This document shows positions 1 to 38,470 of a stretch of 38,470 nt of DNA, piece after piece (positions within the stretch are counted from its first letter, which is position 1; every line of letters starts with the position of its first letter). Location: NCBI GenBank assembly GCA_021779935.1, contig JAJXZT010000061.1, positions 82,501-120,970 on the forward strand, written 5' to 3'. The position numbers and the translations under genes were made by a program. The notes under the pieces are model-generated. The model had not been told where the DNA came from. It saw only the letters and a list, made by a program, of their open reading frames with translations, and ran no database searches. The DNA is from Acidobacteriota bacterium (lineage in GTDB: Bacteria > Acidobacteriota > Terriglobia > Terriglobales > Acidobacteriaceae).

Positions 1-38
1 ATCCCTGTTATTTTTCGCCTTTCTTCACCACTGGACCG

Positions 39-257
39 CTACGGGTGCGCATGCGTGAAGTCGGCGTACAACAGATCCGTTCTCGAACTTTGAAATATCC
101 TGGTCACGCGTCTCCGGAGACTCGCTCCGTACGCGCCGGCGCATTTGCGCCGCAAGCCTGCTTCACTTTTATACCGGACTTCCCCGGTTCTTGCAAATCG
201 CCTGCCAAATTCACCTGACAACTTCGCCACAAACGCCTTCCATGCCTTATAACTCAT
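39..257 (-). CDS. Possible small basic protein, unknown
   Basis: A 72-residue minus-strand frame beginning MSYKAWKAFVAKLSGEF and very rich in Arg and Lys. I do not recognise it. There is no clear Shine-Dalgarno sequence before the ATG at 257, and the region around 140-160 on the plus strand is a GC-rich self-complementary stretch, which can keep frames open by chance. Nothing adjacent explains a role. It could equally be the remnant of a gene extending off the left edge or simply non-coding. Treat it as a low-confidence candidate. Confidence 0.18.
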   Translation of the reverse strand: MSYKAWKAFVAKLSGEFGRRFARTGEVRYKSEAGLRRKCAGAYGASLRRRVTRIFQSSRTDLLYADFTHAHP

Positions 258-513
258 AGAAACACAAGACTTTATTTGTCATCATCAATCTGCACAATAA
301 ATCGTGCACTGTCCACCTTTTGCCATCCCTGTTGGAATTCCATCACCCTTCGTTCTCTTCTCCCACAATCCCTTGCGCCTCCTTTCATCCACGCCACCGC
401 ACCTCGCCCCGTTGCCAGATATGGTTCCTGATTCATCTCTCCTCTGGCACTTCTCGCAGATTGGCATAACATTCGCATGCCTCAATGTTTTACTTCTGCT
501 TGCTCATAGCAAA

Positions 514-535
514 GCGCGGCAATCTTCTGCCGCGC
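514..535 (-). terminator. Terminator hairpin after cupin gene
   Basis: GCGCGGCA (514-521) and TGCCGCGC (528-535) form a perfect 8-bp stem with a 6-nt loop. On the minus strand the stem is followed by TTTGCT, and on the plus strand by CTTTCTTTCTC. It lies about 95 nt past the stop of the minus-strand cupin gene, so it is the natural end of that transcript, though its U-tract is short. Confidence 0.55.
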
Positions 536-629
536 CTTTCTTTCTCTCGCAATATCTGCCTTCAATCTTTGATCTGTCCTCGCGTTTCTCCTCCGCGATT
601 GCTTTTGTTTTCCCGCTTTTCCGTTTCGT

Positions 630-1256
630 TTAATTGATCTCCATCACCACCAGCCGCGCGTCCTTGCGGCTTTGCAGTTTAGTGATTCCGCTCGTGAACA
701 CGAATGCTTCCGGCTCTTGCAACACCTGGTCGCCCTCCACCGAGTACACATCCACTTCTCCGTCGTTCATCAGTGTGGTCAGCATGTCGCCAATCAGCAC
801 CGCGTCCTCTCCTTTTCCCAGCGTAATCGAGGCCACGCTCGCGTGTGGAGACCGCGTCAGCATCGTCGCCCTGCCCTCGCGTTGCAGCCGCATCAGCGAT
901 GATGGCTTGGCATGCGGTTCGCGCCGCGTCAGCGCCACCGTGTAATTGCGGAACGGCGTTTCTCCCACGTTCCTTACCCTGTGCACGGTCCCTGCCGGCG
1001 CAATGAACGCCTCTCCTTCTTCATGCTTCTCGCGCCGTGCCGCCACATCCTCCGGGGCGTTCAGTATCGGCGACGCTTCCAGCACCAGCGTCACGTAGGG
1101 ATGCGCGTGTGAGTGCAGCAACGTCGACTCTCCCGCTTCCAGCTCCACGTAATACACGCGGATCACGTCGTTCGACATCCGCAACCGGTGGCGCGGCTCC
1201 CGCGCAACCGGCACCGCCTGTTCCGCACCCTGTTCATGTTCCGTCGAATCCGCCAT
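630..1256 (-). CDS. Cupin-domain protein
   Basis: A 208-residue soluble protein with a cupin fold. The first cupin motif is visible as LLHSHAHPYVTLVLE (about residues 46-60, with His48, His50 and His52 as probable metal ligands). The second is GEAFIAPAGTVHRVRN (81-96, His92). A C-terminal part (about 120-208) also has alternating beta-type sequence and may be a second degenerate barrel without the histidines. The start ATG has GAGG five bases upstream (GCTGAGGGACT-ATG). Substrate and reaction cannot be told from sequence, since cupins include dioxygenases, isomerases and sensor domains. No signal peptide is seen. The gene is last in a minus-strand unit that seems to begin near the operator-like site at 1637-1657, and a hairpin terminator follows it. 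Confidence 0.85.
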   Translation of the reverse strand: MADSTEHEQGAEQAVPVAREPRHRLRMSNDVIRVYYVELEAGESTLLHSHAHPYVTLVLEASPILNAPEDVAARREKHEEGEAFIAPAGTVHRVRNVGETPFRNYTVALTRREPHAKPSSLMRLQREGRATMLTRSPHASVASITLGKGEDAVLIGDMLTTLMNDGEVDVYSVEGDQVLQEPEAFVFTSGITKLQSRKDARLVVMEIN

Positions 1257-1401
1257 AGTCCCTCAGCGCATGTCAGGCTCGCTGCCTCTTGATTGCGGCC
1301 CGATCGCCTCGCCACTTTCTGCGCGGGATTCTACGCTTGATCCGGACAGGAATGAACTTCATTCGTGCGCCCGTCGCACTTCGTCTTGTTCTTTTTCCCG
1401 A

Positions 1402-1554
1402 TCACCACAACCAGTCCGCAATCGTCTCGCGTGTCTCCTCCCCTGGTTCGTCTTTGGCGATGTCCATCATCTCCACTCGCTGCGCCTTCCGCGGACGCTC
1501 GCCTCCTTCAGTCCCCATCGCGCAGTCCGCTGCTTCATCCCTTCGATCCGCCAT
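1402..1554 (-). CDS. Possible 50-residue acidic small protein
   Basis: A short minus-strand frame from ATG at 1554 to TGA at 1402 encodes 50 residues, beginning MADRRDEAADCAMGTEGGE and ending TIADWLW. It is unusually rich in Glu, Asp and Arg. An AAAGGGGA purine tract ends six bases before the ATG, a plausible ribosome binding site. The ORF starts 93 bases from the centre of the operator-like site at 1637-1657. The annotated membrane-protein gene at 2199-2792 sits 96 bases from the matching site at 2878-2898, so the spacing agrees. I recognise no family. It may be a real small protein, a leader peptide of the cupin transcript, or chance. Confidence 0.3.
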   Translation of the reverse strand: MADRRDEAADCAMGTEGGERPRKAQRVEMMDIAKDEPGEETRETIADWLW

Positions 1555-1636
1555 CGTCCATCCCCTTTCTTTGCCAACGTTTTTCGTCAGTATCCTGGCT
1601 CATTCCGCTCCGGCAAACTACTCGCCACCGAATATA

Positions 1637-1657
1637 AAGTGCTTGTTATCACAAAGT
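1637..1657 (-). promoter_or_regulatory. Operator-like site 1 (shared with 2878-2898)
   Basis: Read on the minus strand, this 21-bp site begins ACTTTGT and ends AAGCACTT. It matches the site at 2878-2898 at 15 of 21 positions with the same spacing. It lies just downstream of the regulator terminator and upstream of the cupin unit. It is probably bound by the winged-helix regulator encoded at 1714-2109; that link is inference. Confidence 0.45.
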
Positions 1658-1660
1658 ATC

Positions 1661-1692
1661 AAACCAAAAATAACGAGCGGCCCGTGCCGCTC
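1661..1692 (-). terminator. Rho-independent terminator of regulator gene
   Basis: GAGCGG (1675-1680) and CCGCTC (1687-1692) form a 6-bp GC-rich stem with a 6-nt loop. On the minus strand it is followed by GTTATTTTTGGTTT. It begins 21 nt after the stop of the winged-helix gene, which separates that unit from the cupin unit. Confidence 0.65.
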
Positions 1693-1713
1693 TCCCCGGA
1701 ACTTATTCCATCT

Positions 1714-2109
1714 TTACAGACGCTTCCGCGTCGCCTCTATGATTGCTTCCATCTCGCTCAGGTATTGTTCCAGCGCTTTTCTCCCGCGCGACGTCAGTCG
1801 AAACTCCGTTCTCGGCACTCGTCCCTCGAAGTATTTCTTGCACTCCACGTATCCGGCTTCCTCCAACCGGCGCGCGTGCACGCTCAGGTTCCCGTCCGTC
1901 GTGTCCAGCGTCCGCCGGAGGTCGGTAAAGCTCAGCGACTCATTCACCGCCAGTGCGCTCACAATCCCCAGTCGTATGCGTTCATGTATGACGCCATCCA
2001 GGTCCGGCGCAATCGCACCCTCGGAGTTCTTCTGGCGAGACACCCGCTCATTGCGGCTTCGCTCTCCGCGTCCCGTTTCCTGGCCGTGATTCAAGTTCCT
2101 GCTTCCCAT
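1714..2109 (-). CDS. Winged-helix transcriptional regulator (PF13601-like)
   Basis: A 131-residue DNA-binding protein. After a polar N-terminal tail (about 1-35), a winged helix-turn-helix spans about residues 38-120: HERIRLGIVSALAV, then the recognition region SFTDLRRTLDTTDGNLSVHARRLEEAGYV and the wing VECKKYFEGRVPRTEFRLTSRGRKAL. This pattern is typical of the PF13601 family, related to MarR/ArsR. No metal or ligand site is obvious. The gene follows the membrane-protein gene (2199-2792) after an 89-base gap on the same strand, a pairing common in acidobacteria. A terminator follows. It probably controls its own unit through the operator-like site at 2878-2898 and possibly the cupin unit through the matching site at 1637-1657. 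The exact start is uncertain because the first 35 residues are not conserved-looking. Confidence 0.85.
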   Translation of the reverse strand: MGSRNLNHGQETGRGERSRNERVSRQKNSEGAIAPDLDGVIHERIRLGIVSALAVNESLSFTDLRRTLDTTDGNLSVHARRLEEAGYVECKKYFEGRVPRTEFRLTSRGRKALEQYLSEMEAIIEATRKRL

Positions 2110-2198
2110 TATTTCTTCCTTCTTGATCTTGATCCGCTTCTGCCCTGGCTTCGGCTTTGCTCTTACTTTTTACTTTCTACTTTTTCCTTTTTACTTTC

Positions 2199-2792
2199 CT
2201 ACCCTCCGTGACGTCTCGCGATGGCCGCGCCGAACACGATGTTCACTATTCCGAACCCTGCCGGCACCAGCCACAGTGCCAGCGCTCCCGGCACGGCGAA
2301 CGCCGCCACGCCCAGCATGACGAAGCAACCTCCCATCACCGGAACCAGCGGCACCGAATTAGCACCTGCCGCGATCACGCCCACGCCATACAGCAGCAGC
2401 CACAGTCCTGGCACTACCTCCGGCGTCGCCATGCCGCGCATGTAGAGCACCGCCGTCAACACACCGCCCGCAGCAATCGGCGGCAGCAACCCCAGCAGCG
2501 CTCTCTGTCCCGGCCCGGAGAGCAGTGCCGCACGCACCCGCTCCGCTTTCCGTTGCATCGCCAGCGCCAGAATCGTCGAACCCACGATCGCGTCCGTGAC
2601 CCACGCCACCATCCAGCGGTCGAACTGTCCCACTCCCCAGCGCGACGCAACCCATGCCGTCGCCAGAGCCGTTGCGCCTACCCACACCAGTCCCCAGCCG
2701 GGAACCGCCGTGAAGCGCGTCGAATCTGCCATCGTGCGCCGGATCTGCTGCAAATTCGCCAACGCGTCGTCGTACGCCGGATGCATTACCAT
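2199..2792 (-). CDS. Multi-pass membrane protein paired with regulator
   Basis: About 197 residues from the chosen ATG at 2792 (MVMHPAYDDALANL). The frame is open back to 2852, but the extra 20 residues are Arg-rich and would overlap the proposed promoter, so the later start is preferred. An ATG two codons further in is also possible. After a soluble N-terminus with the segment STRFTAVPGWG, about five or six hydrophobic segments follow (for example GLVWVGATALATAWVA, LLPPIAAGGVLTAVLYM, VVPGLWLLLYGVGVIAAGA, GCFVMLGVAAFAVPGALAL). No catalytic motif is seen. The organisation, a membrane protein followed by a PF13601-type regulator, is known in acidobacterial genomes; the function is unknown. The gene leads a minus-strand unit controlled from the site at 2874-2898. 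Confidence 0.75.
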   Translation of the reverse strand: MVMHPAYDDALANLQQIRRTMADSTRFTAVPGWGLVWVGATALATAWVASRWGVGQFDRWMVAWVTDAIVGSTILALAMQRKAERVRAALLSGPGQRALLGLLPPIAAGGVLTAVLYMRGMATPEVVPGLWLLLYGVGVIAAGANSVPLVPVMGGCFVMLGVAAFAVPGALALWLVPAGFGIVNIVFGAAIARRHGG

Positions 2793-2873
2793 CCGCGCCC
2801 CGCGACGCCTCGGACTATGCCGGAACCTCGGCCCTTCCGCCATGCACGTCACCCTATCTACCGGAACATTTCA

Positions 2874-2898
2874 TGTCAAGTACTTTTCTATACAAAGT
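2874..2898 (-). promoter_or_regulatory. Operator-like site 2 overlapping -35 element
   Basis: On the minus strand 2898-2878 reads ACTTTGT, seven variable bases, then AAGTACTT. A consensus -35 TTGACA (2879-2874) overlaps its end. A weak -10 (TAGGGT, 2856-2851) lies 17 bases further. The core has dyad symmetry (ACTTT-N7-AAAGT on the plus strand). It is the better conserved partner of the site at 1637-1657 and fits autoregulation of the membrane-protein/regulator unit. Confidence 0.5.
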
Positions 2899-2996
2899 CA
2901 CAAGCCGCGGTTATATTACCCTCGGGCCTGGCCGTTGCCTTGCTTCTGCTCTTGCTTCTTCCTAAAAGCTAATGCCTAGCAGCTAACACCTTACTT

Positions 2997-5006
2997 TTAG
3001 TACGCGAACGGCTCCACCTTCCACCGCTCGTACACCTTCGCATCCAGGAACAACTGGAACACGTGCGAATCCAACTCGCCGTCCTTCACCATCAATTCCA
3101 AAATGTCCAGCGCCTTTTGCGTACTCACGGCTCTCTTATAGGGACGATCCGAAGCCGAGAGGGCGTCGAACACGTCCGACACCGTCATCAGCCGCGTTTG
3201 CAGTGGAATCTCCGGCGCCGAGAGCTTATACGGATAACCCGTCCCGTTCAGCTTTTCGTGATGCCCGCGCGCAATTTGCGGGATGTTTCGAATCTCTTTT
3301 GTCCACGGAATCTGCTGCAGGAAGTTATACGTGTGCACCACGTGCGACTCGATCTCCAACCGTTCCGCGTCGTCCAGCGATCCCTTGCGAATCGAGAGCA
3401 GCTTGACCTCGTCCTCGTTCAGTAGCCGACGCTCTTCCCCGTCCCAGCCCGGGTAGTTCTTCGCCGCAATCTCCAGCAGATCGTCGAAGCTTCCTGCCGG
3501 CAGCACCGTCGGTTCGTTTGCCTGGATAATGACTTGCAGCGACCGGTCCAGCTCCGCCAGTTCTTCGCTCAGTTTCGCGTCGAACGTCTTAATTTGCTTC
3601 AGGTATTTCTCGCGGCCTTTTTCCAGCACGTACTCCAGCCGCCGTCGGTTTGTCTCCGCCTCCAGCGTCCGCCGCACAAAGTCGAATCTCTGCCGCACCA
3701 ACTCCATCTGCGCGGGATACAGTTTGCGCGCCTTCACCAGCACTTCCTCGCGCACCCCCACCTTTCCGAAGTCGTGCAGCAGCGACGCGTAGCGGATCTC
3801 CCGCATCTCCTCGCGCGTAAATCTCACGTCGTCGTAGTGATTGGTGTCGCGGTCCACTGCTTCCGCCAGCGCCACCGTCAGGTTGGCTACGCGGAAAGAG
3901 TGGCCGGAGGTCGTTGGATCGCGCGCTTCAATTGCCGTGACCGACGCCTTGACGAATCCCTCGAACAGCCGCCGGATATTCTCGTACAGTTGGCTGTTCT
4001 CGTATGCCACTGCCGCCTGGCTCGCCAGCGACGACACAATCTCCTGCTGGCGCGGCGTAAACGGCAACACCTGGTGCACAATCGACGAAACCGAGTTCAG
4101 CTTTGCCGTCCACTCCCGTTTCGCGTTGATCAGTTGCACCACCCCGACAATCTCGTCCTTCGGGTTGCGCATCGCGACCGCCAGCACCGATTTCGTCCTG
4201 TAGCCTGAGTCTTCATCGAACTTGCGATTGATCTTGTACGGCATATCCGGCGGGATGCGGTATGCGTCTTCAATCATCACTGTTTCGCCGTGCGCCGCCA
4301 CGTATCCCGCCACAGACTTCTCGCTGATCGGCAGCGTCACTTCGCGGAATGGCAGGTCGATGGAATCGTTCTGTGCCAGTTTGAAGCGCAGGATCTTCTC
4401 GTGCTGTTGCCGCGACTCCGGTGTCGACCCATTGCCTTCCTTCTCCACCACTTTCTCTTCCACCAGGTAGAGCGACCCCGCGTCGGCTTTCGTAATCTCG
4501 CGACACTTCGTCAGGATCATCGCCAGCAGTTTCGCCGTATCGTGTTCCGCCGACAGTGCCGCCCCAATCTTGTTCAGTTCATTGATCTCGTGCGTCGCCC
4601 CGGCCAGCCGCTCGTTGGCATCCTGCCGTGTCACCAGCAGGTGGATGTGGTCCACCGCGTTGTCCAGTATTCGTTCCACCAGTGCTGCGGGAGTGTTCGT
4701 CGGCAGGTATGCGTACACCGAGCCATCCAGCCGTGGGTCTTTGAATCGTGTATCGCTCAGAGCCACCACCCGCACGTTGGGAGCCCGCGCCGCTTGCTGA
4801 TGCTCTTTCAGCAGGTGTTCCATCGACACCAGAATCACTATTTCGCTCGCCCCTGCTTCCTCCAGCGACGCCTCGAAACTCGCCCGGTAGAAGTGCGCGC
4901 AATGTGCCAATTTCTCGCGTGCAACCATATCGCCTTCAAAAAACATTGCGGCGGGCAGCTTTCGCGCCATCCTTGCTTGAGTTGCGCTCTTCGTGGCTGT
5001 GATCAT
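2997..5006 (-). CDS. GAF / HD-GYP domain phosphodiesterase-like signalling protein
   Basis: A 669-residue soluble protein. Residues about 15-125 resemble a degenerate receiver-like alpha/beta domain (EIVILVSMEHLL, VRVVALSDTRF). A GAF-type sensor domain covers about 145-340. The C-terminal HD-GYP domain begins near 355 with AIEARDPTTSGHSFRVANL. The metal-binding HD motif is LLHDFGKVGV (about 406-415) and the signature motif is HHEKLNGTGYP (about 582-592), where the usual Asp of HHExxDGxGYP is Asn. HD-GYP proteins hydrolyse cyclic di-GMP. Between the two motifs there are about 170 residues rather than the usual 60 or so, including a charged helical, coiled-coil-like insertion. No membrane segment is seen, so it is cytoplasmic. 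It is divergent from the glycosyltransferase at 5334 and has a single-gene layout. Domain assignment is firm; catalytic activity is less so. Confidence 0.88.
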   Translation of the reverse strand: MITATKSATQARMARKLPAAMFFEGDMVAREKLAHCAHFYRASFEASLEEAGASEIVILVSMEHLLKEHQQAARAPNVRVVALSDTRFKDPRLDGSVYAYLPTNTPAALVERILDNAVDHIHLLVTRQDANERLAGATHEINELNKIGAALSAEHDTAKLLAMILTKCREITKADAGSLYLVEEKVVEKEGNGSTPESRQQHEKILRFKLAQNDSIDLPFREVTLPISEKSVAGYVAAHGETVMIEDAYRIPPDMPYKINRKFDEDSGYRTKSVLAVAMRNPKDEIVGVVQLINAKREWTAKLNSVSSIVHQVLPFTPRQQEIVSSLASQAAVAYENSQLYENIRRLFEGFVKASVTAIEARDPTTSGHSFRVANLTVALAEAVDRDTNHYDDVRFTREEMREIRYASLLHDFGKVGVREEVLVKARKLYPAQMELVRQRFDFVRRTLEAETNRRRLEYVLEKGREKYLKQIKTFDAKLSEELAELDRSLQVIIQANEPTVLPAGSFDDLLEIAAKNYPGWDGEERRLLNEDEVKLLSIRKGSLDDAERLEIESHVVHTYNFLQQIPWTKEIRNIPQIARGHHEKLNGTGYPYKLSAPEIPLQTRLMTVSDVFDALSASDRPYKRAVSTQKALDILELMVKDGELDSHVFQLFLDAKVYERWKVEPFAY

Positions 5007-5333
5007 ACTTGTCCAGAACGGACTCTCCGGGATAACCCCTGCCCCGGGAGTATCGATTAGTAACTGCGCAAACTATAGACCAGCTTTCCCGCGAACTCCA
5101 GCACGACCGCACGTCCCGTGCCCCTTCCAAGCCATTCCGGTGCACGCACGCACTCCCCGAAGTTACAAAAATGGGGAGTCGCCCACCTTCTCGTCCTCGC
5201 GTTCATCGTAACTTAAGCTTATTTCCGGTATCCTTTTTGAGTAACCCTTGGAACTTGATCGCACTCCCCGGGTTGACTGGTACTGGTTCCTGTCTTGTTT
5301 TCCGCGATCCCTTAACTCCCCGAAGGCGGGCAC
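5007..5333. other. Divergent intergenic region, HD-GYP / glycosyltransferase
   Basis: A 327-base gap between divergent genes. It contains a hairpin, ACTCCCC (5152-5158) with GGGGAGT (5173-5179), and a possible -35 TTGACT near 5273 with no good -10. No coding frame inside has support. Confidence 0.5.
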
Positions 5334-6548
5334 ATGCCCAGTTACGTCTTTTTGTTCGTCGCTCTCGTCGGATTAGTCTGCAGTACGGGCTTCGTTGTGC
5401 TCCTTGCTTTTGCGGCAGTTCGCTTCTCTGCGCGCCGCCGGCAGGAGCGCGGCCAGAGTTCCATACTTCCTCCGGTCACCCTGCTCAAGCCGCTCTGTGG
5501 CATGGAACCCAATCTCCGCGCCAACCTTGAGAGCTTCTTCCGGCAGGACTACCCCAATTTCGAGATTGTCTTTGGGACGCGTAATGCCACCGATCCGGCC
5601 CTCAACGTCGTTCGTGAGCTCCAGGCCCTTTATCCCCGCATTCCCGTCAGGATTACTTTCTCCGGCGAACCCGACCGTCCCAACGCCAAGGTCTGTTCCC
5701 TTGAGAAGATGTACACCGCCGCCTCACACGATTTTCTTGTCATCAGTGACAGCGACGTTCACGTCCGCCCCGAGTACATTCGCGAAGTCGTCCGCCCCCT
5801 CCTCGAGAGTTCTATTGGACTTGTCACTTGTCTTTACGAGGGGGTGCCGACTGGTGGCTTCTGGTCCCATCTGGAAGCCCTCGGCATGTCGGTCGAGATG
5901 ACTTCCGGTGTAGTTGTCGCGGATTTACTGGAAGGGATGACCTTCGCCCTTGGGCCGACCATGGCCACCCGGCGCGATGTCGTGGATAAGATCGGCGGCT
6001 TCGGCATTCTCGCCGCCTACTGTGCCGATGACTATGTTCTTGGCAATGAGATTTACAAGGCCGGTTATACCGTTGTGCTCTCGTCGCACATCATCGAGCA
6101 CGTTGTCCTCAATCGCAGTTTCAAGTCGTCCATGCTCCACCAGGCTCGGTGGATGAAGAGCAGCCGTTTCTCGCGCTCCGCCGGACACATCGGCACGGTC
6201 CTCACCTTCGCCATGCCCTTTGGAATCCTTGGCGCCGGTGCCGCTCTTGTCGCGGGACTCCCGCTCGTTGCTCTTGCTGTTTTTGGGTTTGCCCTGTTCA
6301 ACCGGCTGGCCTTGTCCATCATCGCTGGCTGGGTTGTCGTCCGCGACCGCCGCGCCCTCACCCTCTGCTGGCTTTATCCCGTTCGCGACCTCATGGGTTT
6401 CGGCTTCTGGTGCGCCAGTTTCTTCGGACGCGAAATCGTCTGGCGTAACGAGCGTTACCGCCTTGAGCCCCGTGGACTTATGGTGCGCGTCGGATTGCCC
6501 CCCAAGCCCGCTGCTTCAGGGCCGGTTGCTGTAGATGATCTTGTCTGA
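5334..6548 (+). CDS. HpnI / ceramide-glucosyltransferase-like glycosyltransferase
   Basis: A 404-residue membrane-bound family 2/21 glycosyltransferase. An N-terminal membrane anchor (about 4-28) is followed by a cytoplasmic GT-A domain. The visible motifs are the nucleotide-sugar region PPVTLLKPLCGMEPNL (46-61), the DSD metal motif (139-141), the acceptor-site ADDYVLG (231-237) and the processive-type QARW (270-273, of the Q/R-x-x-R-W class). Two or three hydrophobic segments follow (about 288-340 and 350-375). The order D, D, D, QxxRW is that of ceramide glucosyltransferase and of HpnI, which adds N-acetylglucosamine in hopanoid side-chain synthesis. No hpnJ/K or other hopanoid gene is adjacent, so the lipid acceptor cannot be fixed from context. 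The ATG follows AAGGCGGG at moderate spacing. The 3' end overlaps the convergent gene by 33 bases. Confidence 0.82.
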   Translation: MPSYVFLFVALVGLVCSTGFVVLLAFAAVRFSARRRQERGQSSILPPVTLLKPLCGMEPNLRANLESFFRQDYPNFEIVFGTRNATDPALNVVRELQALYPRIPVRITFSGEPDRPNAKVCSLEKMYTAASHDFLVISDSDVHVRPEYIREVVRPLLESSIGLVTCLYEGVPTGGFWSHLEALGMSVEMTSGVVVADLLEGMTFALGPTMATRRDVVDKIGGFGILAAYCADDYVLGNEIYKAGYTVVLSSHIIEHVVLNRSFKSSMLHQARWMKSSRFSRSAGHIGTVLTFAMPFGILGAGAALVAGLPLVALAVFGFALFNRLALSIIAGWVVVRDRRALTLCWLYPVRDLMGFGFWCASFFGREIVWRNERYRLEPRGLMVRVGLPPKPAASGPVAVDDLV

Positions 6549-8330
6549 CGACTGCGCCACCACGTACTTCGTCTCAGGCAGCAACTCATTCACTTTGTTC
6601 CGCTCGTACCTTGGCACGAACAGGAACACCCGCTTCGCCGAGTGCCATTCCCGCAACAGGTCCGCGTCTTTCAGGAAGATGTGTGGCGCGTCCGGATACG
6701 TCGACCCGAACCACATCGATGTCGTCCGCCCGTTCACCAGGTAAATCGGCTGCCGCAGATAAAACAGCAGCGACGATCCAAACGCCTGGTCTCCGTAGAT
6801 CATCACCTCGTCGCCCGGTTGTTCCACCTTCTGGATCGCCGTTGCCAATCGTTTCGACGACAGGAACGGATCGAATCGCACTAGCGCGATATGCGCCGCC
6901 ACCAGGAACACTCCCATCGTCAGCGCCGTCACCCATGTGCTCATGTAACTGCGCCGCTTGATCCGCAGCCATAGCGCCACCAGCGGCCCAACCCCCAGCG
7001 CAATCATCGCCAGGATCGCCGGCAGCCTCAGCGCCGCAAACGACTCCCCCGTCAACTCCGTGATGTGGCCCATCGAGAGCGTTTCGTCCGCCAGGTTTGG
7101 TTTTGCCAGCACTGTCCCAATGTCCGGCACAAAGGGCACATGCCGCGACGACCATAGCCCCGCAAACAACACGCCCGCCGCCGCCAGCGAAACCACCGCT
7201 GACACCGCCGTCATCGTCTTCAGCCAGCCCGTCTTTTCCGCTTCTTCATCGCCCGCCACCGCCGCCGCCAGCAGCAGCAGGAACGGGAAGTACGCCGGAA
7301 CCGTGTAGTATTCCTGGTTTGTCGAGAACGAGAAGAACGTCAGCAGCACTCCCGCCCAAAGCCAGCACAGCAGCGTCGTTTTTCCCGCGAACGAGATCGT
7401 CCTGGGTTCTTTCTTCTCTTTGCGCGCCCGCAGGTCTTCCCACACCCTCCGGAACGCCACCGGCAGATAGACGCTCCACGGGAACAGCCAGACCAGGTGC
7501 AACCCCCAGTACAGAGCTGCAGGCAGTTTGTTGTAATCCTTCGGATACCGCTCGCCCAGGAACCGCAGGAAGTGCTCGTTTATGAAGTAGAACCAGAAAA
7601 ATCTCGGGTTGCGATACCCCGCCAGCAGATGCCACGGCGTTGCAATCGCAAAGAACAGCAGCAGTCCCGTCACCAGGTGGAACTTCTTCCACCGCCGCCA
7701 CTCGCCTGTCAGCACGATGTAGAAAATCAGCGGGAATCCAATCACCACCAGCGGCAGCAACCCCTTCGTCAGCACCGCCAGCGCCATGCAGACGTGCCCC
7801 GCATACCAGCGCCACGGCTCCGTCTCATCCTCCAGCGCCGTCAGGAAGAAGTACATCGAGAGCGCGATGAAGAAGCTCAGGATCGTGTCTGGAATCAGAA
7901 TTCGCGTGAACAGGAAGAATCCTGCCGCGGTACACACAAACAGCCCCGCATAGATTCCCGTCCTTGCCCCCCAGGCCCGTGTCGCCCACCGGATCGCCAG
8001 CAGGATCAGCCCCAGCATCGCCAGCAGCGTCGGAATCCGCGTCGCTAATTCATTGATTCCCAAGATTTTAAAACTGAACGCCACCAGCCAGTACATCAGC
8101 GGCGCCTTTTCCAGGTAGCGGACGCCGTTGATGTGCAACGTCACGTAGTCGCCCCGCACCAGCATCTCGCGTGCCGCCTCGGCGTGCGTCGAATCCGCAT
8201 CATCCTGTAGAGAAGGCGAGAACGCCGACCCTAGGTAGACGATCAGGAATAGGATCAATACCGCCAGCAGCGACCGCGATCTGCGACCGCTCCCTGCTCG
8301 TGCCTGCGACTGCGAATTTGCCTCTACCAT
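6516..8330 (-). CDS. ArnT/PMT-family glycosyltransferase
   Basis: A 604-residue polytopic membrane protein of the dolichyl-phosphate-mannose mannosyltransferase (GT39/GT83) type. After a short basic N-terminus, the first transmembrane helix (about 20-36) leads into the periplasmic catalytic loop with DDADSTHAEAAREM (43-56), whose acidic residue is the family catalytic base. It is followed by RYLEKAPLMYW (71-81), matching the EKP-type motif of ArnT. About eleven more hydrophobic segments extend to about 480, then a soluble periplasmic C-terminal domain. Members transfer a sugar from a polyprenyl-phosphate carrier to lipid A, protein or another lipid. The acceptor here is unknown. It is transcribed toward the HpnI-like gene, and both may act on envelope lipids, which is inference. 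The start at 8330 has no strong ribosome binding site visible. Confidence 0.85.
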   Translation of the reverse strand: MVEANSQSQARAGSGRRSRSLLAVLILFLIVYLGSAFSPSLQDDADSTHAEAAREMLVRGDYVTLHINGVRYLEKAPLMYWLVAFSFKILGINELATRIPTLLAMLGLILLAIRWATRAWGARTGIYAGLFVCTAAGFFLFTRILIPDTILSFFIALSMYFFLTALEDETEPWRWYAGHVCMALAVLTKGLLPLVVIGFPLIFYIVLTGEWRRWKKFHLVTGLLLFFAIATPWHLLAGYRNPRFFWFYFINEHFLRFLGERYPKDYNKLPAALYWGLHLVWLFPWSVYLPVAFRRVWEDLRARKEKKEPRTISFAGKTTLLCWLWAGVLLTFFSFSTNQEYYTVPAYFPFLLLLAAAVAGDEEAEKTGWLKTMTAVSAVVSLAAAGVLFAGLWSSRHVPFVPDIGTVLAKPNLADETLSMGHITELTGESFAALRLPAILAMIALGVGPLVALWLRIKRRSYMSTWVTALTMGVFLVAAHIALVRFDPFLSSKRLATAIQKVEQPGDEVMIYGDQAFGSSLLFYLRQPIYLVNGRTTSMWFGSTYPDAPHIFLKDADLLREWHSAKRVFLFVPRYERNKVNELLPETKYVVAQSSDKIIYSNRP

Positions 8331-8439
8331 CGATTCGTCCCCGGGAACTTTCTACATGCTCCCCGTATCCTATCAGCCGCCGCCCGTTCCCTCATCCTGC
8401 CCCCTGTCCTCTTTCCCACTGCCCTTCCCCCTCCAACAG

Positions 8440-8454
8440 TGGTATAAACTCTGC
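8440..8454 (+). promoter_or_regulatory. Possible sigma-54 promoter upstream of pilus ATPase
   Basis: TGGTATAAACTCTGC has the GG-N10-GC spacing of sigma-54 promoters, with TGG and TGC matching the -24 and -12 elements. It lies about 160 bases before the pilus ATPase start, and pilus genes are often RpoN-dependent. The TATAAA inside could instead be a sigma-70 -10 box, but no -35 is evident. Confidence 0.25.
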
Positions 8455-8614
8455 CACGGCCTTCCCCGCTCCCCCAGACGTGCGGAGCACTGTTTCCCGC
8501 ACTTTGCCTACAGGTTCTCCGTCGCGGGAAGTCGCCGTATTCGGGGTTTTGCGTCACCAAGCGCAGTCTGTTGACACGGGGCATCGCGCCTCGCCGACTT
8601 AGGAGATGGGGCTC

Positions 8615-10729
8615 ATGGCTTCACCGGCCGCTACCAATTCCATAAGCACGTCTCTCGCCGCTCCCGACGCTTCGTCCACCGCTGCGGGCCCCGGCGTCGA
8701 ACACTTTCTCCAGCGCATCAAGCTCTTCAGCGCGCTCACTTACGACGAGTGCCAGCAGGTACTCAAGCGCATGAAGCGCCGCGATTTCCCGCCCCAGCAC
8801 GCCATCGTGCGCGAGGGAGCTCCCGGCAACTCCATGTTCTTCATCACCGCCGGCGCCGTCGAAATCCGCAAGAAGGATCCCAACACCGGCATCGATTTCC
8901 TCCTCACCGAGATGGGTCCCGGCCAGAACTTCGGCGAGATGTCTCTTCTCACCGGCAAGCCCCGCACCGCCTCCGTCACCACTCTCCAGGCAACCACCTG
9001 CGCCATCCTCGAGCAGAAGGACTTCCATGATCTTTTGATGCAGTTTCCGTCGATGGGCCTGTCGCTCACCACGATTCTCGCCGAACGCCTTGAGCAGTCC
9101 AACCTTCAGGGCGGCATCGAATTCATCAACCTCGCCAAGCTCCAGTTCGATCCTCGTGTCCTCGCCCTCGTTCCGCAGGTCATGATGTTGCAGCACAAAG
9201 TGATTCCCGTGGCTTACATCAATAACCGCCTCACTCTCGCCATGGTGAATCCCAATAACATCCTCGCGCTCGATGATCTCCGCCGCATCATCAAGGGCGT
9301 CATGATCGAGCCCGTCATCACCACCGAGGACGACTTCCGCAAGTTCATGAGCACTGTTTACGCCCAGCTCATGAAGAAGAACGAGGCTGACACTGCCGCT
9401 GCTGTTGCCGCCGCCGTCCCCTCGCGCCCAGAACCCGCTGCCACTCCTTCTGCCGCCACTTCCATTGAAGACCTCGACATGCTCCAGTCCGAACTCATTC
9501 GCGACCTCACCATGACCGAGAGCACCAATGAAGGCGACTTCGAGACCAAGCAGGACCTCATGCACGCCTCCGAGGACGCGCCCATCATCCGCCTCGGCAA
9601 CTCCCTCCTCGGTCTCGCCATCAAGCGCGGCGCCTCTGACATTCACGTCGAGCCCATGGAGAAGGACGTTCTCGTCCGCTACCGTATTGACGGCGTTCTC
9701 CAGACCGTCCAGAGCCTGCCCAAGAAAGTACAAATGGGCCTCATCTCCCGTCTCAAGATCATCTCCAAGCTCGACATCTCCGAGAAGCGCATGCCCCAGG
9801 ACGGCCGCATCTCCGTCTTCATGGAAGGCAAGCCCATCGACTTCCGCGTCTCCACCATCCCCTGCAAGTGGGGCGAAAAAGTCTGCATGCGTATTCTCGA
9901 CAAGAGCAACACTTCGCTCGGACTCGAGAAGCTCATCACCCACGAGCCCACTCTTCAGCTCGTTCGCGAACTCATCAACCTGCCCTACGGCATCATGTAC
10001 GTCACCGGCCCCACCGGCTCCGGCAAAACCACCACGCTCTACTCCGCCCTCGCCGAAATCAACGATCCCGGCGTCAATATCTCCACCGCCGAGGACCCCA
10101 TCGAATACGACCTCGCCGGCATCAACCAGGTGCAGGCCAACAAGGACATCGGTCTCGACTTCTCTCGCATCCTCCGCGCCTTCCTTCGCCAGGACCCCGA
10201 CGTCATCCTCGTCGGCGAAACCCGCGACAAGGAAACCGCCCACATCTCCGTCGAAGCCGCGCTCACCGGACACCTCGTCTTCACCACCCTGCACACCAAC
10301 AGTGCCGCTGGCGCCTTCAGCCGCCTCAACGAGATGGGCATCGAACCCTTCCTCGTCTCTTCTTCCACCATCGGACTCATGGCGCAGCGCCTCGCCCGAC
10401 GCCTCTGCAAAAGCTGCAAGGAGCCTTACAAGGCCGACGACGCCACCTGCGACTACATGAGCGTCCCGCGCGGATCAACATTGTTCAAAGGGAAAGGTTG
10501 CGACCAGTGTTCGGGCAAAGGTGTCCGTGGCCGCATTGGAATCTACGAAGTCATGAAGATGGTCCCCGAGCTCCGCCAAATGGTTGCCAAGGGAGCCCTC
10601 ACCGAGGACATCCACAACAAGGCCCTCCAACTCGGCATGTTGGACCTCAAAAAGTACGCCGCCATCCTCCTCCTCAATGGCGACACCAGCGTCGAAGAAG
10701 TCCTCCAGGTCGTCAGCGTCCAGGAGTAG
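8615..10729 (+). CDS. Type IV pilus / type II secretion ATPase (PilB/GspE) with cyclic-nucleotide domain
   Basis: A 704-residue cytoplasmic assembly ATPase. Domains in order: a Ser/Ala-rich tail; a CRP-like cyclic-nucleotide-binding domain (about 28-150) with the phosphate-binding cassette FGEMSLLTGKPRTASV including its Arg; a GspE N-terminal (MshEN-like) domain (about 165-255); an Ala/Pro linker; and the secretion ATPase. In the ATPase, Walker A is GPTGSGKTT (about 465-473), the Asp box is around STAEDPIEYD, Walker B is QDPDVILVGETRD, and the His box is GHLVFTTLHTNSA. A zinc-type tetracysteine follows (CKSC then CDQC, about 595-630). An in-frame ATG at 8606 abuts AGGAG (8601-8605), whereas the ATG at 8615 lies nine bases after it, so 8615 is the likely start. 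It powers pilin polymerisation, and the extra domain suggests control by a cyclic nucleotide. No pilT or pilC is adjacent. Confidence 0.92.
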   Translation: MASPAATNSISTSLAAPDASSTAAGPGVEHFLQRIKLFSALTYDECQQVLKRMKRRDFPPQHAIVREGAPGNSMFFITAGAVEIRKKDPNTGIDFLLTEMGPGQNFGEMSLLTGKPRTASVTTLQATTCAILEQKDFHDLLMQFPSMGLSLTTILAERLEQSNLQGGIEFINLAKLQFDPRVLALVPQVMMLQHKVIPVAYINNRLTLAMVNPNNILALDDLRRIIKGVMIEPVITTEDDFRKFMSTVYAQLMKKNEADTAAAVAAAVPSRPEPAATPSAATSIEDLDMLQSELIRDLTMTESTNEGDFETKQDLMHASEDAPIIRLGNSLLGLAIKRGASDIHVEPMEKDVLVRYRIDGVLQTVQSLPKKVQMGLISRLKIISKLDISEKRMPQDGRISVFMEGKPIDFRVSTIPCKWGEKVCMRILDKSNTSLGLEKLITHEPTLQLVRELINLPYGIMYVTGPTGSGKTTTLYSALAEINDPGVNISTAEDPIEYDLAGINQVQANKDIGLDFSRILRAFLRQDPDVILVGETRDKETAHISVEAALTGHLVFTTLHTNSAAGAFSRLNEMGIEPFLVSSSTIGLMAQRLARRLCKSCKEPYKADDATCDYMSVPRGSTLFKGKGCDQCSGKGVRGRIGIYEVMKMVPELRQMVAKGALTEDIHNKALQLGMLDLKKYAAILLLNGDTSVEEVLQVVSVQE

Positions 10730-10750
10730 TCGCTTGTTTTTCTGTGGAAG

Positions 10751-10826
10751 CACCGGACTTCAGTCCGGTGAACAGCAGCCCTTTTCACCGTTCCCCATGA
10801 AAATAGCCCGGCCCTTCAGGGCCGGG
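10751..10826. repeat. Pair of perfect intergenic hairpins with CTTCAG tips
   Basis: CACCGGACT / AGTCCGGTG (10751-10770) is a 9-bp palindrome. CCCGGCCC / GGGCCGGG (10807-10826) is an 8-bp stem with loop TTCA. Both have CTTCAG at the tip. They lie 21 and 77 bases after the pilus ATPase stop and neither has a U-tract. They look like REP-type repeats and may also stabilise or end the transcript. Confidence 0.55.
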
Positions 10827-10977
10827 AACCGCGCGCCCTATAGTCACGAGTCACTGAGCAGTTTCGTTTCGGTGCTTACGTATCTGACTTGTCACCTGCC
10901 GAACCGAAGTTCACCGAGAAGGAACTTTCACTACTGCCTGGCTACGCGATAATGCTGACGCTCGGGCGAAATTCAGG

Positions 10978-11006
10978 TTGACATAGGCGAATAAAAGGCG
11001 AAAATA
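10978..11006 (+). promoter_or_regulatory. Promoter candidate for the tcmP cassette
   Basis: A consensus -35 TTGACA (10978-10983) is followed after 17 bases by AAAATA (11001-11006), an AT-rich but poor -10. The spacing would place the transcript start near 11013, at the second in-frame ATG (11014), so the message may be leaderless if this promoter is used. Confidence 0.35.
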
Positions 11007-11007
11007 A

Positions 11008-11859
11008 ATGCAAATGTCGCAAACTCGTCGATTAGATGAAATCGGCATATGGTCGGAAGTAAAACTTGCGATTCTCCGCGACTACGCTAGCGCGTACTCG
11101 CGAATTCTTGCCGCGCAGTCATCCCCAAAACTTCATCATGTATACGTCGACGGATTTGCGGGTGCAGGTGTGCACATCTCCAAAATGAGCGGGGAATTTA
11201 TTCCCGGCAGCCCGCTTAATGCTCTCAATATTCAGCCACCTTTCCGCGAGTACTTCCTTGTGGACTTGAACCGAGGCCGCGTGGCTGGGCTGAAGGAGTT
11301 GATCGGTGAACGCACCGACGTTCATTTGTTTGCGGGAGACTGCAACGAGGTACTGTTGAAGGATGTGTTCCCTCGTGTGCGCTACAACGATTATAGGAGA
11401 GGGTTATGCGTTCTTGATCCTTACGGGCTTCATCTCAACTGGGAAGTGATTCGCACCGCTGGAGAAATGCAGAGCATTGACATGTTCTTGAATTTTCCCC
11501 TTGCCGATATGAATCACAACGTTCTCTGGCATAACACTGATCGAGTCAATCCTAAAGAAGCAGGAAGGATGACAAGGTTTTGGGGAGATGAGAGTTGGAG
11601 AGAAGCGGCCTATTCCCAAAGCCAAACGTTATTTGGGGACTTCGTGCCTGAGAAGGAACCAAACGCTGTCGTCGCAGAAGCATTTCGCCAGCGCCTTAGG
11701 AAGGTAGCCGGATTCAAGAGAGTTCCTGAACCGCTACCAATGCGCAACTCTAAAGGTTCAATTGTTTACTATCTGTTTTTTGCCTCTCAGAAGGGGACAG
11801 CAGAGAATATAGTTCTTGATATTTTCAATAAGTATCGCAATGCCGGACTCGCGAGGTAG
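11008..11859 (+). CDS. tcmP: Three-Cys-motif partner protein TcmP
   Basis: A 283-residue soluble protein matching the TcmP family, which by definition occurs beside a protein with a three-cysteine motif; that partner follows here after two bases. Visible features are KLHHVYVDGFAGAGVH (41-56, resembling motif I of Rossmann-type methyltransferases), a probable acidic residue in FLVDLNRG (83-90), GDCNEVL (110-116) and LDPYGLHLNW (136-145, reminiscent of a DPPY-type motif). The biochemical role of TcmP is not established, and a methyltransferase-like fold is inference from these motifs. Base use is visibly less GC-rich than in the flanking genes, with more A- and T-ending codons, consistent with transfer. 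The first ATG (11008) is weakly preceded by AAGGCG; an ATG at 11014 is an alternative start. Confidence 0.82.
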   Translation: MQMSQTRRLDEIGIWSEVKLAILRDYASAYSRILAAQSSPKLHHVYVDGFAGAGVHISKMSGEFIPGSPLNALNIQPPFREYFLVDLNRGRVAGLKELIGERTDVHLFAGDCNEVLLKDVFPRVRYNDYRRGLCVLDPYGLHLNWEVIRTAGEMQSIDMFLNFPLADMNHNVLWHNTDRVNPKEAGRMTRFWGDESWREAAYSQSQTLFGDFVPEKEPNAVVAEAFRQRLRKVAGFKRVPEPLPMRNSKGSIVYYLFFASQKGTAENIVLDIFNKYRNAGLAR

Positions 11860-11861
11860 GC

Positions 11862-12695
11862 ATGTCTGATCATTCAACCATCGAATGGACCGACGCAACG
11901 TGGAACCCCGTGCGTGGCTGCACGAAGATCAGCCCCGGCTGCAAGTTCTGCTATGCCGAGCGTTTTGCCGAGCGGTTTCGCGGTGTGAAGGGACACCCGT
12001 TCGAGCAAGGCTTCGATCTCCGGCTTGTTCCGCACAAACTGGCCGAACCACTTCGCTGGGCGACTCCTCGCATGATCTTTGTTAACTCGATGAGCGACCT
12101 GTTCCATCAGAATGTGCCCGATGACTACATCGTGTCCGTCGCCAGGGTCATGGTCGAGGCCAACTGGCACACTTATCAATTGCTCACCAAGCGTGCGGAT
12201 CGCTTGCGGCGTCTACTCCAGACCAAACTGCGCTTTGCAGCAAAACAGAGTCATATCTGGTGGGGTGTAAGCGTTGAGGACAAGCAGTATGGACTTCCGC
12301 GCATCGACCACCTTCGAGAATCTCCCGCAGCGGTTCGCTTTCTCTCCATCGAGCCGCTCTTGGAGGATTTAGGGCGTATCAATCTGTCCGGAATGAATTG
12401 GGTGATCGTTGGCGGCGAAAGTGGTCCGGGCGCTCGTCCCATGCAAAAGGAATGGGTGCTCTCCGTCCGTAACCAGTGCCGCTCTGCGCACGTAAAGTTT
12501 TTCTTCAAACAATGGGGTGGCGTTCGCAAGAAACTGGCCGGACGCAGACTTGACGGTCGCACTTACGACGAATACCCGGCGCGCACCAACAATCCCGTAT
12601 TGCCGACTCCTGAACGCACACGCATTGCCGCTCAGTTTGCAACTGGATATTCGGAGTATGAACTGATTCCTGCAGCTGCCCTGGCAGGAGATTAG
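11862..12695 (+). CDS. Phage Gp37/Gp68-type three-Cys protein (DUF5131)
   Basis: A 277-residue protein of the phage Gp37/Gp68 (DUF5131) family. The N-terminus IEWTDATWNPVRGCTKISPG is diagnostic. Three cysteines, Cys20, Cys27 and Cys30, are arranged C-X6-C-X2-C followed by YAERF, which resembles a radical-SAM cluster motif but with a longer first spacing. Other conserved-looking segments are FVNSMSDLFHQNVPDDYI, WHTYQLLTKRADRL, WWGVSVEDKQY, LSIEPLLEDLG, WVIVGGESGPGARPM and FFFKQWGG. The family is probably an iron-sulfur enzyme of the radical-SAM type; the substrate is unknown. GAGGTAGG overlapping the tcmP stop serves as ribosome binding site, so the two genes are co-transcribed and probably co-translated. 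The cassette sits between the pilus ATPase and an opposite-strand phosphatase with no phage genes nearby. Confidence 0.88.
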   Translation: MSDHSTIEWTDATWNPVRGCTKISPGCKFCYAERFAERFRGVKGHPFEQGFDLRLVPHKLAEPLRWATPRMIFVNSMSDLFHQNVPDDYIVSVARVMVEANWHTYQLLTKRADRLRRLLQTKLRFAAKQSHIWWGVSVEDKQYGLPRIDHLRESPAAVRFLSIEPLLEDLGRINLSGMNWVIVGGESGPGARPMQKEWVLSVRNQCRSAHVKFFFKQWGGVRKKLAGRRLDGRTYDEYPARTNNPVLPTPERTRIAAQFATGYSEYELIPAAALAGD

Positions 12696-12788
12696 AAACT
12701 CGGCACTGGAAGGCTTTTGTCTTGGTTCTTGCCTTGTCTTTTCTCTTGCGGTCTTTCTCAGCAGCTTAGTAGCTCCAGCAGATTCTTT

Positions 12789-13622
12789 TCAGCGCCTTCT
12801 CTCCACCACTACCACTGTCATATCGTTCTCTGCCGCCTTCCCCCTCAGGCACGCCTGTGCTTCTCGCAGCACGGCTCCGCACACTTCTCCCGCCGAACGG
12901 CCTTTATTTGCCGCCAGTGTCTGTCGTACGCCGTCCACGCCAAACTCATGGTTTCGGCCATTTCCGCCGCACTCCACCACGCCTCTCGACGCCAGCACCA
13001 GCGCATCGCCCTCGCCCAGCACGCACATCTGCGCGTCGTGAATCGTGTGTGTAAACAATCCCAGTGGCAGTCCCGTCGCCCCCAGCAGATCCACTTTCCC
13101 GCGCTCCACCACGAATCCCGGCGTATGCCCCGCGTTGACGTAGAAAATCGTTCCCAGCTTTTGCGAGTAACACGCCAAAAACGCCGGCGAGAAGTGTTTC
13201 GTCTGCGCCGCATCGATGATCGCCCGATTGATCCCCAGCGCCAGCTCTGACAATCCCTCTGCTTCGTTCACCTCGGCATCGCCAAACAGTTCCGGCCCTC
13301 TCCGCCGGAAACTCTCCTGCGCATGCGCCGCGAGGTGCAGTGCTTGCCTGCGTTCTCCCGCCACGTCCATCAGCAACATCAGCACGCGCCCATGCGCAGC
13401 CGCCATCACGTCGTAGAAATCGCCCCCCACGCGTGCCCCGTGATAGCGTGCAGCTATAGCGATCTCCTCCACCGCCGGAATTTCCGTTCGCTCCGGCACT
13501 TTCCATGTCACTTCTGGCTTCGATTTCAGAAAGGACAGTTTCACTTGCAGGCTCCGTGGCCCATCTTCGATGGTGTGGCGCAAGTTATCACACAGCGGCC
13601 TGAAACGAAAGTGGTATGCCAC
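12789..13622 (-). CDS. SpoIIE-type PP2C phosphatase, metal site partly altered
   Basis: A 277-residue protein whose residues about 50-275 form a SpoIIE/RsbU-type PP2C domain: EIAIAARYHGARVGGDFYDV (53-72), the acidic metal ligand in LLMDVAGE (83-90, usually DVSGHG), YVNAGHTPG (161-169) and the end motif ENDMTVVVV (265-273). The motif normally written TDGVTE reads SRGVVE (212-217), so the usual metal-binding Asp is Arg. This may lower or alter activity. Such phosphatases act on anti-sigma-factor antagonists in partner-switching systems, but no RsbW- or RsbV-like gene is beside it. No membrane or sensor domain is present, and the first 45 residues are unclassified. It is convergent with the tcmP cassette and separated from it by 93 bases without a clear terminator. 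Confidence 0.8.
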   Translation of the reverse strand: MAYHFRFRPLCDNLRHTIEDGPRSLQVKLSFLKSKPEVTWKVPERTEIPAVEEIAIAARYHGARVGGDFYDVMAAAHGRVLMLLMDVAGERRQALHLAAHAQESFRRRGPELFGDAEVNEAEGLSELALGINRAIIDAAQTKHFSPAFLACYSQKLGTIFYVNAGHTPGFVVERGKVDLLGATGLPLGLFTHTIHDAQMCVLGEGDALVLASRGVVECGGNGRNHEFGVDGVRQTLAANKGRSAGEVCGAVLREAQACLRGKAAENDMTVVVVERRR

Positions 13623-13697
13623 TAACTTTTGTCACCTCCGTGGACACTCCCGTCTGGAGTCCCCTTCTGGCTTCCGTTACCCTTTTGCCATGTCCAC

Positions 13698-13734
13698 GAA
13701 AAACCCCATTCAGCCTTCTCCGGCCTGAATGGGG
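13698..13734 (-). terminator. Terminator of propeller lipoprotein gene
   Basis: CCCCATTCAG (13704-13713) and CTGAATGGGG (13725-13734) form a perfect 10-bp stem with an 11-nt loop. On the minus strand it is followed directly by TTTTTCG. It lies about 110 bases past the stop of the minus-strand propeller gene. Confidence 0.75.
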
Positions 13735-13783
13735 TCGTTGCTTTGCTTATGCGGCGCGGATGCCTTCGCCCGCGCTTTTGCCG

Positions 13784-13834
13784 TTTCTCTTCGTTTTTCA
13801 AATTCGGCAATTCGGCAATCCAAAAATTCGAAGA
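13784..13834. repeat. AT-rich TTCGGCAATTC-type intergenic repeat
   Basis: The stretch contains TTTTTCAAATTCGGCAATTCGG, split over short motifs, and ends near AAAAATTCGAAG. Related text occurs at 16735-16770, 37741-37775 and 38230-38262, always between genes. This is a dispersed non-coding repeat family. Confidence 0.5.
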
Positions 13835-13846
13835 TCCCTTCCGCTT

Positions 13847-15016
13847 CTAGTTCGGCGTCGCCAACCCAATCGGCTGGCTATATGCCGAACTATTAAACGG
13901 CGATCCGCTTGCCGCCGTCAGCGTTCCTCCGCTGACTTTGAATACCGAGATGCTTGCCGAGCCCGAATTCCCCACGAACATCAGGTTATTGGCGGCATCA
14001 AAGGCGATGCATGACGGAGCCGTGCCCACCTTCACCGGCGAGTTCGAAGCCGCCGTCAGCGCCCCGCTGCTCGAGTCCATCGTAAACACCGTCAGGTCAT
14101 TCGATCCCCGATCGGCAACGTACAGCGCCCCGCCCGCCGGATTCACGCGAACATACGTTGGCGTCGTCCCGGTCGCATACGCCGGCGTCGACATCGCCGT
14201 AAGCTGCCCGCCGCTCCCGATCGAAAAGCCAAGCACTTCGTTGAGCTGGTCGTCCGTTGCGTAGAGAAACTTGCCGCTCGCATCGGCATCGATCGACGAG
14301 AGGTGTTGACCAGCCGGGAACGGCGATCCCCCGACTGCCGTCAACGTCCCCTTGGTCGCATCGAAGGTGAAGACCGAAATCGCTCCACCCGCGCCGTTGC
14401 CTGCGTCTGCCACAAACAGATTCGTCCCCCGCGCCACCAGTCCTACCGGTGCGACGGCGCCCGTCGAGAAGGGCGACCCTGCGATCTCGGTCAGAGATCC
14501 GTACGTCGGATCAATCGTGTACACCGAGATGTTGTTCGATCCCCGGTTCGCCACAAACAGCAACGTGCCCTTCGAGTCCGTCGCCATGTCCACGGGCGAA
14601 ATGCCGGCGTTGATCGTGATGCTCGCCGTCGTTGTACTCGACGTGCTCGACGGGTTGTTGTTGACGTTGACCAGCCCGCCCGTTGTCTTGCTGACGCTGT
14701 ACTCGTAGATACCGCCATCCAGGGTCGGCCCTGAGTCGTCCGCGACATAAGCAAAGGTCTGCGACGGAGTTATCAGGATGCTCTGCGGGTTCGGGCCCGT
14801 AGCGACGGAACCGCTGCCCAATGTGAGCGCGCCGGAACTGGAAAACTGATACGTGCCCACGCTGGTAGCGCCTTGGGAAACGACAAAGAGATTCTTCCCC
14901 GAGCCGCCTCCCCCGCACGAAACCAGCAGGCCAAGACTTAACAGGACTAGGAGGAAAATAGTGATAAGGACGAAGGATTTACGCAGTGACTGCTTCACCT
15001 GCGGCACAACGGTCAT
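13847..15016 (-). CDS. Beta-propeller lipoprotein (lactonase / YVTN family)
   Basis: About 389 residues from the chosen ATG at 15016, which has GGAG six bases upstream. The frame extends to a TTG at 15046 without a ribosome binding site. A hydrophobic signal segment ends in the lipobox LLVSCGGGG, so the mature protein is probably lipid-anchored at a Cys. The rest is a repeating pattern of about 45-55 residues with SPxxYxVxx-like strands: FAYVADDSG, LLFVANRGSNNISVYTID, NLFVADAGNGAGGAISVFTFD, FLYATDDQLNEV, ALYVADRGSNDLTVFTMD, LMFVGNSGSASISVFKV. This is typical of seven-bladed propellers of the 6-phosphogluconolactonase-like family (PF10282). In secreted members enzyme activity is usually unproven, and a binding role is equally likely. 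It is monocistronic with its own terminator. Confidence 0.85.
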   Translation of the reverse strand: MTVVPQVKQSLRKSFVLITIFLLVLLSLGLLVSCGGGGSGKNLFVVSQGATSVGTYQFSSSGALTLGSGSVATGPNPQSILITPSQTFAYVADDSGPTLDGGIYEYSVSKTTGGLVNVNNNPSSTSSTTTASITINAGISPVDMATDSKGTLLFVANRGSNNISVYTIDPTYGSLTEIAGSPFSTGAVAPVGLVARGTNLFVADAGNGAGGAISVFTFDATKGTLTAVGGSPFPAGQHLSSIDADASGKFLYATDDQLNEVLGFSIGSGGQLTAMSTPAYATGTTPTYVRVNPAGGALYVADRGSNDLTVFTMDSSSGALTAASNSPVKVGTAPSCIAFDAANNLMFVGNSGSASISVFKVSGGTLTAASGSPFNSSAYSQPIGLATPN

Positions 15017-15384
15017 TCGGAACTCCAGGGACGGGCCGGACTCCAATATCAGTTTGGCTGGAACGGCACGGAATCAGCAACAGGCCGGTGCGTAGAGGCA
15101 CCGCACCTCAGAGCCTTAACCCTTACTGGAGGTAAAAAGTTGTGGAGGAAACACCCACACACAGGTGCCCCATGCTCGCGTCCCCTCTGTTGGGCCATAC
15201 CGTGGAGACTGAATCACTGTCACACCCGAATCCGTTGTCCCTTGTCTTCATCCGTGATAATCCGTGCTTATCCGTGGCGATTCTGCTTTTCCGATTCTCC
15301 GATTTTCCGATTTCCCGTTTGCCTCATCCCCACAATCCGCGGCTACTGCTTTTTTGCCGTCAGCTCGTTGCGCGGCCTGATGCG
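15017..15384. other. Intergenic region with hairpin and ATCCGTG repeat
   Basis: A 368-base gap. Near 15087-15107 GGTGCG and CGCACC form a 6-bp stem with a 9-nt loop, in the leader of the propeller gene. At 15246-15310 there is a dispersed repeat with three ATCCGTG units followed by CCGATT-type short repeats. No known riboswitch pattern was recognised. Confidence 0.45.
15246..15310. repeat. ATCCGTG / CCGATT dispersed repeat
   Basis: ATCCGTG occurs three times (from about 15250), spaced by 3-4 bases, followed by repeated TTTTCCGATT-like units. Similar wording is found between genes in many soil bacteria and resembles the CTCTGCG-type repeats at 16690 and 38160-38310 of this window. Confidence 0.5.
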
Positions 15385-16440
15385 CTATTGCGTCCCATTG
15401 GGGATGAAGTGGACAACCGACACGGTGTATGTCATCCCGCCGTCTTCGTCGTCAGGGGTCTCTTCCAGTACGACCGACGTTTGTCCATCGGGGCTGTCCC
15501 AACGAGCTACCTTGTTCGACATCATGGTAGCCAGTCGCGTTCGGAAATTCATCCGTTCAACATAATTCGCCGGGAGAGCCTTTTTCACAAAGCCGTGCAA
15601 TTCATCGAACATCGACGCAGCCCTGAAGATTGCTGGAGACGTGCATTGCAGCGACCAATGGGAATCGTCGGCAGTGTAACCCGCCGGGAAGAGGGCTGAG
15701 GCGACTTCACATGTAGAGTACGGCAACGCAAACGGCAGGCTCGTCTCGTAAGTCGAGTTTACGTTGCCCGACTTGGTGAGCTTAGTGCGGAGTTGGATGA
15801 AGTTCGTCGCAGCTTCCTGCAGTCCCGTGACAATCTCACCATTGAAAGCTTCTGTAATCCGCGTTTGGTCGTCCACCGTGACGCCTCGAGAAAAGATGGC
15901 ATAGTGCGGATTGTTCACGACGTATTTCCGCACCGAGAACGCTATGCCTGTTTCTTGCTGCTCTGTGCCGCTCGCCTTCTTGACGTACGGCGTCGCGACA
16001 ACGCGTTCAGTTGCTGAATGGCGCCATGTGTAGATGGTTGCTCCTGTATCTTTGTCCAGCGCCCCCATCAGCATGTAGCCCGGCGTCGGGCCGAGTGCGC
16101 GGAGTGCCCTTGCGGCAACATCCGAGGCCTCATTGATCGTTGTGCCGTTGGGAAGCAGGACCACGAAGAAGCACTCCCAGTACTCGCGGTCTTGCGGCGT
16201 CGCCAACGAGTGATCGATCCTCCCCTGCGGGATGTTTGGGTCCGTGACTGCATACTCGTCGTAGAACTGGTCCCCATCGGTCCTCTTCCCTTGCAGGGAC
16301 GCGAAATTCGACGGCATCGCGGCAACTGCGATCTTCACGATGTGCGCGATGACTGTGGGTTGCTGCGATGATTGCGCGAACGCCGGAACGGCGAGCGCAA
16401 CCAGGAGGGCAAGGACCGCGTGGCCGAAGGCCTTCCTCAT
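15385..16440 (-). CDS. Secreted protein of unknown function
   Basis: About 351 residues from the ATG at 16440, which follows GGGGGA at 11 bases. An in-frame GTG nine codons earlier has no better site. A classic signal peptide is visible (MRKAFGHAVLALLVALAVPAFAQ, cleavage after AFA), so the protein is exported. The body is mixed alpha/beta with no motif that I recognise. Notable are two cysteines far apart in the mature part (in YWECFF and in STCEVA, with another in LQCTSP) and a Asp/Glu-rich segment EETPDDEDGG near the end, before a final strand TYTVSVVHFIPNG. There is no clear operon partner, since the next gene upstream is 339 bases away. A role in the periplasm or outside the cell is all that can be said. 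Confidence 0.7.
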   Translation of the reverse strand: MRKAFGHAVLALLVALAVPAFAQSSQQPTVIAHIVKIAVAAMPSNFASLQGKRTDGDQFYDEYAVTDPNIPQGRIDHSLATPQDREYWECFFVVLLPNGTTINEASDVAARALRALGPTPGYMLMGALDKDTGATIYTWRHSATERVVATPYVKKASGTEQQETGIAFSVRKYVVNNPHYAIFSRGVTVDDQTRITEAFNGEIVTGLQEAATNFIQLRTKLTKSGNVNSTYETSLPFALPYSTCEVASALFPAGYTADDSHWSLQCTSPAIFRAASMFDELHGFVKKALPANYVERMNFRTRLATMMSNKVARWDSPDGQTSVVLEETPDDEDGGMTYTVSVVHFIPNGTQ

Positions 16441-16779
16441 GATGTGTTGTATCCCCCGCGTTGACACGTATCGAGGCCCGGCCCCCGCCGCATAGCTTGC
16501 TCAGGCTACCTGTGCCCGCGCCGGATAAGTCGGCTGCCATCCGTCAACCCCGATTGGCCATCATCATCCGGCAACCCATTCCTCTCCGCAATGCGACCTT
16601 CGCGCCATGTCTCCCCGTGATCCACGGCCACCCGGGGGTGGCCCATGCAAGCCGCAGTTGCTTGCATGGGAACCCGGCACCCCCTCCGCGCATCCCTGCG
16701 CCCTCTGCGTTCATCTTTCGTTTCCGCTTTTCGAATTCGAAAATCCGGCAATTCATAAATTCGAAAATCTACTCGTCAA
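16441..16779. other. Intergenic region carrying composite repeat
   Basis: A 339-base gap between two minus-strand genes. Its right half (16634-16775) is one copy of the composite repeat described separately. Several short frames cross it but they follow the repeat and are not supported as genes. Confidence 0.55.
16634..16775 (+). repeat. Composite repeat, copy 1 (hairpin + CTCTGCG + TTCGAAAATC)
   Basis: In order: GGGGGTGG, an 11-bp hairpin CCCATGCAAGC / GCTTGCATGGG (16642-16652, 16660-16670), a spacer, CTGCGCCCTCTGCGTTCATC (from about 16689), then AT-rich TTTTCGAATTCGAAAATC and a second TTCGAAAATC. The second copy lies inverted at 38230-38360 and has the same order of parts. Confidence 0.7.
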
Positions 16780-17682
16780 TCAGCTCTTCTTCCCGGTCAG
16801 CTCGTTGTACAGCGTGTCGATCCATGCGTCCGAGTTGATGAAGCTTCCCGACCACTTTTGCCACGGCTCCATGATCTTCTCCTGCTTCATCTGCTCGACC
16901 GTCTTGCCTTCCTTGATCGCCTTCTGCACCGCCGCCCGCGTCTGCTCCAGCATGGTCACATAGTCCTTCAGGTCCTGCAGCGTTGAGAGATGCCCGTGGC
17001 CGGGGATGATCTTCACGTCCGCCGGCAGTTTCGGGATCATCGACTTGAACTCCGCGATCGTCCCCTCCACGCTGCCGCCCGCATTTAGATCGATAAATGG
17101 GAATCCATACGTCACAAACGTATCGCCCGTCGCCACCACGTGTTCCTTCGGGAAGAACACCACGCTATCGCCGTCTGTATGGGCGTGCGGATAGTGCACC
17201 ACCTTGATGTCGTCGCCATTCATGTGCAGGTCCACTTCTTTCGTGAACGTCATCTGCGGCAGCATGTCCGGCGCGGCCGGCTTGTTCTCGTGGATCACCT
17301 TCGTGATATACCCCGTCGGTCCGCCTTCCGCCAGCCGCTTGCGTACGTTCTCCTGCGCGATCAGCGTCGCAATCTTCCCCCAGTACGGATCCCCGCTCGT
17401 ATGGTCGAAGTGATAGTGCGTGATGATCACGAACTTCACCGGTTTGTCGCTCACTGTCTTCAGTTCCGCCTGGATCTTCTCCGCCAGGGGCATGAACTCG
17501 TCGTCCACCATCACGATGCCGTCGTCTCCCACCGACGCCGTGATGTTGCCGCCTGCCCCTTGCAGCATGTAGACGTTGCCCGACACCTTCTGCATCTTCA
17601 CTTGCACTTTGCTGAAATCGGTTTGCGCGGCACACAACGACGCCGCCATCGCTACACACAGCACGACCAGACCCTTGCGCAT
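16780..17682 (-). CDS. Secreted metallo-beta-lactamase-fold hydrolase
   Basis: A 300-residue exported protein with signal peptide (about 1-19, ending CAAQ). The MBL fold carries the zinc motif HYHFDH (89-94), a further His in HYPHAHTDGD (163-172), the bridging Asp in TGDTF (185-189) and a C-terminal His in IPGHGH (226-231). The set resembles class B3-like or quinoprotein-relay SoxH-type MBL proteins. Those hydrolyse various esters, lactones or beta-lactams, so a specific substrate cannot be assigned. The mature domain is about 280 residues, a normal length. The start has AAGGAA five bases upstream. It is transcribed alone. A dyad GGTTACC / GGTAACC (17782-17799) lies about 100 bases upstream, inside a possible promoter. 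Confidence 0.88.
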   Translation of the reverse strand: MRKGLVVLCVAMAASLCAAQTDFSKVQVKMQKVSGNVYMLQGAGGNITASVGDDGIVMVDDEFMPLAEKIQAELKTVSDKPVKFVIITHYHFDHTSGDPYWGKIATLIAQENVRKRLAEGGPTGYITKVIHENKPAAPDMLPQMTFTKEVDLHMNGDDIKVVHYPHAHTDGDSVVFFPKEHVVATGDTFVTYGFPFIDLNAGGSVEGTIAEFKSMIPKLPADVKIIPGHGHLSTLQDLKDYVTMLEQTRAAVQKAIKEGKTVEQMKQEKIMEPWQKWSGSFINSDAWIDTLYNELTGKKS

Positions 17683-17781
17683 AAGATTTCCTTTCAGGAT
17701 GGAACTTTGTTAACGAAGTACGATAACGCCAAATTCACTTTTTGCACGGAAAAAGCGAACCTGTTCCAAGCATGACTTCCC

Positions 17782-17808
17782 GGTTACCTGGCGGTAACCA
17801 GTCAGTCA
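17782..17808 (-). promoter_or_regulatory. Dyad near possible promoter of MBL gene
   Basis: GGTTACC (17782-17788) and GGTAACC (17793-17799) form a 7-bp inverted repeat with 4-base centre. On the minus strand it begins five bases after a -35-like TTGACT (17808-17803). It could be an operator, or a weak hairpin ending the gene at 17838; there is no U-tract. Confidence 0.3.
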
Positions 17809-17837
17809 ATAGGTTCCGTTACTCTTTTGCTACTGGC

Positions 17838-19280
17838 TTAGTATCGTCTTGGAGGCGTGTCGAACACCTTCGTCATATCGTAAGGCGATACTTTGTAGAT
17901 CACAAAACTCGTTCCTTCCGGCCGAATATTGCGAAAAACGAAGTCCGCCCGCCCGTCTCCATCCGCATCCACTGCGTCCACCAGTCGCAACGCCGGAAAC
18001 GTCTCCAAGTCCAGCGGATCGCTCACTTCCGCGAAGATCGTGTTCACAATTCCATCCGCACTTTCTCGCAAAACCACCGTGACCGAATACGACCGCTGTA
18101 GCGCCGGAGCCGCGCTGGCAGCGGCTTCCGTGGCCATCGCGGCTTTCTCCGCCGCGTTGCCTTCCACCCATCCGCCCGTCTTCGCCGGTTGTTTTTTTGT
18201 TGCTTGCGTGACTGGCGCGGGAGCAGGAGTATACGTCGCCGTGAAGACAACTTCGGGCGAATTGCTGTAGTCGAGATCGTACGCGCGCACCGCGATATCC
18301 GTCAGCGGAATGTCTCCCTTTGCCGGGAGCGTGAAGTGCCGCAACGGTGCGGCCTTGCGCAGTGCGGCAATCGCGACCTTCCTCGCGTCAGCCGTCAATT
18401 TTTCTTTTTCCGCATCGGTCCACTCATATCCCAACGGACGATGTTCCATCGGATTCGGATCGGAAACAGCAACCATGTATGTGCGCGGGCCAATAATCTT
18501 ATCGGATTCTTCAGCCTTATCCTTGTCCCCAGGCCCACCCCGCGTCAGTCGTGGACGATTCGGATCATCTTCCTCAACCTGTTCGTTGGACCCCACGGAT
18601 TCCGCTGCCGGTTCCGTCGCTGGCCGGTGCAGATGTGGCCGGTCCGGATCATCCGTGTCCGGTGGAGGCGTGTCTTTCTTCGCGTCTTTGTCGGTCGGTG
18701 ATTTGTCGACCGTCGTGTCGCTCACACGGCCAGTCTTGGGATCAATCTTTACGTGCAGTTCTCCGCCCGACGTATCTCCAGTCTGTTGCCCTGAAGAAGA
18801 CGCAGTTGTGGTCGTTGGCTTGGCCGTGGTCTGCGGTGTCTGCAGGATTGGTTTTCCGGTATCAGAAAATGTGGCGGTCGACTGGGTGTGCAGCACCGGT
18901 TTCTTCTCGGCGGCAAGCACCGTCGGCTTCCAGAAACCTTCGCCCCACCAGGCGGCCCCCATTTGACGCGCACCATGCACCGTAAAGCGTCCGACCGGTG
19001 TGCCGGCATTCAGCGCTTCGTAAAGCGTGTCGGAATAAAGTGCCAGTGGGACCGGATTCGATTGATAAAACGTCGCGTCATAGTATTTGCCTTCGTACCA
19101 GAGACTAACCGGAATCAGGCGTGCGCCACCATGGGCGCCGACCTCCAGCACGGCAACTGCGCGGGGCCCTTTGTGTTGCTGGGGAGCACGATACTGCGCC
19201 CAGCCAGAGATCGCGAAAGTCAGCGCCGCCAACACTACCATGGCGCGAAAAGCCAAATTGCTGTATAGATTTGTCTTCAT
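17838..19280 (-). CDS. Secreted protein of unknown function with low-complexity middle
   Basis: About 480 residues from the ATG at 19280 (MKTNLYSNLAF), chosen because a signal peptide follows directly (hydrophobic MVVLAALTFAISGWAQ). The frame is open to 19340, but that would run into the divergent peroxiredoxin. The N-terminal part (about 30-120) has beta-rich sequence including ARLIPVSLWYEGKYYDATFY, which looks like a ligand or protein-interaction domain. A Pro/Thr/Asp-rich unstructured region spans about 130-250. The C-terminal part (about 250-480) has strands such as SPEVVFTATYTP, RSYSVTVVLRE and DADGDGRADFVFRNI, the last reminiscent of a calcium-binding FG-GAP/dockerin-like DxDxDGxxD loop. 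No enzyme motif is seen. Its start codon overlaps that of the divergent gene. Confidence 0.72.
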   Translation of the reverse strand: MKTNLYSNLAFRAMVVLAALTFAISGWAQYRAPQQHKGPRAVAVLEVGAHGGARLIPVSLWYEGKYYDATFYQSNPVPLALYSDTLYEALNAGTPVGRFTVHGARQMGAAWWGEGFWKPTVLAAEKKPVLHTQSTATFSDTGKPILQTPQTTAKPTTTTASSSGQQTGDTSGGELHVKIDPKTGRVSDTTVDKSPTDKDAKKDTPPPDTDDPDRPHLHRPATEPAAESVGSNEQVEEDDPNRPRLTRGGPGDKDKAEESDKIIGPRTYMVAVSDPNPMEHRPLGYEWTDAEKEKLTADARKVAIAALRKAAPLRHFTLPAKGDIPLTDIAVRAYDLDYSNSPEVVFTATYTPAPAPVTQATKKQPAKTGGWVEGNAAEKAAMATEAAASAAPALQRSYSVTVVLRESADGIVNTIFAEVSDPLDLETFPALRLVDAVDADGDGRADFVFRNIRPEGTSFVIYKVSPYDMTKVFDTPPRRY

Positions 19281-19737
19281 GGACGTCAACGACCACGCAC
19301 CTGATTTTAGTCTTCCCGACGAAAACGGTAACACGGTCAAATTGTCGCAGTTTCGCGGGAAAAATGTCGTGCTGTTCTTTTATCCCCGGGCCAACACTCC
19401 CGGCTGAACCATAGAAGCGTGCGGGTTCCGCGACGCATACACAAAACTACAGAAAGCCGGCTTTGTGGTTCTGGGCATCTCTCCTGATACTTCGCCAGCA
19501 CAGAAGAAATTTCAGGAGAAGTACGATCTACCCTACTCCCTGCTGGCTGACTCCGGCAAAAAGGTCGCCGTACTGTTTGATGTATTGAAAGAGAAAAACA
19601 TGTACGGCAAAAAAGTGATGGGAATTGCGCGCACGACTTTCCTGATTGGCCCGGATGGAAAAATTGTGCACGTGTTTCGCAACGTCAAGCCGGAAGGCCA
19701 CGCCGAAGAAGTATTGGCATATGCGAAAGAAAAGTAA
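19279..19737 (+). CDS. bcp: Bcp-type peroxiredoxin with probable selenocysteine at the active site
   Basis: A 152-residue thiol peroxidase of the BCP/PrxQ group if the in-frame TGA at 19405-19407 is read as selenocysteine. N-terminal part: NDHAPDFSLPDENGN (4-18), then VVLFFYPRANTPG (30-42). Codon 43, where every BCP has the peroxidatic Cys, is TGA. Directly after come TIEACGFRDAY, with the resolving Cys at 48 (peroxidatic + 5, as in E. coli Bcp), GFVVLGISPDT, KYDLPYSLLADSGKKVA, EKNMYGKKVMGIARTTFLIGPDGKI and a normal end. The frame is otherwise intact and the length matches the family (about 155). A SECIS-like hairpin starts nine bases after the TGA. The enzyme reduces hydroperoxides in the cytoplasm. 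A plain TGC-to-TGA nonsense mutation or sequencing error is the alternative. The ATG overlaps the divergent gene start and has no clear Shine-Dalgarno; a TTG at 19258 is another option. Confidence 0.85.
19405..19436 (+). promoter_or_regulatory. Selenocysteine TGA codon and SECIS-like hairpin
   Basis: TGA is at 19405-19407. A hairpin follows: GCGT (19417-19420) pairs with ACGC (19433-19436) and GCGG (19421-19424) with CCGC (19428-19431), leaving one bulged G (19432) and loop GTT. If the last G-C pair opens, the loop is GGTTC. The first loop G (19424) is 16 bases after the TGA. Bacterial SECIS elements lie just after the UGA, inside the coding region, with a G near the start of a small apical loop about 16-37 bases away. 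This one sits at the near limit of that range. Confidence 0.6.
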
Positions 19738-19752
19738 CCTGCTCCGCTACTT

Positions 19753-19788
19753 AAAGAGGGCACTCGGCACAGATCGAATGCCCTCTTT
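19753..19788. terminator. Bidirectional terminator between convergent genes
   Basis: AAAGAGGGCA (19753-19762) and TGCCCTCTTT (19779-19788) form a perfect 10-bp stem. The A- and T-rich ends serve either direction. It sits between the peroxiredoxin stop (19737) and the convergent glycine-zipper gene stop (19796). Confidence 0.8.
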
Positions 19789-19795
19789 CTAAGAT

Positions 19796-20353
19796 CTACT
19801 TACGGGGAGCCGGGTTGCTGACGGTGAACGTGATCGCCGCCTCTGCTGGAAGAACGACTTCCATTTTCCCGGTTGCGGCCGCTACGCCAGTCCCTGCGGC
19901 GCCTCCAGCCCCTGCGCCAATCAGTGCGCCTTTTCCGCCACCGGCGATTCCGCCGATGATGGCTCCGAGCGCGGCGCCCCCGCCAATCTTTGTTACATTG
20001 CTCTTCTTATGGCTCTTGCCCTCGAAGGTGCGGCGAAGAGTCGATACGGGTGTGCCATTCACGCTGGTCAGACGCAGCGAGAGAATTCCTGGGGTCTTGA
20101 GACGACCGCTGGACTTTGCACTGACGACTGTTCCCTCAACCCGTGCACCTGCCCTGGCGACGACTTTTCCGCGGACGAGAACGTCGCGCTCAAGACTGCC
20201 TTGCCAGCGATCACCGGGTTGCGCATTGGCTGAAGTGATTTGGTTGGTGAGCCGCACGCTGATTTTTGTTCCGGACGGGAAACTGGCGGCCGAGGCAATC
20301 GCGGCGCAAAACATCAGGATGGTTGCGATTCCGAGAAGTTTCTTAAGTCTCAT
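19796..20353 (-). CDS. Exported glycine-zipper protein
   Basis: A 185-residue protein with a clear signal peptide (MRLKKLLGIATILMFCAAIASAA). The mature N-terminal half (about 23-115) is beta-rich: FPSGTKISVRLTNQITS, RGKVVARAGARVEGTVVSA, resembling the small TrbI/VirB10-like or LysM-free beta domain found in many acidobacterial exported proteins. A glycine-rich stretch (about 122-160: GGGAALGAIIGGIAGGGKGA and similar) is a glycine zipper, a membrane-inserting motif common in outer-membrane lipoproteins of the SlyB type. A final strand VVLPAEAAITFTVSNP follows. A role in the outer membrane or periplasm is likely; no activity can be named. It is convergent with the peroxiredoxin and divergent from mpg. 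Confidence 0.75.
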   Translation of the reverse strand: MRLKKLLGIATILMFCAAIASAASFPSGTKISVRLTNQITSANAQPGDRWQGSLERDVLVRGKVVARAGARVEGTVVSAKSSGRLKTPGILSLRLTSVNGTPVSTLRRTFEGKSHKKSNVTKIGGGAALGAIIGGIAGGGKGALIGAGAGGAAGTGVAAATGKMEVVLPAEAAITFTVSNPAPRK

Positions 20354-20538
20354 GGAGTGCTCCTTTAAAACTCAACAATTACAGAACGTTAGGCTACCGG
20401 CAGTAAGCGCAAACAGCCGCTGGTACGCAACACAAATCCTGCCTGGACCGGAGTACTGCTTGAAGGTCTGCCTGTAAGATGCACCAAATACCGCCGTGGC
20501 GAAAGTGAATCGTGCACAAATGAGAGAATCGTTCGTAC

Positions 20539-21201
20539 ATGGGACGACAGGACAAAAGTACACGGCACGCGGTTGTAGCAGGAAGGACGCTCGACCGCAG
20601 TTTTTATGACCGTGATCCGCGCGAGGTAGCGCACGACCTGCTCGGCAAGTTGCTGATTCGACGGGTGGGTTCGCAACTGCTCGTGGGGAGAGTGGTGGAA
20701 ACGGAAGCGTATCTCGGAAAGGACGATCCCGCGGCTCATTCTTATCGCGGGAAGACCGATCGCAACGCCGTCATGTTCGGTCCGCCTGGATTTGCATATG
20801 TCTATTTCATCTACGGCATGCACTTTTGCCTGAACGTCTCCTGCCTGCCGGAGGGGATTGCCGGGGCGGTGTTATTCCGGGCAATGGAACCGGTCAGCGG
20901 GATAGATCGAATGGCGCGCCTTCGCAACGTCGCATTACCGGAGGAACCGCGTCTCTCCTTGTTGCGCACGCTGACGAGCGGTCCCGGACGCATGGCTGCC
21001 GCACTCGATGTCACGCGCCTTCGCGACAACGGAAAAGACCTGACCAACTCACGCAAGTCCGATCTCTGGCTTGCCGACGACGGACATCGCGTCGAGCGCA
21101 TTGTGGCAACCCCTCGCATCGGCATCACCAAGGCCGTCGAGCATCCACTGCGCTACGTCGTTGCCGGCAACCCATACGTCTCCGCCAAGCGCGAACGCTG
21201 A
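20539..21201 (+). CDS. mpg: DNA-3-methyladenine glycosylase, AAG/MPG type
   Basis: A 220-residue base-excision repair enzyme that removes alkylated purines, such as 3-methyladenine and hypoxanthine, from DNA. Family signatures are clear: DLLGKLLIRRVG (33-44), the catalytic region GRVVETEAYLGKDDPAAHS (50-68, with Glu54 the likely general base), RGKTDRNAVMFGPPGFAYVYF (split by motifs, about 70-90), IYGMHFCLNV, GAVLFRAMEP and LTSGPGRMAAALD. The C-terminus RIGITKAVEHPLRYVVAGNPYVS is typical. Length fits the bacterial family (about 190-220). The first 15 residues are not conserved, so a later start is possible. It is a single gene, divergent from the glycine-zipper gene and convergent with panC. 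Confidence 0.93.
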   Translation: MGRQDKSTRHAVVAGRTLDRSFYDRDPREVAHDLLGKLLIRRVGSQLLVGRVVETEAYLGKDDPAAHSYRGKTDRNAVMFGPPGFAYVYFIYGMHFCLNVSCLPEGIAGAVLFRAMEPVSGIDRMARLRNVALPEEPRLSLLRTLTSGPGRMAAALDVTRLRDNGKDLTNSRKSDLWLADDGHRVERIVATPRIGITKAVEHPLRYVVAGNPYVSAKRER

Positions 21202-21239
21202 ACGCAAGTCCTACCCACGCGGGAAGTTCCACAAGAGTT

Positions 21240-22091
21240 TTACGAATTGGCCGGCAGCAGCAGGTTGTCGATCAAGCGCGTATTGCCTACCCAGGCAGCA
21301 ACGGCGACCAGTGCGGCTTGACTGACATCCGAGACTGGATCGAGCGTGTCGGGATTCACGATTGCAAAATAATCAAGGCGCACTCCGGGTTCGTTGGCAA
21401 TAACCTCGGCGGCGGTTGCGATCACCTTCGACGCATCGCGTTCGCCGCGTGACACCAGATCCCTCACGCAACTCAGCGTGCGATAAAGCACGAGCGCATG
21501 CCGCCTCTCCTCCGGCGAGAGATAGCGATTGCGTGACGACATCGCCAAACCGTCCGCTTCGCGGACGATGGGACAGACGACGATTTCCACGTCCATGTTG
21601 AGGTCGCTTACCATTTTGCGCAGCACCGCAACCTGCGCCGCGTCCTTCTGCCCGAAGAACGCTCGGTCGGGATGGACGATCTCGAACAACTTGGCAACCA
21701 CTGTGGACACTCCCCGAAAGTGTCCGGGGCGCGATTTTCCATCCAGTTTCTCGCTCAGACCTTCGACGTACACCGTTGTGCATGCGCCTGTCGGGTACAT
21801 CTCTTCGGTTCCCGGCGCGAAAAGAAGTTCGACGCCTTCGGCCACAAGTTTGCGGCAATCCTCGTCGAACGTCCGCGGATAACGGGAAAAATCTTCCGCC
21901 GGCCCAAACTGTAGAGGATTTACGAATATCGATACGGCCACCGTGTCGCACTGCGATCGCGCGATCCGCACGAGCGACAGGTGGCCTTCGTGGAGCGCTC
22001 CCATAGTGGGCACAAAGCCCAGGGTCCGGCCTTCACGCCGCACTTCGCGGCACGCGGCCTGTATCTGCCGGGAAGTTTCGAAAAATTGCAT
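21240..22091 (-). CDS. panC: Pantothenate synthetase (pantoate-beta-alanine ligase)
   Basis: A 283-residue cytoplasmic enzyme that joins pantoate and beta-alanine with ATP, the last step of vitamin B5 synthesis. The nucleotidyltransferase HIGH-type motif is in VPTMGALHEGHLSLVR (27-42). Further signatures are VSIFVNPLQFGPAEDFSRYPR, the pantoate site GHFRGVSTVVAKLFEIVHPD, FGQKDAAQ and the KMSKS-like AMSSRNRYLSPEER. Length matches the family (about 280). It is third in a minus-strand unit after panB and an unknown gene, with only 10 bases separating it from that gene, so it is probably co-transcribed. Confidence 0.96.
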   Translation of the reverse strand: MQFFETSRQIQAACREVRREGRTLGFVPTMGALHEGHLSLVRIARSQCDTVAVSIFVNPLQFGPAEDFSRYPRTFDEDCRKLVAEGVELLFAPGTEEMYPTGACTTVYVEGLSEKLDGKSRPGHFRGVSTVVAKLFEIVHPDRAFFGQKDAAQVAVLRKMVSDLNMDVEIVVCPIVREADGLAMSSRNRYLSPEERRHALVLYRTLSCVRDLVSRGERDASKVIATAAEVIANEPGVRLDYFAIVNPDTLDPVSDVSQAALVAVAAWVGNTRLIDNLLLPANS

Positions 22092-22101
22092 GACGTTAAA
22101 G

Positions 22102-22767
22102 TTAGAAATGTGCCGGAGCAGGAGGCGGCTTCACGGGTGTGGGAGCCGGCTTCCAGCTCTCCAGTACGTGCCGGAAAATCGGGTCCATGCGATCGAATGC
22201 CTCCGGCGAGCAACGGAGCGCCACCGCGTAAACCAGTTCGTCTGAATTCAGGAACGCAACTTCTTCGATCCATTCCGTGGATGTCCGGGTGTCATGAAGG
22301 CGCACTTTGACGACCTCAGCCTGCATGTCGGCAATCAGTTCGTTGGTGCGACGTTCGGTTTCCGCCGTCACTCCCTTGGCAGGCGCGCCCAACACGGAAT
22401 CAATCAGCGTATCGAGATCGGGTTCGTCCTTGCCCGGAGGAGGTTCCGGTAAATCGATGGCAGCAGCCGTGATCTGGCTCCAGTCATCCTTCGGGGCATT
22501 TGGCTCGGGTTCGGCGACCACAAACCCCGCACCGTCGAAAATCTCTCCGAGCAATTCCCAATGTGCGGGAACGTCGATGCAGAAATCACCCACGTTGGAG
22601 CAGTGGCTGCGCCATGCAATCTGCGCTGGTTTAGGTGCGCGCTCAACCGCCTTCGGTCGAGATGCCTCCGGCTTGGCCGCAATACGCGGCTTGGTCTGCG
22701 CCAACATTATTCCGCCGAGCAAAAGCCCGGTGGCAAACAGCATCAGAGATCTTCCGCCAGGGGTCAT
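22102..22767 (-). CDS. Unknown membrane-anchored protein within pan operon
   Basis: About 221 residues from the ATG at 22767, which shares its A with the panB stop (TGATG overlap), implying translational coupling. An N-terminal hydrophobic segment (SLMLFATGLLLGGIMLAQ) is a signal peptide or anchor, followed by a Lys/Pro/Ala-rich linker (about 25-50). The globular part has two cysteines close together (HCSNVGDFCIDVPAHWELLGE), a short DUF-like domain resembling PsbP/DcrB-type lipid or stress proteins, and strands such as AEVVKVRLHDTRTSTEWIEEVAFL. It ends in a Pro-rich tail. The resemblance to the DcrB/PsbP fold is only a guess from the FCIDVPAHWE opening. Nothing links it by function to pantothenate synthesis except its place between panB and panC. 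Confidence 0.75.
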   Translation of the reverse strand: MTPGGRSLMLFATGLLLGGIMLAQTKPRIAAKPEASRPKAVERAPKPAQIAWRSHCSNVGDFCIDVPAHWELLGEIFDGAGFVVAEPEPNAPKDDWSQITAAAIDLPEPPPGKDEPDLDTLIDSVLGAPAKGVTAETERRTNELIADMQAEVVKVRLHDTRTSTEWIEEVAFLNSDELVYAVALRCSPEAFDRMDPIFRHVLESWKPAPTPVKPPPAPAHF

Positions 22768-23654
22768 CACTTTTGTATGGAGCGTTTGCGCTCGACGATT
22801 GCCGCAAGCGACGTAAACATCTCCTTGGAAAGATGGTAACACTCCGCGTCGTCGGGATAGGCACGCGTCTTCACATCGTCGCGGTACGTTTTCACCGAAT
22901 TGGCAATCACCTGTCCAACGTCCGCGTAGCGGCGAACAAATTTTGCCGGCGGCTGGAAGGTCATGCCAAGCAGGTCATGGATCACCAGTATCTGCCCATC
23001 ACAGTCAGGGCCAGCGCCAATGCCGATGGTCGGAGTCTCAACCGCTTCGGTGATCATCGAGGCCACTTCACGGGGAATTCCTTCCAGCACCAGCAGGCAA
23101 ACACCGGCACGGTCGAGCACCGTGGCATCGCGCATTAGTTGTTCAATCGCCGAGAGCGTCTTGCCCTGCACCTTGTAGCCGCCCATCATGTTCAGCGATT
23201 GCGGTGTCAGGCCGATGTGCCCGACGACGGGAATTTCGGCGTCCATCAGGCGATGTACTACTTCCAGCCGCTTTTCGCCGCCCTCGATTTTGACCGCCTC
23301 GGCGCCGCCCTCCTTTACGAAGCGCGCAGCGTTGTTAAGCGCATCGCGCACATCCACGTGGTAGCTGGCATAAGGCATGTCGACGACGAGGAATGCATTC
23401 CTGACCGCTCGGCGGACAGCCTTGGCGTGATGCAGCATCTCATCGACGGTCACTGGAATGGTGCTGTCGTAACCGAGCATGGTTTGGGCGAGCGAGTCAC
23501 CTACGAGGATGACGTCGATGCCGGCTTCATCCACGAGGCGCGCAGTGGCGTAGTCGTAGGCGGTGAGACAGGTGATGGGTTCGTGTTTAAGTTTTTTCTC
23601 GGAAAGAGTGTTGACGGTGATCTTCGAGCGGAAATCGCCGGTGGTGATACTCAC
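22767..23654 (-). CDS. panB: 3-methyl-2-oxobutanoate hydroxymethyltransferase
   Basis: About 295 residues from the GTG at 23654, which has a strong GGAGG five bases upstream; the frame is open to 23762 but that extension is Ser/Pro-rich and unlike the family. PanB makes ketopantoate from alpha-ketoisovalerate and methylene-tetrahydrofolate, the first committed step of pantothenate synthesis. Signatures: ITCLTAYDYATARLVDEAG, VGDSLAQTMLGYDSTIPVTV with the metal-binding Asp in GDS, the long helix motif DEMLHHAKAVRRAV, KIEGGEK, VVGHIGLTPQSLNMMGGYKVQG and the catalytic Glu region VLEGIPREVA. Length is slightly over the usual 265-280. Its stop overlaps the next gene start. It leads the panB - unknown - panC unit. 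Confidence 0.95.
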   Translation of the reverse strand: MSITTGDFRSKITVNTLSEKKLKHEPITCLTAYDYATARLVDEAGIDVILVGDSLAQTMLGYDSTIPVTVDEMLHHAKAVRRAVRNAFLVVDMPYASYHVDVRDALNNAARFVKEGGAEAVKIEGGEKRLEVVHRLMDAEIPVVGHIGLTPQSLNMMGGYKVQGKTLSAIEQLMRDATVLDRAGVCLLVLEGIPREVASMITEAVETPTIGIGAGPDCDGQILVIHDLLGMTFQPPAKFVRRYADVGQVIANSVKTYRDDVKTRAYPDDAECYHLSKEMFTSLAAIVERKRSIQK

Positions 23655-23878
23655 GGATCCTCCAGTGCGGCTCCGGCTCGCGGATACCGCCTGAGTGCCC
23701 GGCAAAGTTGAACTTTGCGGGGACCCTGAACACATCCCGATGGGTTTCGGGACATCGGCCAATTGCTAGGATGCAGCCCGAGGTATTGTAGACGCAATTC
23801 CGAGAGGTTTCGAGTTTCTAGTTTCCCGTTTCAAGAAGGGAAGTTCTTATTGGAAACCAGTCACTCGCAACTTGCTAT

Positions 23879-24544
23879 TTATGCGCTGGCGGCCTCGTCC
23901 TTCCCCAGCGGGAGGAAGTACTGTGTTCCCTTGACCGGCTCGCTGATGCGGCGCACAAGTTGTTGCAGTTCCTGGCCGCTTTCGACGAAATCGATCTCCG
24001 AGGTGTTCACCACCAGCAGGTCGCTTGACGTGTAGTGAAAAAAGAAGTGCTCGTAAGCCTTCACCACTTCTTCCATATAGTCGTCACTGATGGCGCGCTC
24101 CGAGGGTGCATTCTTGCGACGAAGCCGCTTGCGCAGCACGTCGGTCGAGGCTTGCAGATAGATCACCAGGTCCGGCACCGGCAGCGAGGCGCGGAACATC
24201 CGGTAATAGCGGTCATAGACCGTCAGTTCGGCGTCGCTCAGGTTGAGGTTGGCGAAGAGTTTGTCCTTCTCGAAGATGTAGTCGGTGACGATGACCTTGC
24301 GCGAGTTCGGGCCGACTTCCAGCGGACGCAATTGCTCGTAACGTTCTACAAGGAAAGCCATTTGCGCCTGGAACGCCGCCCCCGCTTCGCCTTCATAAAA
24401 GGCATTCAGGAATGGATTGTCTTCCGGTTCGTGGACGAGTTGGCCGTGGAGCTGGTCGGCAATGGCGCGGGCCAGCGTACTTTTCCCGACCCTGATCGGG
24501 CCTTCAACTGCGATATAGCGGGGTGGTTCGAAGAAATTCGCCAT
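23879..24544 (-). CDS. Deoxynucleoside kinase
   Basis: About 221 residues from the ATG at 24544 (MANFFEPPRYIAVEG); the frame extends to 24646 but the added 34 residues are unlike the family. The enzyme phosphorylates deoxynucleosides (dAK/dGK-type) in salvage. The P-loop is GPIRVGKST (15-23). Other signatures are VHEPEDNPFLNAFY, the substrate region TDYIFEKDKLFA, YDRYYRMFRASLPVPDLVIYLQA (in parts) and the LID arginines in LRKRLRRKNAPSER. A gene of this type next to panB/panC is a common bacterial arrangement. The gap to panB is about 225 bases, so it may be co-transcribed with the pan genes or have its own promoter. Its preferred nucleoside cannot be told from sequence. Confidence 0.9.
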   Translation of the reverse strand: MANFFEPPRYIAVEGPIRVGKSTLARAIADQLHGQLVHEPEDNPFLNAFYEGEAGAAFQAQMAFLVERYEQLRPLEVGPNSRKVIVTDYIFEKDKLFANLNLSDAELTVYDRYYRMFRASLPVPDLVIYLQASTDVLRKRLRRKNAPSERAISDDYMEEVVKAYEHFFFHYTSSDLLVVNTSEIDFVESGQELQQLVRRISEPVKGTQYFLPLGKDEAASA

Positions 24545-24779
24545 GAGATCAATGGATGAGTCTGGGGCAGCATAGCGCGACTGAGCGGCGAGGGCAATTG
24601 TGCGATGAGTAAACGTTTGAAATTTGTCCCAGGTTGCTGATCGCAAATGGCAAGGCGGAAAATTGTCCGGATGTGACTACTTTCCCCTTCTCTCCGAGTT
24701 CCGAGGCGAGTACATTCACTCATCACAATCCAGAAGCGGGCCCTCCAATCAAAATCCGTTGAGAGTGAAGGGAGATGCC

Positions 24780-25205
24780 ATGAACGGACGAAACATCGGC
24801 GCAATCGTGGCTGCTGCGTTTGTACACTTTATCTTCGGTGGTGTGTGGTTCACCGTTCTGATGAATCCATGGCTGGCCGCGATCGGCAAGACGCAGGAAC
24901 AATTGATGGCCGAGGCCTCGCCCCGCATTGCCTACCTCGTGGGGTTCATTTGCAACCTGTTGATCGGCTACGCAATCTTTCGCGTGCTGACGTGGCGGGG
25001 CAACATCACTGCTGTCAATGGTGCAATGGTCGGGCTTCTTCTGGGCCTGCTCGTTGCCGGTGCCGCATTTGTGACGGAATTGGTCTTCGAGGCCGCGTCC
25101 ATCAAGTCGATGGCGATCATCGCCGGATACCCGATTATTGGACTGATCCTGATGGGGCTGGTAATCGGCGCAATTGCCAAGACCGAGGCGAAGACCGCTG
25201 CGTGA
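24780..25205 (+). CDS. DUF1761 family membrane protein
   Basis: A 141-residue integral membrane protein. The start at 24780 is set by GGAG five bases upstream (GGGAGATGCC-ATG); the open frame extends back to 24624 without a site. Four hydrophobic segments are seen: IGAIVAAAFVHFIFGGVWFTVLM, YLVGFICNLLIGYAIFRVL, GAMVGLLLGLLVAGAAFVTELVF and SMAIIAGYPIIGLILMGLVIGAI. The pattern, including FxxGxxWF in the first helix, matches DUF1761. Function is unknown. It is followed after nine bases by the polysaccharide deacetylase start codon region, so the two are likely co-transcribed. Confidence 0.82.
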   Translation: MNGRNIGAIVAAAFVHFIFGGVWFTVLMNPWLAAIGKTQEQLMAEASPRIAYLVGFICNLLIGYAIFRVLTWRGNITAVNGAMVGLLLGLLVAGAAFVTELVFEAASIKSMAIIAGYPIIGLILMGLVIGAIAKTEAKTAA

Positions 25206-25220
25206 ATTAAAATCTTGAAC

Positions 25221-25925
25221 ATGATCGGAACGCTTGCAGGGATCGGCGCGGTTGCCGCCGGAGCCAGTTTCGTGGGACTGCACACGATGGTTCCGTGGTC
25301 GCAGCTCTATGGGGCGAACTTCAATGGCGAGGCGCCGCCGTCGCGGCGGTTGGCGCTCACCTACGACGATGGCCCCAACGATCCACACACGCTCCATCTG
25401 CTCGACGTGCTGGCGCGTCACAATGTGAAGGCAACATTCTTCATGGTTGGTCAGTTTGTGCGCCAGCGACCGCAAATCGCGCGCGCTGTGGCGGAGGCCG
25501 GACACGCCATCGGCAACCACACTTACACGCATCCCAACCTGATCTTCGTCTCCAGATCCAACCTTCGCCGCCAGTTGGAAGACACCACCAAGGCAATTGA
25601 GGACGCCACCGGGCAGACGCCGAAGTTGTTTCGCCCTCCCTTCGGAGGCCGCCGGCCGGGGACATTCGCCATCGCTCGCGAACACGGCATGACGCCCGTA
25701 ATGTGGCGGGTTACGTGCTTTGACTGGAGCGCCAAGTCGAACGAAACAATCGAACGGCACGCCAACCGGCAGATCAAGGGAGGCGACGTTATTCTTCTCC
25801 ATGATGGCGGACACCTCGCCATCGGAGCCGACCGTTCGCATACGGTGAAGGCGACGGACAATCTGATCGCAAAGTACAAACAATCAGGCTACGAGTTCGT
25901 CAGTGTGCCGGCGATGATGGGATAG
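25221..25925 (+). CDS. Polysaccharide deacetylase (NodB domain)
   Basis: A 234-residue carbohydrate esterase of family 4. An N-terminal hydrophobic segment (about 2-20) is a signal anchor, so it probably works at the cell surface. The NodB motifs are complete: MT1 TYDDGP (47-52, catalytic base and metal Asp), MT2 NHTYTHPNL (His pair), MT3 RPPFGGRRP, MT4 around TCFDWSAKS, and MT5 ILLHDGG. Members remove N-acetyl groups from peptidoglycan, chitin or exopolysaccharide; the substrate here is not defined. Length is usual for single-domain members. An in-frame TTG at 25215 exists, but the ATG at 25221 is preferred. It follows the DUF1761 gene closely and precedes purL by about 50 bases. Confidence 0.9.
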   Translation: MIGTLAGIGAVAAGASFVGLHTMVPWSQLYGANFNGEAPPSRRLALTYDDGPNDPHTLHLLDVLARHNVKATFFMVGQFVRQRPQIARAVAEAGHAIGNHTYTHPNLIFVSRSNLRRQLEDTTKAIEDATGQTPKLFRPPFGGRRPGTFAIAREHGMTPVMWRVTCFDWSAKSNETIERHANRQIKGGDVILLHDGGHLAIGADRSHTVKATDNLIAKYKQSGYEFVSVPAMMG

Positions 25926-25973
25926 CACCTTTCCCCTACCCTCCTCCGCATGAGAAAATAAGATTTACCTTTT

Positions 25974-28292
25974 ATGACTTCCCCTGAGAATGCTGCCATC
26001 ACTGCCGAGGTCATCCGCGACCACGGTCTGACGCAGGACGAGTACCAGCGCATCCTGAAGTGGCTCGGACGCACGCCGACCTTGACCGAGCTTGGCATCT
26101 TCAGCGTGATGTGGAGCGAGCATTGCTCGTACAAGTCTTCGCGCGTCCACCTCAAGCGGCTGCCCACGCGCAGCAAGCTCGTCGTGCAGGGACCGGGCGA
26201 AAACGCCGGCATCATCGACATTGGCGATGGCTGGACCTGCGCCTTCAAGATTGAAAGCCATAATCACCCATCGTTCATCGAGCCCTTCCAGGGCGCGACT
26301 ACCGGCGTCGGCGGTATTCTGCGCGACATCTTCACCATGGGCGCTCGGCCCGTGGCCGTGATGGATTCGCTGCGCTTTGGACCGGTAACGAAAGAACCGG
26401 GCGACTCCGGGCGCTGGCAGACCGACCAGGCAACGATCCACAAGAACCACTCGATTGTCGATGGCGTGGTGGGCGGCGTCGCGTCCTATGGCAACTGCTT
26501 CGGCGTGCCCAACCTCGGCGGCGAAACCAAATTCGAGCCGTGCTACAACGGCAATCCCCTGGTGAACGCCTTCGCCCTCGGCCTGGTGAAGCGCGAGAAG
26601 ATCTTCTACGCCAAGGCCGCTGGTGCGGGAAATCCCGTCATTTACGTTGGCTCCAAGACCGGGCGCGACGGCATTCACGGCGCCACCATGGCCAGCGAAG
26701 AGTTCAGCGAAGGCAGCGAGGCGAAGCGTCCAAACGTGCAGGTGGGCGACCCCTTCATGGAGAAACTGCTGCTCGAGGCCTGCGTCGAGGCAATGGAGAC
26801 CGGCGCGGTCATCGGCATTCAGGACATGGGTGCCGCCGGGCTCACCTGCTCCACCTGCGAGATGGGTGGACGCGGTGCTGTCGGGCTGGAAATCGAACTC
26901 GACAAAGTACCTCAGCGCGAAACCGGCATGACGCCTTACGAGATCATGTTGAGCGAATCGCAGGAACGCATGTTGCTGGTGGCCGAAAAGGGTCGCGAGG
27001 AAGAAGTGTTCGCGGTCTTCCGTAAGTGGGGTCTTGATGCGGTCGAGATCGGGCAGGTCATCCCGGAAAACAAGATGCGCGTGCGCGAGCACGGCAACGT
27101 CGTCGCGGAGATTCCCAACGAAGCGCTCACTGACGATGCGCCGCTCTACCACCGTCCGGTGGAACCGTGGGTTTCACCGGTGGCGAAGGAAGTGCCGGAT
27201 GGGATCAAGTTCGGCACGAAAAAGGATCTGACAGGCGAGTTTCATGCGCTGCTCGCCAGCCCTAATATCTGTTCCAAGCGCTGGGTCTACGAACAATACG
27301 ACTCGATGGTGCAGACCAATACGATGCAGGGACCGGGTGGAGAAGCCGGCGTCATTCGCATCAAGGGCTCGCAGCGCGGACTGGCCATGGCGCTCGACGG
27401 CAACGGCCGCTGGTGCTACCTGGAACCAAAACTCGGAGCGATGCATGCAGTCGCCGAGGCGGCTCGCAACGTGGCCTGCACTGGCGCCCGACCGGTCGCG
27501 GCCACCAATTGCCTCAACTTCGGCAACCCGGAAAAACCGCCGATCATGGGCCAGTTCTCGGCCGTCATCGACGGACTGACAGAAGCCTGCATCGCGCTCG
27601 AAACGCCGATCACCGGCGGCAACGTCAGCTTTTACAACGAGACACTCGGTGAAGGTATCTATCCGACGCCGGTCCTTGGCATCGTCGGCCTCCTCGACGA
27701 CACCAGCAAGGCCGTCGGCTCGCACTTCAAAGCGCCGGGCAAGGCAATTGTCCTGCTGAACGAAAATCGCAAAAAGCACATTGACGAGGCGCAGGTGGAG
27801 TTCGGCTCGTCGGAATATGCACTGCATATTCTGGGCGCAATGTGGGGAGCCCCGCCGAAGTTGTCGCTGGGTGCGGAAAAAGTTCTCCATCAGGCGTTGC
27901 GGCAATTGGCCGCCGAAGAGCTTGTCGAGTCCGCCAAGGATTGCTCGGACGGCGGCATCGCTGCGGCGCTCGCCGAGAAGGGTTTTGCGCATAATATTGG
28001 CGTGGACGTGGACTTCGCCAGCTCTGGGCTACCCCTGGAGTGTGTACTTTTTGGCGAAAATCCCACCAGAGTGCTGGTTTCGTGCGACGCGGGACACGTT
28101 TCTCGAATCCAACAAGTAGCGACAAATTTTGGTCTCGCGGCGCGGCAAATCGGAACTACAATCCCCGGCAACTTCCAGGTGCGCGTGGATGGCAACCCGG
28201 CGCTTCGCGCGGAGGTGTCCGCTTTGAAGGAAAGTTGGGCAACCGCACTGGACCGGGCATTGCATAGCGATGTCAAGGCGGCAGCGGTATAG
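25974..28292 (+). CDS. purL: Phosphoribosylformylglycinamidine synthase subunit PurL
   Basis: A 772-residue small-type PurL that converts FGAR, ATP and ammonia into FGAM in step four of purine synthesis. In organisms with small PurL, PurS and PurQ supply the rest of the complex. Signatures: [17 protein letters not shown] (near 40-56), [12 protein letters not shown] (about 74-85), the catalytic-loop [23 protein letters not shown] (in parts, about 91-113), and ATP-site segments such as [12 protein letters not shown] and [14 protein letters not shown]. The second AIRS-like half has [29 protein letters not shown] and [10 protein letters not shown]. Length matches small PurL (about 740-780). No purS or purQ is in the window. 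It is followed by purF after 42 bases on the same strand. Confidence 0.96.
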
Positions 28293-28334
28293 CGGCACGT
28301 GAATCAGGGTCCGGCAGGAAAAAGGTGAGCGAAG

Positions 28335-29783
28335 ATGTCCAGCAGTAGCGATCGTTCGGGGTTAGACAAGTTCAAGGACGAATGCGGCGTCGTCGCCGTC
28401 TATGGCCATTCCGAGGCGGCGAAGCTGTGCTACCTCGGACTGCACGCTCTGCAACATCGCGGGCAGGAGTCTGCCGGAATCGCATCGTCCGACGGCCGCA
28501 TGGTGCACATCTTTCGCGCCATGGGCCTGGTCGCTGACATCTTCAACGAAAACTCGCTGAGCCGTCTGCCCGGTTCACTCGCCATCGGACACACGCGCTA
28601 CTCCACCGCCGGTGATTCCGCGCTGCTCAATGTGCAGCCGATCATGGTGGATTGCAACAAGGGCCGAATCGCCGTAGCGCACAACGGAAACATTGTGAAC
28701 GCGGCCGACATGCGCCACCGCTTCGAGGCCCAGGGCTCCATCTTCCAGACGAACAGCGACACGGAGATCATCCTTCACCTCATCGCACAGTCGCGCGAGC
28801 AGACCATCGATGGGGCAATGGCCGACGCGTTGCGCAGGATTGAAGGCGCGTTTTCGCTGGTGATGGCGACGGTGGACCACATCTTCGCCGCGCGCGATCC
28901 GCGGGGCTTCCGCCCGCTTGCCATGGGACGCATTCCTGCCGCTGATGGCCGCCCTGAATCGGTAGTTTTCGCCTCGGAGACTTGCGCCTTCGACCTGATT
29001 GGCGCCGAGTACATCCGCGACGTCAGGCCCGGTGAACTCATAGTTGTTGGACCCGAGGGTGTGCATTCGCGTTTCTATACGCACACTCTTCCGCAGTCGA
29101 ATTGCATCTTTGAGCATGTTTACTTTTCGCGCCCGGATAGCCTTGTCTTCGGACGCTCCGTGCAGCAAAGCCGTGAAGCCATGGGCCGGCAGTTGGCCCG
29201 CGAAGCCCCCGTGGATGCGGATATCGTGGTACCCGTGCCTGACTCGGGCGTGACCGCAGCGGTTGGCTTTTCGCTGGAGAGCGGCATTCCGCTGCAGTTC
29301 GGGCTGATCCGCAATCACTACGTCGGCCGCACGTTTATTGAGCCCGAACAGCGGGTTCGCGATTTCGGCGTCAAGCTGAAGTTGAATCCGGTGCGACACC
29401 TGCTGCAAGGCAAAAAAGTAATCCTGGTGGATGACTCGATCGTTCGCGGAACTACCAGTAAGAAAATTGTGCGCATGATTCACGATGCCGGGGCGAAAGA
29501 AATACACATGCGTATTTCTTGCCCACCGACGACTTCCCCGTGCTTCTACGGAGTAGACACGCCTGAACGTCGCCACCTGATTGCGGCGGTAAAGACGATT
29601 GACGAAATTCGCGATTTCATCGGCGCCGAGTCGCTGTCGTATCTCTCACTGGAAGGCTTGCGCAAAGCATGTGGCGAGCAACCGGAGAGTCCCAGTTTTT
29701 GCACTTCTTGCTACACCGGCCATTACCCGACACCTTACGTCGACCTGCAACAGATCAAGCCGGCGGAAGTTGTGGTGAAGTAA
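28335..29783 (+). CDS. purF: Amidophosphoribosyltransferase
   Basis: A 482-residue enzyme that makes phosphoribosylamine from PRPP and glutamine, the first step of purine synthesis. A short propeptide (16 residues) precedes Cys17, the catalytic N-terminal nucleophile exposed by self-cleavage (KDE-CGVVAVYGHSEAA). The glutaminase domain has GLHALQHRGQESAGI, IGHTRYSTAG and NGNIVNA. The PRPP-binding loop is VILVDDSIVRGTT (about 362-374). Cysteines placed for a 4Fe-4S cluster, as in the B. subtilis type, are in SNCIFEHVYF (about 256), SCPPTTSPC (about 395) and SFCTSCYTG (about 455-458). It is adjacent to purL and probably co-transcribed with it. Confidence 0.96.
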   Translation: MSSSSDRSGLDKFKDECGVVAVYGHSEAAKLCYLGLHALQHRGQESAGIASSDGRMVHIFRAMGLVADIFNENSLSRLPGSLAIGHTRYSTAGDSALLNVQPIMVDCNKGRIAVAHNGNIVNAADMRHRFEAQGSIFQTNSDTEIILHLIAQSREQTIDGAMADALRRIEGAFSLVMATVDHIFAARDPRGFRPLAMGRIPAADGRPESVVFASETCAFDLIGAEYIRDVRPGELIVVGPEGVHSRFYTHTLPQSNCIFEHVYFSRPDSLVFGRSVQQSREAMGRQLAREAPVDADIVVPVPDSGVTAAVGFSLESGIPLQFGLIRNHYVGRTFIEPEQRVRDFGVKLKLNPVRHLLQGKKVILVDDSIVRGTTSKKIVRMIHDAGAKEIHMRISCPPTTSPCFYGVDTPERRHLIAAVKTIDEIRDFIGAESLSYLSLEGLRKACGEQPESPSFCTSCYTGHYPTPYVDLQQIKPAEVVVK

Positions 29784-29791
29784 CAAGCTCA

Positions 29792-29844
29792 CCGGAGAGG
29801 TTCCGCGAAGCCGGCTATTGGCGGAACTTTTGTGGCCTCTCCGG
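29792..29844 (+). repeat. Two-tier hairpin after purF
   Basis: CCGGAGAGG (29792-29800) pairs with CCTCTCCGG (29836-29844), and TTCCGC (29801-29806) with GCGGAA (29821-29826). This leaves a 14-nt loop and a 9-nt bulge on the 3' side. It begins eight bases after the purF stop. No U-tract follows, so it is either a weak terminator, an RNA-stability element or a repeat. Confidence 0.5.
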
Positions 29845-29963
29845 GTTCGGCTCCAATAGGCCCTGCCCAGGCGTTCGCGCCCATGTCGCCTTCAGGCAGT
29901 AAAATAGAGATGATTCCCCCGGAGGCGGCTCCGCATCAAACATATTCAGAACGGCTGGCATCC

Positions 29964-32081
29964 ATGAAGATGATTTCTCGACTTTCCGTGATTCTGCTGG
30001 TGGCCGCGTCCGTCTCGGGCTTTGCCCAGGACGCACCGAGCGCTCCCAAGAGTACCCCCACTCCCGCGGCTAACACCGCCGCGCCTGACGCCAGCGCGCA
30101 GCAGAACGCAAGTTCCACGACTCCAGCAAAAACTCCGGACCGGGCCAAGGCGTACTACCACTACGAACTCGCACATATGTATGAGGAAACGGTCGCCATG
30201 ACCGGGCGCATGGACTACGTCACGAAGGCGATTGACGAACTCCGGTCGGCGCTCGAGTATGACCCCGATTCTTCTTTCCTGAACTCGCAACTGGCTGAGT
30301 TCTATGCGCGCAGTGGTCGCATCCGCGACGCCGTTCTACAGGCGCAGTCGATCATTCAGCGTGATCCAAAGAATCTTGATGCACGCCGTCTATTGGGCCG
30401 CATCTACCTGCGTTCGCTGGGCGACCTGCAGGCGGGTTCGCCCTCGCAGAACATGCTGAAGCTCGCCATTGAGCAGTACGAGCAGATCGTCAAGCTGGAC
30501 CCGAGTGGCGTTGACGATCACCTTTTGCTCGGCCGCCTCTATCGTCTCGACAACAGCATGGCGAAGGCGGAGAGCGAATTCAAAACCGCCGTGAAGCTCG
30601 ATCCAACGTCAGAGGAAGCGGTTACAACGCTGGCTTACCTCTACAACGAAGAGGGCGATTTCACGCACGCGCTGGCGACGCTGCAATCCGTTCCGGAGGC
30701 TTCGCGTACCGGAAAGCTCTACGCCGCGCTCGGCTACACCTACGAGCAGAAGAAGGATTACAAGGACGCCGTCAAGTCGTATCGCATGGCGGTGAGCCAG
30801 GACAGCGAAAATCTTGATGCGGTGCGAGGCCTGGCGCAAAACCTGATGAACGATAACCAGCTCGACGCCGCACTCGATCAGTACAACGCAATTGTCGAGG
30901 CCGACCCGCAGGACGCGCAGACGTTTCTCCGCATCGCAGAAATCTATCGCCGCGAAGGAAAATTCCAGCAGGCATTGGACTCACTGAAGAAGGCGCAGGC
31001 GCTTGTTCCGGATTCGCAGGAAGTGCCCTACAACATGGCCGTGATCTACGACTCTCTGGGGCGCTATGACGACGCGATACAGACGATACAGGATCTCCTG
31101 AAGAAAACCGAACACGCCGACGGAAACTACAGTGTTGCCGACAGCAATAATCGGGCAATCTTCCTGGAGCGCCTCGGATCGGTTTATCGCGAACAGAACA
31201 AGACCCAGCAGTCGGTGGACGCCTTCCGCCAGATGCTTACGCTTGGAACCGACAACGCAGTACGCGGTTATCAGCAGATGATCGAGACCTACCGCGACGC
31301 CAAGCAGTGGCCGCAGGCAACCGCAGTGGCCGAGGAAGCCGTAAAAAAGATTCCGGCGAATCGCGACTTGCAGATGATTCTGGCCGGTCAAGAAGCGGAC
31401 ATGGGCCAGGCCGATCAGGCGCTGGCGCGCGTCAAGGCGATGCTGAAAGGCACTCCCGACGATCGCGATGTCTACATTTCGCTGGCCCAGATGTACAGCC
31501 GGTTGAAACGCTGGCCCGAAGCGGAAGACGCTATCAGCAAGGCCCTGCAACTTGAGAAAACCAAGGACGACAAGGATTACGCTCTCTTCATTCAGGGCTC
31601 TATCTTTGAGCGCCAGAAGAAGTACGACCAGGCGGAGGATGTCTTTCGCAAGGTCATTACCGACGATCCCCTGAACGCCGCCGCACTCAACTATCTCGGC
31701 TACATGCTGGCTGACCGCAACACGCGACTGGATGAAGCGCTCGGCTATATTCGCCGCGCGGTGATGCTTGACCCGCAGAATGGTGCATACCTCGACTCAC
31801 TTGGATGGATCTACTACAAGATGGGCAAGTATGACCTTGCCGAAGCGAACCTTCGCAAAGCCATCGACCGCATAGGCGACGACCCGACGGTGAACGACCA
31901 TATCGCCGATCTTTACCAGCACACCGGCCGTCTGCAGCAGGCCGTCGTCCACTGGGAACGCGCCATCGCGGAGTGGAAACAGACCATTCCGGCCGAAGTG
32001 GAAGCTTCGGAAATGGCTAAGGTCCAGAAGAAGCTGGATAACGCCCGCATGAAGTTGGCGAAGCAGGAAAACACGAAGTAA
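29964..32081 (+). CDS. Exported tetratricopeptide-repeat protein
   Basis: About 705 residues from the ATG at 29964; the frame opens at a GTG at 29832, but that lies inside the hairpin after purF and the signal peptide starts here (MKMISRLSVILLVAASVSGFAQ). An Ala/Pro/Ser-rich linker (about 23-60) is followed by a long array of TPR units of 34 residues, for example KAIDELRSALEYDPDSSFLNSQLAEFYARSG in parts, LAIEQYEQIVKLDPSGVDDHLLLGRLY, KSYRMAVSQDSENLDAVRGLAQNL, EDVFRKVITDDPLNAAALNYLGYML and EALGYIRRAVMLDPQNGAYLDSLGWIYYKMGKY. At least twelve units are recognisable. TPR arrays bind proteins; the partner is unknown. A periplasmic or outer-membrane scaffold role is likely. Confidence 0.88.
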   Translation: MKMISRLSVILLVAASVSGFAQDAPSAPKSTPTPAANTAAPDASAQQNASSTTPAKTPDRAKAYYHYELAHMYEETVAMTGRMDYVTKAIDELRSALEYDPDSSFLNSQLAEFYARSGRIRDAVLQAQSIIQRDPKNLDARRLLGRIYLRSLGDLQAGSPSQNMLKLAIEQYEQIVKLDPSGVDDHLLLGRLYRLDNSMAKAESEFKTAVKLDPTSEEAVTTLAYLYNEEGDFTHALATLQSVPEASRTGKLYAALGYTYEQKKDYKDAVKSYRMAVSQDSENLDAVRGLAQNLMNDNQLDAALDQYNAIVEADPQDAQTFLRIAEIYRREGKFQQALDSLKKAQALVPDSQEVPYNMAVIYDSLGRYDDAIQTIQDLLKKTEHADGNYSVADSNNRAIFLERLGSVYREQNKTQQSVDAFRQMLTLGTDNAVRGYQQMIETYRDAKQWPQATAVAEEAVKKIPANRDLQMILAGQEADMGQADQALARVKAMLKGTPDDRDVYISLAQMYSRLKRWPEAEDAISKALQLEKTKDDKDYALFIQGSIFERQKKYDQAEDVFRKVITDDPLNAAALNYLGYMLADRNTRLDEALGYIRRAVMLDPQNGAYLDSLGWIYYKMGKYDLAEANLRKAIDRIGDDPTVNDHIADLYQHTGRLQQAVVHWERAIAEWKQTIPAEVEASEMAKVQKKLDNARMKLAKQENTK

Positions 32082-32088
32082 ATATCTC

Positions 32089-32160
32089 ACGGCCGCGAAT
32101 CAGGTCAGAGTTTTACGGGGCTCATAAATGCCCGTGAATATCAGTCTGGTTTGCGGCCGT
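32089..32160 (+). ncRNA. Structured RNA element with 15-bp and 8-bp stems
   Basis: The segment ACGGCCGCGAATCAG (32089-32103) can pair along its whole length with CTGGTTTGCGGCCGT (32146-32160), including one G-U and one U-G pair. TTTACGGG (32112-32119) pairs with CCCGTGAA (32131-32138), again with a U-G pair, closing an 11-nt loop. The wobble pairs only work in plus-strand RNA. It lies eight bases after the TPR gene stop and 63 bases before the dGTPase gene. Only four T bases follow a few bases later, so it is not a standard terminator. Confidence 0.5.
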
Positions 32161-32223
32161 AGTGTTTTGCCCTGATCTCCGATCGATTCATCTGCCTGCG
32201 CATAACTCTGCTACACTCCCCTC

Positions 32224-33357
32224 ATGCTCGCCCCATATGCCGTGCATGTCAAAGACTCGCGCGGGCGCCGGTATCCCGAGGCGAAGCACCCGTACCGCGA
32301 CGACTTCCAGCGTGACCGTGATCGCATTGTTCATGCGCGTGCCTTTCGCCGCCTTGAAAACAAGACGCAAGTATTCACGCGCCGCTACTCCGACCACTTC
32401 CGCAATCGCCTGACTCACACCATTGAGGTTGCGCAGATATCGCGCACCATTGCTGGCGCATTACATCTCAACTCCGACCTGGTGGAAGCGTTGGCACTGG
32501 TGCATGACATCGGACACCCGCCGTTCGGCCACTCCGGAGAGAACGCTCTCAACAAGTGCATGCAGCGCTTCGACGAGCGCTTCGATCACAACCTGCACGC
32601 GCTGCGTATTGTCGAGGAGTTTGAAGCTCGTTACGCGGACTTCCCCGGGCTGAACCTTACCTTTGAGGTGCGCGAAGGAATCATTAAGCATTCGCACGAC
32701 TACACGGAGTCCGAGTATCCGCAACTCGGTGAGTATCTGCTTAACCAGCGGCCACCGCTCGAAGCGCAGCTTATCGACCTCACCGATGAGATCGCTTACA
32801 ACACCGCCGACCTCGACGATGGTTACGAAGCAAAGCTACTGAAACTGGCCGACATACGAGCTTCGGTTGGAATCTTTGAGAGATTCTACCGCGAGGTGGA
32901 GAAGCAATACCCCACGGTTCGCGAACGGCTCAAGTTCAACGAAGCACTGAAGCGTATGATCAACCGGTTTGTCACCAACCTCATCGAGACCACCCTGCAA
33001 CGGGTGGCTGAGTCTGGCGTGCGGTCCGTTGAGGACGTAAGAAATCTTCCCGAGCGGATTGCAGCATTCAGCCCGGAAGTGAACCACGAGCGCCAGGAAG
33101 CCAAGGAATTTCTCTACCGGTATATGTATTTCAGCGACAGTCTGCGCGGCCAGAAGGCGGACGGCGAAAAGATCGTTGCCGATCTGTTCGAGCACTGGGT
33201 CCAGAACCCGGGCGACCTGCCGCGCAGCTACCAGATTCAGATTAACGACGGAGTGGCGTCATTGCCCCGAATCATCTGCGACTACATTGCCGGCATGACT
33301 GACAATTACATCCTCGACCAACACAAGAAGCTGATTCGCCGAGACTTGCTCCGTTAG
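32224..33357 (+). CDS. dgt: Deoxyguanosinetriphosphate triphosphohydrolase-like protein
   Basis: A 377-residue HD-domain hydrolase of the dGTPase family, which splits dNTPs into deoxynucleoside and triphosphate and so trims the dNTP pool. Metal ligands are visible as His65 in NRLTHTIEVAQISR (61-74), the HD pair in LVHDIGHPPFGHSGENAL (92-109) and a later Asp in LTDEIAYNTADLDDGY. The N-terminal RRYPEAKHPYRDDFQRDRDR and RAFRRLENKTQVF are also typical. The protein is shorter than E. coli Dgt (about 505) and fits the dGTPase-like type 2 group (about 370-450). It is preceded by the structured element at 32089-32160. The spacing from the deoxynucleoside kinase gene is large, so a functional link is only suggestive. 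Confidence 0.92.
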   Translation: MLAPYAVHVKDSRGRRYPEAKHPYRDDFQRDRDRIVHARAFRRLENKTQVFTRRYSDHFRNRLTHTIEVAQISRTIAGALHLNSDLVEALALVHDIGHPPFGHSGENALNKCMQRFDERFDHNLHALRIVEEFEARYADFPGLNLTFEVREGIIKHSHDYTESEYPQLGEYLLNQRPPLEAQLIDLTDEIAYNTADLDDGYEAKLLKLADIRASVGIFERFYREVEKQYPTVRERLKFNEALKRMINRFVTNLIETTLQRVAESGVRSVEDVRNLPERIAAFSPEVNHERQEAKEFLYRYMYFSDSLRGQKADGEKIVADLFEHWVQNPGDLPRSYQIQINDGVASLPRIICDYIAGMTDNYILDQHKKLIRRDLLR

Positions 33358-33451
33358 TGTTCCGGGACAAATTTGCCCGAGCATCATCCCGGTCGCATTC
33401 TTGCGAAACGGAGGGTATGATACGAAATAATATCTTTCGTGGGGAAGTGTT

Positions 33452-34798
33452 GTGTCCACTAGCGGAGAAGCCTCGTTGCGAATTTCTGCCCGCAGACTGA
33501 CCCTTTTCATCTCTCTTGCCTGCATTCCAGCCGGCGTGTGGGGACAAGCAAATCTGGCGCCCGTGCAGCCTGCACCCGCCGCACAATCGACCGCTTCGCT
33601 ACCTGCTCCCCAGCCCCTGGTGGATGTGAATTCACTTCCCGTGCCAAAGATGAGCCCGCAACTTGCCCGGGAACGGAGCGCCGCTCTCGAATTGGCGGAA
33701 GCCGGCTCCTGCGACCGGGCGATGCCAGCCCTCCAAAGCTTCCTCGCCAGCGTCCCCACGGACGCGGCCGCACAGGAAGAACTCGCAATGTGCATCGCCG
33801 ACCAGGCCTCGGCGATGACCGACCCCCAATCCAAAACTGCTGCTCTTCTTCGGGCGCGGCAGGAATTCGAAAAGGCCCAGCAGCTCGGCGACAACAGCAG
33901 CTTGCTACAGGCGATGCTGGTCGCTATCCCGGCAGACGGGCAAGCCCCAGCCATTGCTCGCAGCCTGATCGTGAATGGGCTACTTACCCAGGCCAACTCA
34001 GCCGCCGCCAAGGGAAATGACGACTTGGCCCAGCAGTACTACTTCCAGGCACTTCTGCTCAATCCTCAGCTCTTTGACGCGGCCCTTGGCATCGGCAACG
34101 CTTACTTCCACGAGAACAAGACTCTGCCCGCCGCCGCGTGGTTCGCACGCGCCGTCCAGATAGATCCCACCAAGGAGATCGCGTTTCGCTACTGGGGCGA
34201 CACGTTGTTGAAGGATCACATGCTCGCCTCGGCGCGTTCCAAGTACATCGACGCCATCATCTGTGATCCGTATGACCAGAAGACCTGGGATGGCGTGAAC
34301 AACTTCCTTAAGTTCGCCAACCAAGGACCAACATGGCATCCCATCAAACCTCCCGAGGATGTCTCGACGAGTAACGTCACCGCTGATGGCGATATTGACG
34401 CCACTGCGCCAGCACCCGACAACACGGATAATCCATGGACTGCCTATAACGCAATTCGACTTCAGTGGTCGAAGACGAAGTTCAAGCAGGAATATCCCAA
34501 CGAGCCCATCTATCGGCACACATTGAAGGAGGAGGACGAGGCGCTCGGTACCGCCGCTCGCATCGCCGAGCGAAATGCCAGTGGTGCAATCGACGGAGTG
34601 CCGCGACCACTTACACCCGATCTGGCCTTTCTGGTGCGTGTCTATAAGGCCGGGCTGCTCGATCCTTTCATTCTCGTCACTAACCCCGACACCGACCTTA
34701 TGCGCGAGTACCCGGCCTATAAGCAGGCGCATCGCGACCTGCTGGTCCGCTACCTGAACGAGATTGTGATACCACCGCCACCGCCCGGCTCGCGCTGA
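33452..34798 (+). CDS. Exported TPR-like protein of unknown function
   Basis: A 448-residue protein starting with GTG at 33452; GGGGAAG lies a few bases upstream. An N-terminal signal segment (RRLTLFISLACIPAGVWGQ) ends at about residue 32. A Pro/Ala-rich linker (about 33-65) is followed by helical repeats of TPR type: ARERSAALELAEAGSCDRAM, LARQYYFQALLLNPQLFDAALGIGNAYF-like, KTLPAAAWFARAVQIDPTKEIAFRYWGDTLL and SARSKYIDAIICDPYDQKTW. From about 300 there is a non-repeat domain with NPWTAYNAIRLQWSKTKFKQEYP, LTPDLAFLVRVYKAGLLDPFILV and DRDLMREYPAYKQ-like text, which I do not recognise. It ends in PPPPPGSR. A hairpin GGGGCAG / CTGCCCC (34806-34825) follows. It is a single gene after dgt. Confidence 0.75.
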   Translation: MSTSGEASLRISARRLTLFISLACIPAGVWGQANLAPVQPAPAAQSTASLPAPQPLVDVNSLPVPKMSPQLARERSAALELAEAGSCDRAMPALQSFLASVPTDAAAQEELAMCIADQASAMTDPQSKTAALLRARQEFEKAQQLGDNSSLLQAMLVAIPADGQAPAIARSLIVNGLLTQANSAAAKGNDDLAQQYYFQALLLNPQLFDAALGIGNAYFHENKTLPAAAWFARAVQIDPTKEIAFRYWGDTLLKDHMLASARSKYIDAIICDPYDQKTWDGVNNFLKFANQGPTWHPIKPPEDVSTSNVTADGDIDATAPAPDNTDNPWTAYNAIRLQWSKTKFKQEYPNEPIYRHTLKEEDEALGTAARIAERNASGAIDGVPRPLTPDLAFLVRVYKAGLLDPFILVTNPDTDLMREYPAYKQAHRDLLVRYLNEIVIPPPPPGSR

Positions 34799-35171
34799 TG
34801 GACTTGGGGCAGCCACCACTGCCCCGCGCAGATTCCGATACCCGCGTGGACGAATTTACTCGCCCTTGACTTTCCTACCCACCCTTGTGCGATATCGCCA
34901 TTTCTGGCGCTCAAGTAACACGCTGAAAATACTGCACTTATTCATTCAGTCGTAGGCCCTTCGGTTTGGCCATTGAACTGTACTAGGAGATGGCGTGTGC
35001 GTTCCGTCGAAAGCGGGACACAGCCTGGCACCAGTCTTGGGCCGCCCGGATTTTCCGGGCGGCTTGAGATTGCATCATGAACCAGGAGCCGGGCTCTAAC
35101 TCGCAGATCGAGATAGCACAGTGTTTTCCGGGGCGAGGGTTTCCAGGCTTCCCCCCGTCGGAGGATTTTCC
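34799..35171. other. Intergenic region with hairpins before ompA-like gene
   Basis: A 373-base gap. GGGGCAG / CTGCCCC (34806-34812, 34819-34825) follows the TPR gene stop, without a U-tract. GCCGCCCGGA / TCCGGGCGGC (35041-35063) is a perfect 10-bp stem with a 3-nt loop, in the probable leader of the OmpA-like gene. A TTGACT (34866-34871) could be a -35, with only a poor -10. No coding frame here is convincing. Confidence 0.5.
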
Positions 35172-36020
35172 ATGAAAGCATCGATACTCATCGCATTGCC
35201 GTTAGCCGCAGCACTCGCACTCCCAGCGATCGCGCAGCAATCCAGTGATCAGCAAACACCGTCCACGCAGAGCCAGGCGGCCAGTGATTCGAATCTCGGT
35301 CCTCGTCAGCCCTTGCAGCCGCAGACGCGCCAGGGGTTCTGGGGACATCTCAACCCGTTTGCGCGCAAGAAGTACGTCGAGCGGCAACTCACGCCGATAC
35401 GTGATCGCGCCAATGAGCTCGATGACGTGACCAGCGCTAACGAGAAGAGGCTGAAGGACGTGGACGCTCGCGCAACCGCCGGAATCAACGAGGCAACCGC
35501 GCAGGCCAACGAAGCCGACCAGCACGCCGTGGATGCAGGCAACCGCGCCCAGCAGGCGAGCCAGACTGCACAACAGGCCAGCAGCCGTCTTCAGGCAGTC
35601 TCCAACGCGGTCGGCAGCCTCGACCAATATCACTCTGCCCAGCAGGTGGACGTAGTGTTTGCTCCTGGCCATACGCTGCTGACGAAACATGCGAAAGAGA
35701 CGCTGGACCAGGTCGCCGCGAACCTTGCCACGCAGCAGGGCTACATCCTGCAGGTGCAGGGTTACGCTCCTGGACGCGGCCAGGTTGCAATCCGCAACTC
35801 GCAGGCGATGGCGGAGTCGGTAGTGCGCTATCTCGTACTCCAGAACCAGGTACCGCTCTATCGCATCTTCGTCGTGGGTATGGGCAACGCACCCACATCG
35901 ATGGCCGATGGCAAGATCGCCCGTGTACGCACCGGTCGCGTGCAGGTTACGCTGCTGCGCAACGACGTAGCCAGTGAACTCGCGCAGGGCTCGACGGCCA
36001 CAGCCACCAACGCGAACTGA
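35172..36020 (+). CDS. OmpA-like exported protein with degenerate peptidoglycan site
   Basis: A 282-residue protein from the ATG at 35172, which has GGAGG seven bases upstream; the frame is open to 35121. A signal peptide (MKASILIALPLAAALALPAIA) is followed by a Gln/Ser/Thr-rich linker, then an Ala/Gln/Glu-rich helical coiled-coil stretch (about 75-150, ANEADQHAVDAGNRAQQASQTAQQ-like). An OmpA C-terminal-type domain follows at about 155-270: VDVVFAPGHTLLTKHAKETLDQVAANL, ILQVQGYAPGRG, IRNSQAMAESVVRYL and VGMGNAPTS. The usual GHTDxxG and LSxxRAxxV residues that bind diaminopimelate are replaced (GYAPGRG, NSQAMAESV), so normal peptidoglycan binding is doubtful. It is probably in the outer membrane or periplasm. 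A strong terminator follows. Confidence 0.8.
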   Translation: MKASILIALPLAAALALPAIAQQSSDQQTPSTQSQAASDSNLGPRQPLQPQTRQGFWGHLNPFARKKYVERQLTPIRDRANELDDVTSANEKRLKDVDARATAGINEATAQANEADQHAVDAGNRAQQASQTAQQASSRLQAVSNAVGSLDQYHSAQQVDVVFAPGHTLLTKHAKETLDQVAANLATQQGYILQVQGYAPGRGQVAIRNSQAMAESVVRYLVLQNQVPLYRIFVVGMGNAPTSMADGKIARVRTGRVQVTLLRNDVASELAQGSTATATNAN

Positions 36021-36029
36021 TTTATAACA

Positions 36030-36116
36030 TCCACCGGACTTCGCACGTCCTCGCATGGATCCATACCGCGGGGTCCGGTGGAATCTCCATAATCTCTCCG
36101 GTGCCCAGTCCTGGGC
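36030..36116 (+). repeat. Tandem hairpins after ompA-like gene
   Basis: TCCACCGGAC (36030-36039) pairs perfectly with GTCCGGTGGA (36073-36082) around a 33-nt interior that holds the palindrome ATGGATCCAT (36055-36064). A second hairpin GCCCAG / CTGGGC (36103-36108, 36111-36116) follows. The first arm CACCGGACTTC is shared with the hairpin at 10751-10770. Confidence 0.5.
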
Positions 36117-36128
36117 GCCTCATCCCCA

Positions 36129-36155
36129 AGCCCCTCTCCGTCGAGGGGCTTTTTT
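36129..36155 (+). terminator. Rho-independent terminator of ompA-like gene
   Basis: AGCCCCTC (36129-36136) and GAGGGGCT (36143-36150) form an 8-bp stem with a 6-nt loop, followed by TTTTTTATTT. It is a textbook plus-strand terminator. Confidence 0.9.
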
Positions 36156-36202
36156 ATTTGCTTGCCCTGTGATGCAATGTCCGAGGTCGGAATACTCCAA
36201 CG

Positions 36203-36760
36203 ATGGAAATTCTCCTCTATACGCGCATTGCCTCGTCGCCGGTCGGACCGCTCGTGCTAGGCGCAACGTCCACAGGGCTCGCGGTGCTCGGGTTCGACCA
36301 TCGCGTCGCGATGGCCGGCAAGTTCGGGCAGGGCTTTCGCACGGAGCATTCTCCGGATGCGCTTGCGGCTTACGTCCAGCAGCTGGAGGAATACTTCGTC
36401 GGGCGGCGGAAGTCATTCGACTTCCCGCTCGACCTGAGAGGGACGGAGTTCCAGAAGATGTGCTGGCGGGCGCTGCTGGAGATCCCTCATGGAGAGACTC
36501 GCACCTACTCACAGATCGCCAGCGCGATTGGGCGTCCGCAGGCGGTGCGAGCCGTGGGCGCGGCGAACGGGGCGAACCCGATCGCAATCGTGGTGCCTTG
36601 CCATCGAGTGATCGCCGCCGACGGAACGCTCTGGGGTTATGGCGGCGGACTCGCAGCCAAGGAATGGTTGCTGCATCACGAAGGAGCGCATTTCCGCGGC
36701 GGCGGGAACGATCATGCGATGACGCCGAGTCTGTTCCAGTCAGAGGATTCTGCGCAGTAG
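36203..36760 (+). CDS. ogt: Methylated-DNA-[protein]-cysteine S-methyltransferase
   Basis: A 185-residue DNA repair protein that takes the methyl group from O6-methylguanine onto its own Cys in a one-time reaction. The active site is VPCHRVIAADG (131-141, Cys133), preceded by the DNA-binding helix region GTEFQKMCWRALLEIPHGETRTYSQIA (80-106 in parts) and the Arg finger/helix RPQAVRAVGAANGANP. After the active site comes WGYGGGLAAKEWLLHHEGA. It has an N-terminal ribonuclease-like half (about 1-80) without the zinc residues of Ada. Length is usual (about 165-185). It starts 48 bases past the upstream terminator and is followed after 39 bases by the cation transporter. Confidence 0.94.
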   Translation: MEILLYTRIASSPVGPLVLGATSTGLAVLGFDHRVAMAGKFGQGFRTEHSPDALAAYVQQLEEYFVGRRKSFDFPLDLRGTEFQKMCWRALLEIPHGETRTYSQIASAIGRPQAVRAVGAANGANPIAIVVPCHRVIAADGTLWGYGGGLAAKEWLLHHEGAHFRGGGNDHAMTPSLFQSEDSAQ

Positions 36761-36799
36761 CTTGAAGAACTGCTCACTGCGAACGTACACTTTCCCAAG

Positions 36800-37735
36800 A
36801 TGCATTTTCATGGCGGCCACGATCACGGACATTCGCACGGGAGCGCAACGGCGCGCACGCTGCGGATCGCACTGATCTTCACGGTCGCATACATCGTGCT
36901 ACTGGTGATCGCGGGCATTCGCGCGCACAGCCTGGCGCTGCTCTCCGAAGCTGGTCACAACGTCTCGGACTTCCTTGCGCTGCTGCTCTCGTGGTTCGCC
37001 GTCTACCTGGAAGAGCGTCCGCCGAGCGCGACCAAGACTTATGGCTATCAGCGCGCGGGAGTATTGGCGGCATTCGTCAACGCCGGTTCGCTGGTGCTGA
37101 TCTCGCTGATGATCTTCTACGAAGCGATTCAGCGCTTCTATCATCCGGCGCAAGTTCATGCCGGGACGATGATGTGGGTCGCCGGAGCCGGAGTGGTTCT
37201 GAACGGCGCGATTGCGTTGCTGCTGTTGCGCGGGCGCCGCGACCTGAACCTGCGCAGCGCGCTGATTCACGAGATCGGCGACACGCTTTCGACGGCGGCG
37301 GTAATTCTGGGCGGCTGGGCGATTCTCGTGACCGGCCATGAGTGGATCGATCCGGCGCTGTCGGTGATCATCGGCGGAATGATCCTGTGGTCGTCGGTTG
37401 GCATCATACGGGAGAGCCTGAATATCCTACTGGAAGGCACTCCGCGCGGAATTGACCCGGCCAAGATCGAGGCGGAACTGATGAAGGTGCCGGGAGTGAT
37501 GGGCGTTCATCACCTGCACGTCTGGAGCATCGGTTCGGATGCGCACGCGCTTTCCTGCCACATGGAAATTGGGGATGTTCCGCTGTCGGAGAGCACGGTG
37601 ATCATGAACGAGATTCGTCAGCGTCTCGCCGAACAGTTCCACATCGATCACACGACAATCCAGTTCGAACATGTCGCGTGCGAAGTGACGAACGGATGCG
37701 CGATTCCGCAGAGCACGCCGTGGCAAAACAAATGA
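36800..37735 (+). CDS. Cation diffusion facilitator (zinc efflux type)
   Basis: A 311-residue inner-membrane transporter that exports zinc or related divalent metals against protons. The N-terminus is a His-rich metal-binding tail (MHFHGGHDHGHSHG). Six transmembrane segments follow: about 20-40, 46-70, 86-107, 122-144, 157-176 and 181-200. The metal site residues are present as HNVSD (53-57) in helix 2 and HEIGD (157-161) in helix 5, the His/Asp set typical of zinc CDF proteins. A cytoplasmic ferredoxin-like C-terminal domain (about 215-300) contains GVHHLHVWSIGSDAHALSCHMEI and HIDHTTIQFE. Length fits ZitB/CzcD members. It is probably co-transcribed with ogt. Confidence 0.93.
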   Translation: MHFHGGHDHGHSHGSATARTLRIALIFTVAYIVLLVIAGIRAHSLALLSEAGHNVSDFLALLLSWFAVYLEERPPSATKTYGYQRAGVLAAFVNAGSLVLISLMIFYEAIQRFYHPAQVHAGTMMWVAGAGVVLNGAIALLLLRGRRDLNLRSALIHEIGDTLSTAAVILGGWAILVTGHEWIDPALSVIIGGMILWSSVGIIRESLNILLEGTPRGIDPAKIEAELMKVPGVMGVHHLHVWSIGSDAHALSCHMEIGDVPLSESTVIMNEIRQRLAEQFHIDHTTIQFEHVACEVTNGCAIPQSTPWQNK

Positions 37736-37740
37736 AGACA

Positions 37741-37775
37741 TTGTCGAATTTTCGGATTGCCGAATTTTCGAATTG
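37741..37775. repeat. AT-rich TTGTCGAATTTTCGG repeat
   Basis: TTGTCGAATTTTCGGATTGCC followed by GAATTTTCGAATTG. Almost the same text recurs at 38230-38264, and related forms at 13784 and 16735. It lies a few bases after the transporter stop. Confidence 0.65.
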
Positions 37776-38110
37776 AAACGAAAAAGCTTAGGCCAATTTC
37801 CCAGCCAAGTCGCACCCCCCCCTATTTCCCATACTTTGTTTTCAAATAGATACGGACTTTCCCCTCTAAAAATTTCAAAACAAAGGGGTTAGAGGTCAAA
37901 TATTTCAAAAGAAAGCACTTAGGGGAGGTGCTAGGTATTAGGTACTAGAAAGACATAAGCCCGCGCGGGGCGGACTCGTGTGTTTTGTCTCTACATCTAG
38001 TGTGACACATGGGAGGGGGAAAAGGTGACATCGAAATGAGAACTCTATTTCCTTGCGAATGAGATAGCTGGGGGAAATGTGTGACCGGCGTCCTCTTGAC
38101 GAGTGAGGCA

Positions 38111-38146
38111 GTTTCGGAGGTTTCGGATGTTTCGAAGGTTTCGAAA
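38111..38146 (+). repeat. Four tandem 9-bp units GTTTCGGAN
   Basis: Units read GTTTCGGAG, GTTTCGGAT, GTTTCGAAG and GTTTCGAAA. It is a short array at the edge of the composite repeat. Confidence 0.7.
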
Positions 38147-38149
38147 AGC

Positions 38150-38360
38150 AAGGATCACCACAGGGGTCACAGAGGAACACGGAGGAAAGGCAAAAGATGA
38201 ACGCAGAGGGCGCGGAGGGACGCAGAGGAATTGTCGAATTTTCGGATTGCCAGATTTTCGAATTGGAAAGACGAAGAATGAATGAACGCAGAGGGCGCAG
38301 AGGAACACAAAGGGAGTGCTTGATTCCCATGCGAGCAACAGAGGCTCGCATGGGCCACCT
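38150..38360 (-). repeat. Composite repeat, copy 2 (inverted)
   Basis: On the minus strand from 38360: GGTGG, the 11-bp hairpin CCCATGCGAGC / GCTCGCATGGG (plus-strand 38326-38336 and 38344-38354), spacer, CTCTGCGCCCTCTGCGTTCA, AT-rich TTCGAAAATC / GAAAATTCGACAATTC, then a second CTCTGCG-type block and a GTGTTCCTCTGTGACCCC-like block. The order is that of copy 1 at 16634-16775. Confidence 0.7.
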
Positions 38361-38396
38361 GTGATCTTTCAAGACGTTGTTCCCAACAAAGCAATA

Positions 38397-38467
38397 GTCC
38401 ATTTGTTCCGGAGCGGAGAAGCTGATGGCTGCGACGCAATCTGCTGCTTCGGAAGGAACAAATGGAC
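38397..38467. repeat. Perfect 13-bp inverted repeat at window edge
   Basis: GTCCATTTGTTCC (38397-38409) is repeated inverted as GGAACAAATGGAC (38455-38467), 45 bases apart. A 5-bp inner stem GAAGC / GCTTC (38418-38422, 38446-38450) may stack inside. The right context is cut off. Confidence 0.7.
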
Positions 38468-38470
38468 CTT

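Follow-up and report, generated by a model that had tools for sequence, protein, structure and literature searches.

A TGA codon at the peroxidatic position of an Acidobacteriaceae BCP/PrxQ peroxiredoxin gene probably encodes selenocysteine

Analysis of a 38,470-nucleotide stretch of Acidobacteriaceae DNA (the window) revealed a BCP/PrxQ peroxiredoxin gene at positions 19279–19737 of the forward strand, which encodes 152 residues if its in-frame TGA is read as selenocysteine (Sec). Frame reading and family comparison place this TGA, the proposed Sec codon, at the peroxidatic position, codon 43 (19405–19407, forward strand). Judged from sequence comparisons, the gene almost certainly encodes a Sec-containing peroxiredoxin, with the UGA decoded by SelA, SelD, SelB and tRNA-Sec together with a hairpin at 19417–19436.

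The translated frame starts with M, runs through PRANTPG-stop-TIEACGFR and ends with AKEK and a terminal TAA; the TGA is its single internal stop. The readthrough protein scored above the cut-off of the NCBIfam profile for thioredoxin-dependent thiol peroxidase (NF006960; 158.2 bits, cut-off 140) and of Pfam AhpC-TSA (141.5 bits, cut-off 26), and below that of the PrxU profile NF040737 (52.7 bits, cut-off 270). Passages of a published study give the BCP/PrxQ active-site motif as PKxxTPGCTxEAC (PMC8945050), and the window gene matches it as PRANTPG[TGA]TIEAC, with the Sec codon in place of Cys and Arg in place of Lys. Because of this published motif, the TGA can be assigned to the exact codon of the peroxidatic cysteine, and Cys48 (codon 19420–19422, forward strand, identified by translation and comparison with relatives) to its usual partner; Cys48 is thus the candidate resolving cysteine, and its codon also lies inside the hairpin stem. 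A preliminary description of the DNA had proposed a BCP/PrxQ frame that is whole but for a TGA at codon 43 in TPG-TGA-TIEAC, a cysteine kept five residues further on, and a gene that callers would split in two. Translation and the profile score bear out the first two points, and with translation table 11 the frame is indeed divided into ORFs at 19087–19407 and 19465–19737.

In the peroxiredoxin fold, the peroxidatic cysteine sits at the start of a helix. An AlphaFold model of the readthrough protein (mean pLDDT 90.8), built from an alignment of 16 sequences that included the window protein, likewise predicts a helix spanning residues 43–59 that opens at the Sec residue. The best structural match in the PDB was the BCP chain 9a4d_B (TMq 0.96; 9a4d is an integrative model entry), followed by 5enu (TMq 0.93–0.94) and then by Xanthomonas PrxQ.

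The peroxiredoxin start codon (ATG, 19279–19281) overlaps the likely ATG (19280–19278, reverse strand) of a divergent gene at 17838–19280, the overlap covering 19278–19281. For the 480-residue product of this divergent gene, searches of Pfam and NCBIfam at E 0.001 gave no match. Further along the reverse strand, the frame at 16780–17682 belongs to the metallo-beta-lactamase superfamily, scoring above the Pfam cut-off and below the cut-off of each of the 25 NCBIfam families listed for it. Within the window, Rfam gave no match at gathering thresholds and ARAGORN no tRNA, and a search against plasmid DNA returned only a single partial match.

Conservation of codon 43 was surveyed across the family: of 150 genomes, 142 contain at least one match at E ≤ 1e-30, and the best one per genome was taken. 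Exactly one in-frame TGA is present in 53 of these 142 genes, the window's included, and 89 are free of stops. All 53 TGA genes were read and all carry the TGA at codon 43, and they span many genera of the family. In the 39 of the 89 stop-free genes that were read, the same codon is TGC (36 genes) or TGT (3 genes), so that the 92 family genes read in total alternate between TGA and Cys at this single site.

The nearest relatives in a collection of named sequences are labelled Acidobacteriota, Terriglobales, Acidobacteriaceae, Candidatus Sulfotelmatobacter and similar. TGA occupies the site in 16 of the best 80 of 561 confirmed matches there, some of which may duplicate genomes of the family survey; one of these 16 records is a Candidatus Sulfotelmatobacter and two are labelled Gemmatimonadetes. 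In L184 and L199, from metagenome genomes labelled Gemmatimonadetes, the same TGA is followed by a similar G+C-rich stretch, as judged by sequence. A phylum-wide draw gave matches at E ≤ 1e-25 in 132 of 199 genomes, and among the matches listed at least seven from outside the family have one TGA, counted at any codon.

Downstream of the TGA, sequences and folds point to a candidate SECIS element within the coding region, the hairpin GCGUGCGG-GUU-CCGCGACGC (19417–19436, forward strand), proposed from folding and comparison. Its first base lies 9 nt from the TGA, and its apical loop GUU, with the G first (19425–19427, forward strand), is separated from the TGA by 17 nt. A small apical loop with a G is given as a feature of bacterial SECIS elements in passages of an earlier study (PMC1088965). 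In the window gene itself, a stretch of 38 nt folds with −11.5 kcal/mol, and the hairpin is modestly better than shuffled sequences (z −0.64 to −1.95 in four folding windows). Since a single gene's hairpin beats shuffles by so little, the case for the RNA element rests on the comparison of related sequences, for which the Cys genes serve as a control because they encode a similar peptide.

In this comparison, the mean folding energy of the 36 nt that follow codon 43 is −11.1 kcal/mol for 51 TGA genes and −7.5 kcal/mol for 39 Cys genes (p 8e-9, Mann-Whitney test on rows that are not independent). The main stem register comprises eight pairs, numbered from the T of the TGA as 0. Two lower-stem pairs are strongly biased to TGA genes, namely 13-30 (42/51 TGA versus 8/39 Cys genes) and 14-29 (44/51 versus 7/39). 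Other pairs are about equal or commoner in Cys genes, i.e., 12-31 (43/51 versus 33/39), 15-28 (44/51 versus 39/39) and 16-26 (40/51 versus 35/39), and the upper pairs 17-25, 18-24 and 19-23 are found in 51, 51 and 50 of 51 TGA genes versus 39, 36 and 29 of 39 Cys genes. As far as these sequences go, the stem discriminates TGA from Cys genes in part only. The loop G, which is the third base of codon 49, is present in 48/51 TGA genes versus 14/39 Cys genes, and TGA genes draw on a narrower range of synonymous codons, e.g., GCA at Ala53 and GGG at Gly49 (GGG in 93% of 46 TGA genes; GGC in 75% of 20 Cys genes).

Moreover, changes at different positions of the hairpin are linked in TGA genes. The Ser48 codon TCC occurs together with CGT at Arg51 in 9 of 11 TGA genes, a combination absent from the 33 genes with Cys48 (0/33); with TCC at codon 48, base 16 has base 27 as a possible partner in place of base 26, which leaves the third base of codon 51 bulged. 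Similarly, 4 of 5 TGA genes with GAG at codon 49 have TTT at codon 50, replacing a G-C by an A-U pair, versus 2 of 46 others. The Cys genes show no such link between codons 49 and 50 (7/16 with an acidic residue 49 versus 10/20 with Gly49, three other Cys genes being excluded).

The conserved hairpin could instead reflect codon bias or common descent, with Sec inserted via a differently placed element. The sequences are related to each other, several stem pairs are equally common in Cys genes, and three TGA genes of one genus (L117–L119) lack the consensus hairpin, all of which speak for this explanation; RNAalifold returned only three pairs on the 51 TGA rows, for which a count of individual pairs was more informative. 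The genomes of L117–L119 encode SelA and SelB, and these genes may have a SECIS of another form. We consider such an origin of the hairpin unlikely, as the bias of pairs 13-30 and 14-29 against the Cys-gene control and the coupling of codon 48 to 51 and of codon 49 to 50 among TGA genes argue against it, and favor the hairpin as the putative SECIS.

The window's genome (4.49 Mb, 99% complete) encodes the machinery that Sec insertion would use. The tRNA-Sec, located on another contig, scored 66.6 bits against a gathering score of 47 and was called by ARAGORN as tRNA-SeC with anticodon TCA; SelA (554.6 bits, cut-off 267.9), SelB (381.3 bits, cut-off 242.25) and SelD (L018, G000:C49; 360.5 bits, cut-off 125) are all above their cut-offs. 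A second match above the tRNA-Sec cut-off (L010) is a tRNA-Ser according to ARAGORN. The SelD frame itself holds one in-frame TGA at a likely catalytic position (KAAG-TGA-ASKLSP), with a strong hairpin downstream of it (−19.4 kcal/mol over 45 nt). Two further peroxiredoxin-like genes carry a TGA at what is, by eye, the matching place: L023 (G000:C13:16899-17273), with TGG-TGA-TQEM, and L030 (G000:C67:154503-154754), with TPV-TGA-TAQM. The genome may thus encode at least four selenoproteins, i.e., the window BCP, SelD, L023 and L030.

Across the family, SelA was found in 91 of 150 genomes: in 52 of the 53 with a TGA gene versus 34 of the 89 with a stop-free gene (Fisher p 1.7e-14, relatedness not corrected), and in 5 of the 8 without a peroxiredoxin match. 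SelA does not predict the TGA, because those 34 genomes without TGA have it as well. In the single TGA genome in which SelA was not found (G119), the gene probably lies in an assembly gap, since tRNA-Sec and SelB are present.

Readthrough of the frame alone leaves the inserted residue unspecified, and UGA might be read as another amino acid, through a reassigned code or a near-cognate tRNA. TGA is otherwise an ordinary stop in this genome: it ends 9 of 20 other window frames checked, including three that match a family (DNA-3-methyladenine glycosylase, PanB and a metallo-hydrolase), and also the SelA frame. These stops, the full Sec machinery, the hairpin biased to TGA genes, and the Cys found at the site in 39 of 39 stop-free genes read all argue against another amino acid, which we regard as very improbable, and for Sec.

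Both before and after the TGA, substitution patterns show purifying selection. In 9 of 9 TGA/TGA pairs compared, the region downstream of the TGA has dN values of 0.02–0.14 and dS values of 0.48–1.66; in comparisons against the window gene, 4 of 12 gave no usable downstream dS. Such a pattern would not arise behind a codon that simply ended translation. A nonsense mutation in a broken or decaying peroxiredoxin gene would also interrupt the frame and leave two short ORFs under table 11, yet it would have to be reconciled with a TGA shared at codon 43 by 53 family genomes from many genera, with the downstream selection, with a frame that has no other stop, and with the Sec machinery in the genome, and we judge it extremely improbable. 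A sequencing or assembly error turning TGC or TGT into TGA is untenable, because 52 other family genomes carry the same TGA, as do the 16 named-collection matches described above, some of which may be the same genomes. The preliminary description had called the gene a probable selenoprotein, had thought a random nonsense mutation at this codon unlikely, and had pointed to selA, selB, selD and the tRNA-Sec gene and to homologues with TGA or Cys at the site; these expectations agree with what we found, i.e., all four machinery genes in the genome, 53 TGA and 39 Cys (TGC/TGT) genes in the family, and purifying substitution downstream. Taken as a sequence-based assignment, this is very probably a real selenoprotein gene.

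Sec and Cys have been exchanged several times among these genes. With columns 43–54 excluded, a tree built from the proteins of 90 genes requires 8 Sec/Cys changes, 6 of them forced by well-supported branches. With 19 further genes added, a quick tree, which for counting was given its root on a single long outgroup branch (L177), has 11 changes, 4 of them forced by well-supported branches; at least 6 of the 11 run from Sec to Cys under equal costs. Some of the switches probably went from Sec to Cys, a direction that gene transfer could mimic. Two local cases stand out most clearly. The first is a pair of genes from two species of the same genus, L036 (1501-1953; TGC, Ser48) and L040 (1501-1953; TGA, Ser48), which have the hairpin in common and show 96% protein identity across 85 downstream codons; this is likely a recent change from Sec to Cys in which the SECIS was retained. 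The second is L060, with TGC, which is nested in three TGA genes of one genus and does not fold into the consensus hairpin.

The candidate resolving cysteine also varies. Among 51 Sec genes, 33 encode Cys at residue 48, and the other 18, which lack Cys48, encode Ser (12 genes) or Arg (6 genes); of the 39 Cys genes, 38 encode Cys and one (L036) Ser at this residue. In two further Sec genes that were read, it is Ser in one and Cys in the other. No cysteine is present in 9 of the 51 Sec proteins in the stretch counted (the 42 residues before the site and all residues after it), and therefore no internal selenenylsulfide is possible in these. The link between Sec and loss of Cys48 is not significant once ancestry is allowed for: of 6 independent pairs, on average 2.6 differ in the expected way, 0 in the opposite way and 3.4 not at all (sign test p 0.125–0.5).

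We lean toward a history in which the BCP of this family had Sec since an early ancestor and repeatedly returned to Cys, also within one genus with the SECIS hairpin kept, while many Sec lines lost the resolving cysteine, so that the 9 of 51 would have to work as one-selenol enzymes. If true, the clade would be a natural experiment on the benefit of Sec to an antioxidant enzyme, and it would speak against the idea that families of this type seldom change from Sec to Cys. In the parts of the 2006 survey consulted, 15 Sec-to-Cys events are counted in four families, and for Prx five Cys-to-Sec and no Sec-to-Cys events, with columns matched via the FdhA figures (PMC1794560).

From known families, we infer UGA decoding, peroxidase activity and a reductant for the window protein as follows. 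SelA and SelD would make Sec on tRNA-Sec, and SelB would bind the mRNA hairpin at 19417–19436 and bring the Sec-tRNA to the UGA at 19405–19407, sparing it from termination by release factor 2. In the resulting enzyme, Sec43 would attack peroxide and become a selenenic acid, which Cys48 would resolve to a selenenylsulfide; thioredoxin or a thiol system like it may then serve as the reductant.

Because the standard code splits the frame in two, automatic annotation may miss such genes or call them broken, and an important peroxide defence of these bacteria may go unnoticed with them. The clade around the window gene is well suited to studies of Sec/Cys exchange. Its close mixture of Sec and Cys forms, e.g., L040 (TGA) and L036 (TGC), offers ready enzyme pairs to ask why cells keep Sec, and such natural pairs could also be used to test whether Sec makes the resolving cysteine dispensable.

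Among known systems, the Cys-containing BCP/PrxQ enzymes (NF006960; PDB 9a4d, 5enu, 5iiz) share with the window protein the fold, the length, the motif and the Cys five residues past the peroxidatic residue, whereas in the window gene the proposed Sec codon takes the place of the codon for the peroxidatic Cys. For Cys-45/Cys-50 of E. coli BCP, we found no relevant paper in the open-licence literature. PrxU of Eubacterium acidaminophilum was reportedly described by Sohling in 2001. Like the window protein, PrxU (NF040737) is a peroxiredoxin with an active-site Sec, according to passages of two papers (PMC13188914, PMC9312934), but it represents a different subfamily, whose 233-position profile has a cut-off that the window protein does not reach.

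Sec-containing Prx of the COG1225 (Bcp) type with the motif TxxU appears as a bacterial selenoprotein family in the consulted portions of PMC9312934 and PMC1088965, the latter with 43 Sargasso Sea genes, and because Sec-Prx of this type is already published, the window gene belongs to an established kind of selenoprotein. The 2006 survey, in the part consulted, gives 3 selenoprotein families and 4 selenoproteins for Acidobacteria (PMC1794560), among which Prx may be included. No paper on a Sec-BCP in Terriglobales was found among the open-licence papers listed, by title, beginning of abstract or passages. Published Sec-Prx and the window gene have in common the Sec at the BCP peroxidatic position, here TPGU, and a SECIS-like hairpin just downstream, as far as passages of the three papers describe (PMC9312934, PMC1088965, PMC13188914). 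In contrast to these passages, which make no mention of Terriglobales, the Sec-BCP genes described here come from the window's family, in which Cys48 is absent from those 18 of 51 Sec members and Sec and Cys have frequently switched.
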